From: Bernardetia sp. ABR2-2B
Lineage (GTDB): Bacteria; Bacteroidota; Bacteroidia; Cytophagales; Bernardetiaceae
Direction of reading: 5' to 3'
Length of the DNA stretch: 64,000 nucleotides
Assembly (NCBI RefSeq): GCF_037126435.1
Contig: NZ_CP147020.1
Span: 3,080,001-3,144,000, forward strand
Positions 1-64,000 of this stretch are shown one piece after another. The position numbers and the translations under genes are program-made. The notes beneath the pieces are model-generated. The model worked only from the letters and a program-made list of their open reading frames with translations, had not been told where the DNA came from and searched no databases. Each line of letters starts with the position of its first letter. Position 1 is the stretch's first letter.

Positions 1-1335
<1,335 letters not shown>

Positions 1336-1466
1336 TGTTAGTGTAGGTTTTCTGATATGCAAACAGAGAATCATAGTTTTTAGAATGTACTATACATCTT
1401 ATTTTGTTAAAGAACTTTTTAAGAAATTGCTAAAGATTTACAAGAGTAAATCTTTACTTAAGATAA

Positions 1467-1575
1467 AGGGTGATTATAGCATAGGGGTACACGTCTTTCC
1501 ATTCCGAACAGAGCCGTTAAGCCCTATTGCGCCGATGGTACTGCGCTATTCGTGGGAGAGTAGGTCATCGCCCGT
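1467..1575 (+). rRNA. rrf: 5S ribosomal RNA
   Basis: The core shows the conserved 5S blocks CCGAACAG (1503-1510), GCGCCGATGGTACTGC (1530-1545) and GGGAGAGTAGGTC (1554-1566). The ends pair: GGGTGAT at 1468-1474 with ATCGCCC at 1567-1573, which sets the boundaries to within a few bases. It lies about 130 bp behind the 23S gene in the same orientation, the usual order of a bacterial rRNA operon. No tRNA gene is seen between or after them. Confidence 0.95.
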
Positions 1576-1639
1576 CATTATATGGACAGATACAGGATTA
1601 ATAAAGTGAATGTATTTGTGTTGGAAACAAAAATAAAAT

Positions 1640-1677
1640 AAAGCCTTTGTAACATTAGTTATGAAGGCTTTTTTTGG
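1640..1677 (+). terminator. Rho-independent terminator of the rRNA operon
   Basis: AAAGCCTT (1640-1647) pairs with AAGGCTTT (1664-1671) and a run of T follows. It sits about 65 bp after the 5S gene with no gene between. Confidence 0.85.
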
Positions 1678-1860
1678 GTTTTTTGCTAAAACTATTACAT
1701 CGCTTTTTTGCTTTTGGCAGACTTACCAAGTGATACCTATGAGATAGATAAAGAACTGAAAACTATCCTACTTAGATTGAGTTATTGACTGTAATATGAT
1801 TATTTTTTTATCTTGTATTGCTTTTCAACTCTGTTTTATATTTCTCAATTTCTATTAGTT

Positions 1861-2589
1861 ATGAATAAATTTTCTGCTTGTTTTCTTTTCCTGCTGTTTT
1901 TCACCTCTTCTTTGTTTGCACAAGATATGCGTATTGACAAGGATAAAAATATAATCAATACTAGAGATGAGGTAATTCCAGGTTATTTTATTTTTGATTT
2001 TGGTGCAAGCTCTTTACTTAATGCGCCTGACCCAATGGATTTGAAAGTTTGGGGTTCGTGGTCAGTTAATTTATCGTATTTAGGAAATATAGATTTGGGT
2101 ACGAATGTAAAGTTTTTACCTGGAGTTTCACTTGCTGTGGATAATTATATGTTTAAAGATGATGTAAGTCTTTTTAGAGGAAAAAATGTATTGGGAGAAG
2201 ATAAAGTACAGTTTTATGAGCTAGAGCAAGATGAGATTAGAAAAAGTAAATTTTCGGTAACCTATATAGATATTCCTTTGGAGTTTCATTATATTCCTAA
2301 TCCAACTAAAAAAGGACTTCGTTTTGCTCTTGGTGGAAAGTTTGGAATCCCTGTTTCTGGAGCAACAAAAATAAGGTATAAAGATGATGGAGCTAATTTT
2401 ATAGATAAGACAAAGAATAATTTTCATGTGTCGAAGGTGCGTTATGGTGCTTTGGCTCGTATTGGTTATGGCAGTTTTTATTTGTTTGGATATTATGGAT
2501 TTAATTCTTTATTCCAAAAAGATAAGCTAGATTGCGACTGCAATGGAGGAAGCCCAATAACTATTGGTATTACTTTATTTGCGTTTTAA
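1861..2589 (+). CDS. Outer-membrane beta-barrel protein
   Basis: A 242-residue exported protein of unknown specific role. The start at 1861 is chosen over an in-frame ATG 48 bases upstream because it puts a clean signal peptide at the very N-terminus: MNK, a Phe/Leu-rich core, then a cleavage-like LFAQ near residue 21. The rest alternates hydrophobic and polar residues with many Gly and aromatic residues and ends in a short hydrophobic strand finishing in Phe (ITLFAF), which is the usual last strand of an outer-membrane beta-barrel. This matches the porin-like/PorT-type barrels common in Bacteroidota. It stands alone after the rRNA operon. Substrate and partners cannot be read from the sequence. 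Confidence 0.7.
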   Translation: MNKFSACFLFLLFFTSSLFAQDMRIDKDKNIINTRDEVIPGYFIFDFGASSLLNAPDPMDLKVWGSWSVNLSYLGNIDLGTNVKFLPGVSLAVDNYMFKDDVSLFRGKNVLGEDKVQFYELEQDEIRKSKFSVTYIDIPLEFHYIPNPTKKGLRFALGGKFGIPVSGATKIRYKDDGANFIDKTKNNFHVSKVRYGALARIGYGSFYLFGYYGFNSLFQKDKLDCDCNGGSPITIGITLFAF

Positions 2590-2647
2590 TACAATTAAAA
2601 TATATATATGGGTTTTCTGAATCTTTATAACAACGTTATTACCAACT

Positions 2648-3133
2648 ATGAACTCTAAAGAAGAAAAAGAACAATTAATTACTGATTTTTATACTGCTTT
2701 TATCAATAAAGATGCAGAAAAAATGGCAAATTGTTATACTGATGATATTGTTTTTAATGACCCTGTTTTCAAAAATTTGAAAGGAGAAGAAGCTAGAGAT
2801 ATGTGGAGAATGCTCTTAGGAAGTGCAACTGATTTGAAGGTTTCTTTTTCGAATGTAGAGGTAATAGGAAACAAAGGTTCAGCAAACTGGGAAGCAATTT
2901 ATCCATTTAGCAAAACAGGAAATACTGTTCATAATAAAATAAAAGCAAATTTTGAGTTTGAAAACGGAAAAATTGTTCGTCATACTGATGATTTTGATTT
3001 ATGGAAATGGGCAGGAATGGCTCTAGGAATGTCTGGAAAGCTTTTGGGTTGGACTTCCTTTGTTCAGAATAAAATTAAAGATACAGCTCAACAAACATTA
3101 GACAAGTATAGAGCAAAAAAGAAAGAAGCATAA
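2648..3133 (+). CDS. NTF2-like / SnoaL-like domain protein
   Basis: A 161-residue cytoplasmic protein with the cone-fold NTF2-like pattern: an N-terminal helix (ITDFYTAFINKDAEKMANCY), then DDIVFNDPVF, a central beta-sheet, and the ending strand with FENGKIVRHTDDFD and a Trp-rich tail. These small domains serve as ketosteroid isomerase-like enzymes, polyketide cyclases or binding scaffolds, so the family does not set the substrate. The tail after about residue 120 is hydrophobic, then basic (KYRAKKKEA), and may be a small helical extension. It is 9 bp upstream of the MbnP-like lipoprotein gene and probably shares its transcript. Confidence 0.75.
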   Translation: MNSKEEKEQLITDFYTAFINKDAEKMANCYTDDIVFNDPVFKNLKGEEARDMWRMLLGSATDLKVSFSNVEVIGNKGSANWEAIYPFSKTGNTVHNKIKANFEFENGKIVRHTDDFDLWKWAGMALGMSGKLLGWTSFVQNKIKDTAQQTLDKYRAKKKEA

Positions 3134-3142
3134 CAAAAAAAC

Positions 3143-3892
3143 ATGAAAAATTTATTTTACTACTTTTTACTTTTTTTCTTTTATGTTTCTTGTTCTACTA
3201 ATGAAGCTAAAAAGCAAGACGAAACGGAAAAAATAACTTTAGAAGTAGAGTTTCTTGTAGGAAATGAGCATTTAAAATTATTACAAGAATATCAAAACGA
3301 TTTAGGACAAAAGTATTTATTAGAGAATTTTAAATTCTATTTAAGCAATTTTGAGCTTGAATCAGCTTCTACAAATAAAATATTCAAGGTAGAAGACTCT
3401 TATTATTTGTTTTCAGCAGATAGAGAAAAGAATATTTTTGAGAGAGAAATTTTAGTGCAAAAAGGAGGATATAACAAACTGAATTTTTTCATTGGAGTAG
3501 ATTCTATCAAAAATACTTCATTGGACAATACTGGAGATCTGGATATTAGCAATAGTATGGCGTGGGATTGGAATACAGGCTATAAGTTTGTTGTAATGGA
3601 AGGAAAATATTATAATAACTCTTCTGATTTGACTTCCTCTATTCCTCTTGTTTTTCATATTGGACTGAATCCAAGCTATAAAAAGATAAGTTTTAATCTT
3701 GATACAGTTGATGAAAAAGGATTTTTGGATACAAAAAAAGATAAAAAAATAGTTTTGAGAGTAGATTTGAATAGTTTTTTTTCGTCTCCAAATCAAATTG
3801 ATTTTGAAGCGATAAATAATATAATGGGAAAATCAGCTATTCTGACTGAAAATTATCAAAGAGATTTTATTACACTTCAAGAAATTCAATAA
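3143..3892 (+). CDS. MbnP-like lipoprotein
   Basis: A 249-residue lipoprotein with a Phe-rich signal and a lipobox ending in Cys at about residue 17 (YVSC). The mature part matches the pattern of the MbnP family, periplasmic or outer-membrane copper-binding-type proteins first described next to methanobactin and MauG-like genes: a segment FKFYLSNFELE early, later the Gly-Val-Asp segment (GVDS), and the hallmark MAWDWNTGYKF. In the family MbnP often pairs with an MbnH di-haem enzyme, but no such gene is next to it here. Copper binding is family knowledge, not shown here. It is followed by a strong terminator. Confidence 0.65.
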   Translation: MKNLFYYFLLFFFYVSCSTNEAKKQDETEKITLEVEFLVGNEHLKLLQEYQNDLGQKYLLENFKFYLSNFELESASTNKIFKVEDSYYLFSADREKNIFEREILVQKGGYNKLNFFIGVDSIKNTSLDNTGDLDISNSMAWDWNTGYKFVVMEGKYYNNSSDLTSSIPLVFHIGLNPSYKKISFNLDTVDEKGFLDTKKDKKIVLRVDLNSFFSSPNQIDFEAINNIMGKSAILTENYQRDFITLQEIQ

Positions 3893-3911
3893 TAGTTTTC
3901 CAAAAAAACTT

Positions 3912-3950
3912 AAAAAGACTTTCCTATTTACTGGGAAAGTCTTTTTGTTT
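3912..3950 (+). terminator. Rho-independent terminator
   Basis: AAAAAGACTTTCC (3912-3924) pairs perfectly with GGAAAGTCTTTTT (3934-3946), 20 bp after the MbnP-like gene. Confidence 0.9.
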
Positions 3951-4007
3951 TGTAATTCATTTTTTATTAGCCTAATTTGTATAAAAATAAACCAAACAAC
4001 ATATAAA

Positions 4008-4040
4008 CGATTACGAATTGCGAATTAAAAATTACGAATA
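4008..4040. repeat. Degenerate AT-rich heptamer tract
   Basis: The spacer of 322 bp between the MbnP-like gene and the dehydrogenase holds, besides the terminator, a run of near-repeats of ATTACGAAT (ATTACGAAT, TGCGAAT, ATTACGAAT). A related tract occurs at 21511-21562. No gene is seen in the spacer. Confidence 0.5.
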
Positions 4041-4214
4041 ATACATTACAGGACTACGAAATTGGATTTGAAAGATTAGCTCTACGGAAAAAATGACTTT
4101 TTCATAGAATGAAACTTTGCTCATCTTTTAATTTGTAAAAGTTCTAATATTGATAATTTGAAGTTTTATTCTTATAAATTCTTGTTCGAATCAAAAGAAA
4201 TAAACTAACACACA

Positions 4215-5162
4215 ATGGAAAAAATACTTATAATTGGTGCAAATGGGCAATTAGGAACAGAGCTTTCAGCTGCCTTACAACAAAAATATGGAGAAGATGC
4301 TATTATTGGTTCAGATATACGAAAACCGAAAGAAGAAACTTCTATTTTCGAAATGCTTGATGTCTTAGATGGCGATGCACTACTCTCAATAGTCAAAAAA
4401 TATAAGGTTACACAGATTTATCATTTGGCTGCAATTCTTTCAGCAAAAGGCGAAGAAAATCCAAAGATGACGTGGAATATAAATATGAATGGGCTTCTGA
4501 ATGTCTTGGAAGTGGCACATTATGAAAAACTAAAGAAAGTTTATTACCCTAGTTCGATTGCTGTTTTTGGAACTTCTACCCCATCACCTGCACCTCAATA
4601 CACTTCAATGAATCCTGCTACAATTTATGGAATTAGCAAACGAGCAGGAGAACAATGGTGCGAATATTATCACAATAAATATAATGTAGATGTTCGTTCA
4701 CTACGCTATCCTGGGTTGATTAGCTACAAAACACCTCCAGGGGGAGGAACGACAGATTATGCTGTTGATATTTTCTATAAAGCTGTTGATGGAGAACATT
4801 TTAACTGCTTTTTGGAAGAAAACACTCGCCTTCCGATGATGTATATTCCTGATGCTGTTCGTGCAACGTTAGAGCTTATGGAAGCACCAAAAGAAAATCT
4901 ATCGACACACGAAGGATATAATCTAAATGCTTTTGATTGTACTCCAAAAGAGTTATATGATGAAATCAAAAAGCATGTTCCTAACTTAGAAATTAGTTAT
5001 GAAATAGATAAACTTAGACAATCTATTGCTGATTCGTGGTCAGACCAAGTAAATGACGATATAGCTAGAAAAGATTGGAACTGGAAACACGAGTACGATA
5101 TGGAAAGCACTACAAAGGAAATGTTAATCAATCTGAAAAAGAAATTTGCAGTAGAAAAATAG
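4215..5162 (+). CDS. SDR-type L-threonine 3-dehydrogenase
   Basis: A 315-residue cytoplasmic oxidoreductase of the extended short-chain dehydrogenase family. The NAD-binding motif GANGQLG is at residues 8-14, followed by the Ser-rich segment PSSIAVFG near 112-119 and the catalytic Tyr138 with Lys142 (YGISK). The overall sequence, including YPGLISYKTPPGGGTTDYA and the RLPMMYIPDA region, fits the UDP-galactose-epimerase-like L-threonine 3-dehydrogenases known from Flavobacterium and Cytophaga relatives, which oxidise threonine to 2-amino-3-ketobutyrate. The length is normal for the family. The partner enzyme, 2-amino-3-ketobutyrate CoA ligase, is not in the window. Confidence 0.85.
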   Translation: MEKILIIGANGQLGTELSAALQQKYGEDAIIGSDIRKPKEETSIFEMLDVLDGDALLSIVKKYKVTQIYHLAAILSAKGEENPKMTWNINMNGLLNVLEVAHYEKLKKVYYPSSIAVFGTSTPSPAPQYTSMNPATIYGISKRAGEQWCEYYHNKYNVDVRSLRYPGLISYKTPPGGGTTDYAVDIFYKAVDGEHFNCFLEENTRLPMMYIPDAVRATLELMEAPKENLSTHEGYNLNAFDCTPKELYDEIKKHVPNLEISYEIDKLRQSIADSWSDQVNDDIARKDWNWKHEYDMESTTKEMLINLKKKFAVEK

Positions 5163-5221
5163 ATATTATAATTATTTAGTAGGTCAAATGACTTGTCTCT
5201 GACCTACTAATATTTTCCATT

Positions 5222-5641
5222 TTATAGTCTATTCTGATTAATCACGGTCGCTTCTCCATTAATCGTAACTTTTCTAGTCGTCTTATCAATGACTTGTGTC
5301 TGCACTTTTGCACGGTTTTTTTCTCTGCTAATTTCTGTAATTGTCATAACAGCTTCATAATCTGTATCTACAAACATTGGACGCATAAAATTCATTGTTT
5401 GATTCATATAAATTGTTCCCTCCCCAGGAAAGAGTGTTCCGAAAATTTTTGAGAAAACACTTGCTCCCAAAAATCCATGCATAATCGGACGTTTAAACAT
5501 AGTTGTTGCTGCATATTCTTCATTGAGATGCAAAGGATTATTATCGCCTGTTACTTCAGCAAATTTATTAACTTGTTCTTGTGAATAGGAAAAGGTAAGA
5601 CGATATTCATCTTTTTCATTTAGCTTTTCTGTGGTGTTCAT
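5222..5641 (-). CDS. MaoC-family (R)-specific enoyl-CoA hydratase-like protein
   Basis: A 139-residue hot-dog-fold protein. The hydratase-2 motif is present: Asp33, Asn35 and His38 in TGDNNPLHLN, followed by the conserved RPIMHGFL with His55. PhaJ-type enzymes with this layout hydrate trans-2-enoyl-CoA to (R)-3-hydroxyacyl-CoA. The length equals that of single-domain PhaJ proteins. It is convergent with the threonine dehydrogenase gene, leaving a 59-bp gap, and stands as a single gene. No PHA synthase gene is seen nearby, so whether it feeds polyester synthesis or fatty acid metabolism is open. Confidence 0.8.
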   Translation of the reverse strand: MNTTEKLNEKDEYRLTFSYSQEQVNKFAEVTGDNNPLHLNEEYAATTMFKRPIMHGFLGASVFSKIFGTLFPGEGTIYMNQTMNFMRPMFVDTDYEAVMTITEISREKNRAKVQTQVIDKTTRKVTINGEATVINQNRL

Positions 5642-5774
5642 AGATTAGATGTTTTTTGTTTGTGTAAGAATTAATTTTGAATTAGTTAAATTGCCTATTC
5701 ATAAACAAGTAAAATAAGTATTTTTATAAAAAAAGTACAATAAAAAATAAGAAAAAAAATAATTTTAGTGAAAG

Positions 5775-6587
5775 ATGGAAGAAGTTTTAGGTTTTTTGAT
5801 TGCAATCGTAGTTGGTTTTACAATGGGTTTGTTAGGTGGAGGAGGTTCAATTTTAGCTGTTCCTATTTTTGTTTATATTTTGAATATTGAAGCCGTTATT
5901 GCAACAGGTTATTCACTCTTTGTGGTGGGTGCTGCTGCCCTTGTGGGTGCGTACAGGTACTTTCAGCAGGGTTTAGTCAATCTAAAAATTGCTCTTATTT
6001 TTGGTGCGCCTTCTTTAATTATGGTCTATCTTACTCGGGCATATATTGTTCCTGCTTTACCTGACCCTTTTTTGAGTTTTGATTATTTCATTCTTACCAA
6101 AAATGCAGCTATTGTTGTCTTTTTTGCTATTGTAATGCTCATTTCTTCTACCATAATGATTCGAAAAGGAGCAAAACAGCAAGAACAAAATCACGTTCCA
6201 AAAGCTGTTTCTGATAAATCATTGAATGTTCCTGTTTTGATTTTAGATGCACTTTTGGTTGGTCTTATTGCTGGTTTGGTAGGTGCAGGAGGTGGGTTTT
6301 TGATTGTTCCCTCCTTAGTGTTTTTGGCTCGTGTTCCGATGAAAGAAGCAATTGCAACCTCACTTTTTATTATTTCTATTAATTCACTTTTAGGTTTTTT
6401 GGGAGATTGGCAACAGCATGAAATAGATTGGCGTTTTTTGCTTCCTTTTACCAGTTTCACAATTGTAGGAATTCTTTTAGGAACTCATTTTTGTAAATAT
6501 GTTCCTGCTGCAAAGCTCAAACAGGTTTTTGGTTATATGGTCTTAGTAATTGCTTTCTTTATTCTTTATAAAGAGTTTATTCATTAA
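5775..6587 (+). CDS. TauE/SafE family sulfite exporter-like permease
   Basis: A 270-residue inner-membrane protein made of two homologous halves, each beginning with the Gly-rich family signature: GFTMGLLGGGGSILAVP near residue 14-30, and GLIAGLVGAGGGFLIVP near 163-179. The hydrophobic segments suggest about eight membrane helices, with a polar loop around residue 130-150. Members export sulfite, sulfonates or other small organic anions. The substrate is not set by the sequence, and no sulfur-metabolism gene adjoins it. It is monocistronic, with a 105-bp gap to the next gene. Confidence 0.85.
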   Translation: MEEVLGFLIAIVVGFTMGLLGGGGSILAVPIFVYILNIEAVIATGYSLFVVGAAALVGAYRYFQQGLVNLKIALIFGAPSLIMVYLTRAYIVPALPDPFLSFDYFILTKNAAIVVFFAIVMLISSTIMIRKGAKQQEQNHVPKAVSDKSLNVPVLILDALLVGLIAGLVGAGGGFLIVPSLVFLARVPMKEAIATSLFIISINSLLGFLGDWQQHEIDWRFLLPFTSFTIVGILLGTHFCKYVPAAKLKQVFGYMVLVIAFFILYKEFIH

Positions 6588-6692
6588 AAATAATCAAAAT
6601 TCAGATTTTTAGTTGTTGCTATTTTTATAGGAAACAGAAAACGAGTAGTTTTGTAAAATATTTTTTTTATCAACGAATCAAAAACACATATT

Positions 6693-7094
6693 ATGGAATA
6701 CAGAATTGTAGCCCTAGAAGTTTTAGAAGCTAATCTAATTGCACCTACTCAAAACCTGCCAAAAGAAATTATTTTTCAATTTGATGTTAATTTAGAGCAT
6801 CGTTGGAATACAGATGATAACATTCTTATAGTAGTTACGAGTGTTGCTATTTATACAAATGACAAGAAAAATACACTCGCTAAGTTCAAAACTAATACAG
6901 TTTATAAAATAGAAGGTTTAGCAAGTCATGTAGATTCAGCCAATCAAAAGCTCAATCTTCCAACAGATTTTATTTTAGATCTTAATGAAACAGCAATTTC
7001 TACTACTCGTGGTTCATTATTTTCTTTCTTGAGAGGTACTTATTTGCATAATGCTGTTTTACCAATCATCAATCAGACTATTCCTGTTCAATAA
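6693..7094 (+). CDS. Hypothetical protein, possibly SecB-like fold
   Basis: A 133-residue soluble protein rich in beta-strand patterns with no signal peptide. The C-terminal stretch from about residue 98 (LNETAISTTRGSLF, then LRGTYLHNAVLPI) resembles the end of small SecB-like chaperone-fold proteins, in which a Thr-Thr-Arg-Gly segment is followed by a Gly-Thr and a Leu-Pro-Ile motif. That resemblance is from memory and was not tested. SecB-like chaperones hold unfolded export substrates. There is no toxin-antitoxin or secretion gene beside it to support or oppose this, and I would not give it a firm function. Confidence 0.5.
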   Translation: MEYRIVALEVLEANLIAPTQNLPKEIIFQFDVNLEHRWNTDDNILIVVTSVAIYTNDKKNTLAKFKTNTVYKIEGLASHVDSANQKLNLPTDFILDLNETAISTTRGSLFSFLRGTYLHNAVLPIINQTIPVQ

Positions 7095-7183
7095 AAATAA
7101 AAAGTAGAGTAATAAAATATTTTGGCTAACTCATCTCTACTCAAACATTTTTTGTACTTTTGTACATCAATAGATTATTTATG

Positions 7184-7207
7184 CCGTTGTTATTCAACCA
7201 ACAACGG
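7184..7207. other. Hairpin in the leader of nusB
   Basis: CCGTTGTT (7184-7191) pairs with AACAACGG (7200-7207) across an 8-base loop. No T-run follows, so it is not a simple terminator. It lies just after a minus-7-like box TACTTTTG (7155-7162). Confidence 0.5.
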
Positions 7208-7256
7208 TATAAAATAAACTAACAGAAACCGAAAAATAGACAAAGACAAATGATAG

Positions 7257-7281
7257 GAATAGCAAATGGCTATTCTTTTTC
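7257..7281 (+). terminator. Terminator-like hairpin 30 bp before nusB
   Basis: GAATAGC (7257-7263) pairs with GCTATTC (7269-7275) and is followed by five T and CC. It lies upstream of the nusB start, not after a gene, so it could act as an attenuator in the leader. Confidence 0.5.
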
Positions 7282-7310
7282 CTCACTCCTTTTGATACTT
7301 TTATACAAAA

Positions 7311-8483
7311 ATGTTAAATCGTCGTATTCTACGCCTGAAAACTATGCAGGCTTTGTATGCTTTAGAGCAAGCTCAACGTTCCAATTATCAATTAGCATTG
7401 GATTATATCCATCAAAAATTTGAACCTAATCTCAATTCGATGGTCATTCCGACAGCCGAAGAAGTAGCTCAAAAAAGAAAATTAGGAAAAGAGATTTTTG
7501 AAGCAAACTACAGAAATGAAACGTTAGAAGCTCAAAGCGAACACGGTGATGTAGATTTGGCTGTTAGTGAGGCTATGCGTATGTATAATACTCAAATCCA
7601 AAAAGAAAGACGTTTGCAAAAACAGGAAATGATAAAGAAAACAGAGGGAATCCACGATGATTATCTCAAACTCCTCAAACTTCTTATGGCTTTGGCTGAC
7701 CATTCAGAAGCTGACTATAATTCTCGTAAGGCAAGGCAGTATTCTAATGAAGTAGTCTTTGATTCAGAACTTCATTTTACAAATAATGCTTTAATAAAGC
7801 ATCTAATAGGACATAAAGAATTACAAGAACTCTTAGTAGGCTCAAATTGGGCAACTTCAACAATAAAACATTGGTTTCAAATTCTTAAAGAAGAAGAGTT
7901 TTACAAAAAATATTTAGCTATAAAACAACCTACGTTTTTAGAAGATAAAGAATTTATGATAACTCTGACAAGAGATTTTATCATGAAAAATGAGGTCTTA
8001 GATGGATATTTTGATGAAAATGATATTTATTGGTCAGAAAACCGTAGCGTTCTTCGTAATATGCTTCTAAAGACAGTAAAGAATATAGAAGAAGAGAACG
8101 TTGTGAATAATACTCCTGTAGAGTTATATTTACTTTCTCGTAACTGGGAAGACGATAAAGAATTTTTTGAAGAGCTTTTTCAGAATACAGTTAATGAAAG
8201 TTTAGAAAACGAACAACTTATTAGCGAACGACTCAAAAATTGGGACATCAATAGAGTTGCCATGACAGATACTTTGATTTTGAAAATGGCGATTAGTGAG
8301 ATGCTACATTGCCCAAGTATTCCTGTAAAAGTATCAATAAATGAATACGTAGAACTTGCCAAAAATTATAGCACTCCAAAAAGCAAAGAGTTTGTGAACG
8401 GTATTTTGGATACGCTTTCTGAGTATTTACTTAGTGAAGGTAAAATTAAGAAAAGTGGACGTGGACTTTTAGATAACCAATAG
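7311..8483 (+). CDS. nusB: Transcription antitermination factor NusB, long Bacteroidota form
   Basis: A 390-residue protein. It opens with the NusB start motif MLNRRILRLKTMQALYALEQ, and the conserved NusB helical core returns at the C-terminus, with NWDINRVAMTDTLILKMAISEML, the IPVKVSINEYVELAKNYSTPKS segment and FVNGILD. The classical E. coli protein is about 140 residues; the roughly 250-residue insert between the two halves is usual for Cytophagia and Flavobacteria. NusB with NusE binds boxA in rRNA leaders and supports rRNA antitermination. The leader carries two hairpins, one of them terminator-like, which suggests transcript-level control. Confidence 0.9.
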   Translation: MLNRRILRLKTMQALYALEQAQRSNYQLALDYIHQKFEPNLNSMVIPTAEEVAQKRKLGKEIFEANYRNETLEAQSEHGDVDLAVSEAMRMYNTQIQKERRLQKQEMIKKTEGIHDDYLKLLKLLMALADHSEADYNSRKARQYSNEVVFDSELHFTNNALIKHLIGHKELQELLVGSNWATSTIKHWFQILKEEEFYKKYLAIKQPTFLEDKEFMITLTRDFIMKNEVLDGYFDENDIYWSENRSVLRNMLLKTVKNIEEENVVNNTPVELYLLSRNWEDDKEFFEELFQNTVNESLENEQLISERLKNWDINRVAMTDTLILKMAISEMLHCPSIPVKVSINEYVELAKNYSTPKSKEFVNGILDTLSEYLLSEGKIKKSGRGLLDNQ

Positions 8484-8649
8484 AAACCTAAAAATAAGCT
8501 TCATTATAAGCTAAAATATGTTTTTTGTTAAACTAATACATCACAAAATACGTTAGAAATAAAATAACAATACTTACTAAAACACAAACTTAAATTAAGG
8601 CAATTGATTTTACTCTTATTTTCAATTACCTATAAAAAATAATATTATT

Positions 8650-8955
8650 ATGAAACCATCTCACATCGGATTGCTTGCTGGCGTAGTTAGTGCAGCAGCT
8701 ATTGGAACATTTTTTGGGATTTTATATGCTCCAGACAAAGGAAAAAATACTCGTAGTCGTCTCAATTATCGTCTTTATCGTACTCGTGATAGAGTAAATA
8801 CTCTTTTAGATAAAATAAACTCTACCAACGAAAGTGTTTTTTCGAAAGACGCACAAGAAGAAGGTAAAAAAGTAATTGAAGAAGTAAGAGAACGTACGGA
8901 AGATTTGCGCTCTGAAATTGATGCACTTATCTCTCAAATTCGTACGCAACAGTAA
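8650..8955 (+). CDS. YtxH domain-containing protein
   Basis: A 101-residue small membrane-anchored protein. Residues 6-26 form one Gly/Ala-rich hydrophobic helix (GLLAGVVSAAAIGTFFGILY), followed at once by the YtxH signature APDKGKNTRSR and a long charged, probably coiled-coil tail with heptad-like spacing (VIEEVRERTEDLRSEIDALI). YtxH-type proteins are general-stress-related in Bacillus, and their molecular role is not established. It lies 166 bp after nusB as a separate unit. Confidence 0.8.
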   Translation: MKPSHIGLLAGVVSAAAIGTFFGILYAPDKGKNTRSRLNYRLYRTRDRVNTLLDKINSTNESVFSKDAQEEGKKVIEEVRERTEDLRSEIDALISQIRTQQ

Positions 8956-9035
8956 TTTAAAAGATACTTTGATTAAAAAATATAAAATTTTACTTGTACT
9001 TTATTTAATTTTATTTAGACAAAAATAATTTGTAG

Positions 9036-9043
9036 TATCTTTG
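9036..9043 (+). promoter_or_regulatory. Minus-7 box of the DUF1573 gene
   Basis: TATCTTTG matches the Bacteroidota minus-7 consensus TAnnTTTG and lies 46 bp before the start codon. A minus-33 TTG is not evident at normal spacing. Confidence 0.5.
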
Positions 9044-9089
9044 CATAACCAATTATAAAAATTATTCCATCAAAAACATCAATCATATT

Positions 9090-9626
9090 ATGAAAATGAA
9101 CAAAATTATTGGAACGTTCCTTATTTTAGGAATGAGTAGTTTTTTTGTAGCTTGTTCTGGAGAAAAATCTAGCGAAGCAAGTACAGACGAAACAAATGCA
9201 AGTACAGAAATCACAAATACAGTAACAGATGATGCTACTAATGTTGCAACAGAAGTAGCAAATACAGAAGTAGCTGCAAATCTAGCTCGTATTGAATTTG
9301 AAAAGACAGTACACGACTTCGGAAATATCAAAGAAGGCGAAGTAGTAGAACACGTTTTTAAATTCAAAAACATAGGTGAAACTCCTCTTATCCTAACAGG
9401 TGTTCAGCCTTCTTGTGGTTGTACAGCTTCTGACTTTACGAAAGAGCCAGTTGCACCAGGTGGAGAAGGAACAATCTCTCTTAGCTTCAACTCTGCTGGA
9501 AAAGTAGGAGCGCAAAACAAAACAGCTACTGTAAAAGCAAATATTGAAGGTGGACAAACTACTATTTCTTTTAAAGGAAATGTAGAAGGTGCTGCAAACA
9601 AGACAAGTGGTGCGCCTTACAAGTAA
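9090..9626 (+). CDS. DUF1573 lipoprotein
   Basis: A 178-residue lipoprotein. The signal ends in a lipobox with Cys at about residue 22 (FFVACS), followed by an acidic Thr/Glu/Ala-rich linker to about residue 70. The DUF1573 domain follows, with FEKTVHDFGNIKEGE, VEHVFKFKNIGETPLIL, the Cys pair region QPSCGCTASDFTKEPVAPG, and the closing Ig-like strands. DUF1573 is an immunoglobulin-like (ASPM/SPD2/Hydin-related) domain common in surface proteins of Bacteroidota. Its precise function is not known. It has its own promoter box and a strong terminator. Confidence 0.85.
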   Translation: MKMNKIIGTFLILGMSSFFVACSGEKSSEASTDETNASTEITNTVTDDATNVATEVANTEVAANLARIEFEKTVHDFGNIKEGEVVEHVFKFKNIGETPLILTGVQPSCGCTASDFTKEPVAPGGEGTISLSFNSAGKVGAQNKTATVKANIEGGQTTISFKGNVEGAANKTSGAPYK

Positions 9627-9668
9627 ACCTTACAGAAAAAAGTAATTGATTCAATCAAATTGTAATCG

Positions 9669-9707
9669 AAAAAAGCATATTCTATTTTTTTAGAATATGC
9701 TTTTTTT
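9669..9707. terminator. Bidirectional rho-independent terminator
   Basis: AAAAAGCATATTCTA pairs with TAGAATATGCTTTTT across a T6 loop. It serves the DUF1573 gene on the plus strand and sbcD on the minus strand. Confidence 0.9.
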
Positions 9708-9732
9708 GTTTAGAAAAATATAAGTCGTTTTT

Positions 9733-10962
9733 CTACTTACTCTCTTCATTTCGAACTTCCTCAAAAAGCTGCATAATTTCTTGATTTGGTTCTTGTCCGT
9801 TGTTTTGTTTTTTAAAAAAATCTACAAATAAACCACTAATATTCCTAGAGTAGTCCATTTCAGTATCAGTGTCATTATTTTTTCCTTTTATTCTTGGAAT
9901 AATTGTTCCTAAAATACCTTTATGAGCAGCATATAAAAGTTGAGCATCGGCAGCAGAAAGAAAGTCATCTGTTTCAATGGTAAGCTCTACAAGAGATGGC
10001 TTTGTACTAGCTTGGTCTTCATTTAGCCATTCTATTGCTTTTTCTACTTCTGAAAATGTTTTGCGTTTCAACTCTTTACAATCAGTTAATTCTATTTTTT
10101 CATATTTTATAGGTTCTTTTGCTTTTGCATCTAAAATAACAACATACTTTTTCTGAAAGGCTTCCGAAAAACTATATGCTAACAGACTTCCACTATAAAC
10201 AATCGGAAAAGGCTCTTTTTGAGTAGAATGATAACGATGCAAATGCCCTAAGGCTACATACTGAACAGTTTTAGGAAAATTTTCTGTATAAATAGGCTGT
10301 GCCGAACCAACCAAAATAGACTTTTCGTCATCTGATTCTTTGGGCTGTTTTTCGCCTTTTTTCATGACAAATAAATGTCCCATCAAGATATTAATTCCAT
10401 TATCATCAAGATAACTTTCAGCTTGTTTTTGCCAAAGGTCTTGCAAAAAATCTCTTAGTTCTTGCTCTTGATTATCCAAACTAAAATAAGTTTTTAGGCG
10501 TAATTCATTTGCATAAGGAGTCAGCAAAAGGCGTAACGGACATTCCCATGAAGGCATCATAAGCTCTAAAAAGCCTTCCTCACTTCTTAAAATTTCTAAT
10601 CCGTTATCTAACTTTACTTTAGGCAGCTTATCATTTGGATAACCTAATAGAAAAATCCCTAATTCACTTCCCCAAACACTAAAATTAGCAATATATTGAG
10701 CAGAGTCGTGATTTCCTGCAATCGCCACGACAGGACGAGAACCATTTTTAGAAAGTCGTTGAAGCGTTTTTAAGAATAATTGATTAGCTTCATTAGAGGG
10801 TAAAGGAATATCAAATAAATCTCCAGCTATCAGAATCACATCAACATTTTGGGTATCAGCAATCTGACAAAGCTCGTCTAAAACTTCTTTCTGCTCTTCC
10901 AAACGAGGAAAGTCGCCTAATTTTTTTCCTAAATGCCAGTCTGCTGTGTGGAGAATTTTCAT
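9733..10962 (-). CDS. sbcD: Exonuclease SbcCD subunit D
   Basis: A 409-residue metallophosphoesterase-type nuclease. All phosphoesterase motifs are visible: TADWHLGK at residues 6-13, AGDLFD near 46-51, AGNHDS near 81-86, and the later GHL and ALGHLHRYH segments. SbcD is the Mre11 homologue that, with the SbcC ATPase, opens DNA hairpins and trims double-strand break ends. The C-terminal third carries the capping region and a Lys/Asp-rich tail. SbcC normally lies directly downstream, but here the gene ends at a terminator and no sbcC is present in the window. A photolyase gene lies 73 bp upstream in the same direction, so the two form a small repair cluster. Confidence 0.92.
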   Translation of the reverse strand: MKILHTADWHLGKKLGDFPRLEEQKEVLDELCQIADTQNVDVILIAGDLFDIPLPSNEANQLFLKTLQRLSKNGSRPVVAIAGNHDSAQYIANFSVWGSELGIFLLGYPNDKLPKVKLDNGLEILRSEEGFLELMMPSWECPLRLLLTPYANELRLKTYFSLDNQEQELRDFLQDLWQKQAESYLDDNGINILMGHLFVMKKGEKQPKESDDEKSILVGSAQPIYTENFPKTVQYVALGHLHRYHSTQKEPFPIVYSGSLLAYSFSEAFQKKYVVILDAKAKEPIKYEKIELTDCKELKRKTFSEVEKAIEWLNEDQASTKPSLVELTIETDDFLSAADAQLLYAAHKGILGTIIPRIKGKNNDTDTEMDYSRNISGLFVDFFKKQNNGQEPNQEIMQLFEEVRNEESK

Positions 10963-11035
10963 GTTTTTATTATTACTCTTGTCTCTAAATTAGTTTTGAA
11001 GCTGTTGTAATTTAAGCAAAAATGGAGATTATATT

Positions 11036-12355
11036 CTAATCATTGAGTGCTTTTTTGTAGGTTGATAAAGCTCTTTCTCGTGCTGCTTTGTGTTCTACAA
11101 TTGGTTTTGGATAATCTTTGGTATCATATTCTTTTATCCACGTGCGAATGTATTTTTGATTTTTATCAAATTTTTTGAGTTGAGATTCTGGATTAAAAAT
11201 ACGAAAATAAGGTGCAGCATCTACGCCACTTCCTGCTGCCCATTGCCAACCTCCGTTATTTGATGAGAGTTCGTAATCTAATAGTTTTCTAGCAAAATAA
11301 GCTTCTCCCCATCGCCAATCAATGAGTAAGTGCTTAGTCAGAAAACTAGCTGCTACCATTCTGACACGATTGTGCATAAAACCAGTTTCATTGAGCTGAC
11401 GCATTCCTGCATCTACCATCGGATAACCTGTTTTTCCTTCACACCACTTTTCAAATTCTTCTTGATTATTTCTCCACGGAATTTTATCATATTTTGAACG
11501 AAAAGCAGCATCGACTACTTTTGGATAATGATACAGGATACTCATATAAAACTCTCTCCAAATGAGTTCGTTAAAGTATTTTTCGTTGGTTTCTTTGGCT
11601 AATCGTGCTAACTTTCTGATGCTAATAGTTCCGAAACGCAAATGTGGACTCAATCTACTTGTTCCTTCTTTTGCTGGAAAGTCTCTTGTATCTTCATAGT
11701 TTTTAATGATTTCTTTAGGAAAATCATCAGACGGAATATGAGGGTTTGTATTAGCTTCAAATCCAATTTCTTTGTAGGTTGGAAAGTTTAGGTGTTTAGT
11801 TTTATAAAAATTATCAAAATATTTTTCAGTAGAATAGCTTTCTAAATGTTCTTCTTTCAAAGCACCTTTCCATTTCTTACTATATGGCGTATAAACTACA
11901 TAAGGTTCGCCATCGTCTTTCAAAACATCATCTTTTTCAAAAATCACTTGGTCTTTAAAAGTCTTGAATTTAATGTTTTTCTCTGATAAAAATTGCTCTA
12001 CATTTTCATCTCTGATTTTAGCATAGGGTTCATAATCATGATTGGTATATACTTCTTTTATGTCATAATTTTCAAGTAATTCTTTATAAACTTCTAGAGG
12101 CTTTCCTATTTTTACGCAAAGCGAACTGCCTATTTTTTTATCTTCTAACTCTTCTTTTATTTTATTCAAATATCTATAAATCATTGTCAGACGTGCATCA
12201 TCTTTGTCTTCTAGTTGGTTCAAAATATCTGTATCATAAATAAACAAGGGCAAGACTGCAAAATCTGAATGTAAGGCATGATACAAACCAGCATTATCAT
12301 CAAGACGTAAATCTCGGCGAAACCAAAAGATAGAAATTTGTTTTTTACTAGACAT
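11036..12355 (-). CDS. phrB: Deoxyribodipyrimidine photolyase, class I type
   Basis: A 439-residue flavoprotein that repairs UV-induced pyrimidine dimers using light. The N-terminal antenna-binding Rossmann part starts with IFWFRRDLRLDDN at about residues 9-21. The FAD-binding helical domain contains SRLSPHLRFGTIS, LIWREFYM, GKTGYPMVDAGMRQL, NRVRMVAASFLTKHL and the terminal NNGGWQWAAGSG and RIFNPESQ motifs, all typical of class I CPD photolyases. Length is close to the roughly 470-residue standard. It is upstream of sbcD on the minus strand, and no regulatory site for light induction is visible. Confidence 0.92.
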   Translation of the reverse strand: MSSKKQISIFWFRRDLRLDDNAGLYHALHSDFAVLPLFIYDTDILNQLEDKDDARLTMIYRYLNKIKEELEDKKIGSSLCVKIGKPLEVYKELLENYDIKEVYTNHDYEPYAKIRDENVEQFLSEKNIKFKTFKDQVIFEKDDVLKDDGEPYVVYTPYSKKWKGALKEEHLESYSTEKYFDNFYKTKHLNFPTYKEIGFEANTNPHIPSDDFPKEIIKNYEDTRDFPAKEGTSRLSPHLRFGTISIRKLARLAKETNEKYFNELIWREFYMSILYHYPKVVDAAFRSKYDKIPWRNNQEEFEKWCEGKTGYPMVDAGMRQLNETGFMHNRVRMVAASFLTKHLLIDWRWGEAYFARKLLDYELSSNNGGWQWAAGSGVDAAPYFRIFNPESQLKKFDKNQKYIRTWIKEYDTKDYPKPIVEHKAARERALSTYKKALND

Positions 12356-12547
12356 ATAATTTTAAGAATAGTTTTTATTTTTTTTAATGTCTTGCTAACT
12401 CTCTATTTATTTTTATTGTTTTGAAAACAATTTAAGTAAATGAAATTAATTTAATGTTGAAAGAAAGAAAAATTAGTAAGAAATAGTAGTTTAATGGCTC
12501 TGTATTGTTCCAATTATATATTTTTTATAATTAAAGGTAACTTTCCT

Positions 12548-12555
12548 TACCTTTG
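12548..12555 (+). promoter_or_regulatory. Minus-7 box upstream of the isoprenoid fusion gene
   Basis: TACCTTTG fits the TAnnTTTG consensus 80 bp before the ATG at 12636. No TTG is present at the normal minus-33 distance. The surrounding 280-bp spacer (12356-12635) holds nothing else recognised. Confidence 0.45.
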
Positions 12556-12635
12556 TGCTATCAGTTCATTATCAAGTAAATACTTTGCTTTGAGTTGATA
12601 AAATATATAATCCTATTTTAAATTTAAAAATCAAT

Positions 12636-13259
12636 ATGTCTAAGAAAGTAGCCATTTTTGGTGGAGGAATTGCAGGTCTTACTGCAGCACACGAATTAGT
12701 AGAAAAAGGTTTTGACATTACAGTTTATGAAAAAAATGAGATTTTAGGAGGAAAAGCTCGTAGTTTCTTGCTTAATGGAAATTTAAATCCTACTATGCAA
12801 TATGCAGGTGAACACGGTTTTCGTTTTTTTCTTCATTGGTACGAAAACTTTCATGATACTTTAAAAAGAATTCCTACGAAAGACAATAAAACAGTTTATG
12901 ATAATTTGGTAGATGTTGGAGAGATTCAAGTTGATGACTTTACATTTTCATTTATAGAATCTCATCCTAACCCAACAAAACCTCCAATAGCTTGGCTTAA
13001 AGCAATGCTTTCATCTCAAAAAAGACATGAAGAAGAATTCGAACAAACTACTTGGGATTCTTATATTACTTCGAATCTTCGTGGAACAGAATCAAAAGAG
13101 ATGATTCGTTTTTTCCAAAATACTCCAAAAGCAACAGCTTCTGTACATTCAACAGAAGCAAGTGTTAAAGCACTTGCACATACTTTAAATCGCTTTTTTA
13201 CAAATAATGGTCTAGGGATATTAAATGCTCCTACTAATGATGCCTTATTTGACCATTAG
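12636..13259 (+). CDS. FAD-dependent desaturase-like protein, N-terminal part ended by in-frame TAG
   Basis: The first 207 codons of a flavoprotein of the phytoene desaturase / hydroxysqualene dehydroxylase-like amine oxidase superfamily. The dinucleotide-binding motif GGGIAGL is at residues 9-15, the acidic end of the second strand and LGGKARS at about 37-43, and the substrate-side motif GEHGFRFF near 60-67. Translation stops at TAG (13257-13259), but the same frame stays open without a frameshift, and the following sequence is the rest of the same domain. In related proteins I recall a Trp here (a PTN...DPW type segment), so TGG to TAG is the simplest explanation. It may be a pseudogene, a readthrough gene or a sequence error. 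Confidence 0.75.
   Translation: MSKKVAIFGGGIAGLTAAHELVEKGFDITVYEKNEILGGKARSFLLNGNLNPTMQYAGEHGFRFFLHWYENFHDTLKRIPTKDNKTVYDNLVDVGEIQVDDFTFSFIESHPNPTKPPIAWLKAMLSSQKRHEEEFEQTTWDSYITSNLRGTESKEMIRFFQNTPKATASVHSTEASVKALAHTLNRFFTNNGLGILNAPTNDALFDH
13257..13259 (+). other. In-frame TAG interrupting the fusion gene
   Basis: The codons run GAC CAT TAG CAA AAT CAC. The frame of 12636 continues through this stop to 16394. The probable ancestral codon is TGG. Confidence 0.8.
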
Positions 13260-13277
13260 CAAAATCACTTATCTTCT

Positions 13278-16200
13278 TTGGGAGTAAAATTTGAGTTCGC
13301 AACCACTTTAGTATCACTCAATAGAAGTGATAATTCTATTGATAGTTCTTCAATTTTGATAAGAAATGAAAAAAAAGAAATTTATGCTGACTATTATATT
13401 AGTGCAATTCCTCATTTGGACTTAGAAAAAGTAATTAGTCAAAAAAACAAAAATGAGAAATTTAATTATTTAACAAAACTCAAATCGGGTTGGCAAGCAG
13501 GAATTGTATTTTATTTGAGTAAAAATATGCCTTTTCCTAATGGGCATTTTGCTCTTTCAAACTCTCCTTGGAATATTACAGGAATTTCTCAATCTAATTA
13601 TTGGTCAGAACAAGCTAGGCAAGAGTATTTAGATAAAAATAATATTGAATTGAATCTTTCCTTAATTATTGCAGACTGGGATTTAGAAGGAAATTTTATA
13701 CAAAAAACAGCAAAAGAATGTACTTTAGAAGAAATAGTTCAAGAATTGATTTATCAACTCAAAACTTACTGTCCTAAAGACTATAAAGAAAGTTTTGAAA
13801 ATATTGAGAAATGCTTAGTTGATTATACCATTGACCCAGCTATACATTTGACAGGAGATAATTCTGCGACTAATGAAACGCCTCTATTTATGAATGTGGT
13901 CAATCATTGGGAAGCAAGACCAAATGCAAAAAGTGAATTAGAAAATCTTTTTATTGCTGGAGATTTTGCCAAAACATCAGCCTATTTAGCTACAATGGAA
14001 TCGGCTAACGAATCTGGAAGACGTGCAGCCAATGAAATCTTGCAAATTAATAATAAAGGTTTTGCTGAAATATTTACAGAAAAACACTCAAAAACACCTC
14101 AAATATTTACACCTTTCATAAAAATAGATGAGATTTTATATGATTATGATAAATCGCATATACTAGATTATTTGAGTAATGAACAAGTAGAAGAATTAAC
14201 AAATGCACTTCTTCCTTATATTGATTTTGAAGGAAGTAATCTTCGTAATATTGATACATTATTCACAAGTGTTGTAGATACTTTAAAGCATCTTTTAGAC
14301 AAACTTCCTTCTTTGGGTAGTGATATAATTCAACTTCTAGTAACACAGACAAATGTAAAAGAAGACACCATAAAAGATGAATTAGCAAACAGAGTGCAAT
14401 TTTGGGCAAATGTGAGTTTGAAACTTGTAGAACATAAATCTAAGCAGTTTCCAGAAAGTTTGTCTTCTTACGTCGATATTGACAATCCTATATTTAAACC
14501 TCTATTGCATGTAGCCAAACAACAAGGTTCAATGAATAGAGCTAAGTTTGCTACTGCGTTAAATAATTGGTACGATGTTCCTTATGATGAACTTATTCAT
14601 CTGATGGAAACAGGACAAGTTCTTCATAATTGTAGCTTATTGATAGATGATACTATGGATAATACAACAGTTCGTAGAAATGACAAAACAGCCCATGAAC
14701 TTTTTGGAATCAATCAAACTTTGTGTGCAGCTTATTCTACTTATTTCCAAGTTTTATTATCTACTTATGTTAATTTAGGTTCAGATTGCTTGTTACATTA
14801 TTTGGAAGAAACAACTAGAGCGCATATAGGTCAATCAGATGATGTATATTACCGAGAAACAAAACTGTGTCCGACAGAAGAAAAATATATGGATATGGTG
14901 GGTAACAAAACAGGTAGTTTTTTTAGAGTATTTTCTATGTGTTTGGCAAGTTTGAGTAAAAAAACATTGTCCAAACAATTGAAAAATGATATTCTAGATT
15001 TTGCTGATTTTGTAGGAAAATTATATCAAATCAAAGATGATTATATGGATTTGATGTCAGAAGAGTATTTTATCAAAAAAGGAACATTTGCCTCAGATTT
15101 TGAAGAAGGTAAATATTCTTTTCCTGTTATTCATTGTGTTACTAACTTCCCTCAATATGCTGAAAAAATTGCCTTCTTATTAGGAAAAGAAGGGATAACA
15201 AATGAAGAGAAAAATGAACTTATGAGCTATTTAGAAGACTCAAAAAGTTTGGATTATACATTACATAAAATAACAGATTTATATCAAAAATGTGATGTAT
15301 TACTTTCTTCTATTGAAAATGAAAGTAGAGTTTCTAATCCTAAAATGAGAAGTTGGTTAGAAAGTTTTGTGTCTGATGTTCCTAATTTTAGTTATACAAA
15401 GAAGGCAAGTAAAGCAACTGTTCAAGTTCAATCAACTCAAAAACAAGATGTTTTTGAAATAAATTCAGTTGCTCCAGATACAATAAACAGGGCATTAAGA
15501 AATGTAATTTGCTCGTATCATATTTATTTCAAACTACATAATTGGACTTTAGAGCAGTTTTGGGAATGTTTCCCTTTATTACTTACCGTCGAAACGATGA
15601 TAATTAATGTTGATAATATCAATGAAGATAAAAATGAAAAAGTTTCTGTACTGACAAAAGAAGCCATTAAATCTTCTAAATCTTGGCAGTTTATATCAAA
15701 AAGCAGTTTTTATTCCCCTTTAATGGACGAGATATTAGACAATGCCATTGAGTATTTTAATTTAGAGAAAAAATGGTATCAATCTGAAAGTCAAGAAAAT
15801 AATGAATTATTTACAGAAGAGTTTCTGACAAAAATGAATCATTATAAATCTACTAATTTCAGAATTTTACATATTTTATCTCAAAATATTTGTGGAGACG
15901 AACCTCAAACTACTACAACTATCTATGATGATTACTATTTAGATGCGCAAATTATTGAAGACTATGTTTCTATGAGAATAGAAGAGTTTGAATATGAAGA
16001 AGACAAAAAAGAAAGCAAATATAATGTCTTTTTACATGCTCAAAAATTAGAAAATCAAATGTTTTTTGCAGAACACAAACAAGCTCTTTATGACAGACTT
16101 ACGTTTGCAGAGATTCAGATAGCTGCAAACTGGTATCAAGTTTATACCTCAGCATTAAGTATTGATACTCATCTTACTGGTATTTCTGCAAAAATGGATT

Positions 16201-16394
16201 TGAAGAAGGTGTATTCTATTGCTAAAGAAATATCTTTTGCTTGTAGTTTAGATGAAGACTTGTCAGAAATGACATTGAAAGGAAAATTCAAATGGTGTAT
16301 AAATAAATTCTTTGAAAAAGTGATTGCTCAAAAAACAAATGACGTTATTCTAACTCGTTTGCAAAAAGATGTTATCTTGTCTTTGTCTAATTGA
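13278..16394 (+). CDS. Rest of FAD desaturase-like domain fused to GGPP-synthase-like domain and helical C-terminus
   Basis: An open region of 1038 codons in the same frame as the preceding piece; the first in-frame TTG is at 13278, and no better start is seen. Residues 1-256 complete the flavoprotein domain, ending with the FAD-contact motif ENLFIAGDFAKT near 222-233. Residues about 405-700 are a polyprenyl diphosphate synthase domain of the eukaryote-like geranylgeranyl type: HNCSLLIDDTMDN with the first DDxxD at 457-461, RRNDKTAH, NKTGSFFR near 543-550, QIKDDYMD with the second Asp motif at 587-591, and FEEGKYSFPVIH near 608-619. Residues 700-1038 are helical and unassigned. The joined protein would be about 1252 residues. 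If this piece is translated alone, the prenyltransferase could still be active. Confidence 0.8.
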   Translation: MGVKFEFATTLVSLNRSDNSIDSSSILIRNEKKEIYADYYISAIPHLDLEKVISQKNKNEKFNYLTKLKSGWQAGIVFYLSKNMPFPNGHFALSNSPWNITGISQSNYWSEQARQEYLDKNNIELNLSLIIADWDLEGNFIQKTAKECTLEEIVQELIYQLKTYCPKDYKESFENIEKCLVDYTIDPAIHLTGDNSATNETPLFMNVVNHWEARPNAKSELENLFIAGDFAKTSAYLATMESANESGRRAANEILQINNKGFAEIFTEKHSKTPQIFTPFIKIDEILYDYDKSHILDYLSNEQVEELTNALLPYIDFEGSNLRNIDTLFTSVVDTLKHLLDKLPSLGSDIIQLLVTQTNVKEDTIKDELANRVQFWANVSLKLVEHKSKQFPESLSSYVDIDNPIFKPLLHVAKQQGSMNRAKFATALNNWYDVPYDELIHLMETGQVLHNCSLLIDDTMDNTTVRRNDKTAHELFGINQTLCAAYSTYFQVLLSTYVNLGSDCLLHYLEETTRAHIGQSDDVYYRETKLCPTEEKYMDMVGNKTGSFFRVFSMCLASLSKKTLSKQLKNDILDFADFVGKLYQIKDDYMDLMSEEYFIKKGTFASDFEEGKYSFPVIHCVTNFPQYAEKIAFLLGKEGITNEEKNELMSYLEDSKSLDYTLHKITDLYQKCDVLLSSIENESRVSNPKMRSWLESFVSDVPNFSYTKKASKATVQVQSTQKQDVFEINSVAPDTINRALRNVICSYHIYFKLHNWTLEQFWECFPLLLTVETMIINVDNINEDKNEKVSVLTKEAIKSSKSWQFISKSSFYSPLMDEILDNAIEYFNLEKKWYQSESQENNELFTEEFLTKMNHYKSTNFRILHILSQNICGDEPQTTTTIYDDYYLDAQIIEDYVSMRIEEFEYEEDKKESKYNVFLHAQKLENQMFFAEHKQALYDRLTFAEIQIAANWYQVYTSALSIDTHLTGISAKMDLKKVYSIAKEISFACSLDEDLSEMTLKGKFKWCINKFFEKVIAQKTNDVILTRLQKDVILSLSN

Positions 16395-16583
16395 AACCAT
16401 TTATTAGAATTGAAGTTTAAAACTGTTTACTAAAATATATTGTGAACCTTTACTACAACAAAAACAAATTCTCAATGTTAATTTATCTAATTAGATATTT
16501 GATGGTATAGAAAATAAGATTGATGAGGTTTAATTTTGATAGTAAAGACAATTAGAGTAAAGAAGTAATTGATTTTATAAAGA

Positions 16584-16613
16584 AGGCTTACAATTAGTAC
16601 AGCCTTTTTTTAT
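16584..16613 (+). terminator. Rho-independent terminator
   Basis: AAGGCT (16584-16589) pairs with AGCCTT (16602-16607) and is followed by a T-run. It closes the fusion gene. The rest of the 315-bp spacer to thrC shows nothing recognised. Confidence 0.65.
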
Positions 16614-16709
16614 TTCAAAAAAAATAACTTGCTGTTAATATAGGTTTTGGCAAAATGATTTTTTATTTTTATCAAAATCTTATTCTTAGTCTTTTCTTTA
16701 TCATTCTTA

Positions 16710-18023
16710 ATGAATTATTCTAGTACAAACGGAGATACACAAGTTGGCTCACTACGTGATGCATTATTTCAAACATTTAGCGTAAAGGGTGGACTTTTGC
16801 TTCCTGAAAATATAAAGCCTTTATCCAAAGAATTTTTAGCAAATCTTCATACTTTTTCTTTTAAAGAAATTTGTTTGAAAGTCTGTTTGAATCTTTTTGA
16901 AGATGAAATTCCAGAACAAGATGTAGAAAGAATAATTGAAAATACCTTTGACTTTGAGATTCCGTTAGTAGAAATTTATGAAAAAGAAGTTTATTCATTA
17001 GAGCTTTTTCATGGCGAAACTCTTTCTTTTAAAGATGTCGGAATGCGCTTTTTAGCAGAACTGATGAGTTATTTTTTAGAAAAAGAGAAAAAAAGTAAAG
17101 AGATAACTGTTTTGGTAGCTACTACAGGTGATACAGGAAGCGCAGCAGCAAGTGCATTCTTCAAAAGAAAAGGAATGAAAGTTTGTATTCTTTACCCAAA
17201 AAACAAATTGAGTTTGTTGCAAGAAAAACAGCTCAACACATGGGGAGAAAACATCACAGCTTTAGAGGTTGATGGAACTTTTGAAGACTGTCAAAGACTT
17301 GTAAAGGAAGCTATAATGGATAAAGAGTTAAATCAAAAAATACAGGTTACGACAGCTAACTCTTATAATGTTGCTCGTCTTTTAGCTCAATGTTTGTATT
17401 ATTTTTGGGCAGTTGCACAGCTGAAAGGAGAAAAACGAACAGCTATTTTTTCTATTCCAAGTGGAAATTTTGGGAATTTGACAGCAGGAATTATAGCCAA
17501 AAAAATGGGGCTTCGTATTAGTCGTTTTATTGCTGCCACTAATATTAATGACGTTGTTCCACAGTATTTGCTTAATGGGAGTTTTGAGCCACGCCCTGCA
17601 ATTCGTACTATTTCGACGTCGATGGATACAGGAAATCCTGTTAATTTTAAACGTTTGCTTACCCTCTACAATCATTCTTATACTCGTTTTTGTGCAGATA
17701 TTGCAGGGTATAGACTAACCGACCGAAGAACAAAAAATACGCTTAAAGATCTCTACGAAGGCTATAATTATTTAGCTGACCCACATTCTACGGTTGCTTA
17801 TGCTGCTCTCAAAAATTATCTTACTCCAGAGAGTGAAGTAGGAATTTTTCTTGCCACAGCTCACCCAGCCAAATATTATGAAGTAGTCAAACAAACCATC
17901 TTTGATATAGAATTAGAAATGCCTCCATTTTTGGAAGAAGCATTGAGAAAAGAAAAGCAAGTGGTTTCGATTTCTTCTAAAATTGAAGATTTGAAGGAGT
18001 TTTTAACTAAGATAAAGAGTTAA
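16710..18023 (+). CDS. thrC: Threonine synthase
   Basis: A 437-residue PLP enzyme that converts O-phosphohomoserine to threonine. The PLP lysine is Lys108 in HGETLSFKDVG, and the phosphate-binding ATTGDTGSAA follows at about 144-153. Later the GNFGN segment (IPSGNFGNLTAG) and the C-terminal DPHSTVAYAAL motif confirm the fungal/enteric-type subclass. It begins with MNYSSTNG, the usual start of this subclass. It is alone, without thrA or thrB next to it, unlike the enteric operon. A threonine dehydrogenase and glyA occur elsewhere in the window but are not linked. Confidence 0.93.
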   Translation: MNYSSTNGDTQVGSLRDALFQTFSVKGGLLLPENIKPLSKEFLANLHTFSFKEICLKVCLNLFEDEIPEQDVERIIENTFDFEIPLVEIYEKEVYSLELFHGETLSFKDVGMRFLAELMSYFLEKEKKSKEITVLVATTGDTGSAAASAFFKRKGMKVCILYPKNKLSLLQEKQLNTWGENITALEVDGTFEDCQRLVKEAIMDKELNQKIQVTTANSYNVARLLAQCLYYFWAVAQLKGEKRTAIFSIPSGNFGNLTAGIIAKKMGLRISRFIAATNINDVVPQYLLNGSFEPRPAIRTISTSMDTGNPVNFKRLLTLYNHSYTRFCADIAGYRLTDRRTKNTLKDLYEGYNYLADPHSTVAYAALKNYLTPESEVGIFLATAHPAKYYEVVKQTIFDIELEMPPFLEEALRKEKQVVSISSKIEDLKEFLTKIKS

Positions 18024-18038
18024 ATTCTAACCAAACTA

Positions 18039-18656
18039 TTACTTTTGTTTTTTTGTAGGATAAAGAATAATTATTTGAATGATGATGCCAATCACAATGA
18101 GAAACATAATTTCTATGTTTGTAAATAAGTCTATTGTGCTAAAAGCTCTATTTACCCTATACAATTCTCTTTTTCCTTCTTCAACTTGAATAATAGCCAA
18201 TTTATCTAAATTTTTTCGTAGATAAGATAATTGGGTTTCCATTTTATTTCTCCACTCAGTATTGTTGATAATGCTACTATCATTTAAAGGTTGTTTTTCT
18301 ATTATTTCTATTTTTTCAAAGTCATTGCGTAATCTTTCTAAATATTTCTTTTCATTATAAGTAAGGTTAGTATTAGAAAATTCATCTAATAAAGTATAAA
18401 TAGAATCATTTATAATAGTGCTTTTATTAGTATAGAAATCACTATTTGAAAGTAAAAATGCAATCCTTTTTTCTTCTGTGAGTGTAGAAATATTATAGAT
18501 TAGGTTTTTTACAAGTAATCTATCTTCATACATCGTAGAAACCGAATTTCTTATACCTTCGATATGTCTTCTATCAAGTAGGTTAGTTGCCAAAATCAAA
18601 AAAAATACGAATAGTAACCCACCTGCCCACTTTATTTTATTTATTATATTTTTCAT
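18039..18656 (-). CDS. Four-helix-bundle sensor-like membrane protein
   Basis: A 205-residue protein with a hydrophobic segment near residues 12-27, a long charged helical region, and a second hydrophobic segment near 178-198 followed by a short basic tail (YPTKKQK). The periplasmic region of about 150 residues resembles the four-helix-bundle input domain of methyl-accepting chemotaxis proteins. There is no HAMP, kinase or methyl-accepting output domain, so it is a truncated receptor-like or accessory protein. It is convergent with thrC, leaving 15 bp. Whether it works alone is unknown. Confidence 0.6.
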   Translation of the reverse strand: MKNIINKIKWAGGLLFVFFLILATNLLDRRHIEGIRNSVSTMYEDRLLVKNLIYNISTLTEEKRIAFLLSNSDFYTNKSTIINDSIYTLLDEFSNTNLTYNEKKYLERLRNDFEKIEIIEKQPLNDSSIINNTEWRNKMETQLSYLRKNLDKLAIIQVEEGKRELYRVNRAFSTIDLFTNIEIMFLIVIGIIIQIIILYPTKKQK

Positions 18657-19026
18657 ATAAAAATTGTGTTGTACGAAAAAAAACCTTCCAAAAGGTATAA
18701 CTCTACAACCTACTAAAAGTTTATAGTAATACTATCAAAATCTTCAATTAGAAATACTATTTTCAATTGAAAATATAAAATCAAATACAAAAATTAACTT
18801 TTAATATATCCTGTTAGATTATTTTTTTAATAAAAAAACTTGTTAATTGATTCATTTTCAGTAATTTAGCGTTTTAATAGTATGGAATTAATTTTCAAAC
18901 TGTTTTTACAGCTAAAAACAGTTCAAAATTTGTAATAAAAATAGATAAAGAATACTATTTTGATTGTAAAGAACTCAGTTCAAAGTATAATCTTATCATA
19001 AAAGCAGATTTTTAATACAATTTTAC

Positions 19027-19057
19027 TTGCTAAATTCAAATTACAAAAGTACCTTTG
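19027..19057 (+). promoter_or_regulatory. Promoter upstream of the HU gene
   Basis: TTG (19027-19029) and TACCTTTG (19050-19057) are separated by 20 bp, a good match to the Bacteroidota TTG-N(19-20)-TAnnTTTG promoter. It lies about 295 bp before the HU start, so the mRNA would have a long leader. In the 695-bp gap 18657-19351 I see no other feature. Confidence 0.6.
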
Positions 19058-19351
19058 CAGTCCCAAACAGTCTTACAACAATCTGAAAATGAAGAGATTA
19101 GTTTTCTTTAATTATGATTCTAAAAAGTCATTTTATAGTTTAATTCTGATTTGGAATACAAATAAATAACAAAATTAGGAAAAATAACAAAATTGTAAAT
19201 TTATATTTTGTGTGAAGATAAAAACAAAAAATTTAATCGTTTTAATTTTTATCTATCCTAGCTTATTGAATTTTATTCTTGATGATTCATTTGAAAGACT
19301 GATTTATCAATTTATTTAAAATTCATTCTTTTAACCTAAAAAAAAACCACA

Positions 19352-19690
19352 GTGACTAAAGCAGATCTTATTGCCGAAATCGTTAATCGTACAGAAAAAG
19401 ATAAATTAGACGTTCAAAATATCGTAGAAGAATTTTTCAACGTAGTAAAAGACAACATGGCAGACGGAGAGAACATTTATGTTCGTGGATTCGGAAGTTT
19501 TGTCAATAAAAAAAGAGCTAGAAAAGTAGCTCGTGATATTGCAGCCAAAAAGCCAATGGTTATCGAACCTCATTTTGTTCCTAGTTTCAAACCAGCCAAA
19601 ACATTTGTAGAAGCTGTAAAAACAAGTGAAAAATTACTTGCAGAAGTAGAATTAGAAGAGTCTGATAGAAGAATGAAAGCAACAGCTTAA
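19352..19690 (+). CDS. HU/IHF family DNA-binding protein
   Basis: A 112-residue nucleoid protein with a GTG start, fixed by the MTKADLI beginning that is constant in the family. The helical N-terminus is followed by the signature GFGSFVNKKRARKVARD at about 47-63 and the beta-arm region, where KKPMVIEPHFVPSFKPAK replaces the more usual GEVVKIPASKVPVFKPGK type arm. It has a roughly 20-residue acidic/basic tail past the usual HU end (about 90 residues). HU bends and compacts DNA. It precedes a TPR protein gene by 165 bp. Confidence 0.93.
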   Translation: MTKADLIAEIVNRTEKDKLDVQNIVEEFFNVVKDNMADGENIYVRGFGSFVNKKRARKVARDIAAKKPMVIEPHFVPSFKPAKTFVEAVKTSEKLLAEVELEESDRRMKATA

Positions 19691-19708
19691 ATATAATTAT
19701 GAATTATA

Positions 19709-19823
19709 AATGGTAAATTATGGAATTTCATTAAATCATAGTTTAATATTGAAGTATCTGTTTTTAAGAAAACCTATTTTAATAATAATCTGTTTTAGTG
19801 TATTATATTCATAATTTACCATT
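19709..19823. repeat. Inverted repeat between HU and TPR genes
   Basis: AATGGTAAATTATG (19709-19722) is the exact reverse complement of CATAATTTACCATT (19810-19823). The arms enclose about 87 bases and sit in AT-rich heptamer-like sequence. Confidence 0.5.
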
Positions 19824-19855
19824 CATCATTAATCATTCACCATTGTTTTCAAGTT

Positions 19856-20791
19856 ATGCAAATCAAACAGTATTCACTTATTGCAGCAGGAGTTGGATTA
19901 GTTGCTCTTTTGGCGTTTTTACCTAAGGGTGTAGTCAAAAATGATGCTGATGCTTCTGCAAATCGTGATAAAGGTATCGTTTCGACTTCTTCTTCCCTTA
20001 ACAGAGAATCTGAAAATACTATTCCTGACGGACATAGTGAAGATGATGGACACGACCATAGTAATTCTGATTTTTCTTCAGAAGAAACTCAAGACGGTGC
20101 TACACAGCATTTAATGACTGTTTCAGAAGAAGACAAAGCATTGCTAAATTCGGCTCGTACACTTTATTTTGAAGTGGCTAATAGACAAAACTCAAATCAT
20201 AATGATAAGCACCAAGCCCTAGAGAATTTTGTCGAAAGCCTAAAAAAAATCAGCCTTTTTGATAGTGCAGCTTATTATTTGGCTATCGAAGCAGATGAAA
20301 ACCCAACTTTAGGGCATAATCTTGCAGCAGCTGATGCGTATTATGAAGCTTCTGTTTTTGCAATCAATCCAAAAAAAGCAAGTGCAGCTTCTTCGAAAGC
20401 GAAAAGATATTATGAGCTTGTTTTGAAGGAAGACCCAAAGAATACAGATGTAAAGGCACAACTTGCCATGACATATGTAACTACCACCAATCCAATGCAA
20501 GGAATTGCGATGCTTAGAGAGGTTTTGGAAGAAAATCCTAATCATATCAAAGCTACTGAAAACTTAGGTTTACTCTCTGTTCAGTCTGGTCAGTATGATA
20601 AGGCTGTTACTCGCTTTGAGAAATTAGTTGAACTAACACCAGATGATGTTTCTGCACACTTGTACTTAGGAGTAAGCTATAAAGAAACAGGAGCAAAAGA
20701 AAAAGCTAAAAAACAATTAGAGTTTGTTTTTGATAATGCAACTGACCCAGCTTTGAAAGAAGCAGCTAAAGAGTATTTAAAAGGATTATAG
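19856..20791 (+). CDS. Tetratricopeptide repeat protein, membrane-anchored
   Basis: A 311-residue protein with one N-terminal hydrophobic segment (LIAAGVGLVALLAFLP, about residues 8-23), then a His/Asp/Ser-rich low-complexity linker (HSEDDGHDHSNSD near 60-72), then a helical repeat part. Several TPR units are visible from about residue 125 to the end, for example YYELVLKEDPKNTDVKAQLA, LREVLEENPNHIKATENLG and ARFEKLVELTPDDVSAHLYLG-like spacing. TPR domains bind protein partners. The HU - TPR - mS38-like - rng order is, from memory, recurrent in Cytophagia, but this gene's function is not known. Confidence 0.8.
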   Translation: MQIKQYSLIAAGVGLVALLAFLPKGVVKNDADASANRDKGIVSTSSSLNRESENTIPDGHSEDDGHDHSNSDFSSEETQDGATQHLMTVSEEDKALLNSARTLYFEVANRQNSNHNDKHQALENFVESLKKISLFDSAAYYLAIEADENPTLGHNLAAADAYYEASVFAINPKKASAASSKAKRYYELVLKEDPKNTDVKAQLAMTYVTTTNPMQGIAMLREVLEENPNHIKATENLGLLSVQSGQYDKAVTRFEKLVELTPDDVSAHLYLGVSYKETGAKEKAKKQLEFVFDNATDPALKEAAKEYLKGL

Positions 20792-20915
20792 AGAATGGTC
20801 GCTCGTGGGGGACACGAGCAACGGTAGTTTTTATGATTTACTCTTTTTATTACAAAATGATTTTTCATTTTGAATGACAAATTGACCATTGCTCGTGTCC
20901 TCACGAGCGATTCTC
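20791..20915. repeat. Nested-palindrome element, copy 1
   Basis: Two inverted arms of about 31-35 bp, GAGAATGGTCGCTCGTG... at the left and ...CACGAGCGATTCTC at the right, enclose an AT-rich core of about 60 bp. Each arm also contains its own palindrome GCTCGTG-(GGGGA or TCCT)-CACGAGC. The same layout recurs at 30208-30340. It begins at the last base of the TPR stop codon. Confidence 0.75.
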
Positions 20916-20967
20916 AACCAAATAGGACAAATTTTCATTAATAGTATGATTTTTGTACTATTTATAG

Positions 20968-20975
20968 TATCTTTG
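20968..20975 (+). promoter_or_regulatory. Minus-7 box upstream of the mS38-like gene
   Basis: TATCTTTG fits TAnnTTTG and is followed by a 333-bp leader to the mini-gene at 21309. In the leader GGTGTGG near 20985 could pair with CTACACC near 21054, with an internal GCAA/TTGC stem. A TTTTTG tract only 12 bp upstream is too close to be a normal minus-33 box. Confidence 0.45.
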
Positions 20976-21308
20976 CCAAAATTAGGTGTGGAGTAAGCAA
21001 ATTCATTGAAAATTGCTTTATTCTTCTTTTTTGGGTATATTAATTTCTCAAATCTACACCCTCAAGGATTTGGTGTTTAAGGAGTTTCATTCAAATGTCT
21101 ATTTAGATACTTGAAAGGACATACTTAACTTAAAAAGATAGGCAAAGATGAAAGTTATGAAGCTAAATTTATAATTTATTATAATTTGTCTAGTCTAACA
21201 AAATCAGCCAAATCAAATCTATATATTATTTGACTTATATAATAAACCATAAAAGTTTATTAGTAATCATATTTCAAAATTATTTTAATCATTTAAATCA
21301 ATAACATT

Positions 21309-21398
21309 ATGCCTTGCGGAAAAAAACGTAAAAGACACAAGATTGCTACTCACAAACGTAAAAAACGTCTTCGTAAAAATCGTCATAAGAAAAAATAA
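21309..21398 (+). CDS. Very small ribosomal protein of the mS38 (AURKAIP1/COX24) type
   Basis: A 29-residue, extremely basic protein beginning MPCGKKRKRHKIATHKRKK and ending NRHKKK; more than half of the residues are Lys, Arg or His. It matches the short bacterial proteins carrying the AURKAIP1/COX24 C-terminal domain, whose mitochondrial relative is the small-subunit protein mS38. Such 25-35 residue proteins are widespread in Bacteroidota and are easily missed by gene finders because of their size. It stands between the TPR gene and rng and has a promoter-like box and a long leader upstream. A ribosomal location here is inferred from the mitochondrial relative. Confidence 0.85.
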   Translation: MPCGKKRKRHKIATHKRKKRLRKNRHKKK

Positions 21399-21412
21399 CT
21401 GACACTCTCTAC

Positions 21413-21467
21413 AAAAGCAGACACATTTATTCTATCAGGTTTTCTGAAAATAAACGTATCTGCTTTT
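21413..21467 (+). terminator. Possible terminator after the mS38-like gene
   Basis: AAAAGCAGA pairs with TCTGCTTTT across a long loop of about 37 bases. The loop is large, so this is weak. Confidence 0.35.
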
Positions 21468-21510
21468 GGTATTGAAAAGCGTTTGTGGCAAAATGTAGCA
21501 AACACTTTAT

Positions 21511-21562
21511 AATGAATAATTACGGATTATGAATTACGGATTACGAATACAATGAATTGAAT
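21511..21562. repeat. Degenerate AT-rich heptamer tract
   Basis: Near-repeats of GAATTACG and its variants (AATAATTACGGATTATG, AATTACGGATTACG) fill this part of the 308-bp spacer between the mS38-like gene and rng. Related tracts lie at 4008-4040. Confidence 0.5.
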
Positions 21563-21706
21563 ATCAATAATTTGTGTTTTAAAATTAGTGTCTTATTTAA
21601 TTTTACTCCTTAACTCTTATGAACTAAAAATTTGTGTTTTTTGCAAACACAGCCATAAACGAAGCAAAGAATCTTCCTAACCGAGTTAAAGCGCAGGTTA
21701 GTTTAG

Positions 21707-23302
21707 ATGAATTATTCAACTAATCGAATTACGAATGTGAGTAACGAATTAGTAATTAATGCCACTCCTGAAGGAGGGCGAATTGCGCTTTTGCAAGATA
21801 GAAACTTAGTAGAGTTTCATCACGATGAGGGAAATCATCAGTTTTCAGTAGGAGATATGTATTTAGGAACAGTCAGACGTATTGTTCCAGGCATGAATGC
21901 AGCTTTCATAGACATTGGATATGAAAAAGATGCATTTTTGCATTATTTGGATTTAGGTCCAAATGTAAGTTCTTTGATAAAATATACGAAGCAAGTACGT
22001 AGTAATAATCCAAAAAATGGACAGCAAGACTACAAGTTCAATAACTTCAAGCTAGAAAAGCCAATAGATAAGCTCGGTAAAATGGGGGATGTCTTGAAGC
22101 CAAATCAGCTTGTGTTAGTACAAGTAGTTAAAGAACCAATTTCAACAAAAGGACCTCGTTTGTCGTGTCAGCTTTCATTAGCTGGTAGATATTTAGTATT
22201 AGTTCCTTTTGATGAGCGTGTTCTTATTTCTCGCAAAATTACTAGCAAAACCGAACGCCGTCGTCTTCAACGTCTTATAGATTCTATCAAACCAGAAGGT
22301 TTTGGAGTAATTGTAAGAACAGTTGCAGAAGGAAAAGATGTAGCAGAGCTCGACAGAGATATGAGTACACTTTCTGATAAATGGCGTGACGGAATGGCAA
22401 ATCTTGCTAAGGCAAAGCCTAGAGATAAAGTAATTGGAGAAATTAGCAAAGCAACTTCTATGCTTAGAGACCTCTTAAATGAGAGTTTTGATAGCATTAC
22501 AGTAGATGACGCAAGTACGTTTGATACCATAAAGGAGTATATTCACAAAATTGCGCCTGATAAAGAACGCATCGTAAAGATGTACAATGGAAGAGGCAAA
22601 ATTTTTGAAACCTTTGGTATAGAAAGACAACTAAAATTGCTATTTGGAAAAACAGTAAGTTTGCCAAGTGGTGGTTATTTAGTTATCGAACATACAGAAG
22701 CTCTACATGTTGTAGATGTAAATAGTGGTAACAAATCGTCCTCAGAAAACGACCAAGAAACTACTGCACTTAAAGTCAATATGGAGGCTGGAGCAGAAGT
22801 TGCACGACAACTGCAACTTCGTGATATGGGAGGAATTATTGTGATTGACTTTATTGATATGCGAAAATTAGAGAATCGCCGTGCTTTGTATGACCACATG
22901 AAAAAAGTCATGCAAACCGACCGTTCTAAATTTACTATTTTACCATTATCTAAGTTTGGATTGATGCAAATTACACGTCAGCGTGTGCGTCCTGAACTTA
23001 ACATTGCAACTAGAGAAATTTGTCCTTCGTGTAACGGAACAGGCAAAATTTCGGCATCTATTGGTGTAGCTGAAGCCATTACGCATAAGCTAGACTATAT
23101 TTTAGGCAAACAAAATGAGAAGAAAGTAACTATTGCGTTGCACCCTTATTTATATGCGTTTTTTACAGCAGGATTTATTTCTGAACGTATGAAATGGTTT
23201 TTTAAATATTACAAATGGGTAACCTTAGTAAAAGATTCTTCTTTAGCTCTCACACAGCATCATTTTTATAATGCCAATGGAGAAGAAATTGAAATGGGAT
23301 AA
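21707..23302 (+). CDS. rng: Ribonuclease E/G family endoribonuclease
   Basis: A 531-residue RNase G-type enzyme that cleaves single-stranded AU-rich RNA and matures rRNA. Features seen: N-terminal S1-like domain with GDMYLGTVRRIVPGMNAAFIDIGYEKDAFLH near residues 46-76; the RNase E/G core with the ISTKGPRLSCQLSLAGRY segment; the DNase-I-like metal site near VVDVNSGN and IDFIDM; and the zinc-link Cys pair in CPSCNGTGK near residue 439-447. The ATG at 21707 leaves a short extra N-terminus before the conserved SNELVINATPEG; an in-frame GTG at 21737 is the alternative start. No C-terminal degradosome scaffold is present. Confidence 0.92.
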   Translation: MNYSTNRITNVSNELVINATPEGGRIALLQDRNLVEFHHDEGNHQFSVGDMYLGTVRRIVPGMNAAFIDIGYEKDAFLHYLDLGPNVSSLIKYTKQVRSNNPKNGQQDYKFNNFKLEKPIDKLGKMGDVLKPNQLVLVQVVKEPISTKGPRLSCQLSLAGRYLVLVPFDERVLISRKITSKTERRRLQRLIDSIKPEGFGVIVRTVAEGKDVAELDRDMSTLSDKWRDGMANLAKAKPRDKVIGEISKATSMLRDLLNESFDSITVDDASTFDTIKEYIHKIAPDKERIVKMYNGRGKIFETFGIERQLKLLFGKTVSLPSGGYLVIEHTEALHVVDVNSGNKSSSENDQETTALKVNMEAGAEVARQLQLRDMGGIIVIDFIDMRKLENRRALYDHMKKVMQTDRSKFTILPLSKFGLMQITRQRVRPELNIATREICPSCNGTGKISASIGVAEAITHKLDYILGKQNEKKVTIALHPYLYAFFTAGFISERMKWFFKYYKWVTLVKDSSLALTQHHFYNANGEEIEMG

Positions 23303-23450
23303 GCCCATTTTATAGAAAACTTACAAAGTGGATTGAATTATATTCATTCACTTTCATTTATATAAAACAAGACATGTAATTGTCGCCTACTTAGAAAACA
23401 AAAGACTTAACAAAAGAGAATATTTCCCTCTCCTTTTGTGCAAAAGCAAG

Positions 23451-23487
23451 AAAAACCTTAGCCAACGGAACGGCTAAGGTTTTTTTG
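23451..23487 (+). terminator. Rho-independent terminator after rng
   Basis: AAAAACCTTAGCC pairs with GGCTAAGGTTTTT and ends in a T-run. It lies about 150 bp after the rng stop. Confidence 0.9.
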
Positions 23488-23549
23488 TGTCTAAAAAAAT
23501 AAGATTAGCAGGTTATAAATTAAACCTTATCTCAGTTTGTATTAAGGTA

Positions 23550-23615
23550 GTTCAGACATCTTGTCTGAACACAAAAAATAGTATTTTATACTATCCAACA
23601 GTCTGGAAGACTGTT
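23550..23615. repeat. Paired short palindromes
   Basis: GTTCAGACA-TCT-TGTCTGAAC (23550-23570) and AACAGTCT-GGA-AGACTGTT (23597-23615) are two perfect hairpins 26 bp apart, sharing a CAGTCT/CAGACA-like core. Together with the terminator they account for the structure in the 419-bp gap 23303-23721. They resemble interspersed REP-like units. Confidence 0.65.
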
Positions 23616-23721
23616 ATACAAAAATAACCGTGATAACCTTTATTAAATGGAAGAAAAGAAATAAATTATTTTTTACTAGATTTGCAATTCTTTTATTATT
23701 CAACCTTTTTTATTTCTATTA

Positions 23722-25908
23722 ATGAAACAAATCTTACTTATCTCTACATTATTATTACTTAGTGTATTGATTGTAGATACTTCAAATCTTTACGCACAAC
23801 AAGATTATCTACACCAACCCTTAAAATCAGAAGGTAAAATACCACCTGCTTTCCTCAATACCGTAAAAGAAAACTACGCTATCAATTCTGAAAACCGTAC
23901 GGAAGCTGACTTAGATGACTTCAATGTTATTAGTGGTTATGCTGTCAAACAATTACTTTGGAGTGGCAAAATCGTATTTGGAGATACTGTTACTCGTTAT
24001 CTTAATCGTGTTGCTGATATTGTTTTGAAAGATAACCCTACGTTGCGCCAAGAAATTCAGATTTATACAGTTAAGTCATCTGTTGTGAATGCTTTTACTA
24101 CTTCAGACGGGTTTATTTTTGTGAATCTTGGACTTATTGCAAATTGTGAAAACGAAGCTCAACTAGCCTATATTTTAGCACATGAAATTTCTCATTATGT
24201 CAAACAACATAGTGTAAATAGATATACCTATCGTAGAGAAGAACAAAGAAATGCAGGTAGGTTTACGTGGAAAAACTCTAACAGAGAAAAAGTAGATTAT
24301 ACAGCACGACTGAATATTAGTAATTATTCCAGAACACAGGAAATAGAAGCTGATGATTATGGACTAGAACTCTTCAGTAAAACTGCCTACGACCAAGATG
24401 CCTCCGTAAGTGGTTTTGAGATGCTTGATGCCTCAGATACATTAGAAAAAGTAACCTTCAAAAAAGCTTATTTTACCAATCAATATATACAAGAATTTGA
24501 TGATTCTTTATTTAGAGAACGCACTCCTCCTTACACAACTGTTGGAAGATGGATTGGATTAGATGTAGAATACGAAAGTGAAGATGAAGACGAAAAACTT
24601 TCTACTCATCCAAATATAGAAGCACGTATCAAAAACATTTCTAAGAGAATTACAGAAACTACCAATCAAAATAAGCTATACATAACAGCAACAAAAGAAA
24701 GTTTTCAGAATATCAAAAAAATAGCTGATTATGAAATACTCCAAATTCAGCTTGTACAAAACAGGTGTATAGATGCTATTTATCAAATTATTGCTCTGAA
24801 TAATAAGTACAATGAAAATAGTTCTACTGATATAACTATGGCAAAAGCTCTTTATGGAATAGCCAAACATGGAAATGTAGAAGAAAAAATAAGTACAAAT
24901 TATGACTATTCAGAAACAGATTGGAAAGATAACAATTGGTACGCTGCTTTAGGAGAAATGACAGAAAGAGACAAAACTATATTTGCTCTTACATACTTGT
25001 TTTCTAACCTAGATAAAAAAATAGATACTCTCTATTCAAAAAAAGCCATAACAGATTTATTGATAGATGTTTATATTTATCACGATGAGTTATTGAAAGA
25101 AAATTTGAGGATAACAAATAATTTTGATTCTGTATGGACAACTCAAATGACAAAACATGCTCGTTATGATGAGTTTTTGAAGGTAGCAAAAGAAGAGTTT
25201 GATGAATATCAAGAATGGGAAGACTTCAAAGAAAATAGAAAAGGTATGCGAGAATACAGAAAAAGAGTAGTAAAAGCTCGTTATAACGGTTTCAAATTAG
25301 GAGTTGATGATGTAATGATTACAGATGTTCGCTATCTCAAAATGAATGTTAAAAAAGGAAAAATTGCTCCTCTCAAAACATTGATTGATAAAGAAGAGTA
25401 TGCCATCGAATCTATAAAAGAAAGTGCTGATAGATTAGACCTAAATACGCTTGTTCTTGACCCTAGAGCATTAGAAAAATCGGAAACTACACTTGCTATT
25501 TTTAATGATTTGGCTACTGTAAATTCTTGGTACATAGCACAGCCTGATATAGATGAAATGTACACCTTTGTAACCAGTAATTACACAGATATTGAAGAAG
25601 TGGCAGAGCGAAACGGAACAAGGCATTTTGTTCGTATGGCAATGTTAGATTTGAAAGCTCCTTTTGAATCAAGTAAATACTACTTATACGGTGGTGCTGG
25701 TTTTATTTTTACTGCCGCAGCTTTCTATATGTTTCCTTATACAATTTATAGGACTTTTGTAAATCATGATGCTATTATCCTAACAGAAGTATATGATTTG
25801 GATAGGTCACGTCCATTGATTATGTATAATGTTTCTGGAAAACCTTTTGGAAAGACAAACATGAAACAAAATATTTTCTTCCAACTTTCTCAAATAAAAT
25901 CTAAATAA
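23722..25908 (+). CDS. M48-family metalloprotease, exported
   Basis: A 728-residue protein with an N-terminal signal peptide (LLISTLLLLSVLIV, cleavage-like LYAQ near residue 25). The zinc site HEISH is at 154-158, and the third ligand lies in EIEADD at about 207-212, as in M48 (BepA/HtpX-like) peptidases. The protease part covers about residues 60-320; the remaining roughly 400 residues are helical and carry no domain I recognise, with one hydrophobic segment near 655-670 (AGFIFTAAAFYMFPYTI). Family members act in envelope protein quality control. The next gene, an exported protein, starts 5 bp downstream, so they form an operon. Confidence 0.85.
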   Translation: MKQILLISTLLLLSVLIVDTSNLYAQQDYLHQPLKSEGKIPPAFLNTVKENYAINSENRTEADLDDFNVISGYAVKQLLWSGKIVFGDTVTRYLNRVADIVLKDNPTLRQEIQIYTVKSSVVNAFTTSDGFIFVNLGLIANCENEAQLAYILAHEISHYVKQHSVNRYTYRREEQRNAGRFTWKNSNREKVDYTARLNISNYSRTQEIEADDYGLELFSKTAYDQDASVSGFEMLDASDTLEKVTFKKAYFTNQYIQEFDDSLFRERTPPYTTVGRWIGLDVEYESEDEDEKLSTHPNIEARIKNISKRITETTNQNKLYITATKESFQNIKKIADYEILQIQLVQNRCIDAIYQIIALNNKYNENSSTDITMAKALYGIAKHGNVEEKISTNYDYSETDWKDNNWYAALGEMTERDKTIFALTYLFSNLDKKIDTLYSKKAITDLLIDVYIYHDELLKENLRITNNFDSVWTTQMTKHARYDEFLKVAKEEFDEYQEWEDFKENRKGMREYRKRVVKARYNGFKLGVDDVMITDVRYLKMNVKKGKIAPLKTLIDKEEYAIESIKESADRLDLNTLVLDPRALEKSETTLAIFNDLATVNSWYIAQPDIDEMYTFVTSNYTDIEEVAERNGTRHFVRMAMLDLKAPFESSKYYLYGGAGFIFTAAAFYMFPYTIYRTFVNHDAIILTEVYDLDRSRPLIMYNVSGKPFGKTNMKQNIFFQLSQIKSK

Positions 25909-25913
25909 AAGAT

Positions 25914-26612
25914 ATGAATGTTTTTATAAAAAATATTGTAAGTAGTTTGTTGATACTTCTTAGTCTTACAATAATCAGTTCTTCATTACAAGCTCAAAAT
26001 AAGCGTTCGAAAAATATGCTTGTTGGTTATATGGGAAAGCGTGTTCTCTTGAATGCCTATCTGAATACAAACATAATTCCTATATCAACGAGCTATCTTC
26101 CTTACAATCATATTGAAGGAGGTTTCCTATCTTCAGTAAAGCTACCTGTTGCGTGGAGCTTGGAAGGAGAGTATCTTCTTACTCGTAGATTTGGAGTTAC
26201 TCTAGGTTCTACTTCTTTTCGTGCCTCAGTATATGATCCCTTTAATGGGGAGAGTATAACCAAATTAAACACACGAACTACCTATATTGGAATCAAAAAT
26301 TACTTGAAGCGAGAAGGTGGTTTAGCTCCAGTAGGATTTTATCAACAACTACGCCTTCAAAGATTGATGGTAGAACAAGAGCGTTTTAGAAATACATCAG
26401 ATGGATATGTTTCTCAAGAAAATAAAAGCTCTATGAAGCCTTCAATGATGCTCGGTTACGGAGTTGGTTTTAATTTTGGAATAGGAAAAATACCTCTTTT
26501 CACAGTAGGAGCAGATATAAATGCCCCTTTATCAAGTTCTGACTTAATTCAAGAGGGGTTTGCTATGGTTAGTTATACTGTTCGCTTGGGAGTAGTTGTT
26601 CCATTATTCTAA
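25914..26612 (+). CDS. Exported protein, probable outer-membrane beta-barrel
   Basis: A 232-residue protein with a signal peptide (LLILLSLTIISSSLQAQ, cleavage near residue 28). The mature part has alternating beta-strand patterns with frequent Gly and aromatic residues (GVTLGSTSF, YIGIKNYL, LGYGVGFNFG) and ends with VRLGVVVPLF, a typical final barrel strand closing in Phe. I do not recognise a specific family. It is 5 bp after the M48 protease gene and is followed by a hairpin terminator, so the two are likely co-transcribed. Confidence 0.6.
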   Translation: MNVFIKNIVSSLLILLSLTIISSSLQAQNKRSKNMLVGYMGKRVLLNAYLNTNIIPISTSYLPYNHIEGGFLSSVKLPVAWSLEGEYLLTRRFGVTLGSTSFRASVYDPFNGESITKLNTRTTYIGIKNYLKREGGLAPVGFYQQLRLQRLMVEQERFRNTSDGYVSQENKSSMKPSMMLGYGVGFNFGIGKIPLFTVGADINAPLSSSDLIQEGFAMVSYTVRLGVVVPLF

Positions 26613-26640
26613 AGTTAATATCGTATCTATATCAAAAATT

Positions 26641-26677
26641 AAATTCTACCTATATCACATATTATGGGTAGAATTTT
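26641..26677 (+). terminator. Terminator between the barrel gene and the next exported protein
   Basis: AAATTCTACC (26641-26650) pairs with GGTAGAATTT (26667-26676) and is followed by TTTT. It sits 22 bp before the ATG at 26698. Confidence 0.7.
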
Positions 26678-26697
26678 TTCTTAAAAAAAGCAAAATT

Positions 26698-28221
26698 ATG
26701 AAATTTAACTATAAATTTTTACTGCCCTTTTTTCTCTTTTTTTATTTTCCTTATCTTTCTTTTGCTCAAAATTATGAAATTATAGGAGAGTTTGAACAGC
26801 GAATCGAAATGAATAGCTTTCCAAGCATTTATTATATGGAGCAAGATAAAGTTCTTTCCGTCCGAGTTAATGCCATAAGAAGAGGAGATTTTTGGGTAGA
26901 TTTTAAAAAAGGAGGAAAGGTGCAGGAAACAGAGTACACAAAATTGGGCGACGGATATGAAGGAGAGAAATATAAGAGAATAGGTATAAATAAGTTTTCT
27001 AAAAAAGACAGCATCATTTATATCTTTAAACAGAAGACAAATCGTAATCTATTTTATTTTTCTTATCAAGAAGAATTGGAAGGAGATAAATCTTGGCAAA
27101 TTGATATTTCTTCGCTTACCGATATTCAGATAGACGATGAAGTAGTTTATAGAACCAAATTGATTACAGATTATTTACTTGCTATAACAGTTTTTGGTGT
27201 AGAAAATGATTCAACACTTTATTGGCTTTTAGTAGATATAAAGAATGAGAAAGCAATCAATTTTTTTTCTACTAAAACGAAAACTGATTTTAGTTCTCTC
27301 TCAGACATATTAAATAATCTAACTACAAAAGGAGATTACGTACTCTATCAAGAATATAAACACGAAAGGTTCTCAAAAAAGGAAGCAAAAAAATATGGAA
27401 AGAATCATAGTGAGGAAATAGGCAAACACATACAAACTTTTTATATCAGAAAAATAGGAACTGATGAAGTAGAGAGCTATCAAGTAGATCAATCTAACTA
27501 TTTTGTAGGAAAATCTCAAGCCTATCTATCAGAAGATGGAACATTACAAATCGTAGGACTTTACTCAAAACTTCCACAAGCTCGTCTATTGTTTCGTCAC
27601 ATGTTCAGTTTTGAATCTACCAATACCAATGATGTAAGAGGAATATTTGTTCAAACATTTAAAAATGGACAGAAAATTAGTGATGAAAAAATTCCATTAA
27701 CAACTGACATCATCAAAAAGGCAAAAACAGAATCAAATGGTACGATTGCTTTAGCTATATTAGTTCCTGCTCCCTTGAAAAAGGAAGAAAACAAAACTAC
27801 CTTAATGACATTGGAAGTAACTTTGTATTCTGGTAACCAACAAAGAAAACCTCAATACGAGAAAATTACAGTTTGTATAGATCAAAATAGCAAAATTACA
27901 TGGTGGGATTTATTGCATATTGGAAGAGGAGAAAATGATGTAGCTTTGATAAAACTTGAAACAAATGAAGAGAAGCAAAACGACGAAAAATATACTACTT
28001 TGGTTGTTAACTCTGACAGGATAGAAGCCTATAAAGCAGTCTGTGGAGCTACCTCTAACAAAAAATTTGAGATTCCAAGTACAATTAAGAGGTACAAATA
28101 TGTAACTATGCAACCCTTTATGAATGAAGAAAATGACGTTTATGCACTCTATAGCAGAGGAAAAAAACATATCCTTGTAAAGCTAAACACAGGAAAGACT
28201 TTTAAGGAAATATTAGATTAA
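26698..28221 (+). CDS. Exported protein of unknown function
   Basis: A 507-residue protein with a Phe-rich signal peptide ending SFAQ near residue 21. The ATG at 26698 is chosen because it gives this signal, whereas the frame also stays open upstream to 26596, overlapping the preceding gene and terminator. The mature part is Lys/Glu-rich with beta-strand patterns that could form a propeller-like or solenoid fold, but no repeat or motif is clear. It carries no obvious sorting domain. The strong hairpin directly upstream suggests its own transcription start or limited readthrough. Confidence 0.6.
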   Translation: MKFNYKFLLPFFLFFYFPYLSFAQNYEIIGEFEQRIEMNSFPSIYYMEQDKVLSVRVNAIRRGDFWVDFKKGGKVQETEYTKLGDGYEGEKYKRIGINKFSKKDSIIYIFKQKTNRNLFYFSYQEELEGDKSWQIDISSLTDIQIDDEVVYRTKLITDYLLAITVFGVENDSTLYWLLVDIKNEKAINFFSTKTKTDFSSLSDILNNLTTKGDYVLYQEYKHERFSKKEAKKYGKNHSEEIGKHIQTFYIRKIGTDEVESYQVDQSNYFVGKSQAYLSEDGTLQIVGLYSKLPQARLLFRHMFSFESTNTNDVRGIFVQTFKNGQKISDEKIPLTTDIIKKAKTESNGTIALAILVPAPLKKEENKTTLMTLEVTLYSGNQQRKPQYEKITVCIDQNSKITWWDLLHIGRGENDVALIKLETNEEKQNDEKYTTLVVNSDRIEAYKAVCGATSNKKFEIPSTIKRYKYVTMQPFMNEENDVYALYSRGKKHILVKLNTGKTFKEILD

Positions 28222-28225
28222 AAAT

Positions 28226-28264
28226 AAAAAGCCTAATGAAATTAAATATTTCTTAGGCTTTTTG
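28226..28264 (+). terminator. Rho-independent terminator
   Basis: AAAAAGCCTAA pairs with TTAGGCTTTTT. It starts 5 bp after the stop of the preceding plus-strand gene. Confidence 0.85.
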
Positions 28265-28289
28265 TTATATCAAATTTGCATAAAAATTA

Positions 28290-28718
28290 TTATTTTTTGC
28301 TATTTTGAATGTGTGTGATAAAGCTTTCATCACATGATTTTATAGTCAAAAATTCAAAATTAATAATAAAAAGATGTTTTAAGCCATTTTGAATCAAGAT
28401 ATTTTCTTTTGATTGTTCCATCAACTCAGTTATTAAAAGTGTATTTGGAATAGATTTATCGAACTGATAGATAATCAAACTTTTTGTATTTAATTCAATT
28501 ATTTCTTTAAGAGTCACTAAATCTACTTTTAAATCCAAACTCATATTTCGAACAGAAATATCTTTTAAAATTTGACTTGTTGGAAGTTTCAAATCTGTTT
28601 TCCACCAAGAAATATAAGAATATGGACTGAAATTACTGATAAAAATATAATTCAAACTTTTATCAATAAGCTTCCAAATATCTTCATTAGAATCAATTTC
28701 TATTGTTATTTCATGCAT
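28290..28718 (-). CDS. Hypothetical protein downstream of asnS
   Basis: A 142-residue soluble, Ile/Leu-rich protein without signal or membrane segment. It begins MHEITIEIDSNEDIWKLIDK and shows alternating helices and strands, but no domain I recognise. It starts 2 bp after the stop of the asparaginyl-tRNA synthetase gene on the same strand, so co-transcription and perhaps translational coupling are likely. Its codon use and AT content look like the neighbours. Function cannot be assigned. Confidence 0.55.
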   Translation of the reverse strand: MHEITIEIDSNEDIWKLIDKSLNYIFISNFSPYSYISWWKTDLKLPTSQILKDISVRNMSLDLKVDLVTLKEIIELNTKSLIIYQFDKSIPNTLLITELMEQSKENILIQNGLKHLFIINFEFLTIKSCDESFITHIQNSKK

Positions 28719-28720
28719 TC

Positions 28721-30190
28721 CTAAAACTCAGCATTTTTAGGAGTACGAGGAAAAGGAATTACATCTCTAATATTTCCCATTCCAGTAATAAAGAGTATCA
28801 AACGCTCAAAACCAAGTCCGAAACCAGAGTGTTCGACTGTCCCAAACTTACGAGTATCCAAATACCACCAAAGCTCTTCTGTAATTCCCATTTCGTCAGT
28901 ACGTGCTTGTAATCTATCCAAACGCTCTTCACGCTGCGAACCTCCTACAATCTCTCCAATACCTGGGAAAAGTACATCCATTGCTGCTACGGTTTCTTTG
29001 CCTTCTTCTTCTCCATCATTTTGGCGCATATAAAATGCCTTGATGTCTTTTGGATAGTTGTAGAGAATAACTGGTGTTTTGAAATGCTTTTCTACTAAGA
29101 AACGTTCGTGTTCGGATTGTAAATCTACTCCCCACTTTACATCATATTGGAATTTTCCTTTTTTGTAATGCTTAGAGCCAAGCAAAACATCAATTGCTTC
29201 TGTATAAGTAACTCGCTTGAAGTCGTTTGCCAAAACAAATTCTAATTTTTCAATCAGACCCATTTCTGCACGTTCTGTTTTTTTCTTCATTGAGTTTTCT
29301 TTATTGAACTTTGCATCTAAAAACTCAATTTCTTCTCTATAATTGTCTAAAGCATATTTGATAAGATATTTCAAAAAATCTTCTACTAAATCCATATTAT
29401 CTTTCAAATCATAGAAAGCCATCTCAGGTTCTACCATCCAAAATTCTGCTAAATGACGAGCCGTATTTGAGTTTTCGGCTCTAAAAGTAGGACCAAATGT
29501 ATAAACTCTTCCTAATCCTAAAGCTCCAAGTTCAGCTTCCAGTTGTCCAGAAACAGTAAGGTTAGTAGGTTGTCCGAAAAAATCTTCTTTATTATCTATT
29601 TTTCCCTTGTGGTCGCCTTCTGTAATTTTAGGAATTGAATCAAAATCATCAATATCAAAATTAGTTACTCTAAAACTTTCTCCTGCGCCTTCTGCATCTG
29701 ATGCTGTAAGTATTGGAGAATGCCAGTAATAAAAACGACGTTCGTTGAAATAATTATGAATAGCATAAGAAAGTGCATGACGCAAACGGAAAATTGCACC
29801 AAAAGTAGTAGTACGACTTCTAAGATGTGCATTTTCTCTCAAAAACTCCATCGAATGTGCCTTTGGTTGAATCGGATATTTTTCGGCATCAGCATCACCC
29901 AAAATCTCAATTTTATCAGCCACAATTTCTACGCTCTGACCTTTTCCTTTAGATTCTACTAAAGTTCCTGTAACCGAAACGGCAGCACCTACATTAAAAC
30001 GCTTTCTAATATTTTCATCAAACTTTTCAGCATCAGCCACTACTTGAATATTCTGAAGGCTAGAACCGTCATTAAGTCCTAAAAAACGAACATACGCATT
30101 TCCACGTTCTCCACGAATCCATCCTTTTGTATGTACAGGTTGGTCAAACTCTTTTGAGTCTAATAGCTCTTTTATATCTTGTCTTTTCAT
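28721..30190 (-). CDS. asnS: Asparagine--tRNA ligase
   Basis: A 489-residue class IIb aminoacyl-tRNA synthetase that charges tRNA-Asn. An N-terminal OB-fold anticodon-binding domain (GWIRGERGNAYVRFLGLNDGS at about residues 23-43) leads to motif 1 near residue 150, motif 2 with FRAENSNTARHLAEFWMVEPE near 240-260, and motif 3 with GFGLGFERLILFITGMGNIRD near the C-terminus. FNERRFYYWHSPILTASDAEGAGE matches AsnRS rather than AspRS. The final FPRTP is typical. A nested-palindrome element lies right upstream at 30208-30340. Confidence 0.95.
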   Translation of the reverse strand: MKRQDIKELLDSKEFDQPVHTKGWIRGERGNAYVRFLGLNDGSSLQNIQVVADAEKFDENIRKRFNVGAAVSVTGTLVESKGKGQSVEIVADKIEILGDADAEKYPIQPKAHSMEFLRENAHLRSRTTTFGAIFRLRHALSYAIHNYFNERRFYYWHSPILTASDAEGAGESFRVTNFDIDDFDSIPKITEGDHKGKIDNKEDFFGQPTNLTVSGQLEAELGALGLGRVYTFGPTFRAENSNTARHLAEFWMVEPEMAFYDLKDNMDLVEDFLKYLIKYALDNYREEIEFLDAKFNKENSMKKKTERAEMGLIEKLEFVLANDFKRVTYTEAIDVLLGSKHYKKGKFQYDVKWGVDLQSEHERFLVEKHFKTPVILYNYPKDIKAFYMRQNDGEEEGKETVAAMDVLFPGIGEIVGGSQREERLDRLQARTDEMGITEELWWYLDTRKFGTVEHSGFGLGFERLILFITGMGNIRDVIPFPRTPKNAEF

Positions 30191-30207
30191 AATTTAATGA
30201 TTTTGTT

Positions 30208-30340
30208 CGCTCGTGAGGACACGAGCAACGGCAGTTTTTTGATGTTGTATCTCATCAAACTAAGTTGCTTTTCTGTATTCTCTCTAAAAATGATTTGTTA
30301 GAATAAAATGACTTTACAGTTGCTCGTGTCCTCACGAGCT
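30208..30340. repeat. Nested-palindrome element, copy 2
   Basis: The left arm CGCTCGTGAGGACACGAGC at 30208-30226 and the right arm GCTCGTGTCCTCACGAGC at 30322-30339 are inverted copies, with a roughly 95-bp AT-rich core. Each arm is itself palindromic. The arms are almost identical to those of 20791-20915 and the cores share AAAATGATTT. This accounts for much of the 389-bp gap before trkH. Confidence 0.8.
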
Positions 30341-30544
30341 ACACTAATAAAAATCAATACAAAACAACATCATTTTTTTGAGAATTTAAAATTGGAACAC
30401 AAAATAATAGTTGTAAGGTTCATTTTTTTATGAAAATAGAGATAATCAACTGCTTTTCAAGTTCGTTTAATTATTTTTTTGGCAAAAAAATTTGTTTCTT
30501 TGAACTAAAATTCAATTTGCATTCGTATAAAAAATAGTAAGTTC

Positions 30545-30552
30545 TATTTTTG
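30545..30552 (+). promoter_or_regulatory. Minus-7 box of trkH
   Basis: TATTTTTG fits TAnnTTTG and would start the mRNA about 20 bp before the TTG start codon at 30580. A TTTG occurs upstream at 30516-30519, with slightly long spacing of about 25 bp. Confidence 0.45.
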
Positions 30553-30579
30553 CCAACAAAGTAAAATTGTAAATACTAC

Positions 30580-32454
30580 TTGAAGAATTTTAAAACTCGC
30601 TTTTCTACTTATAGAAATACTTTTCGGGAACAGTTTCAAAACCATGTGTTTGAAAGCCGTGACAGAATTTTATTATTGATAAAAACACTTTCAGTAATCT
30701 GTTCGGCTATTGCGCTTGGGTTTTTGGTGTATCGTTATGGTTTTTATGTAGATGCTCCGATTGAGCGTGTTATTTTCGGAACGCTTGATGTTATCTTTTT
30801 TGCATTTGCAATCTTTTTTGTTTTTCGTGTAATTTATGATTCTCATTGGATTGATTTTTTGCGTCGAAATTGGTTTGAGGCTCTTTTGATAGCTTTTGTG
30901 ATTTTTTGTGGGACATTAAACTATATCCTTAACTTTAGGATAACCTACTACTATTTTGAGCTTTTAGGCTTTACCAATCCAGAATTATCAAACCAACATT
31001 TTTTATCTATCTATATGCTTTTGATGATAGGTTTGGATTTGACACGAATTACTACGCTTCTTTCAGAAATTAGTTATAAACCTGCCACAACCTTCTTACT
31101 TAGTTTTGTTCTTCTTATTTTGATGGGAGCGGGAATGCTAATGTTACCTACCATGACCCCTGGTAAAACAAGTATGGATTTGATTGATGCTATTTTTACT
31201 TCTACAAGTGCTTCTTGTGTTACTGGACTTATTGTGGTGGATACAGCAACTGCTTTTACGCTCAAAGGACAGATTGTAATCCTTGTTTTGATACAACTTG
31301 GAGGAATTGGAATGGTTTCTTTTGCTACCTTTTTTGCAAGTTTTCTGACACAGGGAGTAGGAATAAAACACCAATCTATCATTCAAGATTATTTGAGTAG
31401 TGAATCACTTGTTTCGGCTACAAAGCTTCTGCGTAAAGTCGTTTTGATTACTCTTTTTATAGAGTTTTTGGGTACAATCGGTATTTATTATGCGTGGGAC
31501 GAAGAGCTTTGGGAGCAAAGTCAGCAATTTGAAGATGTAGGAGAGAAAATATTTTTTTCCTTTTTTCACTCTGTTTCTGCATTCTGTAATGGTGGTTTTA
31601 GCTTGTTTTCTGGAGGTATGGCAGATACAAATTACAAGATTGATAGAATGTATAATTTGCATTTTATTATTGTTTGGATTGTCATTTTGGGAGGACTTGG
31701 TTATACCACGATTGAAGATATTTTTTCATTCAAAAGCATCAAAGAACGCTTTATAAGACCTTGGAAACAATGGAATGTAGTAACTAAAATTAATGTTTAT
31801 ACTACTTTTACACTTCTTGCTATTGGTACAATCGGATTTCTTTTATTAGAAATAGAAAAGCTGACAGACAGAACAATTATTCAAGCCTTTGTAACGGCAC
31901 TTTTCCAGTCTATGACAACGAGAACAGCAGGTTTTAATACAATGGATTTTGAAGCTCTCAATCCTGCTACCATTATGATGTGTTTGGTTTTGATGTTTAT
32001 TGGTGCTTCTTCGGGTTCGACGGCTGGTGGTATCAAAATAACTACTTTTGTACTTGTTTTTGTAGCTGCTGTGGCTAATATTAGAAGACAAGAACGTATC
32101 GTAATTGCTAACCGAACGATTCCAGATGAGCTTATTAGAAAGGCGTTTTCCATCTTTATTTTTGCGATTGCTTATAATATTTTGGCAATTTTTCTCTTGC
32201 TTTTGGTACAAGAACCCTCCTCCCCTAATGATACAAAATTTATTCTAAAGATTATTTTCGAACAGGTTTCAGCCTTCGCTACTGTCGGAATTAGTATGAA
32301 TCTAACAGGTGAACTTTCTTTTTGGGGAAAAGTAATTATTATTGCTTCTATGTACCTAGGTCGTGTCGGAACACTTACTCTTGCCCTTGCACTTAGTAAT
32401 GCTGTGGTTACCAACTCTTATCGCCATCCGAATGCTCACGTAATGGTGGGTTAA
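30580..32454 (+). CDS. TrkH/KtrB-family potassium uptake protein
   Basis: A 624-residue inner-membrane channel subunit. Start is TTG at 30580, giving the MKNFKTRFST beginning; no usable ATG lies near it and the promoter box just upstream supports it. The four pore-loop units of the TrkH/KtrB family are visible, for example SASCVTGLIVVD near 208-219, SVSAFCNGGFSLFSGG near 332-347, TRTAGFNTMDF near 446-456 and VSAFATVGISMN near 565-576, each with the selectivity Gly. The protein imports K+ with a TrkA/KtrA-type regulator, which is not in the window. It is followed after 12 bp by a RING-like membrane protein gene. Confidence 0.9.
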   Translation: MKNFKTRFSTYRNTFREQFQNHVFESRDRILLLIKTLSVICSAIALGFLVYRYGFYVDAPIERVIFGTLDVIFFAFAIFFVFRVIYDSHWIDFLRRNWFEALLIAFVIFCGTLNYILNFRITYYYFELLGFTNPELSNQHFLSIYMLLMIGLDLTRITTLLSEISYKPATTFLLSFVLLILMGAGMLMLPTMTPGKTSMDLIDAIFTSTSASCVTGLIVVDTATAFTLKGQIVILVLIQLGGIGMVSFATFFASFLTQGVGIKHQSIIQDYLSSESLVSATKLLRKVVLITLFIEFLGTIGIYYAWDEELWEQSQQFEDVGEKIFFSFFHSVSAFCNGGFSLFSGGMADTNYKIDRMYNLHFIIVWIVILGGLGYTTIEDIFSFKSIKERFIRPWKQWNVVTKINVYTTFTLLAIGTIGFLLLEIEKLTDRTIIQAFVTALFQSMTTRTAGFNTMDFEALNPATIMMCLVLMFIGASSGSTAGGIKITTFVLVFVAAVANIRRQERIVIANRTIPDELIRKAFSIFIFAIAYNILAIFLLLLVQEPSSPNDTKFILKIIFEQVSAFATVGISMNLTGELSFWGKVIIIASMYLGRVGTLTLALALSNAVVTNSYRHPNAHVMVG

Positions 32455-32466
32455 AATCAAAAAAAA

Positions 32467-33264
32467 ATGCTTCATACTCATTATTTAGATACAAATTCTC
32501 ATTCAGATTTCTTAAAACAAGAGCGTATTGACCCCATCACAGGTGAAAAAATAGAAGAAGGGCATACCATTGTGATTTGTGCTGCTTGTAAGTCTGCTTT
32601 TTTTGTAGAAAGTTGGGAGTATTTGGGAAATGAACATTGTAATCAAGAAGAAACGCTTTCTGAAATTCCTACTGTTAAATCTTTACAGTTGGTCGCAAAA
32701 CCTTTAGAGTATTTGCCTTTTTTGTTTAGAAAGGGAAGCTATTTTGCTAAGGAAGGCAAGGAAGGAAATTGGGAGCTTATCAAAAACTCAATAATATTTA
32801 TTTTGGGAGGACTTATTTCTACTTTTCTATTAATCTTCTTTGTGATTTTAATAGGAGTTAAAACCTCACCTATTTATGGTGTTATTTTTCTAGGAGTAGT
32901 ATTGAGCCTTGTTGGTATAATCGTAAACTTATATCGTAACAAAAAATCTTTTATAGGTAAAGATAATCCTAAAAAAGCAACCTATGTAGCTCTTGATTTA
33001 AAAAACCAGTCTATAAACTACAAGAAAAAAGACAGGAAAAATATAATTAATTTTGCTCAAGTCAGAGTCTTAAAGTATTCTCTTAAATATATTTCTTCTC
33101 AAATTTGTCGTAAAGAAGATAGTTATATTCTGTCACTAGAAATTAATACTAAACAATATCAAAAAATAAGGTTTCATACTATTTTACATAAAAATGAAAT
33201 TCCACACTGGAGTAAATTTTTAGAAGAATTACCTTATACTATTCCTGTATTAAATCAGAAATGA
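32467..33264 (+). CDS. Membrane protein with degenerate RING-like N-terminus
   Basis: A 265-residue protein. Residues 21-60 read DPITGEKIEEGHTIVICAACKSAFFVESWEYLGNEHC and have the spacing of a prokaryotic RING-like treble clef: a turn replacing the first Cys pair by D-P-I-T, then CxxC, then a Trp-containing helix and a last Cys. Two close hydrophobic segments follow (about residues 108-130 and 135-158). The C-terminal half is basic and beta-rich, without a known motif. It begins 12 bp after trkH and probably shares its transcript. A role in regulating the transporter is speculation. Confidence 0.55.
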   Translation: MLHTHYLDTNSHSDFLKQERIDPITGEKIEEGHTIVICAACKSAFFVESWEYLGNEHCNQEETLSEIPTVKSLQLVAKPLEYLPFLFRKGSYFAKEGKEGNWELIKNSIIFILGGLISTFLLIFFVILIGVKTSPIYGVIFLGVVLSLVGIIVNLYRNKKSFIGKDNPKKATYVALDLKNQSINYKKKDRKNIINFAQVRVLKYSLKYISSQICRKEDSYILSLEINTKQYQKIRFHTILHKNEIPHWSKFLEELPYTIPVLNQK

Positions 33265-33289
33265 TTGCAGGTTCTTTTATTCTTCCTTA

Positions 33290-33450
33290 GAAGTTGTTTA
33301 AGAATAGAAAACTATGTTTTCAAAATGAGTTTTTTATAGCAAATAGGTCAGTCCCAAAGGGCAGACCGTCTACTAAGGTTGCAAGTATCAACTGCAAAAC
33401 GGTCTGCTCTACGAGACTGACCTATCTAGGAGTAATTCTTAAACAGCTTC
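33290..33450. mobile_element. MITE-like inverted-repeat element
   Basis: A 161-bp element with terminal inverted repeats GAAGTTGTTTAAGAATA and TAATTCTTAAACAGCTTC (one mismatch in the core), flanked on both sides by TTA (33287-33289 and 33451-33453). Inside, ATAGGTCAGTC pairs with GACTGACCTAT and GCAGACCGT with ACGGTCTGC, so it folds as one long interrupted hairpin. No coding capacity for a transposase is present. The 290-bp gap between the RING-like gene and glyA is largely this element. Confidence 0.7.
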
Positions 33451-33554
33451 TTAGTAAAAATCTGATAAATCAAATCTCTAACTATAAAAACTAGAAATTC
33501 AACTTATCAAATTTTTATTCATTTCTGACTTGAATCTAACTGATACATGTATTG

Positions 33555-34844
33555 TTATACACTCATTTCTAATTCTTTATACAAAGGAAAGTCTTTCATC
33601 CAGTTATTTATTTCTGCACGAACATCAGCAATTATATTCTCATCGTCTGCATTCATCAATACTTTATCTATCAATTCTACAATACGCTCCATATCGCTTT
33701 CCATCATTCCACGAGTAGTAATGGCAGCCGTTCCTACACGCATTCCAGAAGTAACAAAAGGAGATTTGTCATCAAAAGGAACCATGTTTTTATTGAGCGT
33801 AATATCAGCTTTTACGAGTGTATTTTCAGCTTTCTTTCCTGTAATATTTTTATTACGAAGGTCAATAAGCATCAAATGATTGTCTGTTCCTCCAGAAATA
33901 ATTTTATAATCTCTAGCCACAAATGCCTTTGCCATCGCTTGTGCATTTTTTGCAACTTGTTTGATATACGTTTTAAATTCTGGCTTGAGAGCTTCTCCAA
34001 ATGCGATTGCTTTTCCTGCAATGACATGCTCCAAAGGACCTCCTTGTGTACCAGGGAAAACACCTGAATCTAATAAAGAAGACATCATTCTTGTTTCTCC
34101 TTTTGGAGTTTTGATACCAAATGGATTTTCAAAGTCTTTACCCATCATAATAATTCCACCTCTTGCGCCACGCAATGTTTTATGAGTAGTAGAAGTTACG
34201 ATATGACAATGTGGCAACGGGTTATCCAAAATACCACCTGCAATAAGTCCAGCAGGGTGAGCAATGTCAGCTAATAAAAGCGCACCAACACTGTCAGCAA
34301 TTTTACGCAAACGAGCATAATCCCACTCACGAGAATAGGCAGAAGCACCACAAATTAATAATTTTGGCTGAACTTCTTTTGCCTTTTCTTCTACTTTATC
34401 CCAATCAATAAGACCAGTCTCTTTTTCTACACCATAAAAATGAGGTTCGTACAATTTCCCTGAAAAATTAACTATTGAACCGTGTGTAAGGTGTCCACCA
34501 TGTGAAAGGTCAAAACCTAAAATCTTGTCTCCAGCATTCAAGACAGCTAACATAACGGCTGCATTTGCTTGTGCGCCAGAGTGTGGCTGTACATTTGCCC
34601 ATTTTGCACCGAAGAGTTCTTTCAAACGATCAATAGCTAATTGTTCTACTTTATCTACTACTTCACAGCCACCGTAATATCTTTTATTTGGTAATCCTTC
34701 GGCATATTTATTTGTCAAAACACTTCCCATTGCTTCCATTACTTGAGGAGAAACAAAGTTTTCAGAAGCAATTAGTTCGATGCCATGTTCTTGGCGTTGG
34801 CGTTCTTGTTCTATTAAATCAAAAATTTGAGTATCTCGTTGCAT
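33555..34844 (-). CDS. glyA: Serine hydroxymethyltransferase
   Basis: A 429-residue PLP enzyme that interconverts serine and glycine with tetrahydrofolate, the main source of one-carbon units. The PLP lysine is Lys222 in [13 protein letters not shown], and the family blocks [12 protein letters not shown] (23-34), [13 protein letters not shown] (47-59), [14 protein letters not shown] (84-97) and [13 protein letters not shown] (191-203) are intact. The length matches bacterial SHMT. It is a single gene, 290 bp from the plus-strand gene and 66 bp from the LRR gene upstream. No purine or glycine riboswitch is recognised in its upstream gap. Confidence 0.96.
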
Positions 34845-34910
34845 AGTATTTTATTTTAATTCTGAGTTTTAGAAAGCAAAAATTAGGTTTTTCAAAAATA
34901 CGAAATTTTA

Positions 34911-35930
34911 TTAGTATTCGATTTCTGTATTGGGTAGAAGTTCTTGTAGTTTCTTTTTTTCTTCATCACTAGGATAAATATACATAAAACGAAGATACTT
35001 TAACGTTTTTAGCTTTTCAAAATCTTTAGTAATGTGAGGAAAAGGCTGGGTAGGACGAAAGGCAATAGTTATCCTTTCAATATTTTTGAGTTCGAATAAG
35101 AAAGCTGGAAATTCATTAAAACTGGTTTGATGTAACATCAAAGAAGTAAGTGAATTTAAGTTTCCTAATTCTTTTGGAAAAGAATCTATATTATTCAAAG
35201 CCAAGTGTTCTAATTTTGGAAGTTCGCCGATTTCTTTTGGAATAGATTTTAAATATTCTTCTGCTCCTGCACCATAAAATGATAAATTTTTTAAGCTTTC
35301 TAACTTCTTAATATTTGGAGATATATAGGTAATATGGTTTCCCATTATATGTAACCTCTCTAAATTTTTGAGCTCAAATATTATTTCTGGAAGTGTATCA
35401 AACTTATTTCTATCTAAAGAAAGAAGTTCTAGGTTAGTCAGTTGTGCAAATTCTTTTGGTAATGTTCTGATATTTGTTTGCCTAATCGATAGATAATCTA
35501 TGTGAGAAAACTTCCCAATATTTTTTGGAAAAATGGAATCTTCTGAATTACTAATATGAAGGAATTTTTGCTTCGGATCTTCTATAAATTCTTCTTCTAA
35601 TCGTTCTTCTAGGCTTAATGATGCAAATCTGTCTGCCTCTCTCCCACCAGTAAACTTTGAATAGCTAACATATACAAAAAACGAAAGAAACGAAATTATA
35701 AATGTAGGCAGAATAGACTTTTGAAATGTAGATTTGAATTTTCCTCTTTTGATAAAAAAAATAGAAATCAAACAACTAATAATGAGTGAAAGTACAAATA
35801 CAGCTCCTATAACAACTAATGGAAAAATAAATACCGTATCTCTAGATAAATTTCTGCCATAAACACTAAAAATTATCATCAAAATAAAAGCACATAATAG
35901 AGCAAGAGTAAATTTTATAAAGGATTTCAT
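34911..35930 (-). CDS. Leucine-rich-repeat membrane protein
   Basis: A 339-residue protein. Three N-terminal hydrophobic segments (about residues 5-24, 32-58 and 68-88) anchor it, then a linker, then about seven leucine-rich repeats of 22-25 residues from residue 135 to 310, for example LTNLELLSLDRNKFDTLPEI and LKNLERLHIMGNHITYISPNI. Repeats of this LxxLxLxxN type form a curved solenoid for protein contact. Orientation in the membrane is not clear, and no enzymatic domain is attached. It is bounded by glyA and a thioesterase, both on the same strand, with a hairpin on the thioesterase side. Confidence 0.75.
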   Translation of the reverse strand: MKSFIKFTLALLCAFILMIIFSVYGRNLSRDTVFIFPLVVIGAVFVLSLIISCLISIFFIKRGKFKSTFQKSILPTFIISFLSFFVYVSYSKFTGGREADRFASLSLEERLEEEFIEDPKQKFLHISNSEDSIFPKNIGKFSHIDYLSIRQTNIRTLPKEFAQLTNLELLSLDRNKFDTLPEIIFELKNLERLHIMGNHITYISPNIKKLESLKNLSFYGAGAEEYLKSIPKEIGELPKLEHLALNNIDSFPKELGNLNSLTSLMLHQTSFNEFPAFLFELKNIERITIAFRPTQPFPHITKDFEKLKTLKYLRFMYIYPSDEEKKKLQELLPNTEIEY

Positions 35931-35952
35931 AGGTATTGATTAATAATTGTGA

Positions 35953-35980
35953 AAGACCTGTTTTTTTAGGAACAGGTCTT
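35953..35980 (-). terminator. Hairpin between the thioesterase and LRR genes
   Basis: AAGACCTGTT (35953-35962) pairs with AACAGGTCTT (35971-35980). On the minus strand only three T follow, so termination strength is uncertain. Confidence 0.45.
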
Positions 35981-35993
35981 ATTTTTAGAAAAA

Positions 35994-36449
35994 TTATTTC
36001 TCTTCCTTCGCCCAAGCCGATTGCATACCCGAATTTACCATATTTGAAGTAGCACGACTGATAAGCTGACCTGTTTCTGCGTGATGAATTTCTGCCGAAA
36101 AGTTTATCATTGTTTTTCCTTTTCTGACCAAGATAGTTCTTGCAATTACTTTATCTCCTATTTTTGCTTGTCCTAAAAAATCAACCGTTAAGTTTACAGA
36201 TAAATATACGTGAGGAAGGGCAAGTAAAAAGCAAGATGTGCCGATAAGGTCATCCATAATTGCAGAGTGGATTCCACCGTGCAAAATTCCAACTGGATTT
36301 GTCATTTCTTCTCGTACTTCGTATTCCATTTCTAACTCACCTTCATTTGCAGAAATAAGTCTGCCATCTAACCATTGAGAAAAAGGAGGATTTATTGCAC
36401 CTAATTTTTTTCCTTCTTGTGCTTTTACCATTGCCAAAATTGGATTCAT
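35994..36449 (-). CDS. PaaI-family hot-dog thioesterase
   Basis: A 151-residue acyl-CoA thioesterase-like protein. The start at 36449 (MNPILAMVKAQEG) is chosen because the homologous hot-dog domain begins there; 27 further in-frame codons upstream lack conservation character. Motifs: the SQWLDGRL segment, VGILHGGIHSAIMDDLIG near residues 61-78 with the conserved HGG and Asp typical of the PaaI/YdiI group, and the C-terminal KTMINFSAEIH. Such enzymes hydrolyse aryl- or medium-chain acyl-CoA, and the substrate is not set here. A TATTTTTG box lies upstream at 36484-36491 on the minus strand. Confidence 0.8.
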   Translation of the reverse strand: MNPILAMVKAQEGKKLGAINPPFSQWLDGRLISANEGELEMEYEVREEMTNPVGILHGGIHSAIMDDLIGTSCFLLALPHVYLSVNLTVDFLGQAKIGDKVIARTILVRKGKTMINFSAEIHHAETGQLISRATSNMVNSGMQSAWAKEEK

Positions 36450-36541
36450 AATTTTATTTTTTAAGTTTGGTTTCTGTTTGTTACAAAAATACTGTTTTTT
36501 TATAGACATTGATAAAATAGTAGTATTCAAATCAAAAACTG

Positions 36542-36549
36542 TATTTTTG
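36542..36549 (+). promoter_or_regulatory. Minus-7 box upstream of the chromate transporter gene
   Basis: TATTTTTG matches TAnnTTTG 43 bp before the GTG start. A minus-33 partner is not evident. Confidence 0.4.
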
Positions 36550-36591
36550 TCAGAAATTAGTATTGATTATTTTTTATAGACGTAGCTGAAC

Positions 36592-37848
36592 GTGAAAAAA
36601 TTACGCAATTATATTTTTTTGAAAGACATTTTATTGCTTGCCCTAACTGCTTTTGGAGGGCCACAAGCACATATTGCTATGTTTTTGGATATTTTGGTAG
36701 TAAAAAGAAAATATCTTACTGAAGCCGAACTCATCGAACTCAATGCCCTGTGTCAGATTTTGCCAGGACCTACTTCTACTCAAACTTTGATGGCTGTTGG
36801 CTACAAACGAGGGGGAACATATCTTGCTTTTTGGACACTTTGTGTTTGGATTTTACCTGCTACAATCTTGATGTCTGCTGCTGCAATTGGACTAGCATAT
36901 ATTCAAAAACAAGAAATTTCATTAGACTTTACTCGTTTTATTCAGCCGATGGCAATCGGTTTTGTTTCTTTTGCTGCGCTGCGAATTTCTCGTAAAGTGG
37001 TCAAGACAAAGACAGCTTTCGTACTCATGATTTTGGCAGGAATAGCTTCTTACTTTTATCGGACACCGTGGGTTTTTCCTATAATTCTAATTGCTGGAGG
37101 GCTAGTAACGGCTGTAAAATTTAAAAAAGAAGAAAAAGAAGAAAAACAAAAATTTGATATTCGGTGGCGTTTTTTGATTTTATATGGTGCTGTTTTTATT
37201 GGAGTAGCCATTTTGGGAAATGCTACAAAAGGCGTTTTACTACTTATTTTTGAGAACTTTTATAGAAATGGAAGTCTTATTTTTGGAGGAGGACAAGTTT
37301 TGATCCCGATTCTTTATACCGAATTTGTTACCTTCAAACAGTTTCTGACAGCAGATGAGTTTTTGTCTGGCTATGCGCTCGTACAGGCTGTTCCAGGTCC
37401 TGTATTTTCGTTTGCTGCCTTTGTTGGTGCGCTGACGATGTATAAACGTCTTTCTTGGTTACAGACTTCTTTTTTAGCTGGTTCAGGGTATTTTGGAACT
37501 TTTTTTAGTAACGCTTTTGGTGGAGCTGTTGGAGGGATTTTGGGTGGGCTTTTGGGAGGGCTAACGGCTTCAATAGCTGTTTTTTTACCTGGTATGTTTT
37601 TGATTTTCTTTGTGATTCGTTTTTGGGAACAACTCAAAAAGTTTCGTCCAGTAAAAGCATCATTAGAAGGAATAAATGGTGCAAGTGCAGGGTTAGTTAT
37701 TGCAGGAGCATTTTTGCTTTTAGAACCTATCGAAAAATCGCCTGTTAATGTTGGTATTATGCTTTCTACCTTTCTGATTCTTCAATTTACCAAAATACCT
37801 GCTCCTTTTTTGATTTTGATAGGGCTTCTGATTGGGTTTATTTTTTGA
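36592..37848 (+). CDS. chrA: Chromate transporter, two-domain form
   Basis: A 418-residue membrane protein of the CHR family. It uses a GTG start (MKKLRNYIFLKD) because the first homologous helices begin at once. Two homologous halves carry the CHR signatures: FGGPQAHIAMF near residues 21-31, CQILPGPTSTQT near 60-71, then FGGGQVLIP near 229-237 and the AVPGPVFSFAAFVG motif near 266-279. About ten to twelve hydrophobic segments are visible. Homologues export chromate from the cell in exchange for sulfate or anions; whether chromate is the real substrate here is not shown. It is a single gene. Confidence 0.88.
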   Translation: MKKLRNYIFLKDILLLALTAFGGPQAHIAMFLDILVVKRKYLTEAELIELNALCQILPGPTSTQTLMAVGYKRGGTYLAFWTLCVWILPATILMSAAAIGLAYIQKQEISLDFTRFIQPMAIGFVSFAALRISRKVVKTKTAFVLMILAGIASYFYRTPWVFPIILIAGGLVTAVKFKKEEKEEKQKFDIRWRFLILYGAVFIGVAILGNATKGVLLLIFENFYRNGSLIFGGGQVLIPILYTEFVTFKQFLTADEFLSGYALVQAVPGPVFSFAAFVGALTMYKRLSWLQTSFLAGSGYFGTFFSNAFGGAVGGILGGLLGGLTASIAVFLPGMFLIFFVIRFWEQLKKFRPVKASLEGINGASAGLVIAGAFLLLEPIEKSPVNVGIMLSTFLILQFTKIPAPFLILIGLLIGFIF

Positions 37849-38149
37849 AATAACCAAAAGAAAATACAAAAAAACTGAGAGAAAGCTAAATCAACGTGAA
37901 CTCGGTATCATATTTTTTAATTTTTATTCCTTTAGGAGTTATATGTTTATTTCTCCACGTCAAAGGTTTATATATTTACAAAATATTGACTATCAATGAC
38001 TTATAAAAATTTAGCGAACTGTTGGTACAGAACAATTTGATTTTAATCTTCTATGTTCTACTAATATGTAGTTCTGATGGAACGAAATACAAAAAAATAG
38101 TATATCAACAGTTGGTTTACAGCTTATTAAAAGCTAAGGTCACCTTAAA

Positions 38150-41100
38150 TCATAAACGAATCCCAATGATAGTTATATCATCTCGTTGTTCGGCTTTTCC
38201 CATGTGACTCTCCAAACTATTCAATATTTCCTGTTTTTGTGTTTTCATAGATTCAATACCTATCACAGATTCAAGTAGGCTTATTAACTTTCTAGAACCA
38301 AATTTATTAAGATCTTCATCTGATTGGTCAGCAAAACCATCACTAAATAGATATAGACACTCTCCTTTTCTGAGTTGAGTTTTATGATTCGTAAAAGTAC
38401 GTTTAGCTTCTCTTTGTACACCACCTACAGAACGTCTGTCGCCTTTAATAGATAAGAATTTCTTTTGATTTGAATACCATAAAGAACGTTTAGCTGCTGC
38501 AGTTTCAATATCAACTAAATCGTTTTCTCTATATTTCATTTTTGCAAGAACCATATCCATTCCATCACTATTATTGGTTGTAGTTTGTCGTAGTGCTTTT
38601 CTAATTCCACTATGTAAAGCTTCAATAATTAATGAAGGCTGGGTAATATTTTTTTGTAGAACAACTTCATTGAGTAATGTATTTCCAATCATAGACATAA
38701 ATGCGCCAGGAACGCCATGTCCTGTACAGTCTATTGCTGCAACAAAAATTTCATTTCCCACTTTTGTTGTCCAGTAGAAGTCTCCACTCACGATATCTTT
38801 TGGCTTAAACAAGATGAAGGCATCATCAAAGTAAGATTTTAGTTCTTTTTTTGCTGGAAAAATTGCTTTTTGAATAGTTTCAGCATAGCGAATACTTGAA
38901 GTAATACGCTCTTGAGAGTGTTTGAGCTCAGTAGTTCGCTCATCTACAATATTTTCAAGGTTTTCATATACCAAAGCATTATCAATAGAAACAGCAATTT
39001 GAGAGGAAAGAAGATTTAGTAAGTTTAATCGGTCTTTATCAAATACACTATGTGAGTGATTGTTTTCTAAGTACAATAATGCCAATACTTCGCCTTGTTT
39101 TAATATAGGCATACAAAGCAATGATTTAATTATATTGGTCTGAATATATTTATCTTGTTTGAATTTAGTATCTTGATAAGCATTGTCTAAAATAACAGCT
39201 TCTTTAGTACGAATGACATAATTTAGAACTGTTGAAGCTAGTTTATTGCTTTTTTGAATTGATTCAGACTGCATGACTTCAGTTTTATTTTCAGCTAAAG
39301 AATAATAAGCATCAATCTGATAACCTGTATCCTTTTTGAGTATCAAATAGCCTTTTTCAGCTCCTGCATTCTCTACAATAATATGAATCATCTTGGAGAG
39401 CAAATTTTCCAATTTTATCTCACCAGAAATAGCTTGACTAGACTTTAAAATGGTATTTAGGTCTAATGAGTTTCCAACAGATGTTCCTTTTGAGCTATGT
39501 GTAGTATAGGAAGACATAACAGTAGCATCATTAGAAGAGTGTGTTGTAAAATCACTTCCTTTTCTCTGATTATCTAGCAACAAACGGTATTGCTTTTCAA
39601 ATAAACGTACTTTCTTGATAGCACCCCACATTTTGTATAAATAATGTGCTTTTTGAATATAAATCTGAGCAAAGTCTTTTTTATCTAATGTCAAATAAAA
39701 CTTTCCAGCCAACTCGTTTGCTAGAGCCTCATCTTGTAAAAACTCATTTTTTTGTGCTGATGATATCGCTTTATCATAAAACTTCATAGCAGAAATAATA
39801 TCTTGATTTATTTGAGCGAGTTCTGCTTCTACCATAAAATACAAATGTGTAAAGTTTGCAGGACAGTTGTCCATCCAAGTTTTCATTTGCTCTTGATTAG
39901 CTGCTATTATTTCTAAGTACTCTTCTCTTTTTGGATGATTTGGCTCTTGAATGATAAGTCCACAAAGAGCTAGATTATAGTTATTATTATGGAACCAGTT
40001 CCATTCTGAACCAAAAAGAGCTGCCATTACAGGAATTGCTTTTTCAGAGTGTTCAAGAGATTTTTGGTAATCTTCTTGGTACAGATACATTCTTGCTTTT
40101 AAAGGTTCATAGATTCCTGCTCCAATTGGAAGAGTCTTAAAGCCTTCTAGGTAAGCTCTTTCATCAAATTCATCATTGTCAAAACTATCAGGAGCTTTAC
40201 TTAGACCTAGCATATTTTTAACGTAAGCATTTACTACAACACCAAGTTGAGCAGTACCATGATTTTTTATACTGTATTGAATAGCTATGTTTGTATCTAT
40301 TTCTGATGCTATTTTTTCTAGGTCAATTCCAGCTAATACTTGATGCCTTGCCAAAACACAATGTGCGTAGGCTGCATATCCATAATTTCCTGCTGCAACA
40401 CTTGCTTCGAAAGCTGTTTTGAAATAATGTAAGTTTTCCCTTACAGGTTTTCTCCAATGATTAAGAAAAATTCCAATTAAATGATTTATAGGTCCTTTGG
40501 TACGCAAATCTTCAAACTTTTCATTGAGTTTGAGAGATAATTGTCCTAGCTCATACCCTAATTTATAATTTCCCATTCCAGAAGATACAAATGTTGCATA
40601 GGCTGTATATGCCCAAGCTGTTTCAGCAGTATTTCCATGTTTGATGGCTAAAGCAACCATTTGGGCAGCCGTCAGTAATACCAAATTCATGTCTCCAGAC
40701 ATGTAACAAGAAGACCAAGTAAGATATAAAATTTTGGCAGCTTCATCTACCTCTTCATTTTGTAGGATAGGAAGTTTCTCTAAATAATCAACACCTCCTT
40801 TTTGTTCTAATGTAGTGCTTATAAAGCTAATCTCTTTTTGAAAAAGCTCCATCTTTTTGTCTTCATCAGTAGGCAGAAAAATGTTCAAAATAGAAAGTGC
40901 CTTACGGGCTAACTCTACAGCTTCTGCAAACTTAAATGAACTCTCTAATAGTAGAATCTGTGTATTATAAATTCTTACTTTCTCTAGTTTAGATTCAGAC
41001 TTTTCTAATAAGAGATTGAAAATTTCATCAGCTTCTTCTTTTTGTGCTTTTAAAAATAAACAGTCTGCCAAAATGCTGTATATTTCAAATGTTTGTGAAT

Positions 41101-43450
41101 GGTTTGTTTTCCAAGTATCATCTTCTAAAAGAGAAATAGCTGTCTTTACATAATTGATAGCTGGAATATAGGCTAATGATTGTTTTGCTTTTCGTCCTGC
41201 TCTAAGATTTACATGAATAAGTTCTTTTATTTCTTTATCCTTGTCTATTAAACCTATCCCTTGATTATAGTAATTAGCAATATCACAAATCCATTCTTGT
41301 ACATATTCTTCATCTTTTTGATAATACACAAAGCGAGCAATTTTTAGACTTGTAGCTTTCTGCTCTGCTGTTTCCATCAGAGAATAAGCAGCTTGTTGAA
41401 CCCTATCATGCAGAAAACAAAAGATGATACTAGCATTTTCAGTTGTCTCATCAATTCCCTTATAACTATCATCTTCTGAATAAACCAATCCTTCTTGAAG
41501 GGCAGGAATAAACCTATCTACAGTTTCTTTTAATGAAAAACCTGCAACATTAGCTACTATTTGAATATCAAACTTTCCTCCAATACTAGCAGCATATTTT
41601 AATACTTCCTGTGTCTTTTCATTAAACTGTCTAATTTTCTGAGACATGAGTTCGACTACATTGTCTGTACTACCTCTTTCTTTTATCTTATCAATGTTCC
41701 AACCCCATTCTTTTTTCTTTTCATTAAACTCTATAAGTTTCTTGTCATAAAGAGTTTCTAAAAACTGATTGGTAAAAAACGGATTTCCTTGTGTTTTTTG
41801 ATAAATTATTTTAGCTAAGTAATAACTAGACTCATTTTGCTGGTTGAGAGTCTCGTTTACTAATGTTGCAATACTTTCGAAACTTAGTGCTTCTAAAGTA
41901 ATCTTTGTCATAGATACTTTTGCATTTTCTAAATCTCCAATTTTTATGGAAAAAGGGTGTGATGTATCCACTTCATTGTCTCGGTATGTTCCGATAAGCA
42001 TTAAATGTGTATTGTTTACATCTGTCATGAGAAGTTCTAGCACACTTAGGCTTCCTGCATCTGCCCATTGCCAGTCATCAATAAATATTACTAATGGATG
42101 TTCTTGTTTACTGATAGCACGTACAAAGTTTTGAATGACTAAGTTGAAACGATTCTGAGCCTCACTAGGTCCTAACTTTTGCACAGCATTTTGCTTACCT
42201 ATGATTAGTTCTAATGAAGGAATTACTTCTGTCAGAACACCTGCATTTATTCCTAAGACAGTTTTTATTTTCTCAGTCCACATCTTGATTCGCTCTTGCG
42301 ATTCGGTCAAGATTTGCTGGATAAAGTTCTTGAAGCTCTCAATAATTGCGCTGTAAGGAACATCCCTTTGAAACTGATCAAATTTTCCCTTTACAAAATA
42401 TCCTTTCTTTTGAGTAATGGATTTATAGAGTTCATTTACCAATGCCGTTTTTCCAATTCCTGAATATCCACCTAAAAGAACTAGATGATTTGCGCCATAA
42501 CTTACCTCATCAAATATCTTACTTAACTTTTCAATTTCATTTTCTCTGCCATAGAGTTTTTCTGGAATTTGAAAGGTTGTTGTAATGTCTTGTGTGGCTA
42601 GTTCAAATTCAATATTTTGTTGTTCCTCTTTTAAAGCATTTGATAGCTTTTCTAAGTCATTTTGTAATCCAAAAGCAGTCTGATACCTTTCTTCTGCATT
42701 TTTGTAGAGTAACTTAGCAATAATTTTAGAGAGTATTGGAGGAATATCAGCATTCTTTTTATGTGCCAATGGAGGTGTCAGTGCGATGTGTGAGTGAACC
42801 AGCTCCATCATATCTGATGACTCAAAGGGCAGGCTTTCTGTAAAAAGCTCATAAAGTGTTACACCCAAAGAATACAAATCTGTACGAACATCTACTGAAC
42901 GGTTTACTCTTCCTGTTTGCTCTGGAGAAATATACATTACTGTACCCTCCATTGCATTTGTTAGTTCTGTATTTTGTTTTTGTCTTTTAAACTGTGAAGC
43001 AATACCAAAATCTATGATATAAACACACTTATCATTCCCTATTATTATATTCTTTGGGTTTATATCTTTATGAATTATATTGGCTTGATGAACTTCCTGT
43101 AGTGCAATAGTAGTATTTATGGCAATACTCAACTTTTCCTCTAGAGAAAGCCTATTATTTTGCATGTAGTCTTTCAAGGAGTATCCATCTATATAATCTA
43201 ATACTAAAACGTGACGATTGTCAATCCTGTGTTGGCTAATGGCTTTGCGTATTGTATCTGATTTGATATTTTTTGTCAGTGTATGTTCTTCCTTAAACTT
43301 AGCAATATCTTTTAGAGAAGGTAAATTATCACGCAATACTTTGATAGCTACTTTTTTATTTAATTCTTTATGTATTCCTTCATAAACTATTGTAATTTGT
43401 CCAACATGTATTTCTTTTATGTCTTTTGCAAAGGGGAAGAGGTTATTCAT
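38150..43450 (-). CDS. Ser/Thr kinase - AAA ATPase - TPR - GAF - SpoIIE phosphatase signalling protein
   Basis: A 1766-residue multidomain cytoplasmic protein. A protein kinase domain (about residues 10-275) has Lys37 in VAIKVL, HKDINPKN with the catalytic Asp, DFG and SPE. A predicted ATPase module follows (about 295-600) with the Walker A GGYSGIGKTAL and Walker B VIFIDDWQWAD. A long helical, TPR-like region spans about 620-1290, then a GAF domain (about 1325-1480), a short coiled coil, and a PP2C/SpoIIE phosphatase (about 1510-1766) with DFYWTTKVG and AIDCTGHGVPGAFM. The glycine-rich loop is degenerate (IHVGQITIVYEG). It can both phosphorylate and dephosphorylate Ser/Thr. It is divergent from the AraC-type gene. 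Confidence 0.9.
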   Translation of the reverse strand: MNNLFPFAKDIKEIHVGQITIVYEGIHKELNKKVAIKVLRDNLPSLKDIAKFKEEHTLTKNIKSDTIRKAISQHRIDNRHVLVLDYIDGYSLKDYMQNNRLSLEEKLSIAINTTIALQEVHQANIIHKDINPKNIIIGNDKCVYIIDFGIASQFKRQKQNTELTNAMEGTVMYISPEQTGRVNRSVDVRTDLYSLGVTLYELFTESLPFESSDMMELVHSHIALTPPLAHKKNADIPPILSKIIAKLLYKNAEERYQTAFGLQNDLEKLSNALKEEQQNIEFELATQDITTTFQIPEKLYGRENEIEKLSKIFDEVSYGANHLVLLGGYSGIGKTALVNELYKSITQKKGYFVKGKFDQFQRDVPYSAIIESFKNFIQQILTESQERIKMWTEKIKTVLGINAGVLTEVIPSLELIIGKQNAVQKLGPSEAQNRFNLVIQNFVRAISKQEHPLVIFIDDWQWADAGSLSVLELLMTDVNNTHLMLIGTYRDNEVDTSHPFSIKIGDLENAKVSMTKITLEALSFESIATLVNETLNQQNESSYYLAKIIYQKTQGNPFFTNQFLETLYDKKLIEFNEKKKEWGWNIDKIKERGSTDNVVELMSQKIRQFNEKTQEVLKYAASIGGKFDIQIVANVAGFSLKETVDRFIPALQEGLVYSEDDSYKGIDETTENASIIFCFLHDRVQQAAYSLMETAEQKATSLKIARFVYYQKDEEYVQEWICDIANYYNQGIGLIDKDKEIKELIHVNLRAGRKAKQSLAYIPAINYVKTAISLLEDDTWKTNHSQTFEIYSILADCLFLKAQKEEADEIFNLLLEKSESKLEKVRIYNTQILLLESSFKFAEAVELARKALSILNIFLPTDEDKKMELFQKEISFISTTLEQKGGVDYLEKLPILQNEEVDEAAKILYLTWSSCYMSGDMNLVLLTAAQMVALAIKHGNTAETAWAYTAYATFVSSGMGNYKLGYELGQLSLKLNEKFEDLRTKGPINHLIGIFLNHWRKPVRENLHYFKTAFEASVAAGNYGYAAYAHCVLARHQVLAGIDLEKIASEIDTNIAIQYSIKNHGTAQLGVVVNAYVKNMLGLSKAPDSFDNDEFDERAYLEGFKTLPIGAGIYEPLKARMYLYQEDYQKSLEHSEKAIPVMAALFGSEWNWFHNNNYNLALCGLIIQEPNHPKREEYLEIIAANQEQMKTWMDNCPANFTHLYFMVEAELAQINQDIISAMKFYDKAISSAQKNEFLQDEALANELAGKFYLTLDKKDFAQIYIQKAHYLYKMWGAIKKVRLFEKQYRLLLDNQRKGSDFTTHSSNDATVMSSYTTHSSKGTSVGNSLDLNTILKSSQAISGEIKLENLLSKMIHIIVENAGAEKGYLILKKDTGYQIDAYYSLAENKTEVMQSESIQKSNKLASTVLNYVIRTKEAVILDNAYQDTKFKQDKYIQTNIIKSLLCMPILKQGEVLALLYLENNHSHSVFDKDRLNLLNLLSSQIAVSIDNALVYENLENIVDERTTELKHSQERITSSIRYAETIQKAIFPAKKELKSYFDDAFILFKPKDIVSGDFYWTTKVGNEIFVAAIDCTGHGVPGAFMSMIGNTLLNEVVLQKNITQPSLIIEALHSGIRKALRQTTTNNSDGMDMVLAKMKYRENDLVDIETAAAKRSLWYSNQKKFLSIKGDRRSVGGVQREAKRTFTNHKTQLRKGECLYLFSDGFADQSDEDLNKFGSRKLISLLESVIGIESMKTQKQEILNSLESHMGKAEQRDDITIIGIRL

Positions 43451-43485
43451 ATATGTTAGTTATTTTTTTTATTCACAAATGACTC

Positions 43486-43512
43486 TTAGGGAAAGAAGTT
43501 AGTTTTAGGGAA
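43486..43512. promoter_or_regulatory. Direct repeat pair TTAGGGAA upstream of the AraC-type gene
   Basis: TTAGGGAA occurs at 43486-43493 and 43505-43512, 19 bp apart. A second pair lies at 44482-44489 (TTAGGGAA) and 44503-44510 (AAAGGGAA), 21 bp apart. Two-turn spacing suits AraC-family operators. Confidence 0.45.
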
Positions 43513-43606
43513 TTTGAATATACTATTTTTTGAGAAAAAAAATATTTTTTTAGAGGAAAAATTTTTATCTAGCTGATAATGTTCGATTAAAAAGAAAAAA
43601 CACACT

Positions 43607-44461
43607 ATGAAATTTCATTTTGAAGGAAAAAGTAATGCTTTAGATAGTTCTGTAAATGGTTTTTTGGATGTTTCTGTAAAAGAAAATAGCTGGATAAAGA
43701 AATCAGAATTAGAGGGTGTTCCTAATTATGCTTTGGTTTGGAATAGAGGAGAAGACAATTCTATAAAAATAGATAATGAGCCTTTTTTATTAGAAAAAAA
43801 TACTGTTTTACCTTTGATGGTAAATCAGCACGTAGAAATTACGACTGCTCAAGATTTAATTATTTGGGAATTTAATAGAGAGTTTTATTGTATCGTCGAT
43901 CACGATAAAGAAGTAAGTTGTGTCGGCTTTTTGTTTTATGGAATGCGAGAACAGTTTTTGATAAAACTAAGTGAAGAAAAATGCAAGAAATTTGATAATC
44001 TCTATGATGTCTTTGTGGATGAATACGATGAGAAAGATGATATTCAAGGGGAGATGTTACGAATGCTTTTAAAAAGACTGATTATAAAAGTTACTCGTAT
44101 TGCAAGGAAACAATATCTTGATGATGATTTGCAAAATAATCCTAAACTAGATTTGATAAGAGAGTACAACCTGCTAGTAGAACTCAATTTTAAGAAAGAA
44201 CACCAAGTACAGTTTTATGCTGAACAACTTTTTAAATCTCCCAAAACACTTTCTAATCTATTTGCAAAATATAGCTCACAAACACCTTCCAAAATCATTC
44301 AAAATAGAATCATAGAAGAAGCCAAACGCCTTTTAAAATTTACAGACAAAACTACTAAAGAAATAGCCTTCGAACTGGGCTTTGACAACTACTCACATTT
44401 TAGTAAGTTCTTTAAGCGAATGACCAAACTAGCACCTACTTTTTATAGAGAAAGGCTCTGA
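43607..44461 (+). CDS. AraC-family transcriptional regulator
   Basis: A 284-residue DNA-binding protein. The N-terminal part (to about 170) is a cupin-like sensor domain with Cys residues at EFYCIVD, VSCVGFL and EEKCKKF. The C-terminal AraC-type double helix-turn-helix occupies about 185-284, with AEQLFKSPKTLSNLFAKYS as the first and the classic EIAFELGFDNYSHFSKFFKR as the second. It is directly upstream of the peroxidase-like operon and divergent from the kinase gene. Repeated TTAGGGAA pairs flank it on both sides and may be its binding sites. Effector is unknown; a redox signal is plausible from the neighbours. Confidence 0.88.
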   Translation: MKFHFEGKSNALDSSVNGFLDVSVKENSWIKKSELEGVPNYALVWNRGEDNSIKIDNEPFLLEKNTVLPLMVNQHVEITTAQDLIIWEFNREFYCIVDHDKEVSCVGFLFYGMREQFLIKLSEEKCKKFDNLYDVFVDEYDEKDDIQGEMLRMLLKRLIIKVTRIARKQYLDDDLQNNPKLDLIREYNLLVELNFKKEHQVQFYAEQLFKSPKTLSNLFAKYSSQTPSKIIQNRIIEEAKRLLKFTDKTTKEIAFELGFDNYSHFSKFFKRMTKLAPTFYRERL

Positions 44462-44481
44462 AAACTTCAAAATAAGTCAAA

Positions 44482-44510
44482 TTAGGGAAAAATGGACAAG
44501 CCAAAGGGAA
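44482..44510 (+). promoter_or_regulatory. Direct repeat pair before the carboxymuconolactone decarboxylase-family gene
   Basis: TTAGGGAA (44482-44489) and AAAGGGAA (44503-44510) are spaced 21 bp apart in the 206-bp gap before the operon start at 44668. They match the pair upstream of the AraC gene in sequence and spacing. Confidence 0.45.
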
Positions 44511-44667
44511 TTATCTACACGAACGCAAGTCAAAAAGTTGCCGTTTATAAAAGTGTAAGACGCACAAAGGAATGACAAACAAAACCATTCAAAACTGCTC
44601 TTCAAAATTTTTAATAAATCAATTTTTAATCAACTTTTTAAGTTCATTTTTTTAAATATATATTCTT

Positions 44668-45225
44668 ATGGCAACTCCAAATTTCAACGTCCCAACTCGT
44701 AACGAAGTAGATACAACAGCACAACAAATTTTTGATGGTGTAAAAAAATCTCTAGGAACTGTTCCAAATCTTTACGCTTACATGGGACACTCTTCAAATG
44801 CACTTTCTGCTGCTATGGCTCTTGGTCAAGCTCAAGCAAAAAGTACCTTCTCAAATAAAGAAAAAGAAGCTGTTTTCTTAGCTGTTTCGCAGCTCAATGG
44901 TTGTAATTATTGTCTTGCTGCTCATACAGCACTTGGCAAAATGAACGGCTTTACAGAAGAAGAAACCATTCAGCTTCGTCAAGGTACGCATTCAGATAAA
45001 AAACTTACTCTGATTTCAACACTAGCAGCCGAAATTCAGCGTACACACGGCAGACCTTCACAAGAATTATTAAATCAATTTTTTGAAGCTGGCTATGACC
45101 AAAAAGCACTTGTAGATTTAGTATTGCTTGTTTCTGATAAAGTTTTCTCTAACTATCTGCACAACATTACTCAAATTCCTGTGGATTTTCCTGCTGCAAA
45201 ACCTCTTGAAACAGAGTTGGCTTAA
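44668..45225 (+). CDS. Carboxymuconolactone decarboxylase-family, AhpD-like protein
   Basis: A 185-residue all-helical protein. The AhpD-type redox site is intact: Cys79 and Cys82 in GCNYCLAAH with His86. AhpD-like proteins reduce peroxides through this disulfide, while true CMD enzymes lack the Cys pair, so a peroxidase or thiol-disulfide role is the better reading. N-terminal MATPNFNVPTRNEVD begins a standard-length single-domain protein. It is the first gene of an apparent operon with a DoxX-family, a DUF417 and a small membrane protein gene. A TCTAGGGAAA hairpin lies 21 bp after the stop. Confidence 0.88.
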   Translation: MATPNFNVPTRNEVDTTAQQIFDGVKKSLGTVPNLYAYMGHSSNALSAAMALGQAQAKSTFSNKEKEAVFLAVSQLNGCNYCLAAHTALGKMNGFTEEETIQLRQGTHSDKKLTLISTLAAEIQRTHGRPSQELLNQFFEAGYDQKALVDLVLLVSDKVFSNYLHNITQIPVDFPAAKPLETELA

Positions 45226-45245
45226 CTCGTCTCTAAGTTATTTTG

Positions 45246-45275
45246 TCTAGGGAAAGAGCATTTCTTTTCCCTAGA
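45246..45275. other. Hairpin between the AhpD-like and DoxX genes
   Basis: TCTAGGGAAA (45246-45255) pairs perfectly with TTTCCCTAGA (45266-45275), loop 10 bases. No T-run follows, so it is unlikely to be a terminator. It may protect or separate transcript ends. Confidence 0.5.
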
Positions 45276-45304
45276 TAAATTCATTCTCTTTTTGCTTCTT
45301 AACT

Positions 45305-45685
45305 ATAAAAAATTTAATCTATTGGTTACCTCGTCTTGTTGCTTCTGTTATTCTTTTACAAACGCTGTTCTTCAAATTCGGTGCAGCTCCTGAATCAGTA
45401 CACATTTTTACCCGGCTTGGAATAGAACCGTATGGAAGAATAGGAACAGGAATTATCGAACTCATCTTGACAATCCTTTTACTTGTTCCTAAAACTTCTC
45501 TTTATGGTGCTATCGGAACTCTAGGAGTGATGGCAGGAGCAATATTTTCTCACTTGCTTGTCTTGGGAATAAATGTAAATGATGGTGGAAATTTATTTGG
45601 TCTAGCAATTATTGTAACTATTTCTGCGCTTACCATAGTTTTTCAAGAAAAAAGCACCTATTCTAGCTTGAAAACAAGTTTTTAG
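45305..45685 (+). CDS. DoxX-family membrane protein with apparent ATA start
   Basis: A membrane protein of about 126 residues with three to four hydrophobic segments. In the open frame, which begins after TAG at 45272-45274, no ATG, GTG or TTG occurs before 45467, yet the family sequence starts with IKNLIYWLPRLVASVILLQ and continues TLFFKFGAAPESVHIF. A start at ATA (45305) gives MKNLIYW, the expected beginning. Starting at TTG 45467 would remove the first two helices. DoxX proteins are membrane partners in sulfur or redox metabolism. It may be a start-codon mutant or use a rare initiation codon. It continues the AraC-regulated operon. Confidence 0.65.
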   Translation: MKNLIYWLPRLVASVILLQTLFFKFGAAPESVHIFTRLGIEPYGRIGTGIIELILTILLLVPKTSLYGAIGTLGVMAGAIFSHLLVLGINVNDGGNLFGLAIIVTISALTIVFQEKSTYSSLKTSF

Positions 45686-45770
45686 TCTTATCATAAATCA
45701 AAAAAATTTAGTCACCAACTAGTTATAAAAAAAATAATCTTTTAATTTCAATCTCCAAACAACAAAAGCA

Positions 45771-46295
45771 ATGAAAGCCTTATTCAAATTAGATACCATC
45801 GGCAATTATATTTCTCTTTACTCTGTTTCTCTTATTTTACTTTGGTATGGCATTTTTAAATTTACTCCTACCGAAGCTGCTGCCATTGAGGGCTTGGTTC
45901 GTTCTCATCCTTTGATGTCTTGGCTCTATAATGTTCTGTCTGTACAAGGTGTTTCGAATCTCATAGGCACTATCGAAATTATTGCAGCTCTTTTTATAGC
46001 ATTCTTTCCTCTATCGAAAATCATATCATTCTTGGGTGGATTAGTTTCTACACTGACTTTCATTTTTACAGTAAGTTTTCTTTTTACAATGCCTTCTATG
46101 TTTAAGGTAGTTGATGGTTTGCTTGTTCCTGCTGGTGGAGCTGGTTTTATTATTAAAGATTTAGTTCTTTTAGGAGCATCTGTTTGGATAACTGGTATTT
46201 CTTTCAAGGCACTCTACCAAAAAAACGCAACTATTTTTAATCATTTCTTCACTACTAAATTACCTGAATATGACACTCTCAACAAAGCTAGTTAG
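45771..46295 (+). CDS. DUF417 (YkgB/RclC-like) membrane protein
   Basis: A 174-residue inner-membrane protein with about four hydrophobic helices. The start LDTIGNYISLYSVSLILLWYGIFKFTPTEA and the segment LVRSHPLMSWLYN near 43-55 match the DUF417 family that includes E. coli YkgB, now called RclC, part of the reactive chlorine response controlled by the AraC-type RclR. Here too an AraC-type gene stands at the head of the cluster. The function of RclC itself is not well known. The last 26 bases overlap the next small gene, so the two are likely translated together. Confidence 0.8.
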   Translation: MKALFKLDTIGNYISLYSVSLILLWYGIFKFTPTEAAAIEGLVRSHPLMSWLYNVLSVQGVSNLIGTIEIIAALFIAFFPLSKIISFLGGLVSTLTFIFTVSFLFTMPSMFKVVDGLLVPAGGAGFIIKDLVLLGASVWITGISFKALYQKNATIFNHFFTTKLPEYDTLNKAS

Positions 46296-46551
46296 TCTTG
46301 TATTTGTTATTTTCAATTATTACGGTCTGGATTGGTTGGCGATGGCACTTAGTTTAATAGCGATGTATTTGATTGGAAACAAAAATAAATTTGGATTTAT
46401 TGTACTGATTGCTTCTAATATCTTATGGATAATCGTTAGTTTGGTTTTTATGAATAGCTATGGAATTTTGATTGGAAGTAGTATCTTTTTCTTTATCAAT
46501 TTGAGAGGATTTCTAAACTGGGAAAGTAAAAATAAACTAGAGAACTGCTAA
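46270..46551 (+). CDS. Small membrane protein overlapping the DUF417 gene
   Basis: A 93-residue, strongly hydrophobic protein with about three membrane segments (near residues 8-34, 42-60 and 65-82). Its ATG lies inside the end of the DUF417 gene, giving a 26-base overlap in a different frame, a strong sign of operon membership. The helices and the NKNKFGFIVLIASNILWIIVS-like spacing recall small PnuC-like or uncharacterised inner-membrane proteins, but no motif fixes a function. It is probably the last gene of the AraC-linked operon. Confidence 0.65.
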   Translation: MTLSTKLVSLVFVIFNYYGLDWLAMALSLIAMYLIGNKNKFGFIVLIASNILWIIVSLVFMNSYGILIGSSIFFFINLRGFLNWESKNKLENC

Positions 46552-46626
46552 TAATTCGCTACATAACAGAACAAAATTTTTGATACATTTCGACGTTATC
46601 ATCTTGTACCATTAAAGACGATGATA

Positions 46627-48024
46627 ATGAAAAACCTAATCCTACTTTTATTAATTCAAACTTCTTCTTTAGCCTTTGCAAATGGAGGTGTTGTAGATGA
46701 AAACTATTTCAAAAAAACAGGGAATATTCGTCTGCTTCAAAAAGCTGACATTTCACTTTTAAAAGAAGATTTGAAAATCAAGATTGTAAGTGATACTACT
46801 TTCATTGAAGTTACTTATCTTTTGAAAAATAATGGAAATACACAATCTGTTTATTATGGTTTTCCTGTGGATATGTATAAAGGCGATTGGAGAGATGATG
46901 AGTATGTAAGCGTTTTAGATTTTGATATTTGGACAAATGATATTCCTGCAAAATATTCGTATTGGAGAGTAAATGATGCTTATGAAAGTAAGCAATATTA
47001 CAAACAAATAAATGAGTATTCTATAGAAAAAATAGACAGACAATGGTATGCCCTAAAATTAGATTTTGAAAAAGAAACTACACAGACTCTAACTATAAAA
47101 TATGCTGTTCAAAATTATAGAAGTGATTATTATTATGGTTTTGGTTTTATTCCTACGCCTTCTGAAAGGCGATTTGTTTATGACTTATTTCCTTCAAGCA
47201 GTTGGGCAGACGGAATAGTAAAAGATTTCTCTGTAACAATGGATTTGTCAGACCTCAAAAAACATCAATGTAATTATGAAATAGAAGGTTTAGAAGAATT
47301 AGAAGATAAGAATGCAAATGGCATTTATACATTGAAAATCAAAAACTTTGACCTTAAAAAACGCTCTTATTTGGCTGTTATTTACAAAAATCACAGAAGA
47401 GTAATTGCAGGTATTTTGAAGAAAGAATATGAACTTTTTCCCATTTCATCAATTTCTTCATCAGCTGAAAATGCAGAATATTTGATTGATAATGACCCAA
47501 ATACAGTTTGGAAAGGAAAGGAGGGTGACTGGATAAAAATAAAACTTCCTAAAGTATTTATCTCCTTCAAAGACCAAGAAGGAAAAACACATAATAAAAT
47601 TATATATCCTATGGGAATTGGTTTTTTGAATGGAGATTACTCTTCTAAAGAAAATTTTGATATTGCTGGTACAGTAAAGGAAATGTTGTTTCAAATAAAT
47701 GGAGCAACTATTACTGATAGTGACTTTGAAGAGGCAGTCATAAATACTATTAAACTAAAGAATGCTTGTTTTCTACCTCATTTTGATACGACATCCATAT
47801 ATGAACATTTGGTAACACCTTTTGGTGAACATTTTTGGAGTTGTATTGAGGGTTATGGCAAAGATGCAAATGCTATAAGGTTGATGGATAAAATAAATCA
47901 AGAATATTTCCACACTTTTTATATACAAATAAAGAAGTCAGACAAAGAAAATAATGAAGTTGCTCTTTCAGACTTATATATCTTTAGGTATAAAAAAGGG
48001 TATGGAACACGTCTGCCTTATTAA
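46627..48024 (+). CDS. Exported protein with NADase-type glycan-binding-like domain, paralogue 1
   Basis: A 465-residue exported protein starting at the second of two close ATGs (46621 and 46627), which aligns with the start of the downstream paralogue; 46621 is possible. The signal MKNLILLLLIQTSSLAFANGG is followed by a conserved region with RLLQKADISLLKEDLKIKI and TTFIEVTYLLKNNG, then YDLFPSSSWADG. A C-terminal F5/8-type (discoidin-like) module is suggested by SSSAENAEYLIDNDPNTVWKG and EGDWIKIKLP, as in the glycan-binding domain of NADase-type proteins. It is 28 bp before a close paralogue at 48053. Binding to sugar is family inference only. Confidence 0.65.
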   Translation: MKNLILLLLIQTSSLAFANGGVVDENYFKKTGNIRLLQKADISLLKEDLKIKIVSDTTFIEVTYLLKNNGNTQSVYYGFPVDMYKGDWRDDEYVSVLDFDIWTNDIPAKYSYWRVNDAYESKQYYKQINEYSIEKIDRQWYALKLDFEKETTQTLTIKYAVQNYRSDYYYGFGFIPTPSERRFVYDLFPSSSWADGIVKDFSVTMDLSDLKKHQCNYEIEGLEELEDKNANGIYTLKIKNFDLKKRSYLAVIYKNHRRVIAGILKKEYELFPISSISSSAENAEYLIDNDPNTVWKGKEGDWIKIKLPKVFISFKDQEGKTHNKIIYPMGIGFLNGDYSSKENFDIAGTVKEMLFQINGATITDSDFEEAVINTIKLKNACFLPHFDTTSIYEHLVTPFGEHFWSCIEGYGKDANAIRLMDKINQEYFHTFYIQIKKSDKENNEVALSDLYIFRYKKGYGTRLPY

Positions 48025-48052
48025 ATAAAAAATGAATTTAATAGATTTTCAA

Positions 48053-49411
48053 ATGAAAAACCTAATCCTACTTTTACTTTTATTTCTCCAAACTTCTTCT
48101 CTAGCCTTTGCAAATGGAGGTCCCATTGACATGAGTTTTTTCAAAAAAACAGGGAATATCCGTTTGCTTCAAAAAGCCGATATTTCACTTTTGAAAGAAG
48201 ATTTGAGAATCAAAATCATAAGTGATACTACGTTTATTGAAGTTACTTATGTTTTGAAAAATAATGGAAATACACAATCTGTTCATTATGGTTTTCCTGT
48301 GGATATGTATAATAAAGACCATTTTGACTCTCAAGGTATGTTAATAGATGGGTATGATAGAATCAATTACTTTGAAGCATTTGTAAATGAAAAACCAAAA
48401 AAATACTCCTTTTGGAAACAAGAAAATGCTTATAAAGCAAATATGTATAAGGACGGTTCATCAACTAAAAATGTTCCTATTCATAGATTTTGGCATCAAA
48501 TCAATCTAAGTTTTGAAAAAGGTAGTGTACAAGAATTAGTTATTAAATATGCAGTAGAGAATAGAAAAGAAGATGGTTTTGGTGGATTTTCTGTTTTACC
48601 TTATGCAACAGATAGATACTTTGTGTATGATTTATTTCCCTCAAGTAGCTGGTCAGATGGAATTGTTCAAGATTTTTCTGTAACCTTAGACTTATCAAAT
48701 CTTAAAAGAGAAAAATATACGTATGAGATAACAGGATTAGAAAATCTAAAACAAAATAGTGCAGGTATTTATAGACTAAACACTAAAGATTTTGATTTGA
48801 AAGAACGTAGTTTTATTAGTGTACAATATAGAAATTACGATAAGGTAAAAGGTCATTATCTACCAAAAAGAAGTGGAAAAAGAGAAAAAGTTATATCAAT
48901 AGTTTCCTCTAGTCCAAATGCTACTTACTTGATTGATGATGATTTGAATACTGTTTGGAAAGGAAAAGAAGGTGATTGGATTTTGGTACAATTTCCAATT
49001 CGTTCACAACCTAACGAACTTGACCCTAAATACCCCTATCCACTAAACCCAAGAAGTGTTTTCATTATGAATGGAGATTATTCTTCAGAAGAAAATTTTA
49101 TTTCAAGTCCAAAAATTAAAACGCTTCAAATAAAAGCAAATGATTTTCTGCTACAAACATTCAACTGGCGACCAAATAGAAAAGGATTCTATTCTAATTT
49201 CATAAATTTAGAAACTCCGAAGTGGTTTTATGAAATACCTAATATTTTTGAAGTTGCTCAAAGTCCATTTGAAGAAACCTTTGAACAAGAGCTAAGAAAT
49301 ATTCATAGAAAAGCAGGATACTCTACCCATATAGAAACCATTGCCATTTACATTACAAAATCAGATTCTGAAAGTAAAGAAGTTATGATTTCAGATTTAT
49401 ATTTTTATTAA
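48053..49411 (+). CDS. Exported protein with NADase-type glycan-binding-like domain, paralogue 2
   Basis: A 452-residue close paralogue of the preceding protein. The start at 48053 is chosen over an ATG 21 bases earlier because the DNA and protein then match the paralogue (MKNLILLLL...QTSSLAFANGG). Shared blocks include KTGNIRLLQKADISLLKEDL, YDLFPSSSWSDGI and LIDDDLNTVWKGKEGDWI, while the middle (residues 95-150) differs. The N-terminal 60 residues are nearly identical, so the pair arose by tandem duplication. Its last codon overlaps the apparent ATT start of the pseudouridine synthase gene. Confidence 0.65.
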   Translation: MKNLILLLLLFLQTSSLAFANGGPIDMSFFKKTGNIRLLQKADISLLKEDLRIKIISDTTFIEVTYVLKNNGNTQSVHYGFPVDMYNKDHFDSQGMLIDGYDRINYFEAFVNEKPKKYSFWKQENAYKANMYKDGSSTKNVPIHRFWHQINLSFEKGSVQELVIKYAVENRKEDGFGGFSVLPYATDRYFVYDLFPSSSWSDGIVQDFSVTLDLSNLKREKYTYEITGLENLKQNSAGIYRLNTKDFDLKERSFISVQYRNYDKVKGHYLPKRSGKREKVISIVSSSPNATYLIDDDLNTVWKGKEGDWILVQFPIRSQPNELDPKYPYPLNPRSVFIMNGDYSSEENFISSPKIKTLQIKANDFLLQTFNWRPNRKGFYSNFINLETPKWFYEIPNIFEVAQSPFEETFEQELRNIHRKAGYSTHIETIAIYITKSDSESKEVMISDLYFY

Positions 49412-50285
49412 AAAAACAACCATCACTACCGAAACCCATACCGTCCCACAAAAACTAACTTCTCCTATTCGCTTACAAGAATATGGAGTAGGTATTTTTG
49501 CTTTAGTTTCTACTAAATCAGCTTGGAAAAAAGCATTAAAGAAAAATTACATTACAGTCAATAATAAACCTGCCACGACAGCTACTTTCATAAATGGTGG
49601 AGAAATAATTGTTTTATCGATTCCAAAAGAAGAAAAGCCAAAAAGAGAGTTTATTTTTCCTTTAAAAGTTCTTTTTGAAGATGAATATTTGGCAATTATT
49701 CACAAACCTGCTGGTATTTTAGTAAGTGGGAATAGTTTCAAAACGATTGCAAATGCGCTTCCTCAAAACCTAAAAAAGAGTAATCTTGATGATTCTACTA
49801 TTCCTCAGCCTGTTCATCGCCTAGATTATGGAACAACAGGAGTTTTGCTTGTTGGAAAAACGGCGAGTAGTATTCGTGCTTTGAATAAATTATTTGAAAA
49901 TAAGGAAATAGAAAAAATGTATTATGCTGTTTCGATTGGAAAAATGAAGGAGTTAGGAGGAATAATAAAGACAGAAGTGGATAAAAAAGAAGCACAATCA
50001 GATTATCAAATTATCAAATCTGTAAAGTCAGAACGATTTGAGTTTCTGAATTTGGTAAAATTAGAACCCAAAACAGGAAGAAGACATCAACTCAGAGTGC
50101 ATTTAGCAAGTATAGGAAATCCAATTTTGGGAGATAAAGATTATGGAATTGAAAATCTTATTTTGAATGGCAAGGGAATTTATCTACACGCTTATCGTTT
50201 AGAATTTGTTCATCCATTTACAAAAGAAATTATTTCTATAGAAGATGAATTGCCTCAGAAATTTTTAAAGTTATTCAATCCATAG
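49407..50285 (+). CDS. RluA-family pseudouridine synthase with apparent ATT start
   Basis: A protein of about 292 residues. The catalytic part is clear: HKPAGILVSG near 99-108, the catalytic Asp (about residue 140) in PVHRLDYGTTG, and the TGRRHQLRVHLA motif later. Upstream of the first usable TTG (49689) the frame codes for an S4-like RNA-binding domain (RLQEYGVGIFALVSTKSAWK and NNKPATTATFINGGE), so the real start must lie earlier. Only ATT/ATA-type codons are available after the in-frame stop at 49386; ATT at 49407 overlaps the preceding TAA (ATTAA). Such enzymes modify uridines in rRNA or tRNA. Confidence 0.75.
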   Translation: MKKTTITTETHTVPQKLTSPIRLQEYGVGIFALVSTKSAWKKALKKNYITVNNKPATTATFINGGEIIVLSIPKEEKPKREFIFPLKVLFEDEYLAIIHKPAGILVSGNSFKTIANALPQNLKKSNLDDSTIPQPVHRLDYGTTGVLLVGKTASSIRALNKLFENKEIEKMYYAVSIGKMKELGGIIKTEVDKKEAQSDYQIIKSVKSERFEFLNLVKLEPKTGRRHQLRVHLASIGNPILGDKDYGIENLILNGKGIYLHAYRLEFVHPFTKEIISIEDELPQKFLKLFNP

Positions 50286-50370
50286 AGTAGTTATTTGTGA
50301 TTTATTTCCATAAAAAAACAAAAGTAGTTAGGATATTTTACTAATATTCTTTAAAACTTCATGGCTATTT

Positions 50371-50400
50371 TTTGGACAGTTTCTGAATTATGTATCTTGC
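50371..50400 (+). promoter_or_regulatory. Promoter-like boxes before the M13 peptidase gene
   Basis: TTTG (50371-50374) and TATCTTGC (50393-50400) are spaced by 18 bp; the minus-7 box has one mismatch to TAnnTTTG. Confidence 0.4.
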
Positions 50401-50456
50401 TATGATATTTAACTTAAACTAGCCATACACAAACATTTTATCCCTATTTCAAATTT

Positions 50457-52547
50457 ATGAAACATTCTATCTACAAAATTGGAGCTGTTACGCTTGGTCT
50501 GACTATCGGATTGGGTCTAACTTCTTGCAATGAACCAAAGAAATCTACTGCTACTGAAGCAACAGAAGAAGTAGCAACAGACAACAGACCAACTGATTAT
50601 TTGGCTATTGATTTAGCTAATTTTGACACCACTGTTCGTCCTCAAGACGACTTTTTTATGTTTGTCAATGGAAGTTGGCTCAAAAACAATCCTATTCCTG
50701 CCTCTGAAACTCGTTGGACAAGTTTTAGTGAAATTTTAGAAAGAAATAGAGAAATTTTGAAACGAGTTGCTGAAAATGCAGCAAACAATACTTCTGTTTC
50801 GCCTACATCTGCTGAAGGACATGTGGCAATGCTTTACAAAAGTGGAATGAATGAAGAAAAGCGTGAAGAAATGGGCATGAACCCTATGCTTCCTTATGTA
50901 GAAGCAATTAATAAAGCGACTACTTTAGAGGAGTTTTTGAAAGTTTCGGCAGACCAAAAGTCTGTTGCAGGGGGCTTGTTTAGTATGTATGTAACTGCTG
51001 ATGAAAAAAACAGTTCGACAAATGCTCTTTATCTTAATCAAGGTGGGACTTCTCTTCCAAAATCATATTACGAGGTTGCAGACCTTAAAGAAAAATTAAA
51101 TGCTTTCGAAAAGCATGTTTCTAATATGTTTGTTTTGATGGGAGAAGATGAAGAAACAGCAGCAAAAAAAGCAAAAAATGTAGTAGCCATTGAAACGGCA
51201 CTAGCTAAAGTTTCTCGTACACCAGCAGAGCGCAGAGATTCAGAAAAAAATTATAATAAAATGAGCTTTGCAGAGCTTCAAAAACTTTCTCCAAATGTAG
51301 ATTGGAAAGCGCATCTGTCTGATGTTGGCGTTCCGAATATCGAAAGCATAGAAAATGTAATTTTAGGAACACCTGAATTTTTTACAGGATTAAGTAAAGT
51401 TTTGAAAGCTAATTCTTTAGATGCTCTTAAAGATTATCAAAAGTATCAATTGGCAAGTAGTTTTGCTAATTTCTTGAATAAAGAGTTTGAGCAAGAAGCA
51501 TTTGATTTCTACAACAAAACAATGCGTGGACAAAATGAAATGCAAGAGCGTTGGAAACTTGTCTTGAATGTAATTGATAGAAGTGTAGGTCATTCATTGG
51601 GGCAGCTTTATGTAAAAGAAGCATTTAGTCCGAAGGCAAAAGAACGTGCAGAAATCATGATAAAAGATGTTCGTGCAAGTTTTGAAGACCATATAAAAGG
51701 CTTAGAATGGATGGGAGAAGAAACCAAAAAACAAGCACTCACAAAACTTTCTGCTATCACTACAAAAATAGGTTATCCTGATACGTGGAAAACCTATGAA
51801 GGTCTTGAGCTTTCAGAAGATAATTATGCTCAAAACTTTATGAATGCTAGTGCTTGGTGGCTAAAAGACAACTTAAATAAAGTAGGAAAGCCTGTTGATA
51901 AGTCAGAATGGCACATGACACCTTCTACTGTAAATGCCTATTACAGCCCAACAAGCAATGAAATTGTATTTCCTGCTGGAATCCTTCAACCTCCTTTCTT
52001 TAGCGAATATGCTGATGATGCTGTGAACTATGGTGGAATTGGTGCAGTTATCGGACACGAAATTTCTCACGGTTTTGACGACCAAGGGAGTCAGTACGAC
52101 GCAGAAGGAAATATGAATAATTGGTGGACAGACACAGACAAATCACAATTTAAAGAGCGTACAACTTCACTTGTTAATCAATACAGCGAGTACACAGTTT
52201 TGGAAGATATTAATGTGAAAGGAGATGCTACTTTAGGTGAAAATATTGCTGATTTGGGTGGAATGGCTGTTGCTTATGATGCGCTTCAAAAGGCGTGGGC
52301 AAGAGATGGCAAACCAGAAAATGAAGATGGATTTACACCAGAACAACGTTTCTTTATCAGTTGGGCGCAAATTTGGCGTGTAAACTTTACAGATGATGAA
52401 CTTCGTAACCGAATTGAAACAGATTATCACTCACCAGGAATGTTTCGTGCAAATGGTCCTTTGAGTAATTTTGACCCATTCTTTACAGCTTTTGATGTAA
52501 AAGAAGGAGATAAAATGCGTAGAGAAAAACAAATCGTTATTTGGTAG
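50457..52547 (+). CDS. M13-family metallopeptidase (neprilysin/PepO-like) lipoprotein
   Basis: A 696-residue zinc endopeptidase. The N-terminus is a lipoprotein signal with Cys at about residue 24 (LGLTSCNEP), so it is membrane-anchored on the periplasmic side or outer surface. The zinc motif HEISH is at 534-538, followed by GFDDQGSQYDAEGNMNNWW, and the third ligand and NADLGG-equivalent are in GENIADLGGMAVAYDAL. The N-terminal half begins VRPQDDFFMFVNGSW, typical of M13. The C-terminal ends IVIW. It cleaves short peptides. It is a single gene with its own terminator. Confidence 0.93.
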   Translation: MKHSIYKIGAVTLGLTIGLGLTSCNEPKKSTATEATEEVATDNRPTDYLAIDLANFDTTVRPQDDFFMFVNGSWLKNNPIPASETRWTSFSEILERNREILKRVAENAANNTSVSPTSAEGHVAMLYKSGMNEEKREEMGMNPMLPYVEAINKATTLEEFLKVSADQKSVAGGLFSMYVTADEKNSSTNALYLNQGGTSLPKSYYEVADLKEKLNAFEKHVSNMFVLMGEDEETAAKKAKNVVAIETALAKVSRTPAERRDSEKNYNKMSFAELQKLSPNVDWKAHLSDVGVPNIESIENVILGTPEFFTGLSKVLKANSLDALKDYQKYQLASSFANFLNKEFEQEAFDFYNKTMRGQNEMQERWKLVLNVIDRSVGHSLGQLYVKEAFSPKAKERAEIMIKDVRASFEDHIKGLEWMGEETKKQALTKLSAITTKIGYPDTWKTYEGLELSEDNYAQNFMNASAWWLKDNLNKVGKPVDKSEWHMTPSTVNAYYSPTSNEIVFPAGILQPPFFSEYADDAVNYGGIGAVIGHEISHGFDDQGSQYDAEGNMNNWWTDTDKSQFKERTTSLVNQYSEYTVLEDINVKGDATLGENIADLGGMAVAYDALQKAWARDGKPENEDGFTPEQRFFISWAQIWRVNFTDDELRNRIETDYHSPGMFRANGPLSNFDPFFTAFDVKEGDKMRREKQIVIW

Positions 52548-52598
52548 AAAATTGCTAAACAGTTTTTTGATTCTTATTTTTTAGAATTTAGACAAAAT

Positions 52599-52633
52599 AA
52601 AAATCCCTTTTTTACATAAAAAGGGATTTTTTG
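52599..52633 (+). terminator. Rho-independent terminator after the M13 peptidase gene
   Basis: AAAATCCCTTT pairs with AAAGGGATTTT and a T-run follows. Confidence 0.85.
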
Positions 52634-52666
52634 TCTTTTAGAAAGTTATGACTGAATAACTTAAAA

Positions 52667-52759
52667 ATGAGCAGTTGCAAAAAATATTCATTATCGGTTA
52701 ATGAAAACAAACTACTGATTATTCTGATTTTACTTTCTGTTTTGGTTCTAAAAAAATAA
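52667..52759 (+). CDS. Possible 30-residue single-helix membrane protein
   Basis: A short open frame in the 493-bp gap 52548-53040 reads MSSCKKYSLSVNENK, then a strongly hydrophobic stretch (LLIILILLSVLVL), then Lys-Lys. The pattern of a soluble N-terminus and one membrane helix resembles small membrane proteins, but no promoter or homologue is known to me. It could equally be chance in AT-rich sequence. Confidence 0.25.
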   Translation: MSSCKKYSLSVNENKLLIILILLSVLVLKK

Positions 52760-52953
52760 AGTTACTGTGAAAAATTTTTGCTTGTCATGATTTCCTACTA
52801 AAATCATAGCTTACAAATCAGTTACTTTGAGAACCTGTTTTATTTTACTACTTACTTACTTGACTTATATATTTCAATTCTGTTGCCAATGCCAAAAAAT
52901 ACTAAGGTATAGTTTGTTTTTATTTAAAAATGCCTTTTAAAGCATACAAACGC

Positions 52954-52999
52954 CTATTTTATTTTTTCAATTATTATCAAAGCTATTTTATTTTTTCAA
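52954..52999. repeat. 17-bp direct repeat
   Basis: CTATTTTATTTTTTCAA occurs twice, at 52954-52970 and 52983-52999. It is AT-rich and lies in the gap before bioD. Confidence 0.5.
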
Positions 53000-53040
53000 A
53001 ATAGAAGGATAGTTTTTTCAGAATAGAAAAAAATAAAGTT

Positions 53041-53679
53041 TTACCACACAATTTGTTGTGTATATTTTTTAATAACCTCTTTTGTAACTTTCTCTTCTTG
53101 TTTTATTCGTAAGAGAACTTTAGAGTTTAATTGATGAATAATGTAATCTTCAATAATCTGTTCAGATGTTGGATTTGATTCTCCATTAAAAATGATTCCT
53201 TTTAACTTTATATTTCTGTTCTTGATAGCTTCTAAGCTCAAAATAGAATGATTTATACTTCCCAAATAAAGATTACAAACCAAAATGAGAGGTAGATTTA
53301 GTTCTTCAATTAAATCAATTACATAATCAGCTTTTCCATTTTGTCCGTCATTTATTGGAACAAACAATCCTCCTGCACCTTCAACAATCAGATTTTTGTT
53401 TTTACCTTCTTTTGGAATTTCAAAATCTGATAAATCAATCTTTATATTATCAATCTTGGCAGCAGCGTGAGGCGACATAGGCGCAGTCAGACAAAAACGT
53501 TCTTTCAAAAAAATACTTTCTGTATTCGAAACTAGATTTTTTACTTGGTCAGTATCTTTTGGCAAACCTGCTTGTATGGGTTTCCAATAATGCGCCTTTA
53601 GAGCTTCTACCAAAATTGCACTTACTACTGTTTTTCCACTGTCTGTTCCGATAGCAGAAACAAAATATTGATGTTGCAT
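53041..53679 (-). CDS. bioD: Dethiobiotin synthase
   Basis: A 212-residue ATP-dependent carboxylase that closes the ureido ring in biotin synthesis, converting 7,8-diaminopelargonate to dethiobiotin. The P-loop GTDSGKT is at residues 11-17, KPIQAGLPKDTD follows at about 33-44, then SPHAAAK near 69-75 and the EGAGGLFVP motif near 98-106, all characteristic of BioD. Other biotin genes (bioA, bioB, bioF) are absent from the window, so the pathway is dispersed. It is 16 bp downstream of the membrane-protein gene 53696-54220 on the same strand and may share its transcript. Confidence 0.92.
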   Translation of the reverse strand: MQHQYFVSAIGTDSGKTVVSAILVEALKAHYWKPIQAGLPKDTDQVKNLVSNTESIFLKERFCLTAPMSPHAAAKIDNIKIDLSDFEIPKEGKNKNLIVEGAGGLFVPINDGQNGKADYVIDLIEELNLPLILVCNLYLGSINHSILSLEAIKNRNIKLKGIIFNGESNPTSEQIIEDYIIHQLNSKVLLRIKQEEKVTKEVIKKYTQQIVW

Positions 53680-53695
53680 AAATAAATATTGTACT

Positions 53696-54220
53696 TTAAT
53701 TATTTTTTTCTAATTCAATGAGATTTTCTAAATATTCACTTCCTCTTTTTTCTGCAAAAAAATCTAAACCCAGCATCAAAATAGCCTGAATAGCCAATCC
53801 TAAGCCTAAGCCTTTCAATAATTCATTGGAAAAACTACCAAAAATGTTTTGAGAAGCAAAAACAAAATAAAGAATAAGCCCCAAAACAGCCAAACTAATT
53901 TCTACATAACGATACGTTACAAAACTTTTCATAACCGTTTTCATGCGTGGAACTTCTTCATTTTGGATTCGCTTTGGTTCTTTTGTAAGGATATTTTCTA
54001 CTCTTGTGATGTCTTTGGGAGAGCGTACAAAAATTGTTGCTCCGACAACAAGCTGAATCAGTCCAACAAAAATAAGAGAAATTGCCATTCCATAAAAAAA
54101 TGGTTTTTTCATTACAAAGATAAAATAGAGAGAAATAGCCATAGCAATAACGCCTACGCCCATAAAAAACAAACTTTCGAAGCGTTCGGCATTGAAATAA
54201 TCTTGTACAAAAGGTGTCAT
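53696..54220 (-). CDS. Uncharacterised membrane protein upstream of bioD
   Basis: A 174-residue membrane protein with four hydrophobic segments (about residues 14-36, 40-66, 105-124 and 132-155) and a charged loop between the second and third (RSPKDITRVENILTKEPKR). No domain is recognised. It has a TACTTTTG minus-7 box on the minus strand at 54241-54248, 20 bp before its start, and is followed after 16 bp by bioD, suggesting an operon. The link to biotin metabolism is only positional. Confidence 0.65.
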   Translation of the reverse strand: MTPFVQDYFNAERFESLFFMGVGVIAMAISLYFIFVMKKPFFYGMAISLIFVGLIQLVVGATIFVRSPKDITRVENILTKEPKRIQNEEVPRMKTVMKSFVTYRYVEISLAVLGLILYFVFASQNIFGSFSNELLKGLGLGLAIQAILMLGLDFFAEKRGSEYLENLIELEKNN

Positions 54221-54240
54221 TTTCTATGTTTTCTGATGAA

Positions 54241-54248
54241 CAAAAGTA
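54241..54248 (-). promoter_or_regulatory. Minus-7 box of the membrane protein - bioD unit
   Basis: CAAAAGTA on the plus strand reads TACTTTTG on the minus strand, matching TAnnTTTG, 20 bp before the start codon. Confidence 0.45.
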
Positions 54249-54267
54249 AAGGTAAGAGCTTGGAATG

Positions 54268-54411
54268 ACTAGATTTTTATACTACTAAACAAAAAAATGC
54301 GACCTCCCTAAATCCCTCCGAAGAAGGGACTTTGAATGGTATTTCTCCCCTCCTTCGGAGGGGCTGGGGGAGGTCAAAAGGAAAATGTCTAGTAGTATGC
54401 TAGATTTTATA
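54268..54411. repeat. CCTCC-rich inverted-repeat element
   Basis: GACCTCCCTAAATCCCTCCG (54301-54320) and the complementary CGGAGGGGCTGGGGGAGGTC (54356-54375) form a long GC-rich hairpin, unlike the AT-rich surroundings. Outer arms ATACTACTA (54279-54287) and TAGTAGTAT (54390-54398) enclose it. The copies of CTAGATTTT(T)AT at 54269 and 54400 flank it as a possible target duplication. The stop codon of the SDR gene lies in the right flank. Confidence 0.65.
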
Positions 54412-55215
54412 AGAAGATTTTACCAAAGAATAGAAAGCTGTTTCTGGCAGAAGTCTTTTAGCAGGTAGAAGTACATTAGCAGGGTAAGCAATTGGATAAC
54501 GCATTTTGCTTGAATTACTATTGGCAGCTTTAAAAATCGTTTTGGCTACTTCTATCGAATCTGCTCCTTTTGCTCCTGCTTCCATAGCTACTTTTTCACA
54601 TTTCTCTACAAAATTATCATAGGCATCTGTATAATCTGGCGCACTAAAAGCACGACTACGCCCATAAAAATCAGTTTTGATCGCTCCTGGTTCGATGATT
54701 TTGAGTTGGATATTAAATTGAGCTACTTCATACTGCAAGGATTCTGTAAAACCTTCAACAGCCCATTTTGTAGCGTGATAAATGCTGTACAATGGAAAAG
54801 CAACACGTCCACCCACACTAGCAATCTGAATAATTTTGCCTCCATTTTGCTCACGCATAAGTTTGACAGCCTCACGAGTAACTCGCATCAAGCCAAAAAC
54901 ATTAGTATTAAACTGACTTTCAATAAACTCATCACTCATCGATTCAAAAACTCCATCTGCTCCAAAACCTGCGTTATTTACTACGACATCTATTTTTCCA
55001 AAATCTTTTTTTGCAGAAGCTAGAGCTGTTTCAATAGTTTCATTTTTAGTTACATCTAGCTCATAGAGTTTAATAGAAGTATTTTTTTGCAGTTCAGTTT
55101 CTTTTGAAGGAGTACGCATTGTTGCTGCTACATTCCAGCCTTTTTCTGCAAAATAAAGAGCTGCTTCTCTTCCGATTCCTGTTGATGCGCCTGTGATTAA
55201 AATAGTCTTTTTCAT
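54400..55215 (-). CDS. SDR-family oxidoreductase
   Basis: A 271-residue classical short-chain dehydrogenase/reductase. The cofactor motif TGASTGIG lies at 8-15, NNAG at 80-83, and the catalytic Tyr146 and Lys150 in YHATK, with Ser in IASVGG just before. The Arg at 34 after the second strand (TMRTPSKE) suggests NADPH preference. The C-terminal IEPGAIKTDFYGRSR is typical of SDRs acting on small carbonyls or lipids. The substrate is unknown. It is just downstream of a TetR-type gene on the same strand, and an operator-like palindrome at 55257-55270 lies between them. Confidence 0.88.
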   Translation of the reverse strand: MKKTILITGASTGIGREAALYFAEKGWNVAATMRTPSKETELQKNTSIKLYELDVTKNETIETALASAKKDFGKIDVVVNNAGFGADGVFESMSDEFIESQFNTNVFGLMRVTREAVKLMREQNGGKIIQIASVGGRVAFPLYSIYHATKWAVEGFTESLQYEVAQFNIQLKIIEPGAIKTDFYGRSRAFSAPDYTDAYDNFVEKCEKVAMEAGAKGADSIEVAKTIFKAANSNSSKMRYPIAYPANVLLPAKRLLPETAFYSLVKSSYKI

Positions 55216-55256
55216 AATGAAGTGTTTAATTTTGAGAGTTTAAATGATTTTAAAAG

Positions 55257-55270
55257 TGAATAAGTATTCA
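55257..55270. promoter_or_regulatory. TetR operator-like palindrome before the SDR gene
   Basis: TGAATAAGTATTCA differs in one base from the reverse complement of the site at 55909-55922. It lies 42 bp before the SDR start, between the two genes. Confidence 0.55.
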
Positions 55271-55291
55271 TTAAATAAATAAAAAATAGAG

Positions 55292-55867
55292 TTAGTTTTT
55301 GATAGCATCCCAAGACATCTTAAACATAGCCTCTACTTCGTTTTGGGATAGATTCTTTTTTGTTTCTTGTTGTAAATTCACAAGCTGATTTATTACGCCA
55401 ATAAGCTGACAAACAAGAAGTTCTAAAGGCAAATCTTTAATGAGTTCTTCTGATTTTCCTCTTTCCAAAAGATGATAGATAGGAGAAATAAGCTCTTCTG
55501 CATGTGCTCTGTATTCTTCTTTTATAAATGGCGAACGATAATATTGGTCTGTGAAAATACTATATTCTGGGTTTTTGGTGTTTACTTCCATTACTTTAAG
55601 CCAAAGTTTGCGAAAGTTTGCCATAAAGCTATCTTTTTCGTTATAATCCAAAAAATACTGTTTGGTTTGTTCTTTTTTTATATAAAGATACAGCACACTA
55701 ATGAGTTCTTCTTTATCTTTGAAATAAATATACAAAGTACCCGTTGCTAATTTTGCTTCTTTAGCTACCTTGCTCATTTTCAGTCCTGTAAAGCCATTTT
55801 CCAAAACTAATTTTAGAGTTGCTTCATAGATTGCCATTACTTTGTTTTCATCTCTAGCTCTTGCCAT
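55292..55867 (-). CDS. TetR/AcrR-family transcriptional regulator
   Basis: A 191-residue repressor. The N-terminal helix-turn-helix is at about residues 10-55 (AIYEATLKLVLENGFTGLKMSKVAKEAKLATGTLYIYFKDKEELI), the classic TetR pattern, and the remaining helices form the ligand domain (SIFTDQYYRSPFIKEEYRAHAEE and following). Its promoter (TTG-N20-TAnnTTTG on the minus strand, 55899-55929) contains a near-palindromic TGAATATTTATTCA site in the spacer, and a second, nearly identical site lies before the downstream SDR gene. Autorepression and control of the SDR are therefore likely. The ligand is unknown. Confidence 0.88.
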   Translation of the reverse strand: MARARDENKVMAIYEATLKLVLENGFTGLKMSKVAKEAKLATGTLYIYFKDKEELISVLYLYIKKEQTKQYFLDYNEKDSFMANFRKLWLKVMEVNTKNPEYSIFTDQYYRSPFIKEEYRAHAEELISPIYHLLERGKSEELIKDLPLELLVCQLIGVINQLVNLQQETKKNLSQNEVEAMFKMSWDAIKN

Positions 55868-55898
55868 TATTGTTTTTGTTATTTTCTAATTGATGATA

Positions 55899-55929
55899 CA
55901 AAGGTAAATGAATATTTATTCACTTACAA
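55899..55929 (-). promoter_or_regulatory. TetR-gene promoter with operator in the spacer
   Basis: On the minus strand TTG (55929-55927) and TACCTTTG (55906-55899) are 20 bp apart, an excellent Bacteroidota promoter. The palindrome TGAATATTTATTCA (55909-55922) fills the spacer, so a bound repressor would cover the RNA polymerase site. Confidence 0.65.
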
Positions 55930-56085
55930 TTTTTAGCTGAATGTTTTTTCATTTATTTGAAAATTATTTGTTTTAGTCAATTAAAAAGCGAAAAAATCAT
56001 ATATTTATTTAGCTTCTAACAAATTATGTGTTTTTTGGATTATTGAAAAAAGTTAAAACCATTCATTTTATACTACCTTTTATTT

Positions 56086-56724
56086 ATGTCTAATTTTCAA
56101 AAACTTTCAAAATCATTTTATACTCGTTCTGATGTTGTTCAGATTGCAAGAGAACTTTTAGGGAAATATTTGGTAACTGATATAGATGACAAAATCACTA
56201 TCGGAAAAATTGTCGAAACAGAGGCTTATTGTGGGCAAACTGATAAAGCCTGTCATGCACATCTGAACAAAAAGACGAAGCGCACCAAAATTATGTTTGA
56301 AGAAGGTGGCGTAGCGTATGTTTATCTCGTTTATGGAATGTACAAACTTTTCAATATCGTAACGAACGAGTATGGAAAAGCTGATGCTGTTTTGATCCGT
56401 GCTGTTGAGCCAATTGAAGGGATAGAAACAATGTTAGAACGCAGAAAAATGGAACAAATAAAAAATGAAGATGGCAGTTTAAAGCTAAAACGAAATCTTA
56501 CAGCAGGTCCTGGAATACTATCTATTGCGATGGGAATAGAACTTTCAGACTATGGACAATCTTTGAGAGAAAATCGTATTTGGATAGAAGATAGAAAAGA
56601 GATAATTGAAGAGAATCAAATTATTGCATCTGCTCGTGTCAATATAGATTATGCAGAGGAAGATAAAGATTTGCCTTGGCGTTTTAGGATAAAAGGCAAT
56701 AAATGGACAAGCCCTGCAAAATGA
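56086..56724 (+). CDS. DNA-3-methyladenine glycosylase, AAG/MPG type
   Basis: A 212-residue base-excision repair glycosylase that removes alkylated purines and hypoxanthine. Hallmarks are the opening SFYTRSDVVQIARELLGKYLV, the active-site segment IVETEAYCGQTDKACHAH near 45-62 with its Glu, then MFEEGGVAYVYLVYGMYKLFNIV near 75-97 and the terminal LTAGPGILSIAMGI and PWRFRIKG. The length is normal for bacterial members. It is a single gene sharing a bidirectional terminator with the convergent PorU2-like gene. Confidence 0.93.
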   Translation: MSNFQKLSKSFYTRSDVVQIARELLGKYLVTDIDDKITIGKIVETEAYCGQTDKACHAHLNKKTKRTKIMFEEGGVAYVYLVYGMYKLFNIVTNEYGKADAVLIRAVEPIEGIETMLERRKMEQIKNEDGSLKLKRNLTAGPGILSIAMGIELSDYGQSLRENRIWIEDRKEIIEENQIIASARVNIDYAEEDKDLPWRFRIKGNKWTSPAK

Positions 56725-56768
56725 AGGTTTTTTATAAGTCTATTTTCGCTTTCAAACAGAAGAACAAC

Positions 56769-56804
56769 AAAAAAGCACAGAACTTATATTCTGTGCTTTT
56801 TTTG
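56769..56804. terminator. Bidirectional rho-independent terminator
   Basis: AAAAAGCACAGAA pairs with TTCTGTGCTTTTT with a T-run on both strands. It separates the glycosylase gene from the converging PorU2-like gene. Confidence 0.9.
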
Positions 56805-56824
56805 TCTCAAATATGAATTTCAGA

Positions 56825-59800
56825 TTATCTCATAATATAAATTTTGCCTATATTTTTCTTAAACAAATCATCTTTTGCTGTTTCTCTGTGTTCGAAGTTG
56901 AGCTGGTTATCACGAATATCTACTTTATAAAGATAAACACCGTTAGCGAGTTTGTCGCCATACTCATCTGTTCCGTCCCACGTAAAATCAGAAACGTTAT
57001 CTCCAATCCGTATTGCTCCTAGCTCATCTTTGGTAATCGTTCTGACTATTTTCCCTGTAATGGTCATAATCTGAATACGAATATCATCAGGAACATCTGC
57101 GCCTGTGAGTGTAAAGACAAAGTGCATTTTGGTAGAAAATGGATTTGGATAAGGATAGAAATGTGTCAGCGTTGATTTATTGATTACCTCAAAATTGACT
57201 TTATATTCTTCTGCTCCTGCTTTGTTTCCACTTTCATCTTGAGCATCTACTGAAAGGGTATATTTTCCATCTTCCAAACGTTCTGGACGATATTCTAAAC
57301 GGAAATTATTATCCTGTGAAGCAAAATAATTTACATTCTGTCCGTCATAATTCAGTCTTACTCGCTCACAACTATCACACTTGCTCAAATAAAGATTTAT
57401 TCCAACAGTATCTTGTCGTACCAAAAATTTATTTTCATCACGCAATTGAATAGAAATAAGAGGAGTAGGAGAAATTACATCTCCGTCCATAATCTTTATT
57501 CCATCAAAGGCAACATCTAAAACTGGATTTACATTATCAGGAATTACTGTAAAATTGGCTTGTAAGATATTGTTGTCATAGAGCTGTTCGCCCTGTATTC
57601 TTGGATTCATAAAGACAGTTAATAAATTATCTCCGAAATACTCCAAGGAATAGAATTTTGCATCAAACAGAAGTTCTTCATTTCTAGCCAAAGAGCTTAA
57701 TGTATCATAGGATTCTGTCGTAACTCCTGTTTGTGTATTTCTGACGGTATAACGAACAACTAAAGGGTCTGTAAAATCATTACCCGAAATATTACGGAAA
57801 CGAAAGCGAATATCCACCGAATCACCTGCCGAAACTTGAAGATTTGAATTTTGGCGATAAGAAAGCGTATCATACAATAAAATCCCTTCAGGAACTTCTC
57901 TATAAATTACCTGCCAACGGTCTAATTGTGGCGATGTTTTTTCGATAGAATCACTAAGTGTTGCACGTAATCTCAAATACGGATATTGATTTGCATCTAT
58001 CTGACTAAGTTGAAAATTATCTTGAGTTACATCTTGAGCAAGAGTAGTTTGGAAGCCTGTAAAACTTTCGCCCAAAACATCTATTTTCCATTTATCGTTT
58101 CCACTTTCACGTACTTTTCTAAACATATTTCCCCAATCGGCAGCAGGACCAATCAAAGAAGAAGTTACGATTCCTTTATCAGAACGCCCAGAAATAGTAA
58201 AGTTTTCATTGATGACTGACGTACTACCTTGAATATTAACTATCAAAGCTGTTCCTTTGGCTGCTCCTTTTCTTCCCACCACTACAAAAGCAGAGCGATT
58301 ACGCATAGCTCTAAGACGAGCAAACTGTTCGTCTGAAAGCCCCAAACTAGCTAATCTACCCAAATTTCTTCCTTCTCTTCCCATCAATACTGAGTTCATC
58401 ATAATAACATAACTTCCATCTCTGATATTATCAAAGTAATCGTTCATTTGATCAACACCAAAAAAGATAGCAGGAATACCAGTCGCTGTAAGAGAAGAAC
58501 CACAAGCTTCATTGGGATAAGGGTTGTAGATAGTTCCTGTACGGTCATCTATCACAACTCCAATTACCCTGTCATCATAACAATCTCCGTTTACTAGCTC
58601 AACCCCATTCATTTTGATAAAATAATTTCCTTTTTCGGAAGAGGTTGCTCCTGCTGCTTGTATCTCAAAGTTAAGCTCATAAGGTTTGAATTCCCATTTG
58701 CGAGATTGTTCTGTATAGCTAACTCCTTCAAAAGTAGCTTCTTCAAATTGCCCTACATGACTTTGAGACCACCCAGCAGGACTATTACTGATATAAATAA
58801 AAGAGGAAGTCGCCCATTCTGGATTATCGTCTCCTTCTGGTTCGGCATAACGAACACGCCAATAATACACCGTACTATCTCTCAAAACAGGTAGATTTAC
58901 GTTCCATTCCGTTGTGATATAATCTTGTAATACAATTGATTTTTTTGCACTACTATTGAATAGATGAGTGGTATCAAGTTCGTATTCATAGCTTCTTACC
59001 TCTGTAAATGGATTGTTGTTTTGGGCAATAAGTGTTGGCGAATTAGAATTTACGATACTGTATTCTTTAGGTGCAAGTGTAATCATCGTACCACGTTGCA
59101 TAAAATACTCAAAAGAAGCATAGTTATTTGTTTCATCTGATTCTGCTATTTCTTCAAAAAAATCTAAATAGACTTCAAATTTGTTAAGACCAATAGATTT
59201 TGCTTTCATACTTTCTGCTACCGAAATATCATAATAAAGAGTGTCTTCATTTGCAATAGAAGGGTAATCTCTGACGGCATAAAAATCGGCTGTTCCATCA
59301 GGAAATGTTCTTCTGACACGAAGACTTATTCTTTTGTTATCAAAATCCATAATTCCTAAATTCTTAGCTGCAATCTTTATTCTAAATTTATCACTATTTG
59401 CATTTACAACAGTTTCATTTTCTGCAGCTACAAGACTAACACGAGAATTATTTATCATGTAATCTGGCTGAGTGATAGGAACAAGACGAACTGCAGGGTC
59501 GCCGTGTAACGTAATTTGTTGTGCAGCAGCTCGTGCAATTTCGTTTTGAAATCCATTTCTTGCCATATATGTACGAAGCATTTTTTGCATTACTTCGCCT
59601 ATTGGAAGGTTTAGATTTTCTTTTTTTGTAAAAGCATCTTCATAAAAAGTTTGTGTATAAAGACGAAGCTGCCCACTAAAACCAAGCTCTCCATGAGAAA
59701 GAAAAAGAATTGCTCCTTTATCTGCTGTAAGTGTCCAATCTTCTGCTAAAGAAGGTTGTGCGCCATATGGATTTCCTGTTCCACATCCATTTACAAGTAG

Positions 59801-61828
59801 CATTGGATATTTTCCTTTATTTGCATAACCTAAGCGAGAATCACTAGCCTTTCCTACTTCTATATCTGTAAAGTTCACACCTGCGTGTCCGAAAAAAGTA
59901 ATAAGAGAAAGTCCTTCATTTACTTCTTCCGAAATATCAATAAATTCAACAAAATCAGTTGTTTTTTTAGAAAGCGTCTTTACTTCTGCCCCTAAATATT
60001 GTCCTTCTGCAATACTTTCAAAACCTTCTACATACCTTTTAAAACTAGCATGTTCGGATGGAGAATAACCTCCACTGAGGTGTAATAATCTTTTCCTCCA
60101 GCTTTGGTCGCCTTCAATGGTTTCGTGTTCTTTTACTTTGTTGAGATAATCAATCACTTGTTTTGGGCTAATGGCAGAAAGACGTGCTGTTGCGAGTGCA
60201 GGTTCTAAACTTCCATTTTTTATTCCTGCTGTAAGCATATTGTCAGACCCTGGTAATCCATAAGGTAAAATACTATTACTATTAGGATTTGTAATGAGTA
60301 TTCCTGTGCTTTTTCCTAAAATAAATAAAAATTTAGGGTCTCCATTTGTCAGCATATAATTTGCAAAACGACGAATAGAAAGTGGGCTTGTTTCGCCATA
60401 AGAAAAAATATTATAGAGTTGATCTATTTCTACAATAAGAGGTGTATAACTACCTCCTTCTTGACTCGCACGATAATCTGCGTACGCTTGTGCAACATCA
60501 GGATAATCTCCAAAACCTTCTCTTAGATTTTTTGCTGTAAGAATAATATAATCTGCATCTAATGTAGTTATAGGTCTGAAGTTAGCCTTTGTTATTGAAG
60601 CTAAAGAAACAGTTTTTATAGCAGCCGAAGCATAAATAACTCTTTCTTGACCTGTATTAGGAACAATCATCGTTCTTTTATTTTCTACACTATCTGCTTG
60701 AATTTCTATTACATTTTGAGGATTAGTAATATCAAAAAAGCGAACCTGTGAAGTAGGATTTTCTATTTCAAGATAAGATTTACCTAGTAGGTTAGCTTGT
60801 AAATTGAATCTTTTAGTGCTTTCTCCATTCATGCGAGTAGCTTGTGGATATTTTACCCAACCTTCACAATAGGCTATTCTACCTCTTCCAGACACGCTAT
60901 ATAAATCTTCTGTGATAGTTGTAACAGTTCCATCTTGAAAAACACCCAGAGAATCAGGTATTGATTCAGAACGCTCTACTACTTGATAATTCTCAAAATC
61001 TACCTCATCAATTACTCTTCTAATTGAGTTCATTTCATAGACTAATCGTACTTTATTAGGTTGATTCATACGCCCAACAATTCTCATTCCTACTTCTGCT
61101 TCTACCAAACTATCTCCTACATAATTTCTAACAGGTAGATTGTCAATACGACGAGGATTGTTTTGTCCACTTGTGAGCATTACACTTGCAAATCCTTTTC
61201 CTTCTTCCCAATCACTCACTAAACAGCCTCTTCCATTAGTAGAAGTAAAACTTAGTGGATAAAGAGGTCCAAAAGTATAATCGGTAGTGAATGCCCTTCT
61301 TGTTTCTTGAATATGAAAACGTTCAGCAGCGAGTGTATCTGTATTCTGCTGATAATATTTTTGAGTACGTAAGCCCTGCTCAGAAACTCTTGTATAAGTA
61401 AGAAAATAAACAGATGTATTTCCATATAATGAATGGCTTTCAACTGTACGCTTAGTTGGATCTGGAAAGAGTAGCTTATCATGTTCGCTATCTCTTCTTT
61501 TTCCATAAAACTCTACATAATCTAATGAATCCAAACGCCCATCTGCTTCTCCTTCTACTTTTATTGGAATTTCTTTTCCATGATAATACATTTGAAGACG
61601 GCTAGGATCAATAGAACTAGGAATACCTGCATCTATAAGTTCTTGAAAATTAATTCTATACAAACCATCTTCATTAATGGTAATTTTGTAATATTCTTTA
61701 TCATAATCTACCCAGTCCATATACTGACTAAAATCAGATGGAGGAAAATAAAGTTGAGCTGTTGCTTTGTTAGAAAAGGAAAATAGTATTCCCAATACAA
61801 ATAAAAATGAATATATATGTTTGTTCAT
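56825..61828 (-). CDS. porU2: Putative type IX secretion sortase PorU2, C25 family
   Basis: A 1667-residue exported protein with a signal peptide (LFVLGILFSFSNKATAQ, about residues 8-24). The gingipain-like C25 catalytic domain lies near 430-790: His648 in TFFGHAGV and Cys682 in LVNGCGTGNPYG are the likely catalytic pair. Its long beta-rich C-terminal half ends with a FlgD-like Ig segment (FYPYPNPFSTKM, TGKIVRTITKDE, DGTDEYGDKLANGVYLYKVDI) and a final KIYIMR. C25 proteins of this size with FlgD-Ig ends are annotated as PorU2-type. PorU cleaves and attaches type IX cargo at the cell surface. The next gene upstream is a PorV/PorQ-family porin. Confidence 0.85.
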   Translation of the reverse strand: MNKHIYSFLFVLGILFSFSNKATAQLYFPPSDFSQYMDWVDYDKEYYKITINEDGLYRINFQELIDAGIPSSIDPSRLQMYYHGKEIPIKVEGEADGRLDSLDYVEFYGKRRDSEHDKLLFPDPTKRTVESHSLYGNTSVYFLTYTRVSEQGLRTQKYYQQNTDTLAAERFHIQETRRAFTTDYTFGPLYPLSFTSTNGRGCLVSDWEEGKGFASVMLTSGQNNPRRIDNLPVRNYVGDSLVEAEVGMRIVGRMNQPNKVRLVYEMNSIRRVIDEVDFENYQVVERSESIPDSLGVFQDGTVTTITEDLYSVSGRGRIAYCEGWVKYPQATRMNGESTKRFNLQANLLGKSYLEIENPTSQVRFFDITNPQNVIEIQADSVENKRTMIVPNTGQERVIYASAAIKTVSLASITKANFRPITTLDADYIILTAKNLREGFGDYPDVAQAYADYRASQEGGSYTPLIVEIDQLYNIFSYGETSPLSIRRFANYMLTNGDPKFLFILGKSTGILITNPNSNSILPYGLPGSDNMLTAGIKNGSLEPALATARLSAISPKQVIDYLNKVKEHETIEGDQSWRKRLLHLSGGYSPSEHASFKRYVEGFESIAEGQYLGAEVKTLSKKTTDFVEFIDISEEVNEGLSLITFFGHAGVNFTDIEVGKASDSRLGYANKGKYPMLLVNGCGTGNPYGAQPSLAEDWTLTADKGAILFLSHGELGFSGQLRLYTQTFYEDAFTKKENLNLPIGEVMQKMLRTYMARNGFQNEIARAAAQQITLHGDPAVRLVPITQPDYMINNSRVSLVAAENETVVNANSDKFRIKIAAKNLGIMDFDNKRISLRVRRTFPDGTADFYAVRDYPSIANEDTLYYDISVAESMKAKSIGLNKFEVYLDFFEEIAESDETNNYASFEYFMQRGTMITLAPKEYSIVNSNSPTLIAQNNNPFTEVRSYEYELDTTHLFNSSAKKSIVLQDYITTEWNVNLPVLRDSTVYYWRVRYAEPEGDDNPEWATSSFIYISNSPAGWSQSHVGQFEEATFEGVSYTEQSRKWEFKPYELNFEIQAAGATSSEKGNYFIKMNGVELVNGDCYDDRVIGVVIDDRTGTIYNPYPNEACGSSLTATGIPAIFFGVDQMNDYFDNIRDGSYVIMMNSVLMGREGRNLGRLASLGLSDEQFARLRAMRNRSAFVVVGRKGAAKGTALIVNIQGSTSVINENFTISGRSDKGIVTSSLIGPAADWGNMFRKVRESGNDKWKIDVLGESFTGFQTTLAQDVTQDNFQLSQIDANQYPYLRLRATLSDSIEKTSPQLDRWQVIYREVPEGILLYDTLSYRQNSNLQVSAGDSVDIRFRFRNISGNDFTDPLVVRYTVRNTQTGVTTESYDTLSSLARNEELLFDAKFYSLEYFGDNLLTVFMNPRIQGEQLYDNNILQANFTVIPDNVNPVLDVAFDGIKIMDGDVISPTPLISIQLRDENKFLVRQDTVGINLYLSKCDSCERVRLNYDGQNVNYFASQDNNFRLEYRPERLEDGKYTLSVDAQDESGNKAGAEEYKVNFEVINKSTLTHFYPYPNPFSTKMHFVFTLTGADVPDDIRIQIMTITGKIVRTITKDELGAIRIGDNVSDFTWDGTDEYGDKLANGVYLYKVDIRDNQLNFEHRETAKDDLFKKNIGKIYIMR

Positions 61829-61915
61829 AGCTATAATGAATAATTTGTAAATCGTATATTTATTGTCGTTGTGATATTATCTTTACTCCTTAAATTAAAA
61901 TATGATACTTTTGGT

Positions 61916-63106
61916 TTACTGCCCTCTTTTATTGGACGCTTTCAAAGAGTTTATTTGTTGTTGATTAAACATAAAACGAAGTGAAAAAACGTGTGAGTAA
62001 GGAACAACGGATTGGTCAAAGGCATTTGTGATAGCATAATCAATGACAAACTGTTTGACTACAATACCTACACCAAAGTTGGGTTGATATGTCCAAGATT
62101 TGCTACGGTCAAAATCTGTAACTTGTTGAAAATTACCAATTCCACCACGCAAATAAACTATATTTTTGTAGTCTGCCTCTACTCCAAGAGTAGGAGCAAC
62201 AGAAGCAAAGTCGCCTTTGATAACTGTGTTTCTTCTACCATCAAAGGTAGTTTCTAAACCCAAGCTTCCCATAACTCCAAATTGTGTGTTTTTGCTGCGC
62301 CAAGGATAAGATACTCCTAGTGTAACACGTGGAAGAGTTACTTCTAATGAGTTTGTAGGAATTTCATTTCCTGTTCTTGAAAAAGTCTCCCTGACAGCAT
62401 CACTATTGAAAGAATAAGCATTGTATGTTCCTGTTATATCACGCCCCATAATTCCAATTTGCCAGTTTTTTATTTGTGTCTGCATTCCTACATCAATTCC
62501 AAAGCCCCAAGAGGTAGCAAAAATACCAGCCGAACGATGCACTACTTTTGCGTTTGCTCCCAAATAAATAGGATATTTTTTTTCTGCTCTGTATTCTTTT
62601 TCTTCTGTTGCTTCTCTTTCTTTTATTTTTAAGCTCATTGCACGAGCATACGAAAACATAAAAGCATACGAAGCCTCTGCAAACGAACCTACGTTATTAT
62701 AATCTACGTTTCCATTTTCATCTATCAAAAAACGAGTATCAGGAATATCATCAATACCAAAACGAATAACTGAAAAAGCAATTCGATTGGTAGAATCAAT
62801 AGCAGCCGAAAAACCTCCGTAATCATAATTGGCAATTCCTCCAAAATAAGAAACATGCATCAATGAGAGTTCATATTGTTCCTTAGAGCGCAAAAGACCT
62901 GCTGGATTCCAGTAGGCAGCCGTTACATCATCAGTAAAAGAAACAGGTGTTCCTGCCATTGCTAATCCTCTTGCGCCTACTCCAATAGCTAAAAATTCGT
63001 TACTGTATTTGGGAGCATTTTGAGCTACTGCCGAAAAGCACAAAAAGAGCATAATCAGAGAAGAGCTAACTAGTTTTATATAAAGAGTAGAAATAGAATT
63101 ATTCAT
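61916..63106 (-). CDS. PorV/PorQ-family outer-membrane protein
   Basis: A 396-residue exported beta-barrel. A signal peptide with LLFLCFSAVAQ ends near residue 28. The mature start SNEFLAIGVGARGLAMAGTPVSFTDDVTAAYWNPAGLL is the family signature (UPF0164/PorV-PorQ, FadL-like). Many strand patterns follow, and the barrel is near 400 residues. The Arg-Gly-Gly-Met-Gly-Asp form of true PorV is not present, so PorQ/other paralogue is possible. PorV-like proteins shuttle type IX cargo to the PorU sortase; this gene is 87 bp upstream of the PorU2-like gene in the same direction, so they may act together. Confidence 0.8.
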   Translation of the reverse strand: MNNSISTLYIKLVSSSLIMLFLCFSAVAQNAPKYSNEFLAIGVGARGLAMAGTPVSFTDDVTAAYWNPAGLLRSKEQYELSLMHVSYFGGIANYDYGGFSAAIDSTNRIAFSVIRFGIDDIPDTRFLIDENGNVDYNNVGSFAEASYAFMFSYARAMSLKIKEREATEEKEYRAEKKYPIYLGANAKVVHRSAGIFATSWGFGIDVGMQTQIKNWQIGIMGRDITGTYNAYSFNSDAVRETFSRTGNEIPTNSLEVTLPRVTLGVSYPWRSKNTQFGVMGSLGLETTFDGRRNTVIKGDFASVAPTLGVEADYKNIVYLRGGIGNFQQVTDFDRSKSWTYQPNFGVGIVVKQFVIDYAITNAFDQSVVPYSHVFSLRFMFNQQQINSLKASNKRGQ

Positions 63107-63291
63107 TAAATAAATAAGAAAAATAAGATGATAAAAACATACTTGAATAGCTTTCTAACTATCTAGTTTTTAAACAGATAAATGCCATATATACAAAGAT
63201 ACACAAATCCTTAAATTTTATTTTTAATAGAATGTAACAAATCATTTATTTAACGTTTTGATTTTCTATGTATAACTCTTCATAAGACAGC

Positions 63292-63328
63292 AAAAGGCTT
63301 TCCAATACGAATATTAGAAAGCCTTTTT
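63292..63328. terminator. Terminator at the end of the coiled-coil protein gene
   Basis: AAAGGCTTTC pairs with GAAAGCCTTT, followed by a T-run on the plus strand and four T on the minus strand. It lies between the PorV-like gene start region and the coiled-coil gene stop. Confidence 0.75.
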
Positions 63329-63354
63329 TTGTATAAAAAGATTCAAAATTAGGA

Positions 63355-63810
63355 TTAATCCCATTCTTTATCAGCAAACTCTTCTTTTGCTTTGCCTTTT
63401 TCATTAAACCATTCTGGTAGTCCGTAGGCGTATCCTTTCTTACCAGGTACGTTATAGCTCTGAATACGGTCTTTGAGTTTGTAAAGTGCAGCAGATAATG
63501 CTCTATCTACTTGGATTGCACTACGGTCTCCAATACGGTCGTCTTCGAAAGCCAAATCACGCATTTCGTATTTGAACAAAAGCTCATTTTTTTCTTGTAA
63601 TTTGTCTAGGATAAATTTCTCCCATTGGATACGTCCACGACGCATTCCTCGCTCACCAGCACTAAAACTACTACTTCTTTCTTCTCCTTTAAGACGTGCA
63701 AGAACGGCACGAATATCTTCAGCTTCTTTTGTAATTGCAGCCAGACGGCGTTCGTAACGAGCAGTAATTTCTGCAAGCTGTTGTTCACTAAAATTGACAG
63801 TCTTTGTCAT
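63355..63810 (-). CDS. Coiled-coil protein with winged-helix-like C-terminus
   Basis: A 151-residue soluble protein. Residues 5-45 are a strongly charged heptad-like coiled coil (EITARYERRLAAITKEAEDI), then a Ser/Gly-rich break (RSSSFSAGERGMRRGR), then a compact alpha/beta region that could be a small winged helix (WEKFILDKLQEKNELLFKYEMRD, VDRALSAALYKLKDRIQ). It ends in an acidic tail. I recognise no family. It might be a DNA- or ribosome-associated structural protein, but this is a guess. The 190 bp upstream to the window end hold no further gene. Confidence 0.6.
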   Translation of the reverse strand: MTKTVNFSEQQLAEITARYERRLAAITKEAEDIRAVLARLKGEERSSSFSAGERGMRRGRIQWEKFILDKLQEKNELLFKYEMRDLAFEDDRIGDRSAIQVDRALSAALYKLKDRIQSYNVPGKKGYAYGLPEWFNEKGKAKEEFADKEWD

Positions 63811-64000
63811 AACATTAAAAAATTTGTGTGAAAATCAAGTTATTTTGGGTAAAAAGCAAAAACAAAAAATCATTCTCTTACTTAAAAAGTAATTGGGAAT
63901 ATTATGAAAGAGAATAATAGTATTCAATTTTAAATTCAAACCAAATATTTATTTTATTGCTTACGAAGGCACTTTATTATATTTATAATTTTATTTCAAC

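Follow-up and report, generated by a model that had tools for sequence, protein, structure and literature searches.

A TAG-interrupted reading frame joining an FAD oxidoreductase to a eukaryote-type geranylgeranyl diphosphate synthase in a Bernardetia strain

In the stretch of 64,000 nucleotides from Bernardetia sp. ABR2-2B that was analysed here (the window), a single reading frame, interrupted by one TAG codon, joins an FAD-dependent oxidoreductase part, a eukaryote-type geranylgeranyl diphosphate synthase (GGPPS) and a C-terminal tail (Table 1). This domain combination is real and so far singular, and it represents a new arrangement of known enzymes. On balance it is probable that the frame is a chimeric isoprenoid-biosynthesis gene, which lies in the slot that the genus uses for terpenoid genes, was until recently maintained by selection as a single frame, and is now either cut by the TAG or affected by a base error. 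Against this explanation stand its restriction to one genome, the TAG itself, the loss of conserved columns in the FAD part, a Lys-to-Ser change in the GKxxR motif of the GGPPS part, and a tail that matches no family. As far as roles can be proposed from sequence, the GGPPS part would, following what is known of its family, build a chain of C20 or a similar length from IPP and allylic diphosphates, while a prenyl product of that pathway may be oxidised or desaturated by the FAD part. Stand-alone relatives of the FAD part could play a similar role beside Pyr4-type cyclases or polyprenyl synthases, and the helical tail sits where a cyclase or a docking or dimerisation partner would help, which as a role is a guess.

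Table 1. Positions of the features of the fusion frame and its flanks in the window, and loci of related gene pairs in other Cytophagales.
Feature	Position	Strand	Basis
Left shared slot flank, photolyase side	12300..12427		96.9% identity to sister genome G004
FAD-dependent oxidoreductase part (amine-oxidase/HpnE-like), ATG start, TAG-interrupted	12636..14160	+	Pfam/NCBIfam on the read-through; alignment with nine relatives
In-frame TAG at the position of an invariant Trp	13257..13259	+	alignment of relatives
Linker of about 100 residues	14161..14460	+	no match in profile searches
Eukaryote-type geranylgeranyl diphosphate synthase domain	14472..15359	+	PF00348 and PDB matches
First Asp-rich motif, DDTMD	14646..14660	+	motif check
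Second Asp-rich motif, DDYMD	15036..15050	+	motif check
C-terminal ~330 residues and TGA stop	15402..16394	+	no relatives; helical by a low-confidence model
Right shared slot flank, threonine-synthase side	16619..16799		86% identity to G003 and G004
FAD gene directly beside PF25129	L052-L054, L093, L096, L097, L099, L101-L103, L105, L107-L111

Translation of the window gives, from 12636 to 16394 on the plus strand, 207 codons, the TAG, 1044 further codons and a TGA, so that the single frame with one TAG described in the first-pass annotation is confirmed with correct coordinates. From the base composition about 102 internal stops would be expected in this frame, compared to the one that is found, and the remaining five frames contain 75-145 stops each; codon usage is native-like. 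The TAG is one base away from TGG, and the Trp with which it aligns is invariant in relatives from Bacteroidota, Pseudomonadota, Actinomycetota and haloarchaea (locally YPWRDYL, QPWLDYL and DPWTQRL in relatives versus DH*QNHL in the window, the asterisk being the TAG). Beside it, a conserved P is changed to H and a conserved W to L. As TAG terminates 8 of the 28 long open reading frames within the window, it is the normal terminator there, and a recoding of the stop codon is thus unlikely and was rejected. With TAG being an ordinary stop, either the fusion gene was disrupted only recently or this base is wrong. The full polypeptide is not producible from the sequenced DNA without read-through, and of the first-pass idea that the reactions take place in one polypeptide, the joined frame stands, whereas a single product is doubtful.

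A recently broken pseudogene, in which a nonsense mutation ended the pathway of a formerly functional fusion in this strain and the frame now awaits decay, is possible, if unlikely. It agrees with the position of the TAG at the invariant Trp, with the ordinary stop function of this codon, with the two conserved residues lost next to it, and with the FAD copies of three other genomes, which are likewise split or frame-broken (genomes G191, G250 and G282; loci L111:4994-6692, L113:5055-6829 and L112:4855-5469) and suggest a recurrent loss, but the 1251 further codons are open, which means that the break would have to be very young, and neither the codon usage nor most of the GGPPS motifs show damage. 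A single-base calling or assembly error, with an intact fusion of 1252 codons as the true gene, is also conceivable but doubtful, as one G/A difference explains the entire anomaly in an otherwise perfect frame, but two adjacent conserved positions are changed as well (P to H, W to L). If the TAG is taken as it stands, the products would be a stub of 207 residues and, by re-initiation, a protein made of the second half of the FAD domain, the GGPPS and the tail. That these are two working genes, the second being separately started with 1044 residues or fewer and self-sufficient in its GGPPS and tail, is very improbable: a restart could occur at TTG 13278 or ATG 13527, and the GGPPS domain has the profile score of a complete member of its family, but from both starts the protein would include half an FAD domain that serves no purpose, and no ribosome-binding site is visible by eye near 13260-13300. 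On the favoured reading of a chimeric gene, the sequenced strain would have the gene cut by a nonsense codon where relatives have a conserved Trp, or the base would be wrong; selection would have kept the gene as a single frame until recently, and the fusion was probably functional until very recently and possibly is still intact if the TAG is erroneous.

The FAD part belongs to the amine-oxidase/phytoene-desaturase-like FAD superfamily. Residues 1-508 of the read-through match the Amino_oxidase profile PF01593 (2.2e-24, 87 bits, cut-off 19.8), and alignment with nine relatives shows the FAD dinucleotide motif, GGGIAGLTAAHEL, besides a retained GEHGFRFF motif and a C-terminal motif, AGDFAKTSAYLATMESANESGRRA (AGD...ATMESANE). 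The best-scoring curated family is HpnE (TIGR03467; 2.6e-27, 96 bits), and this score is far below the equivalog cut-off of 283, so that an assignment as hydroxysqualene dehydroxylase was rejected; the same holds for phytoene and zeta-carotene desaturases (67 and 65 bits versus cut-offs of 569 and 622). Of the earlier description as a flavoprotein of the phytoene-desaturase/HpnE type, the superfamily can thus be kept, but membership in either of the named families cannot. The FAD part is 30-33% identical to the stand-alone FAD genes of Cytophagales, and it has lost 21 of 88 columns that are invariant in its relatives, as compared to about 6 of 94 in equally remote outgroups (Streptomyces, Nocardia, Haloterrigena). 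In the tree of the FAD family the window copy is on a very long branch and, owing to the length of that branch, is not placeable. Lost columns and branch length together indicate that the FAD domain evolved fast, before or since the TAG arose, and, judged by these substitutions, its activity may be altered or lost.

The GGPPS domain, residues ~405-700 of the second open reading frame, is a member of the polyprenyl synthetase family by profile, with a PF00348 score of 143.6 bits (7.9e-42) against a cut-off of 27. Among PDB chains, fungal CPS/GGPPS and human GGPPS match it with about 150 bits (2e-43 to 6e-42, 34% identity), compared to about 65 bits for the best bacterial chain, and both DDxxD motifs are present, which bears out the eukaryote-like GGPPS with DDTMD and DDYMD that had been recognised from the letters. 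Also the LH, RR, KT, Q and GK motif residues are kept. The IPP-binding GKxxR motif reads GSMNR, with Lys replaced by Ser and the Arg retained; a complete GKxxR is a matter of full activity and not of PF00348 membership by profile.

The tail of the fusion has no family match in Pfam, NCBIfam or the PDB, and searches in viral contigs, 292 Cytophagales and 396 Bacteroidota returned, besides the tail itself, only three weak matches at chance level. Weak matches to Rpb4, RfaC and cofilin were below cut-off or insignificant and were rejected. By sequence check, the tail contains no transmembrane segment and none of the DDxxD/NSE/DxDD motif sets of class I or class II cyclases. A Pyr4-like transmembrane cyclase was rejected, as there is no PF25129 match and the hydropathy maximum is 1.1 versus 2.7 in the cyclase of relatives, and so was a fusion of the fungal chimeric terpene synthase type, since the tail has neither DDxxD with NSE nor a terpene-synthase match and the N-terminus is an FAD protein. 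A second prenyl-synthase repeat was rejected with an HMM score of -0.6 bits, which 285 of 1000 shuffles equal, and an hhalign score of 16.6 against up to 23 in shuffles. Single-sequence structure models reached a pLDDT of 42 for the tail and 36 for the GGPPS with the tail, a quality too low to be informative, and a Foldseek search with the poor tail model gave no match at E<=0.001. On a further, decidedly unlikely reading, the tail would be either a second prenyl-synthase copy that has degenerated or a terpene cyclase of class I, and the fusion would then parallel, in a bacterium, the chimeras of prenyltransferase and cyclase known from fungi. The size of the tail and the all-helical prediction would fit, and KST and QIIEDY resemble KTG and QIKDDY by eye, but profile comparisons with prenyl synthases are not above shuffles, the DDxxD and NSE set is absent, and Foldseek, on its poor model, matched nothing.

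Searches of the family's genomes, of 292 and 284 Cytophagales genomes and of 396 Bacteroidota genomes found the joined frame, the eukaryote-type GGPPS and the tail in the window genome only. The FAD gene occurs in 25 other Cytophagales, always as a stand-alone open reading frame of at most 682 amino acids. In phages there was no match to the fusion, and on plasmids only separate genes were found; a pattern scan of genome contigs, which requires exact peptides of eight residues and is insensitive, detected only two remote prenyl synthases. A literature search found no paper on an FAD-GGPPS fusion. The three-part order, for which the first-pass annotation knew no bacterial precedent, is thus unique among all genomes searched; the same architecture, which it had proposed to look for in Bacteroidota, was not found elsewhere, and homologues of the FAD part are always separate genes, which it had regarded as the sign of a local accident.

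The surroundings of the frame connect it to terpenoid genes. In G003 and G004, two genomes of the same genus, the slot between the photolyase and the threonine synthase is taken up by three genes, which encode the FAD protein on its own, a transmembrane terpene cyclase of the Pyr4-like kind (PF25129, 1e-16) and a SpoIIE-type phosphatase, and in the window genome the corresponding slot contains the fusion. Because both flanks are so similar in sequence (Table 1), it is the slot content that differs between shared edges. PF25129 is absent from the window genome, which has two prenyl synthases in addition to that of the fusion. It is quite unlikely that the fusion is a bacterial three-domain enzyme in which a eukaryote-derived GGPPS has become part of an FAD oxidoreductase and bears a new non-membrane cyclase or another prenyl-processing domain, taking the place of the FAD and Pyr4-cyclase pair of the sister species.

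In other genomes the FAD gene adjoins a Pyr4-like cyclase gene (PF25129) in 16 of the 25 Cytophagales loci, and in one locus, L093, a P450 accompanies the pair, of which no description was found in the literature. On Streptomyces and Ruegeria plasmids a polyprenyl synthetase gene adjoins the FAD gene. These independent pairings, together with the slot of G003 and G004, are the strongest evidence for a role of the FAD part in isoprenoid metabolism, and due to this gene context the isoprenoid reading is well supported and gains a basis that is independent of the original annotation. The usual partners of the FAD gene speak for cyclised terpenoids or meroterpenoids as products, more than for carotenoids.

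Known systems resemble the fusion only in part. In the chimeric terpene synthases of fungi (PTTS), to which fusicoccadiene synthase belongs, a class I cyclase is N-terminal and the GGPPS C-terminal (PMC8307374, PMC8190136), and such prenyltransferase-cyclase chimeras have been described as fungi-only (PMC8307374). Like these, the window fusion joins a eukaryote-type GGPPS to another isoprenoid-pathway part in one frame, but here the FAD oxidoreductase is N-terminal, the GGPPS in the middle and the tail C-terminal. The trifunctional carotenoid fusion crtIBY of thraustochytrids acts from GGPP onwards and has no GGPPS (PMC10016063); it shares with the window frame the fusion of an FAD enzyme to other isoprenoid parts, whereas the window fusion includes a GGPPS and its FAD domain is not a CrtI by any curated cut-off. 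The Cytophagales pairs of FAD gene and Pyr4-like cyclase have the same FAD family, and in G003 and G004 also the identical slot, but consist of separate genes and lack a GGPPS. Bacterial clusters with Pyr4-like terpene cyclases are known for xiamycin, tolypodiol and zigralone, the last with a UbiA prenyltransferase and P450s, and in a very recent survey of bacterial Pyr4-type cyclases 69% of the filtered set were from Actinomycetota, its main text mentioning neither Bacteroidota nor a comparable FAD partner (PMC13307353). Such clusters with oxygenases resemble the slot version of the sister genomes, whereas Pyr4-type genes are absent from the window genome. In a bacterium, a fusion that contains a eukaryote-type GGPPS would be an example of the assembly-line solution of fungi arising from a different partner. 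In addition, the analysis exposes the pair of FAD oxidase and Pyr4-type cyclase across Cytophagales, a group with very little work on pathways of this kind, and the photolyase/threonine-synthase slot permits a direct comparison of alternative versions.

Several further observations concern the neighbourhood of these genes. By Pfam, a SpoIIE-type phosphatase or a histidine kinase recurs beside the FAD or cyclase gene (L051-L054, L093, L095, L100, L103, L104, L106-L110, L113), as though a sensor or a signalling output belonged to the terpenoid product. In two genomes, the FAD gene is followed not by a Pyr4-like cyclase gene but by one for a DUF6989 protein (PF22497; L104:6904-7572, L106:6830-7519), which may be a cyclase of a different kind. 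In G008, a gene for an MpaB/Lcp-type oxygenase (PF09995) directly precedes a Pyr4-like cyclase gene with no FAD gene present (L115:998-2881), and the locus L114 of G007 resembles this arrangement by appearance. On the Ruegeria plasmid (L050:3478-8392), a family 1 encapsulin gene is followed by the FAD gene and the polyprenyl synthetase gene. Elsewhere in the window, the minus strand carries at 38150-43450 a frame of 1766 residues with a protein-kinase-like start and, by eye, a GAF-like and SpoIIE-like C-terminal region.
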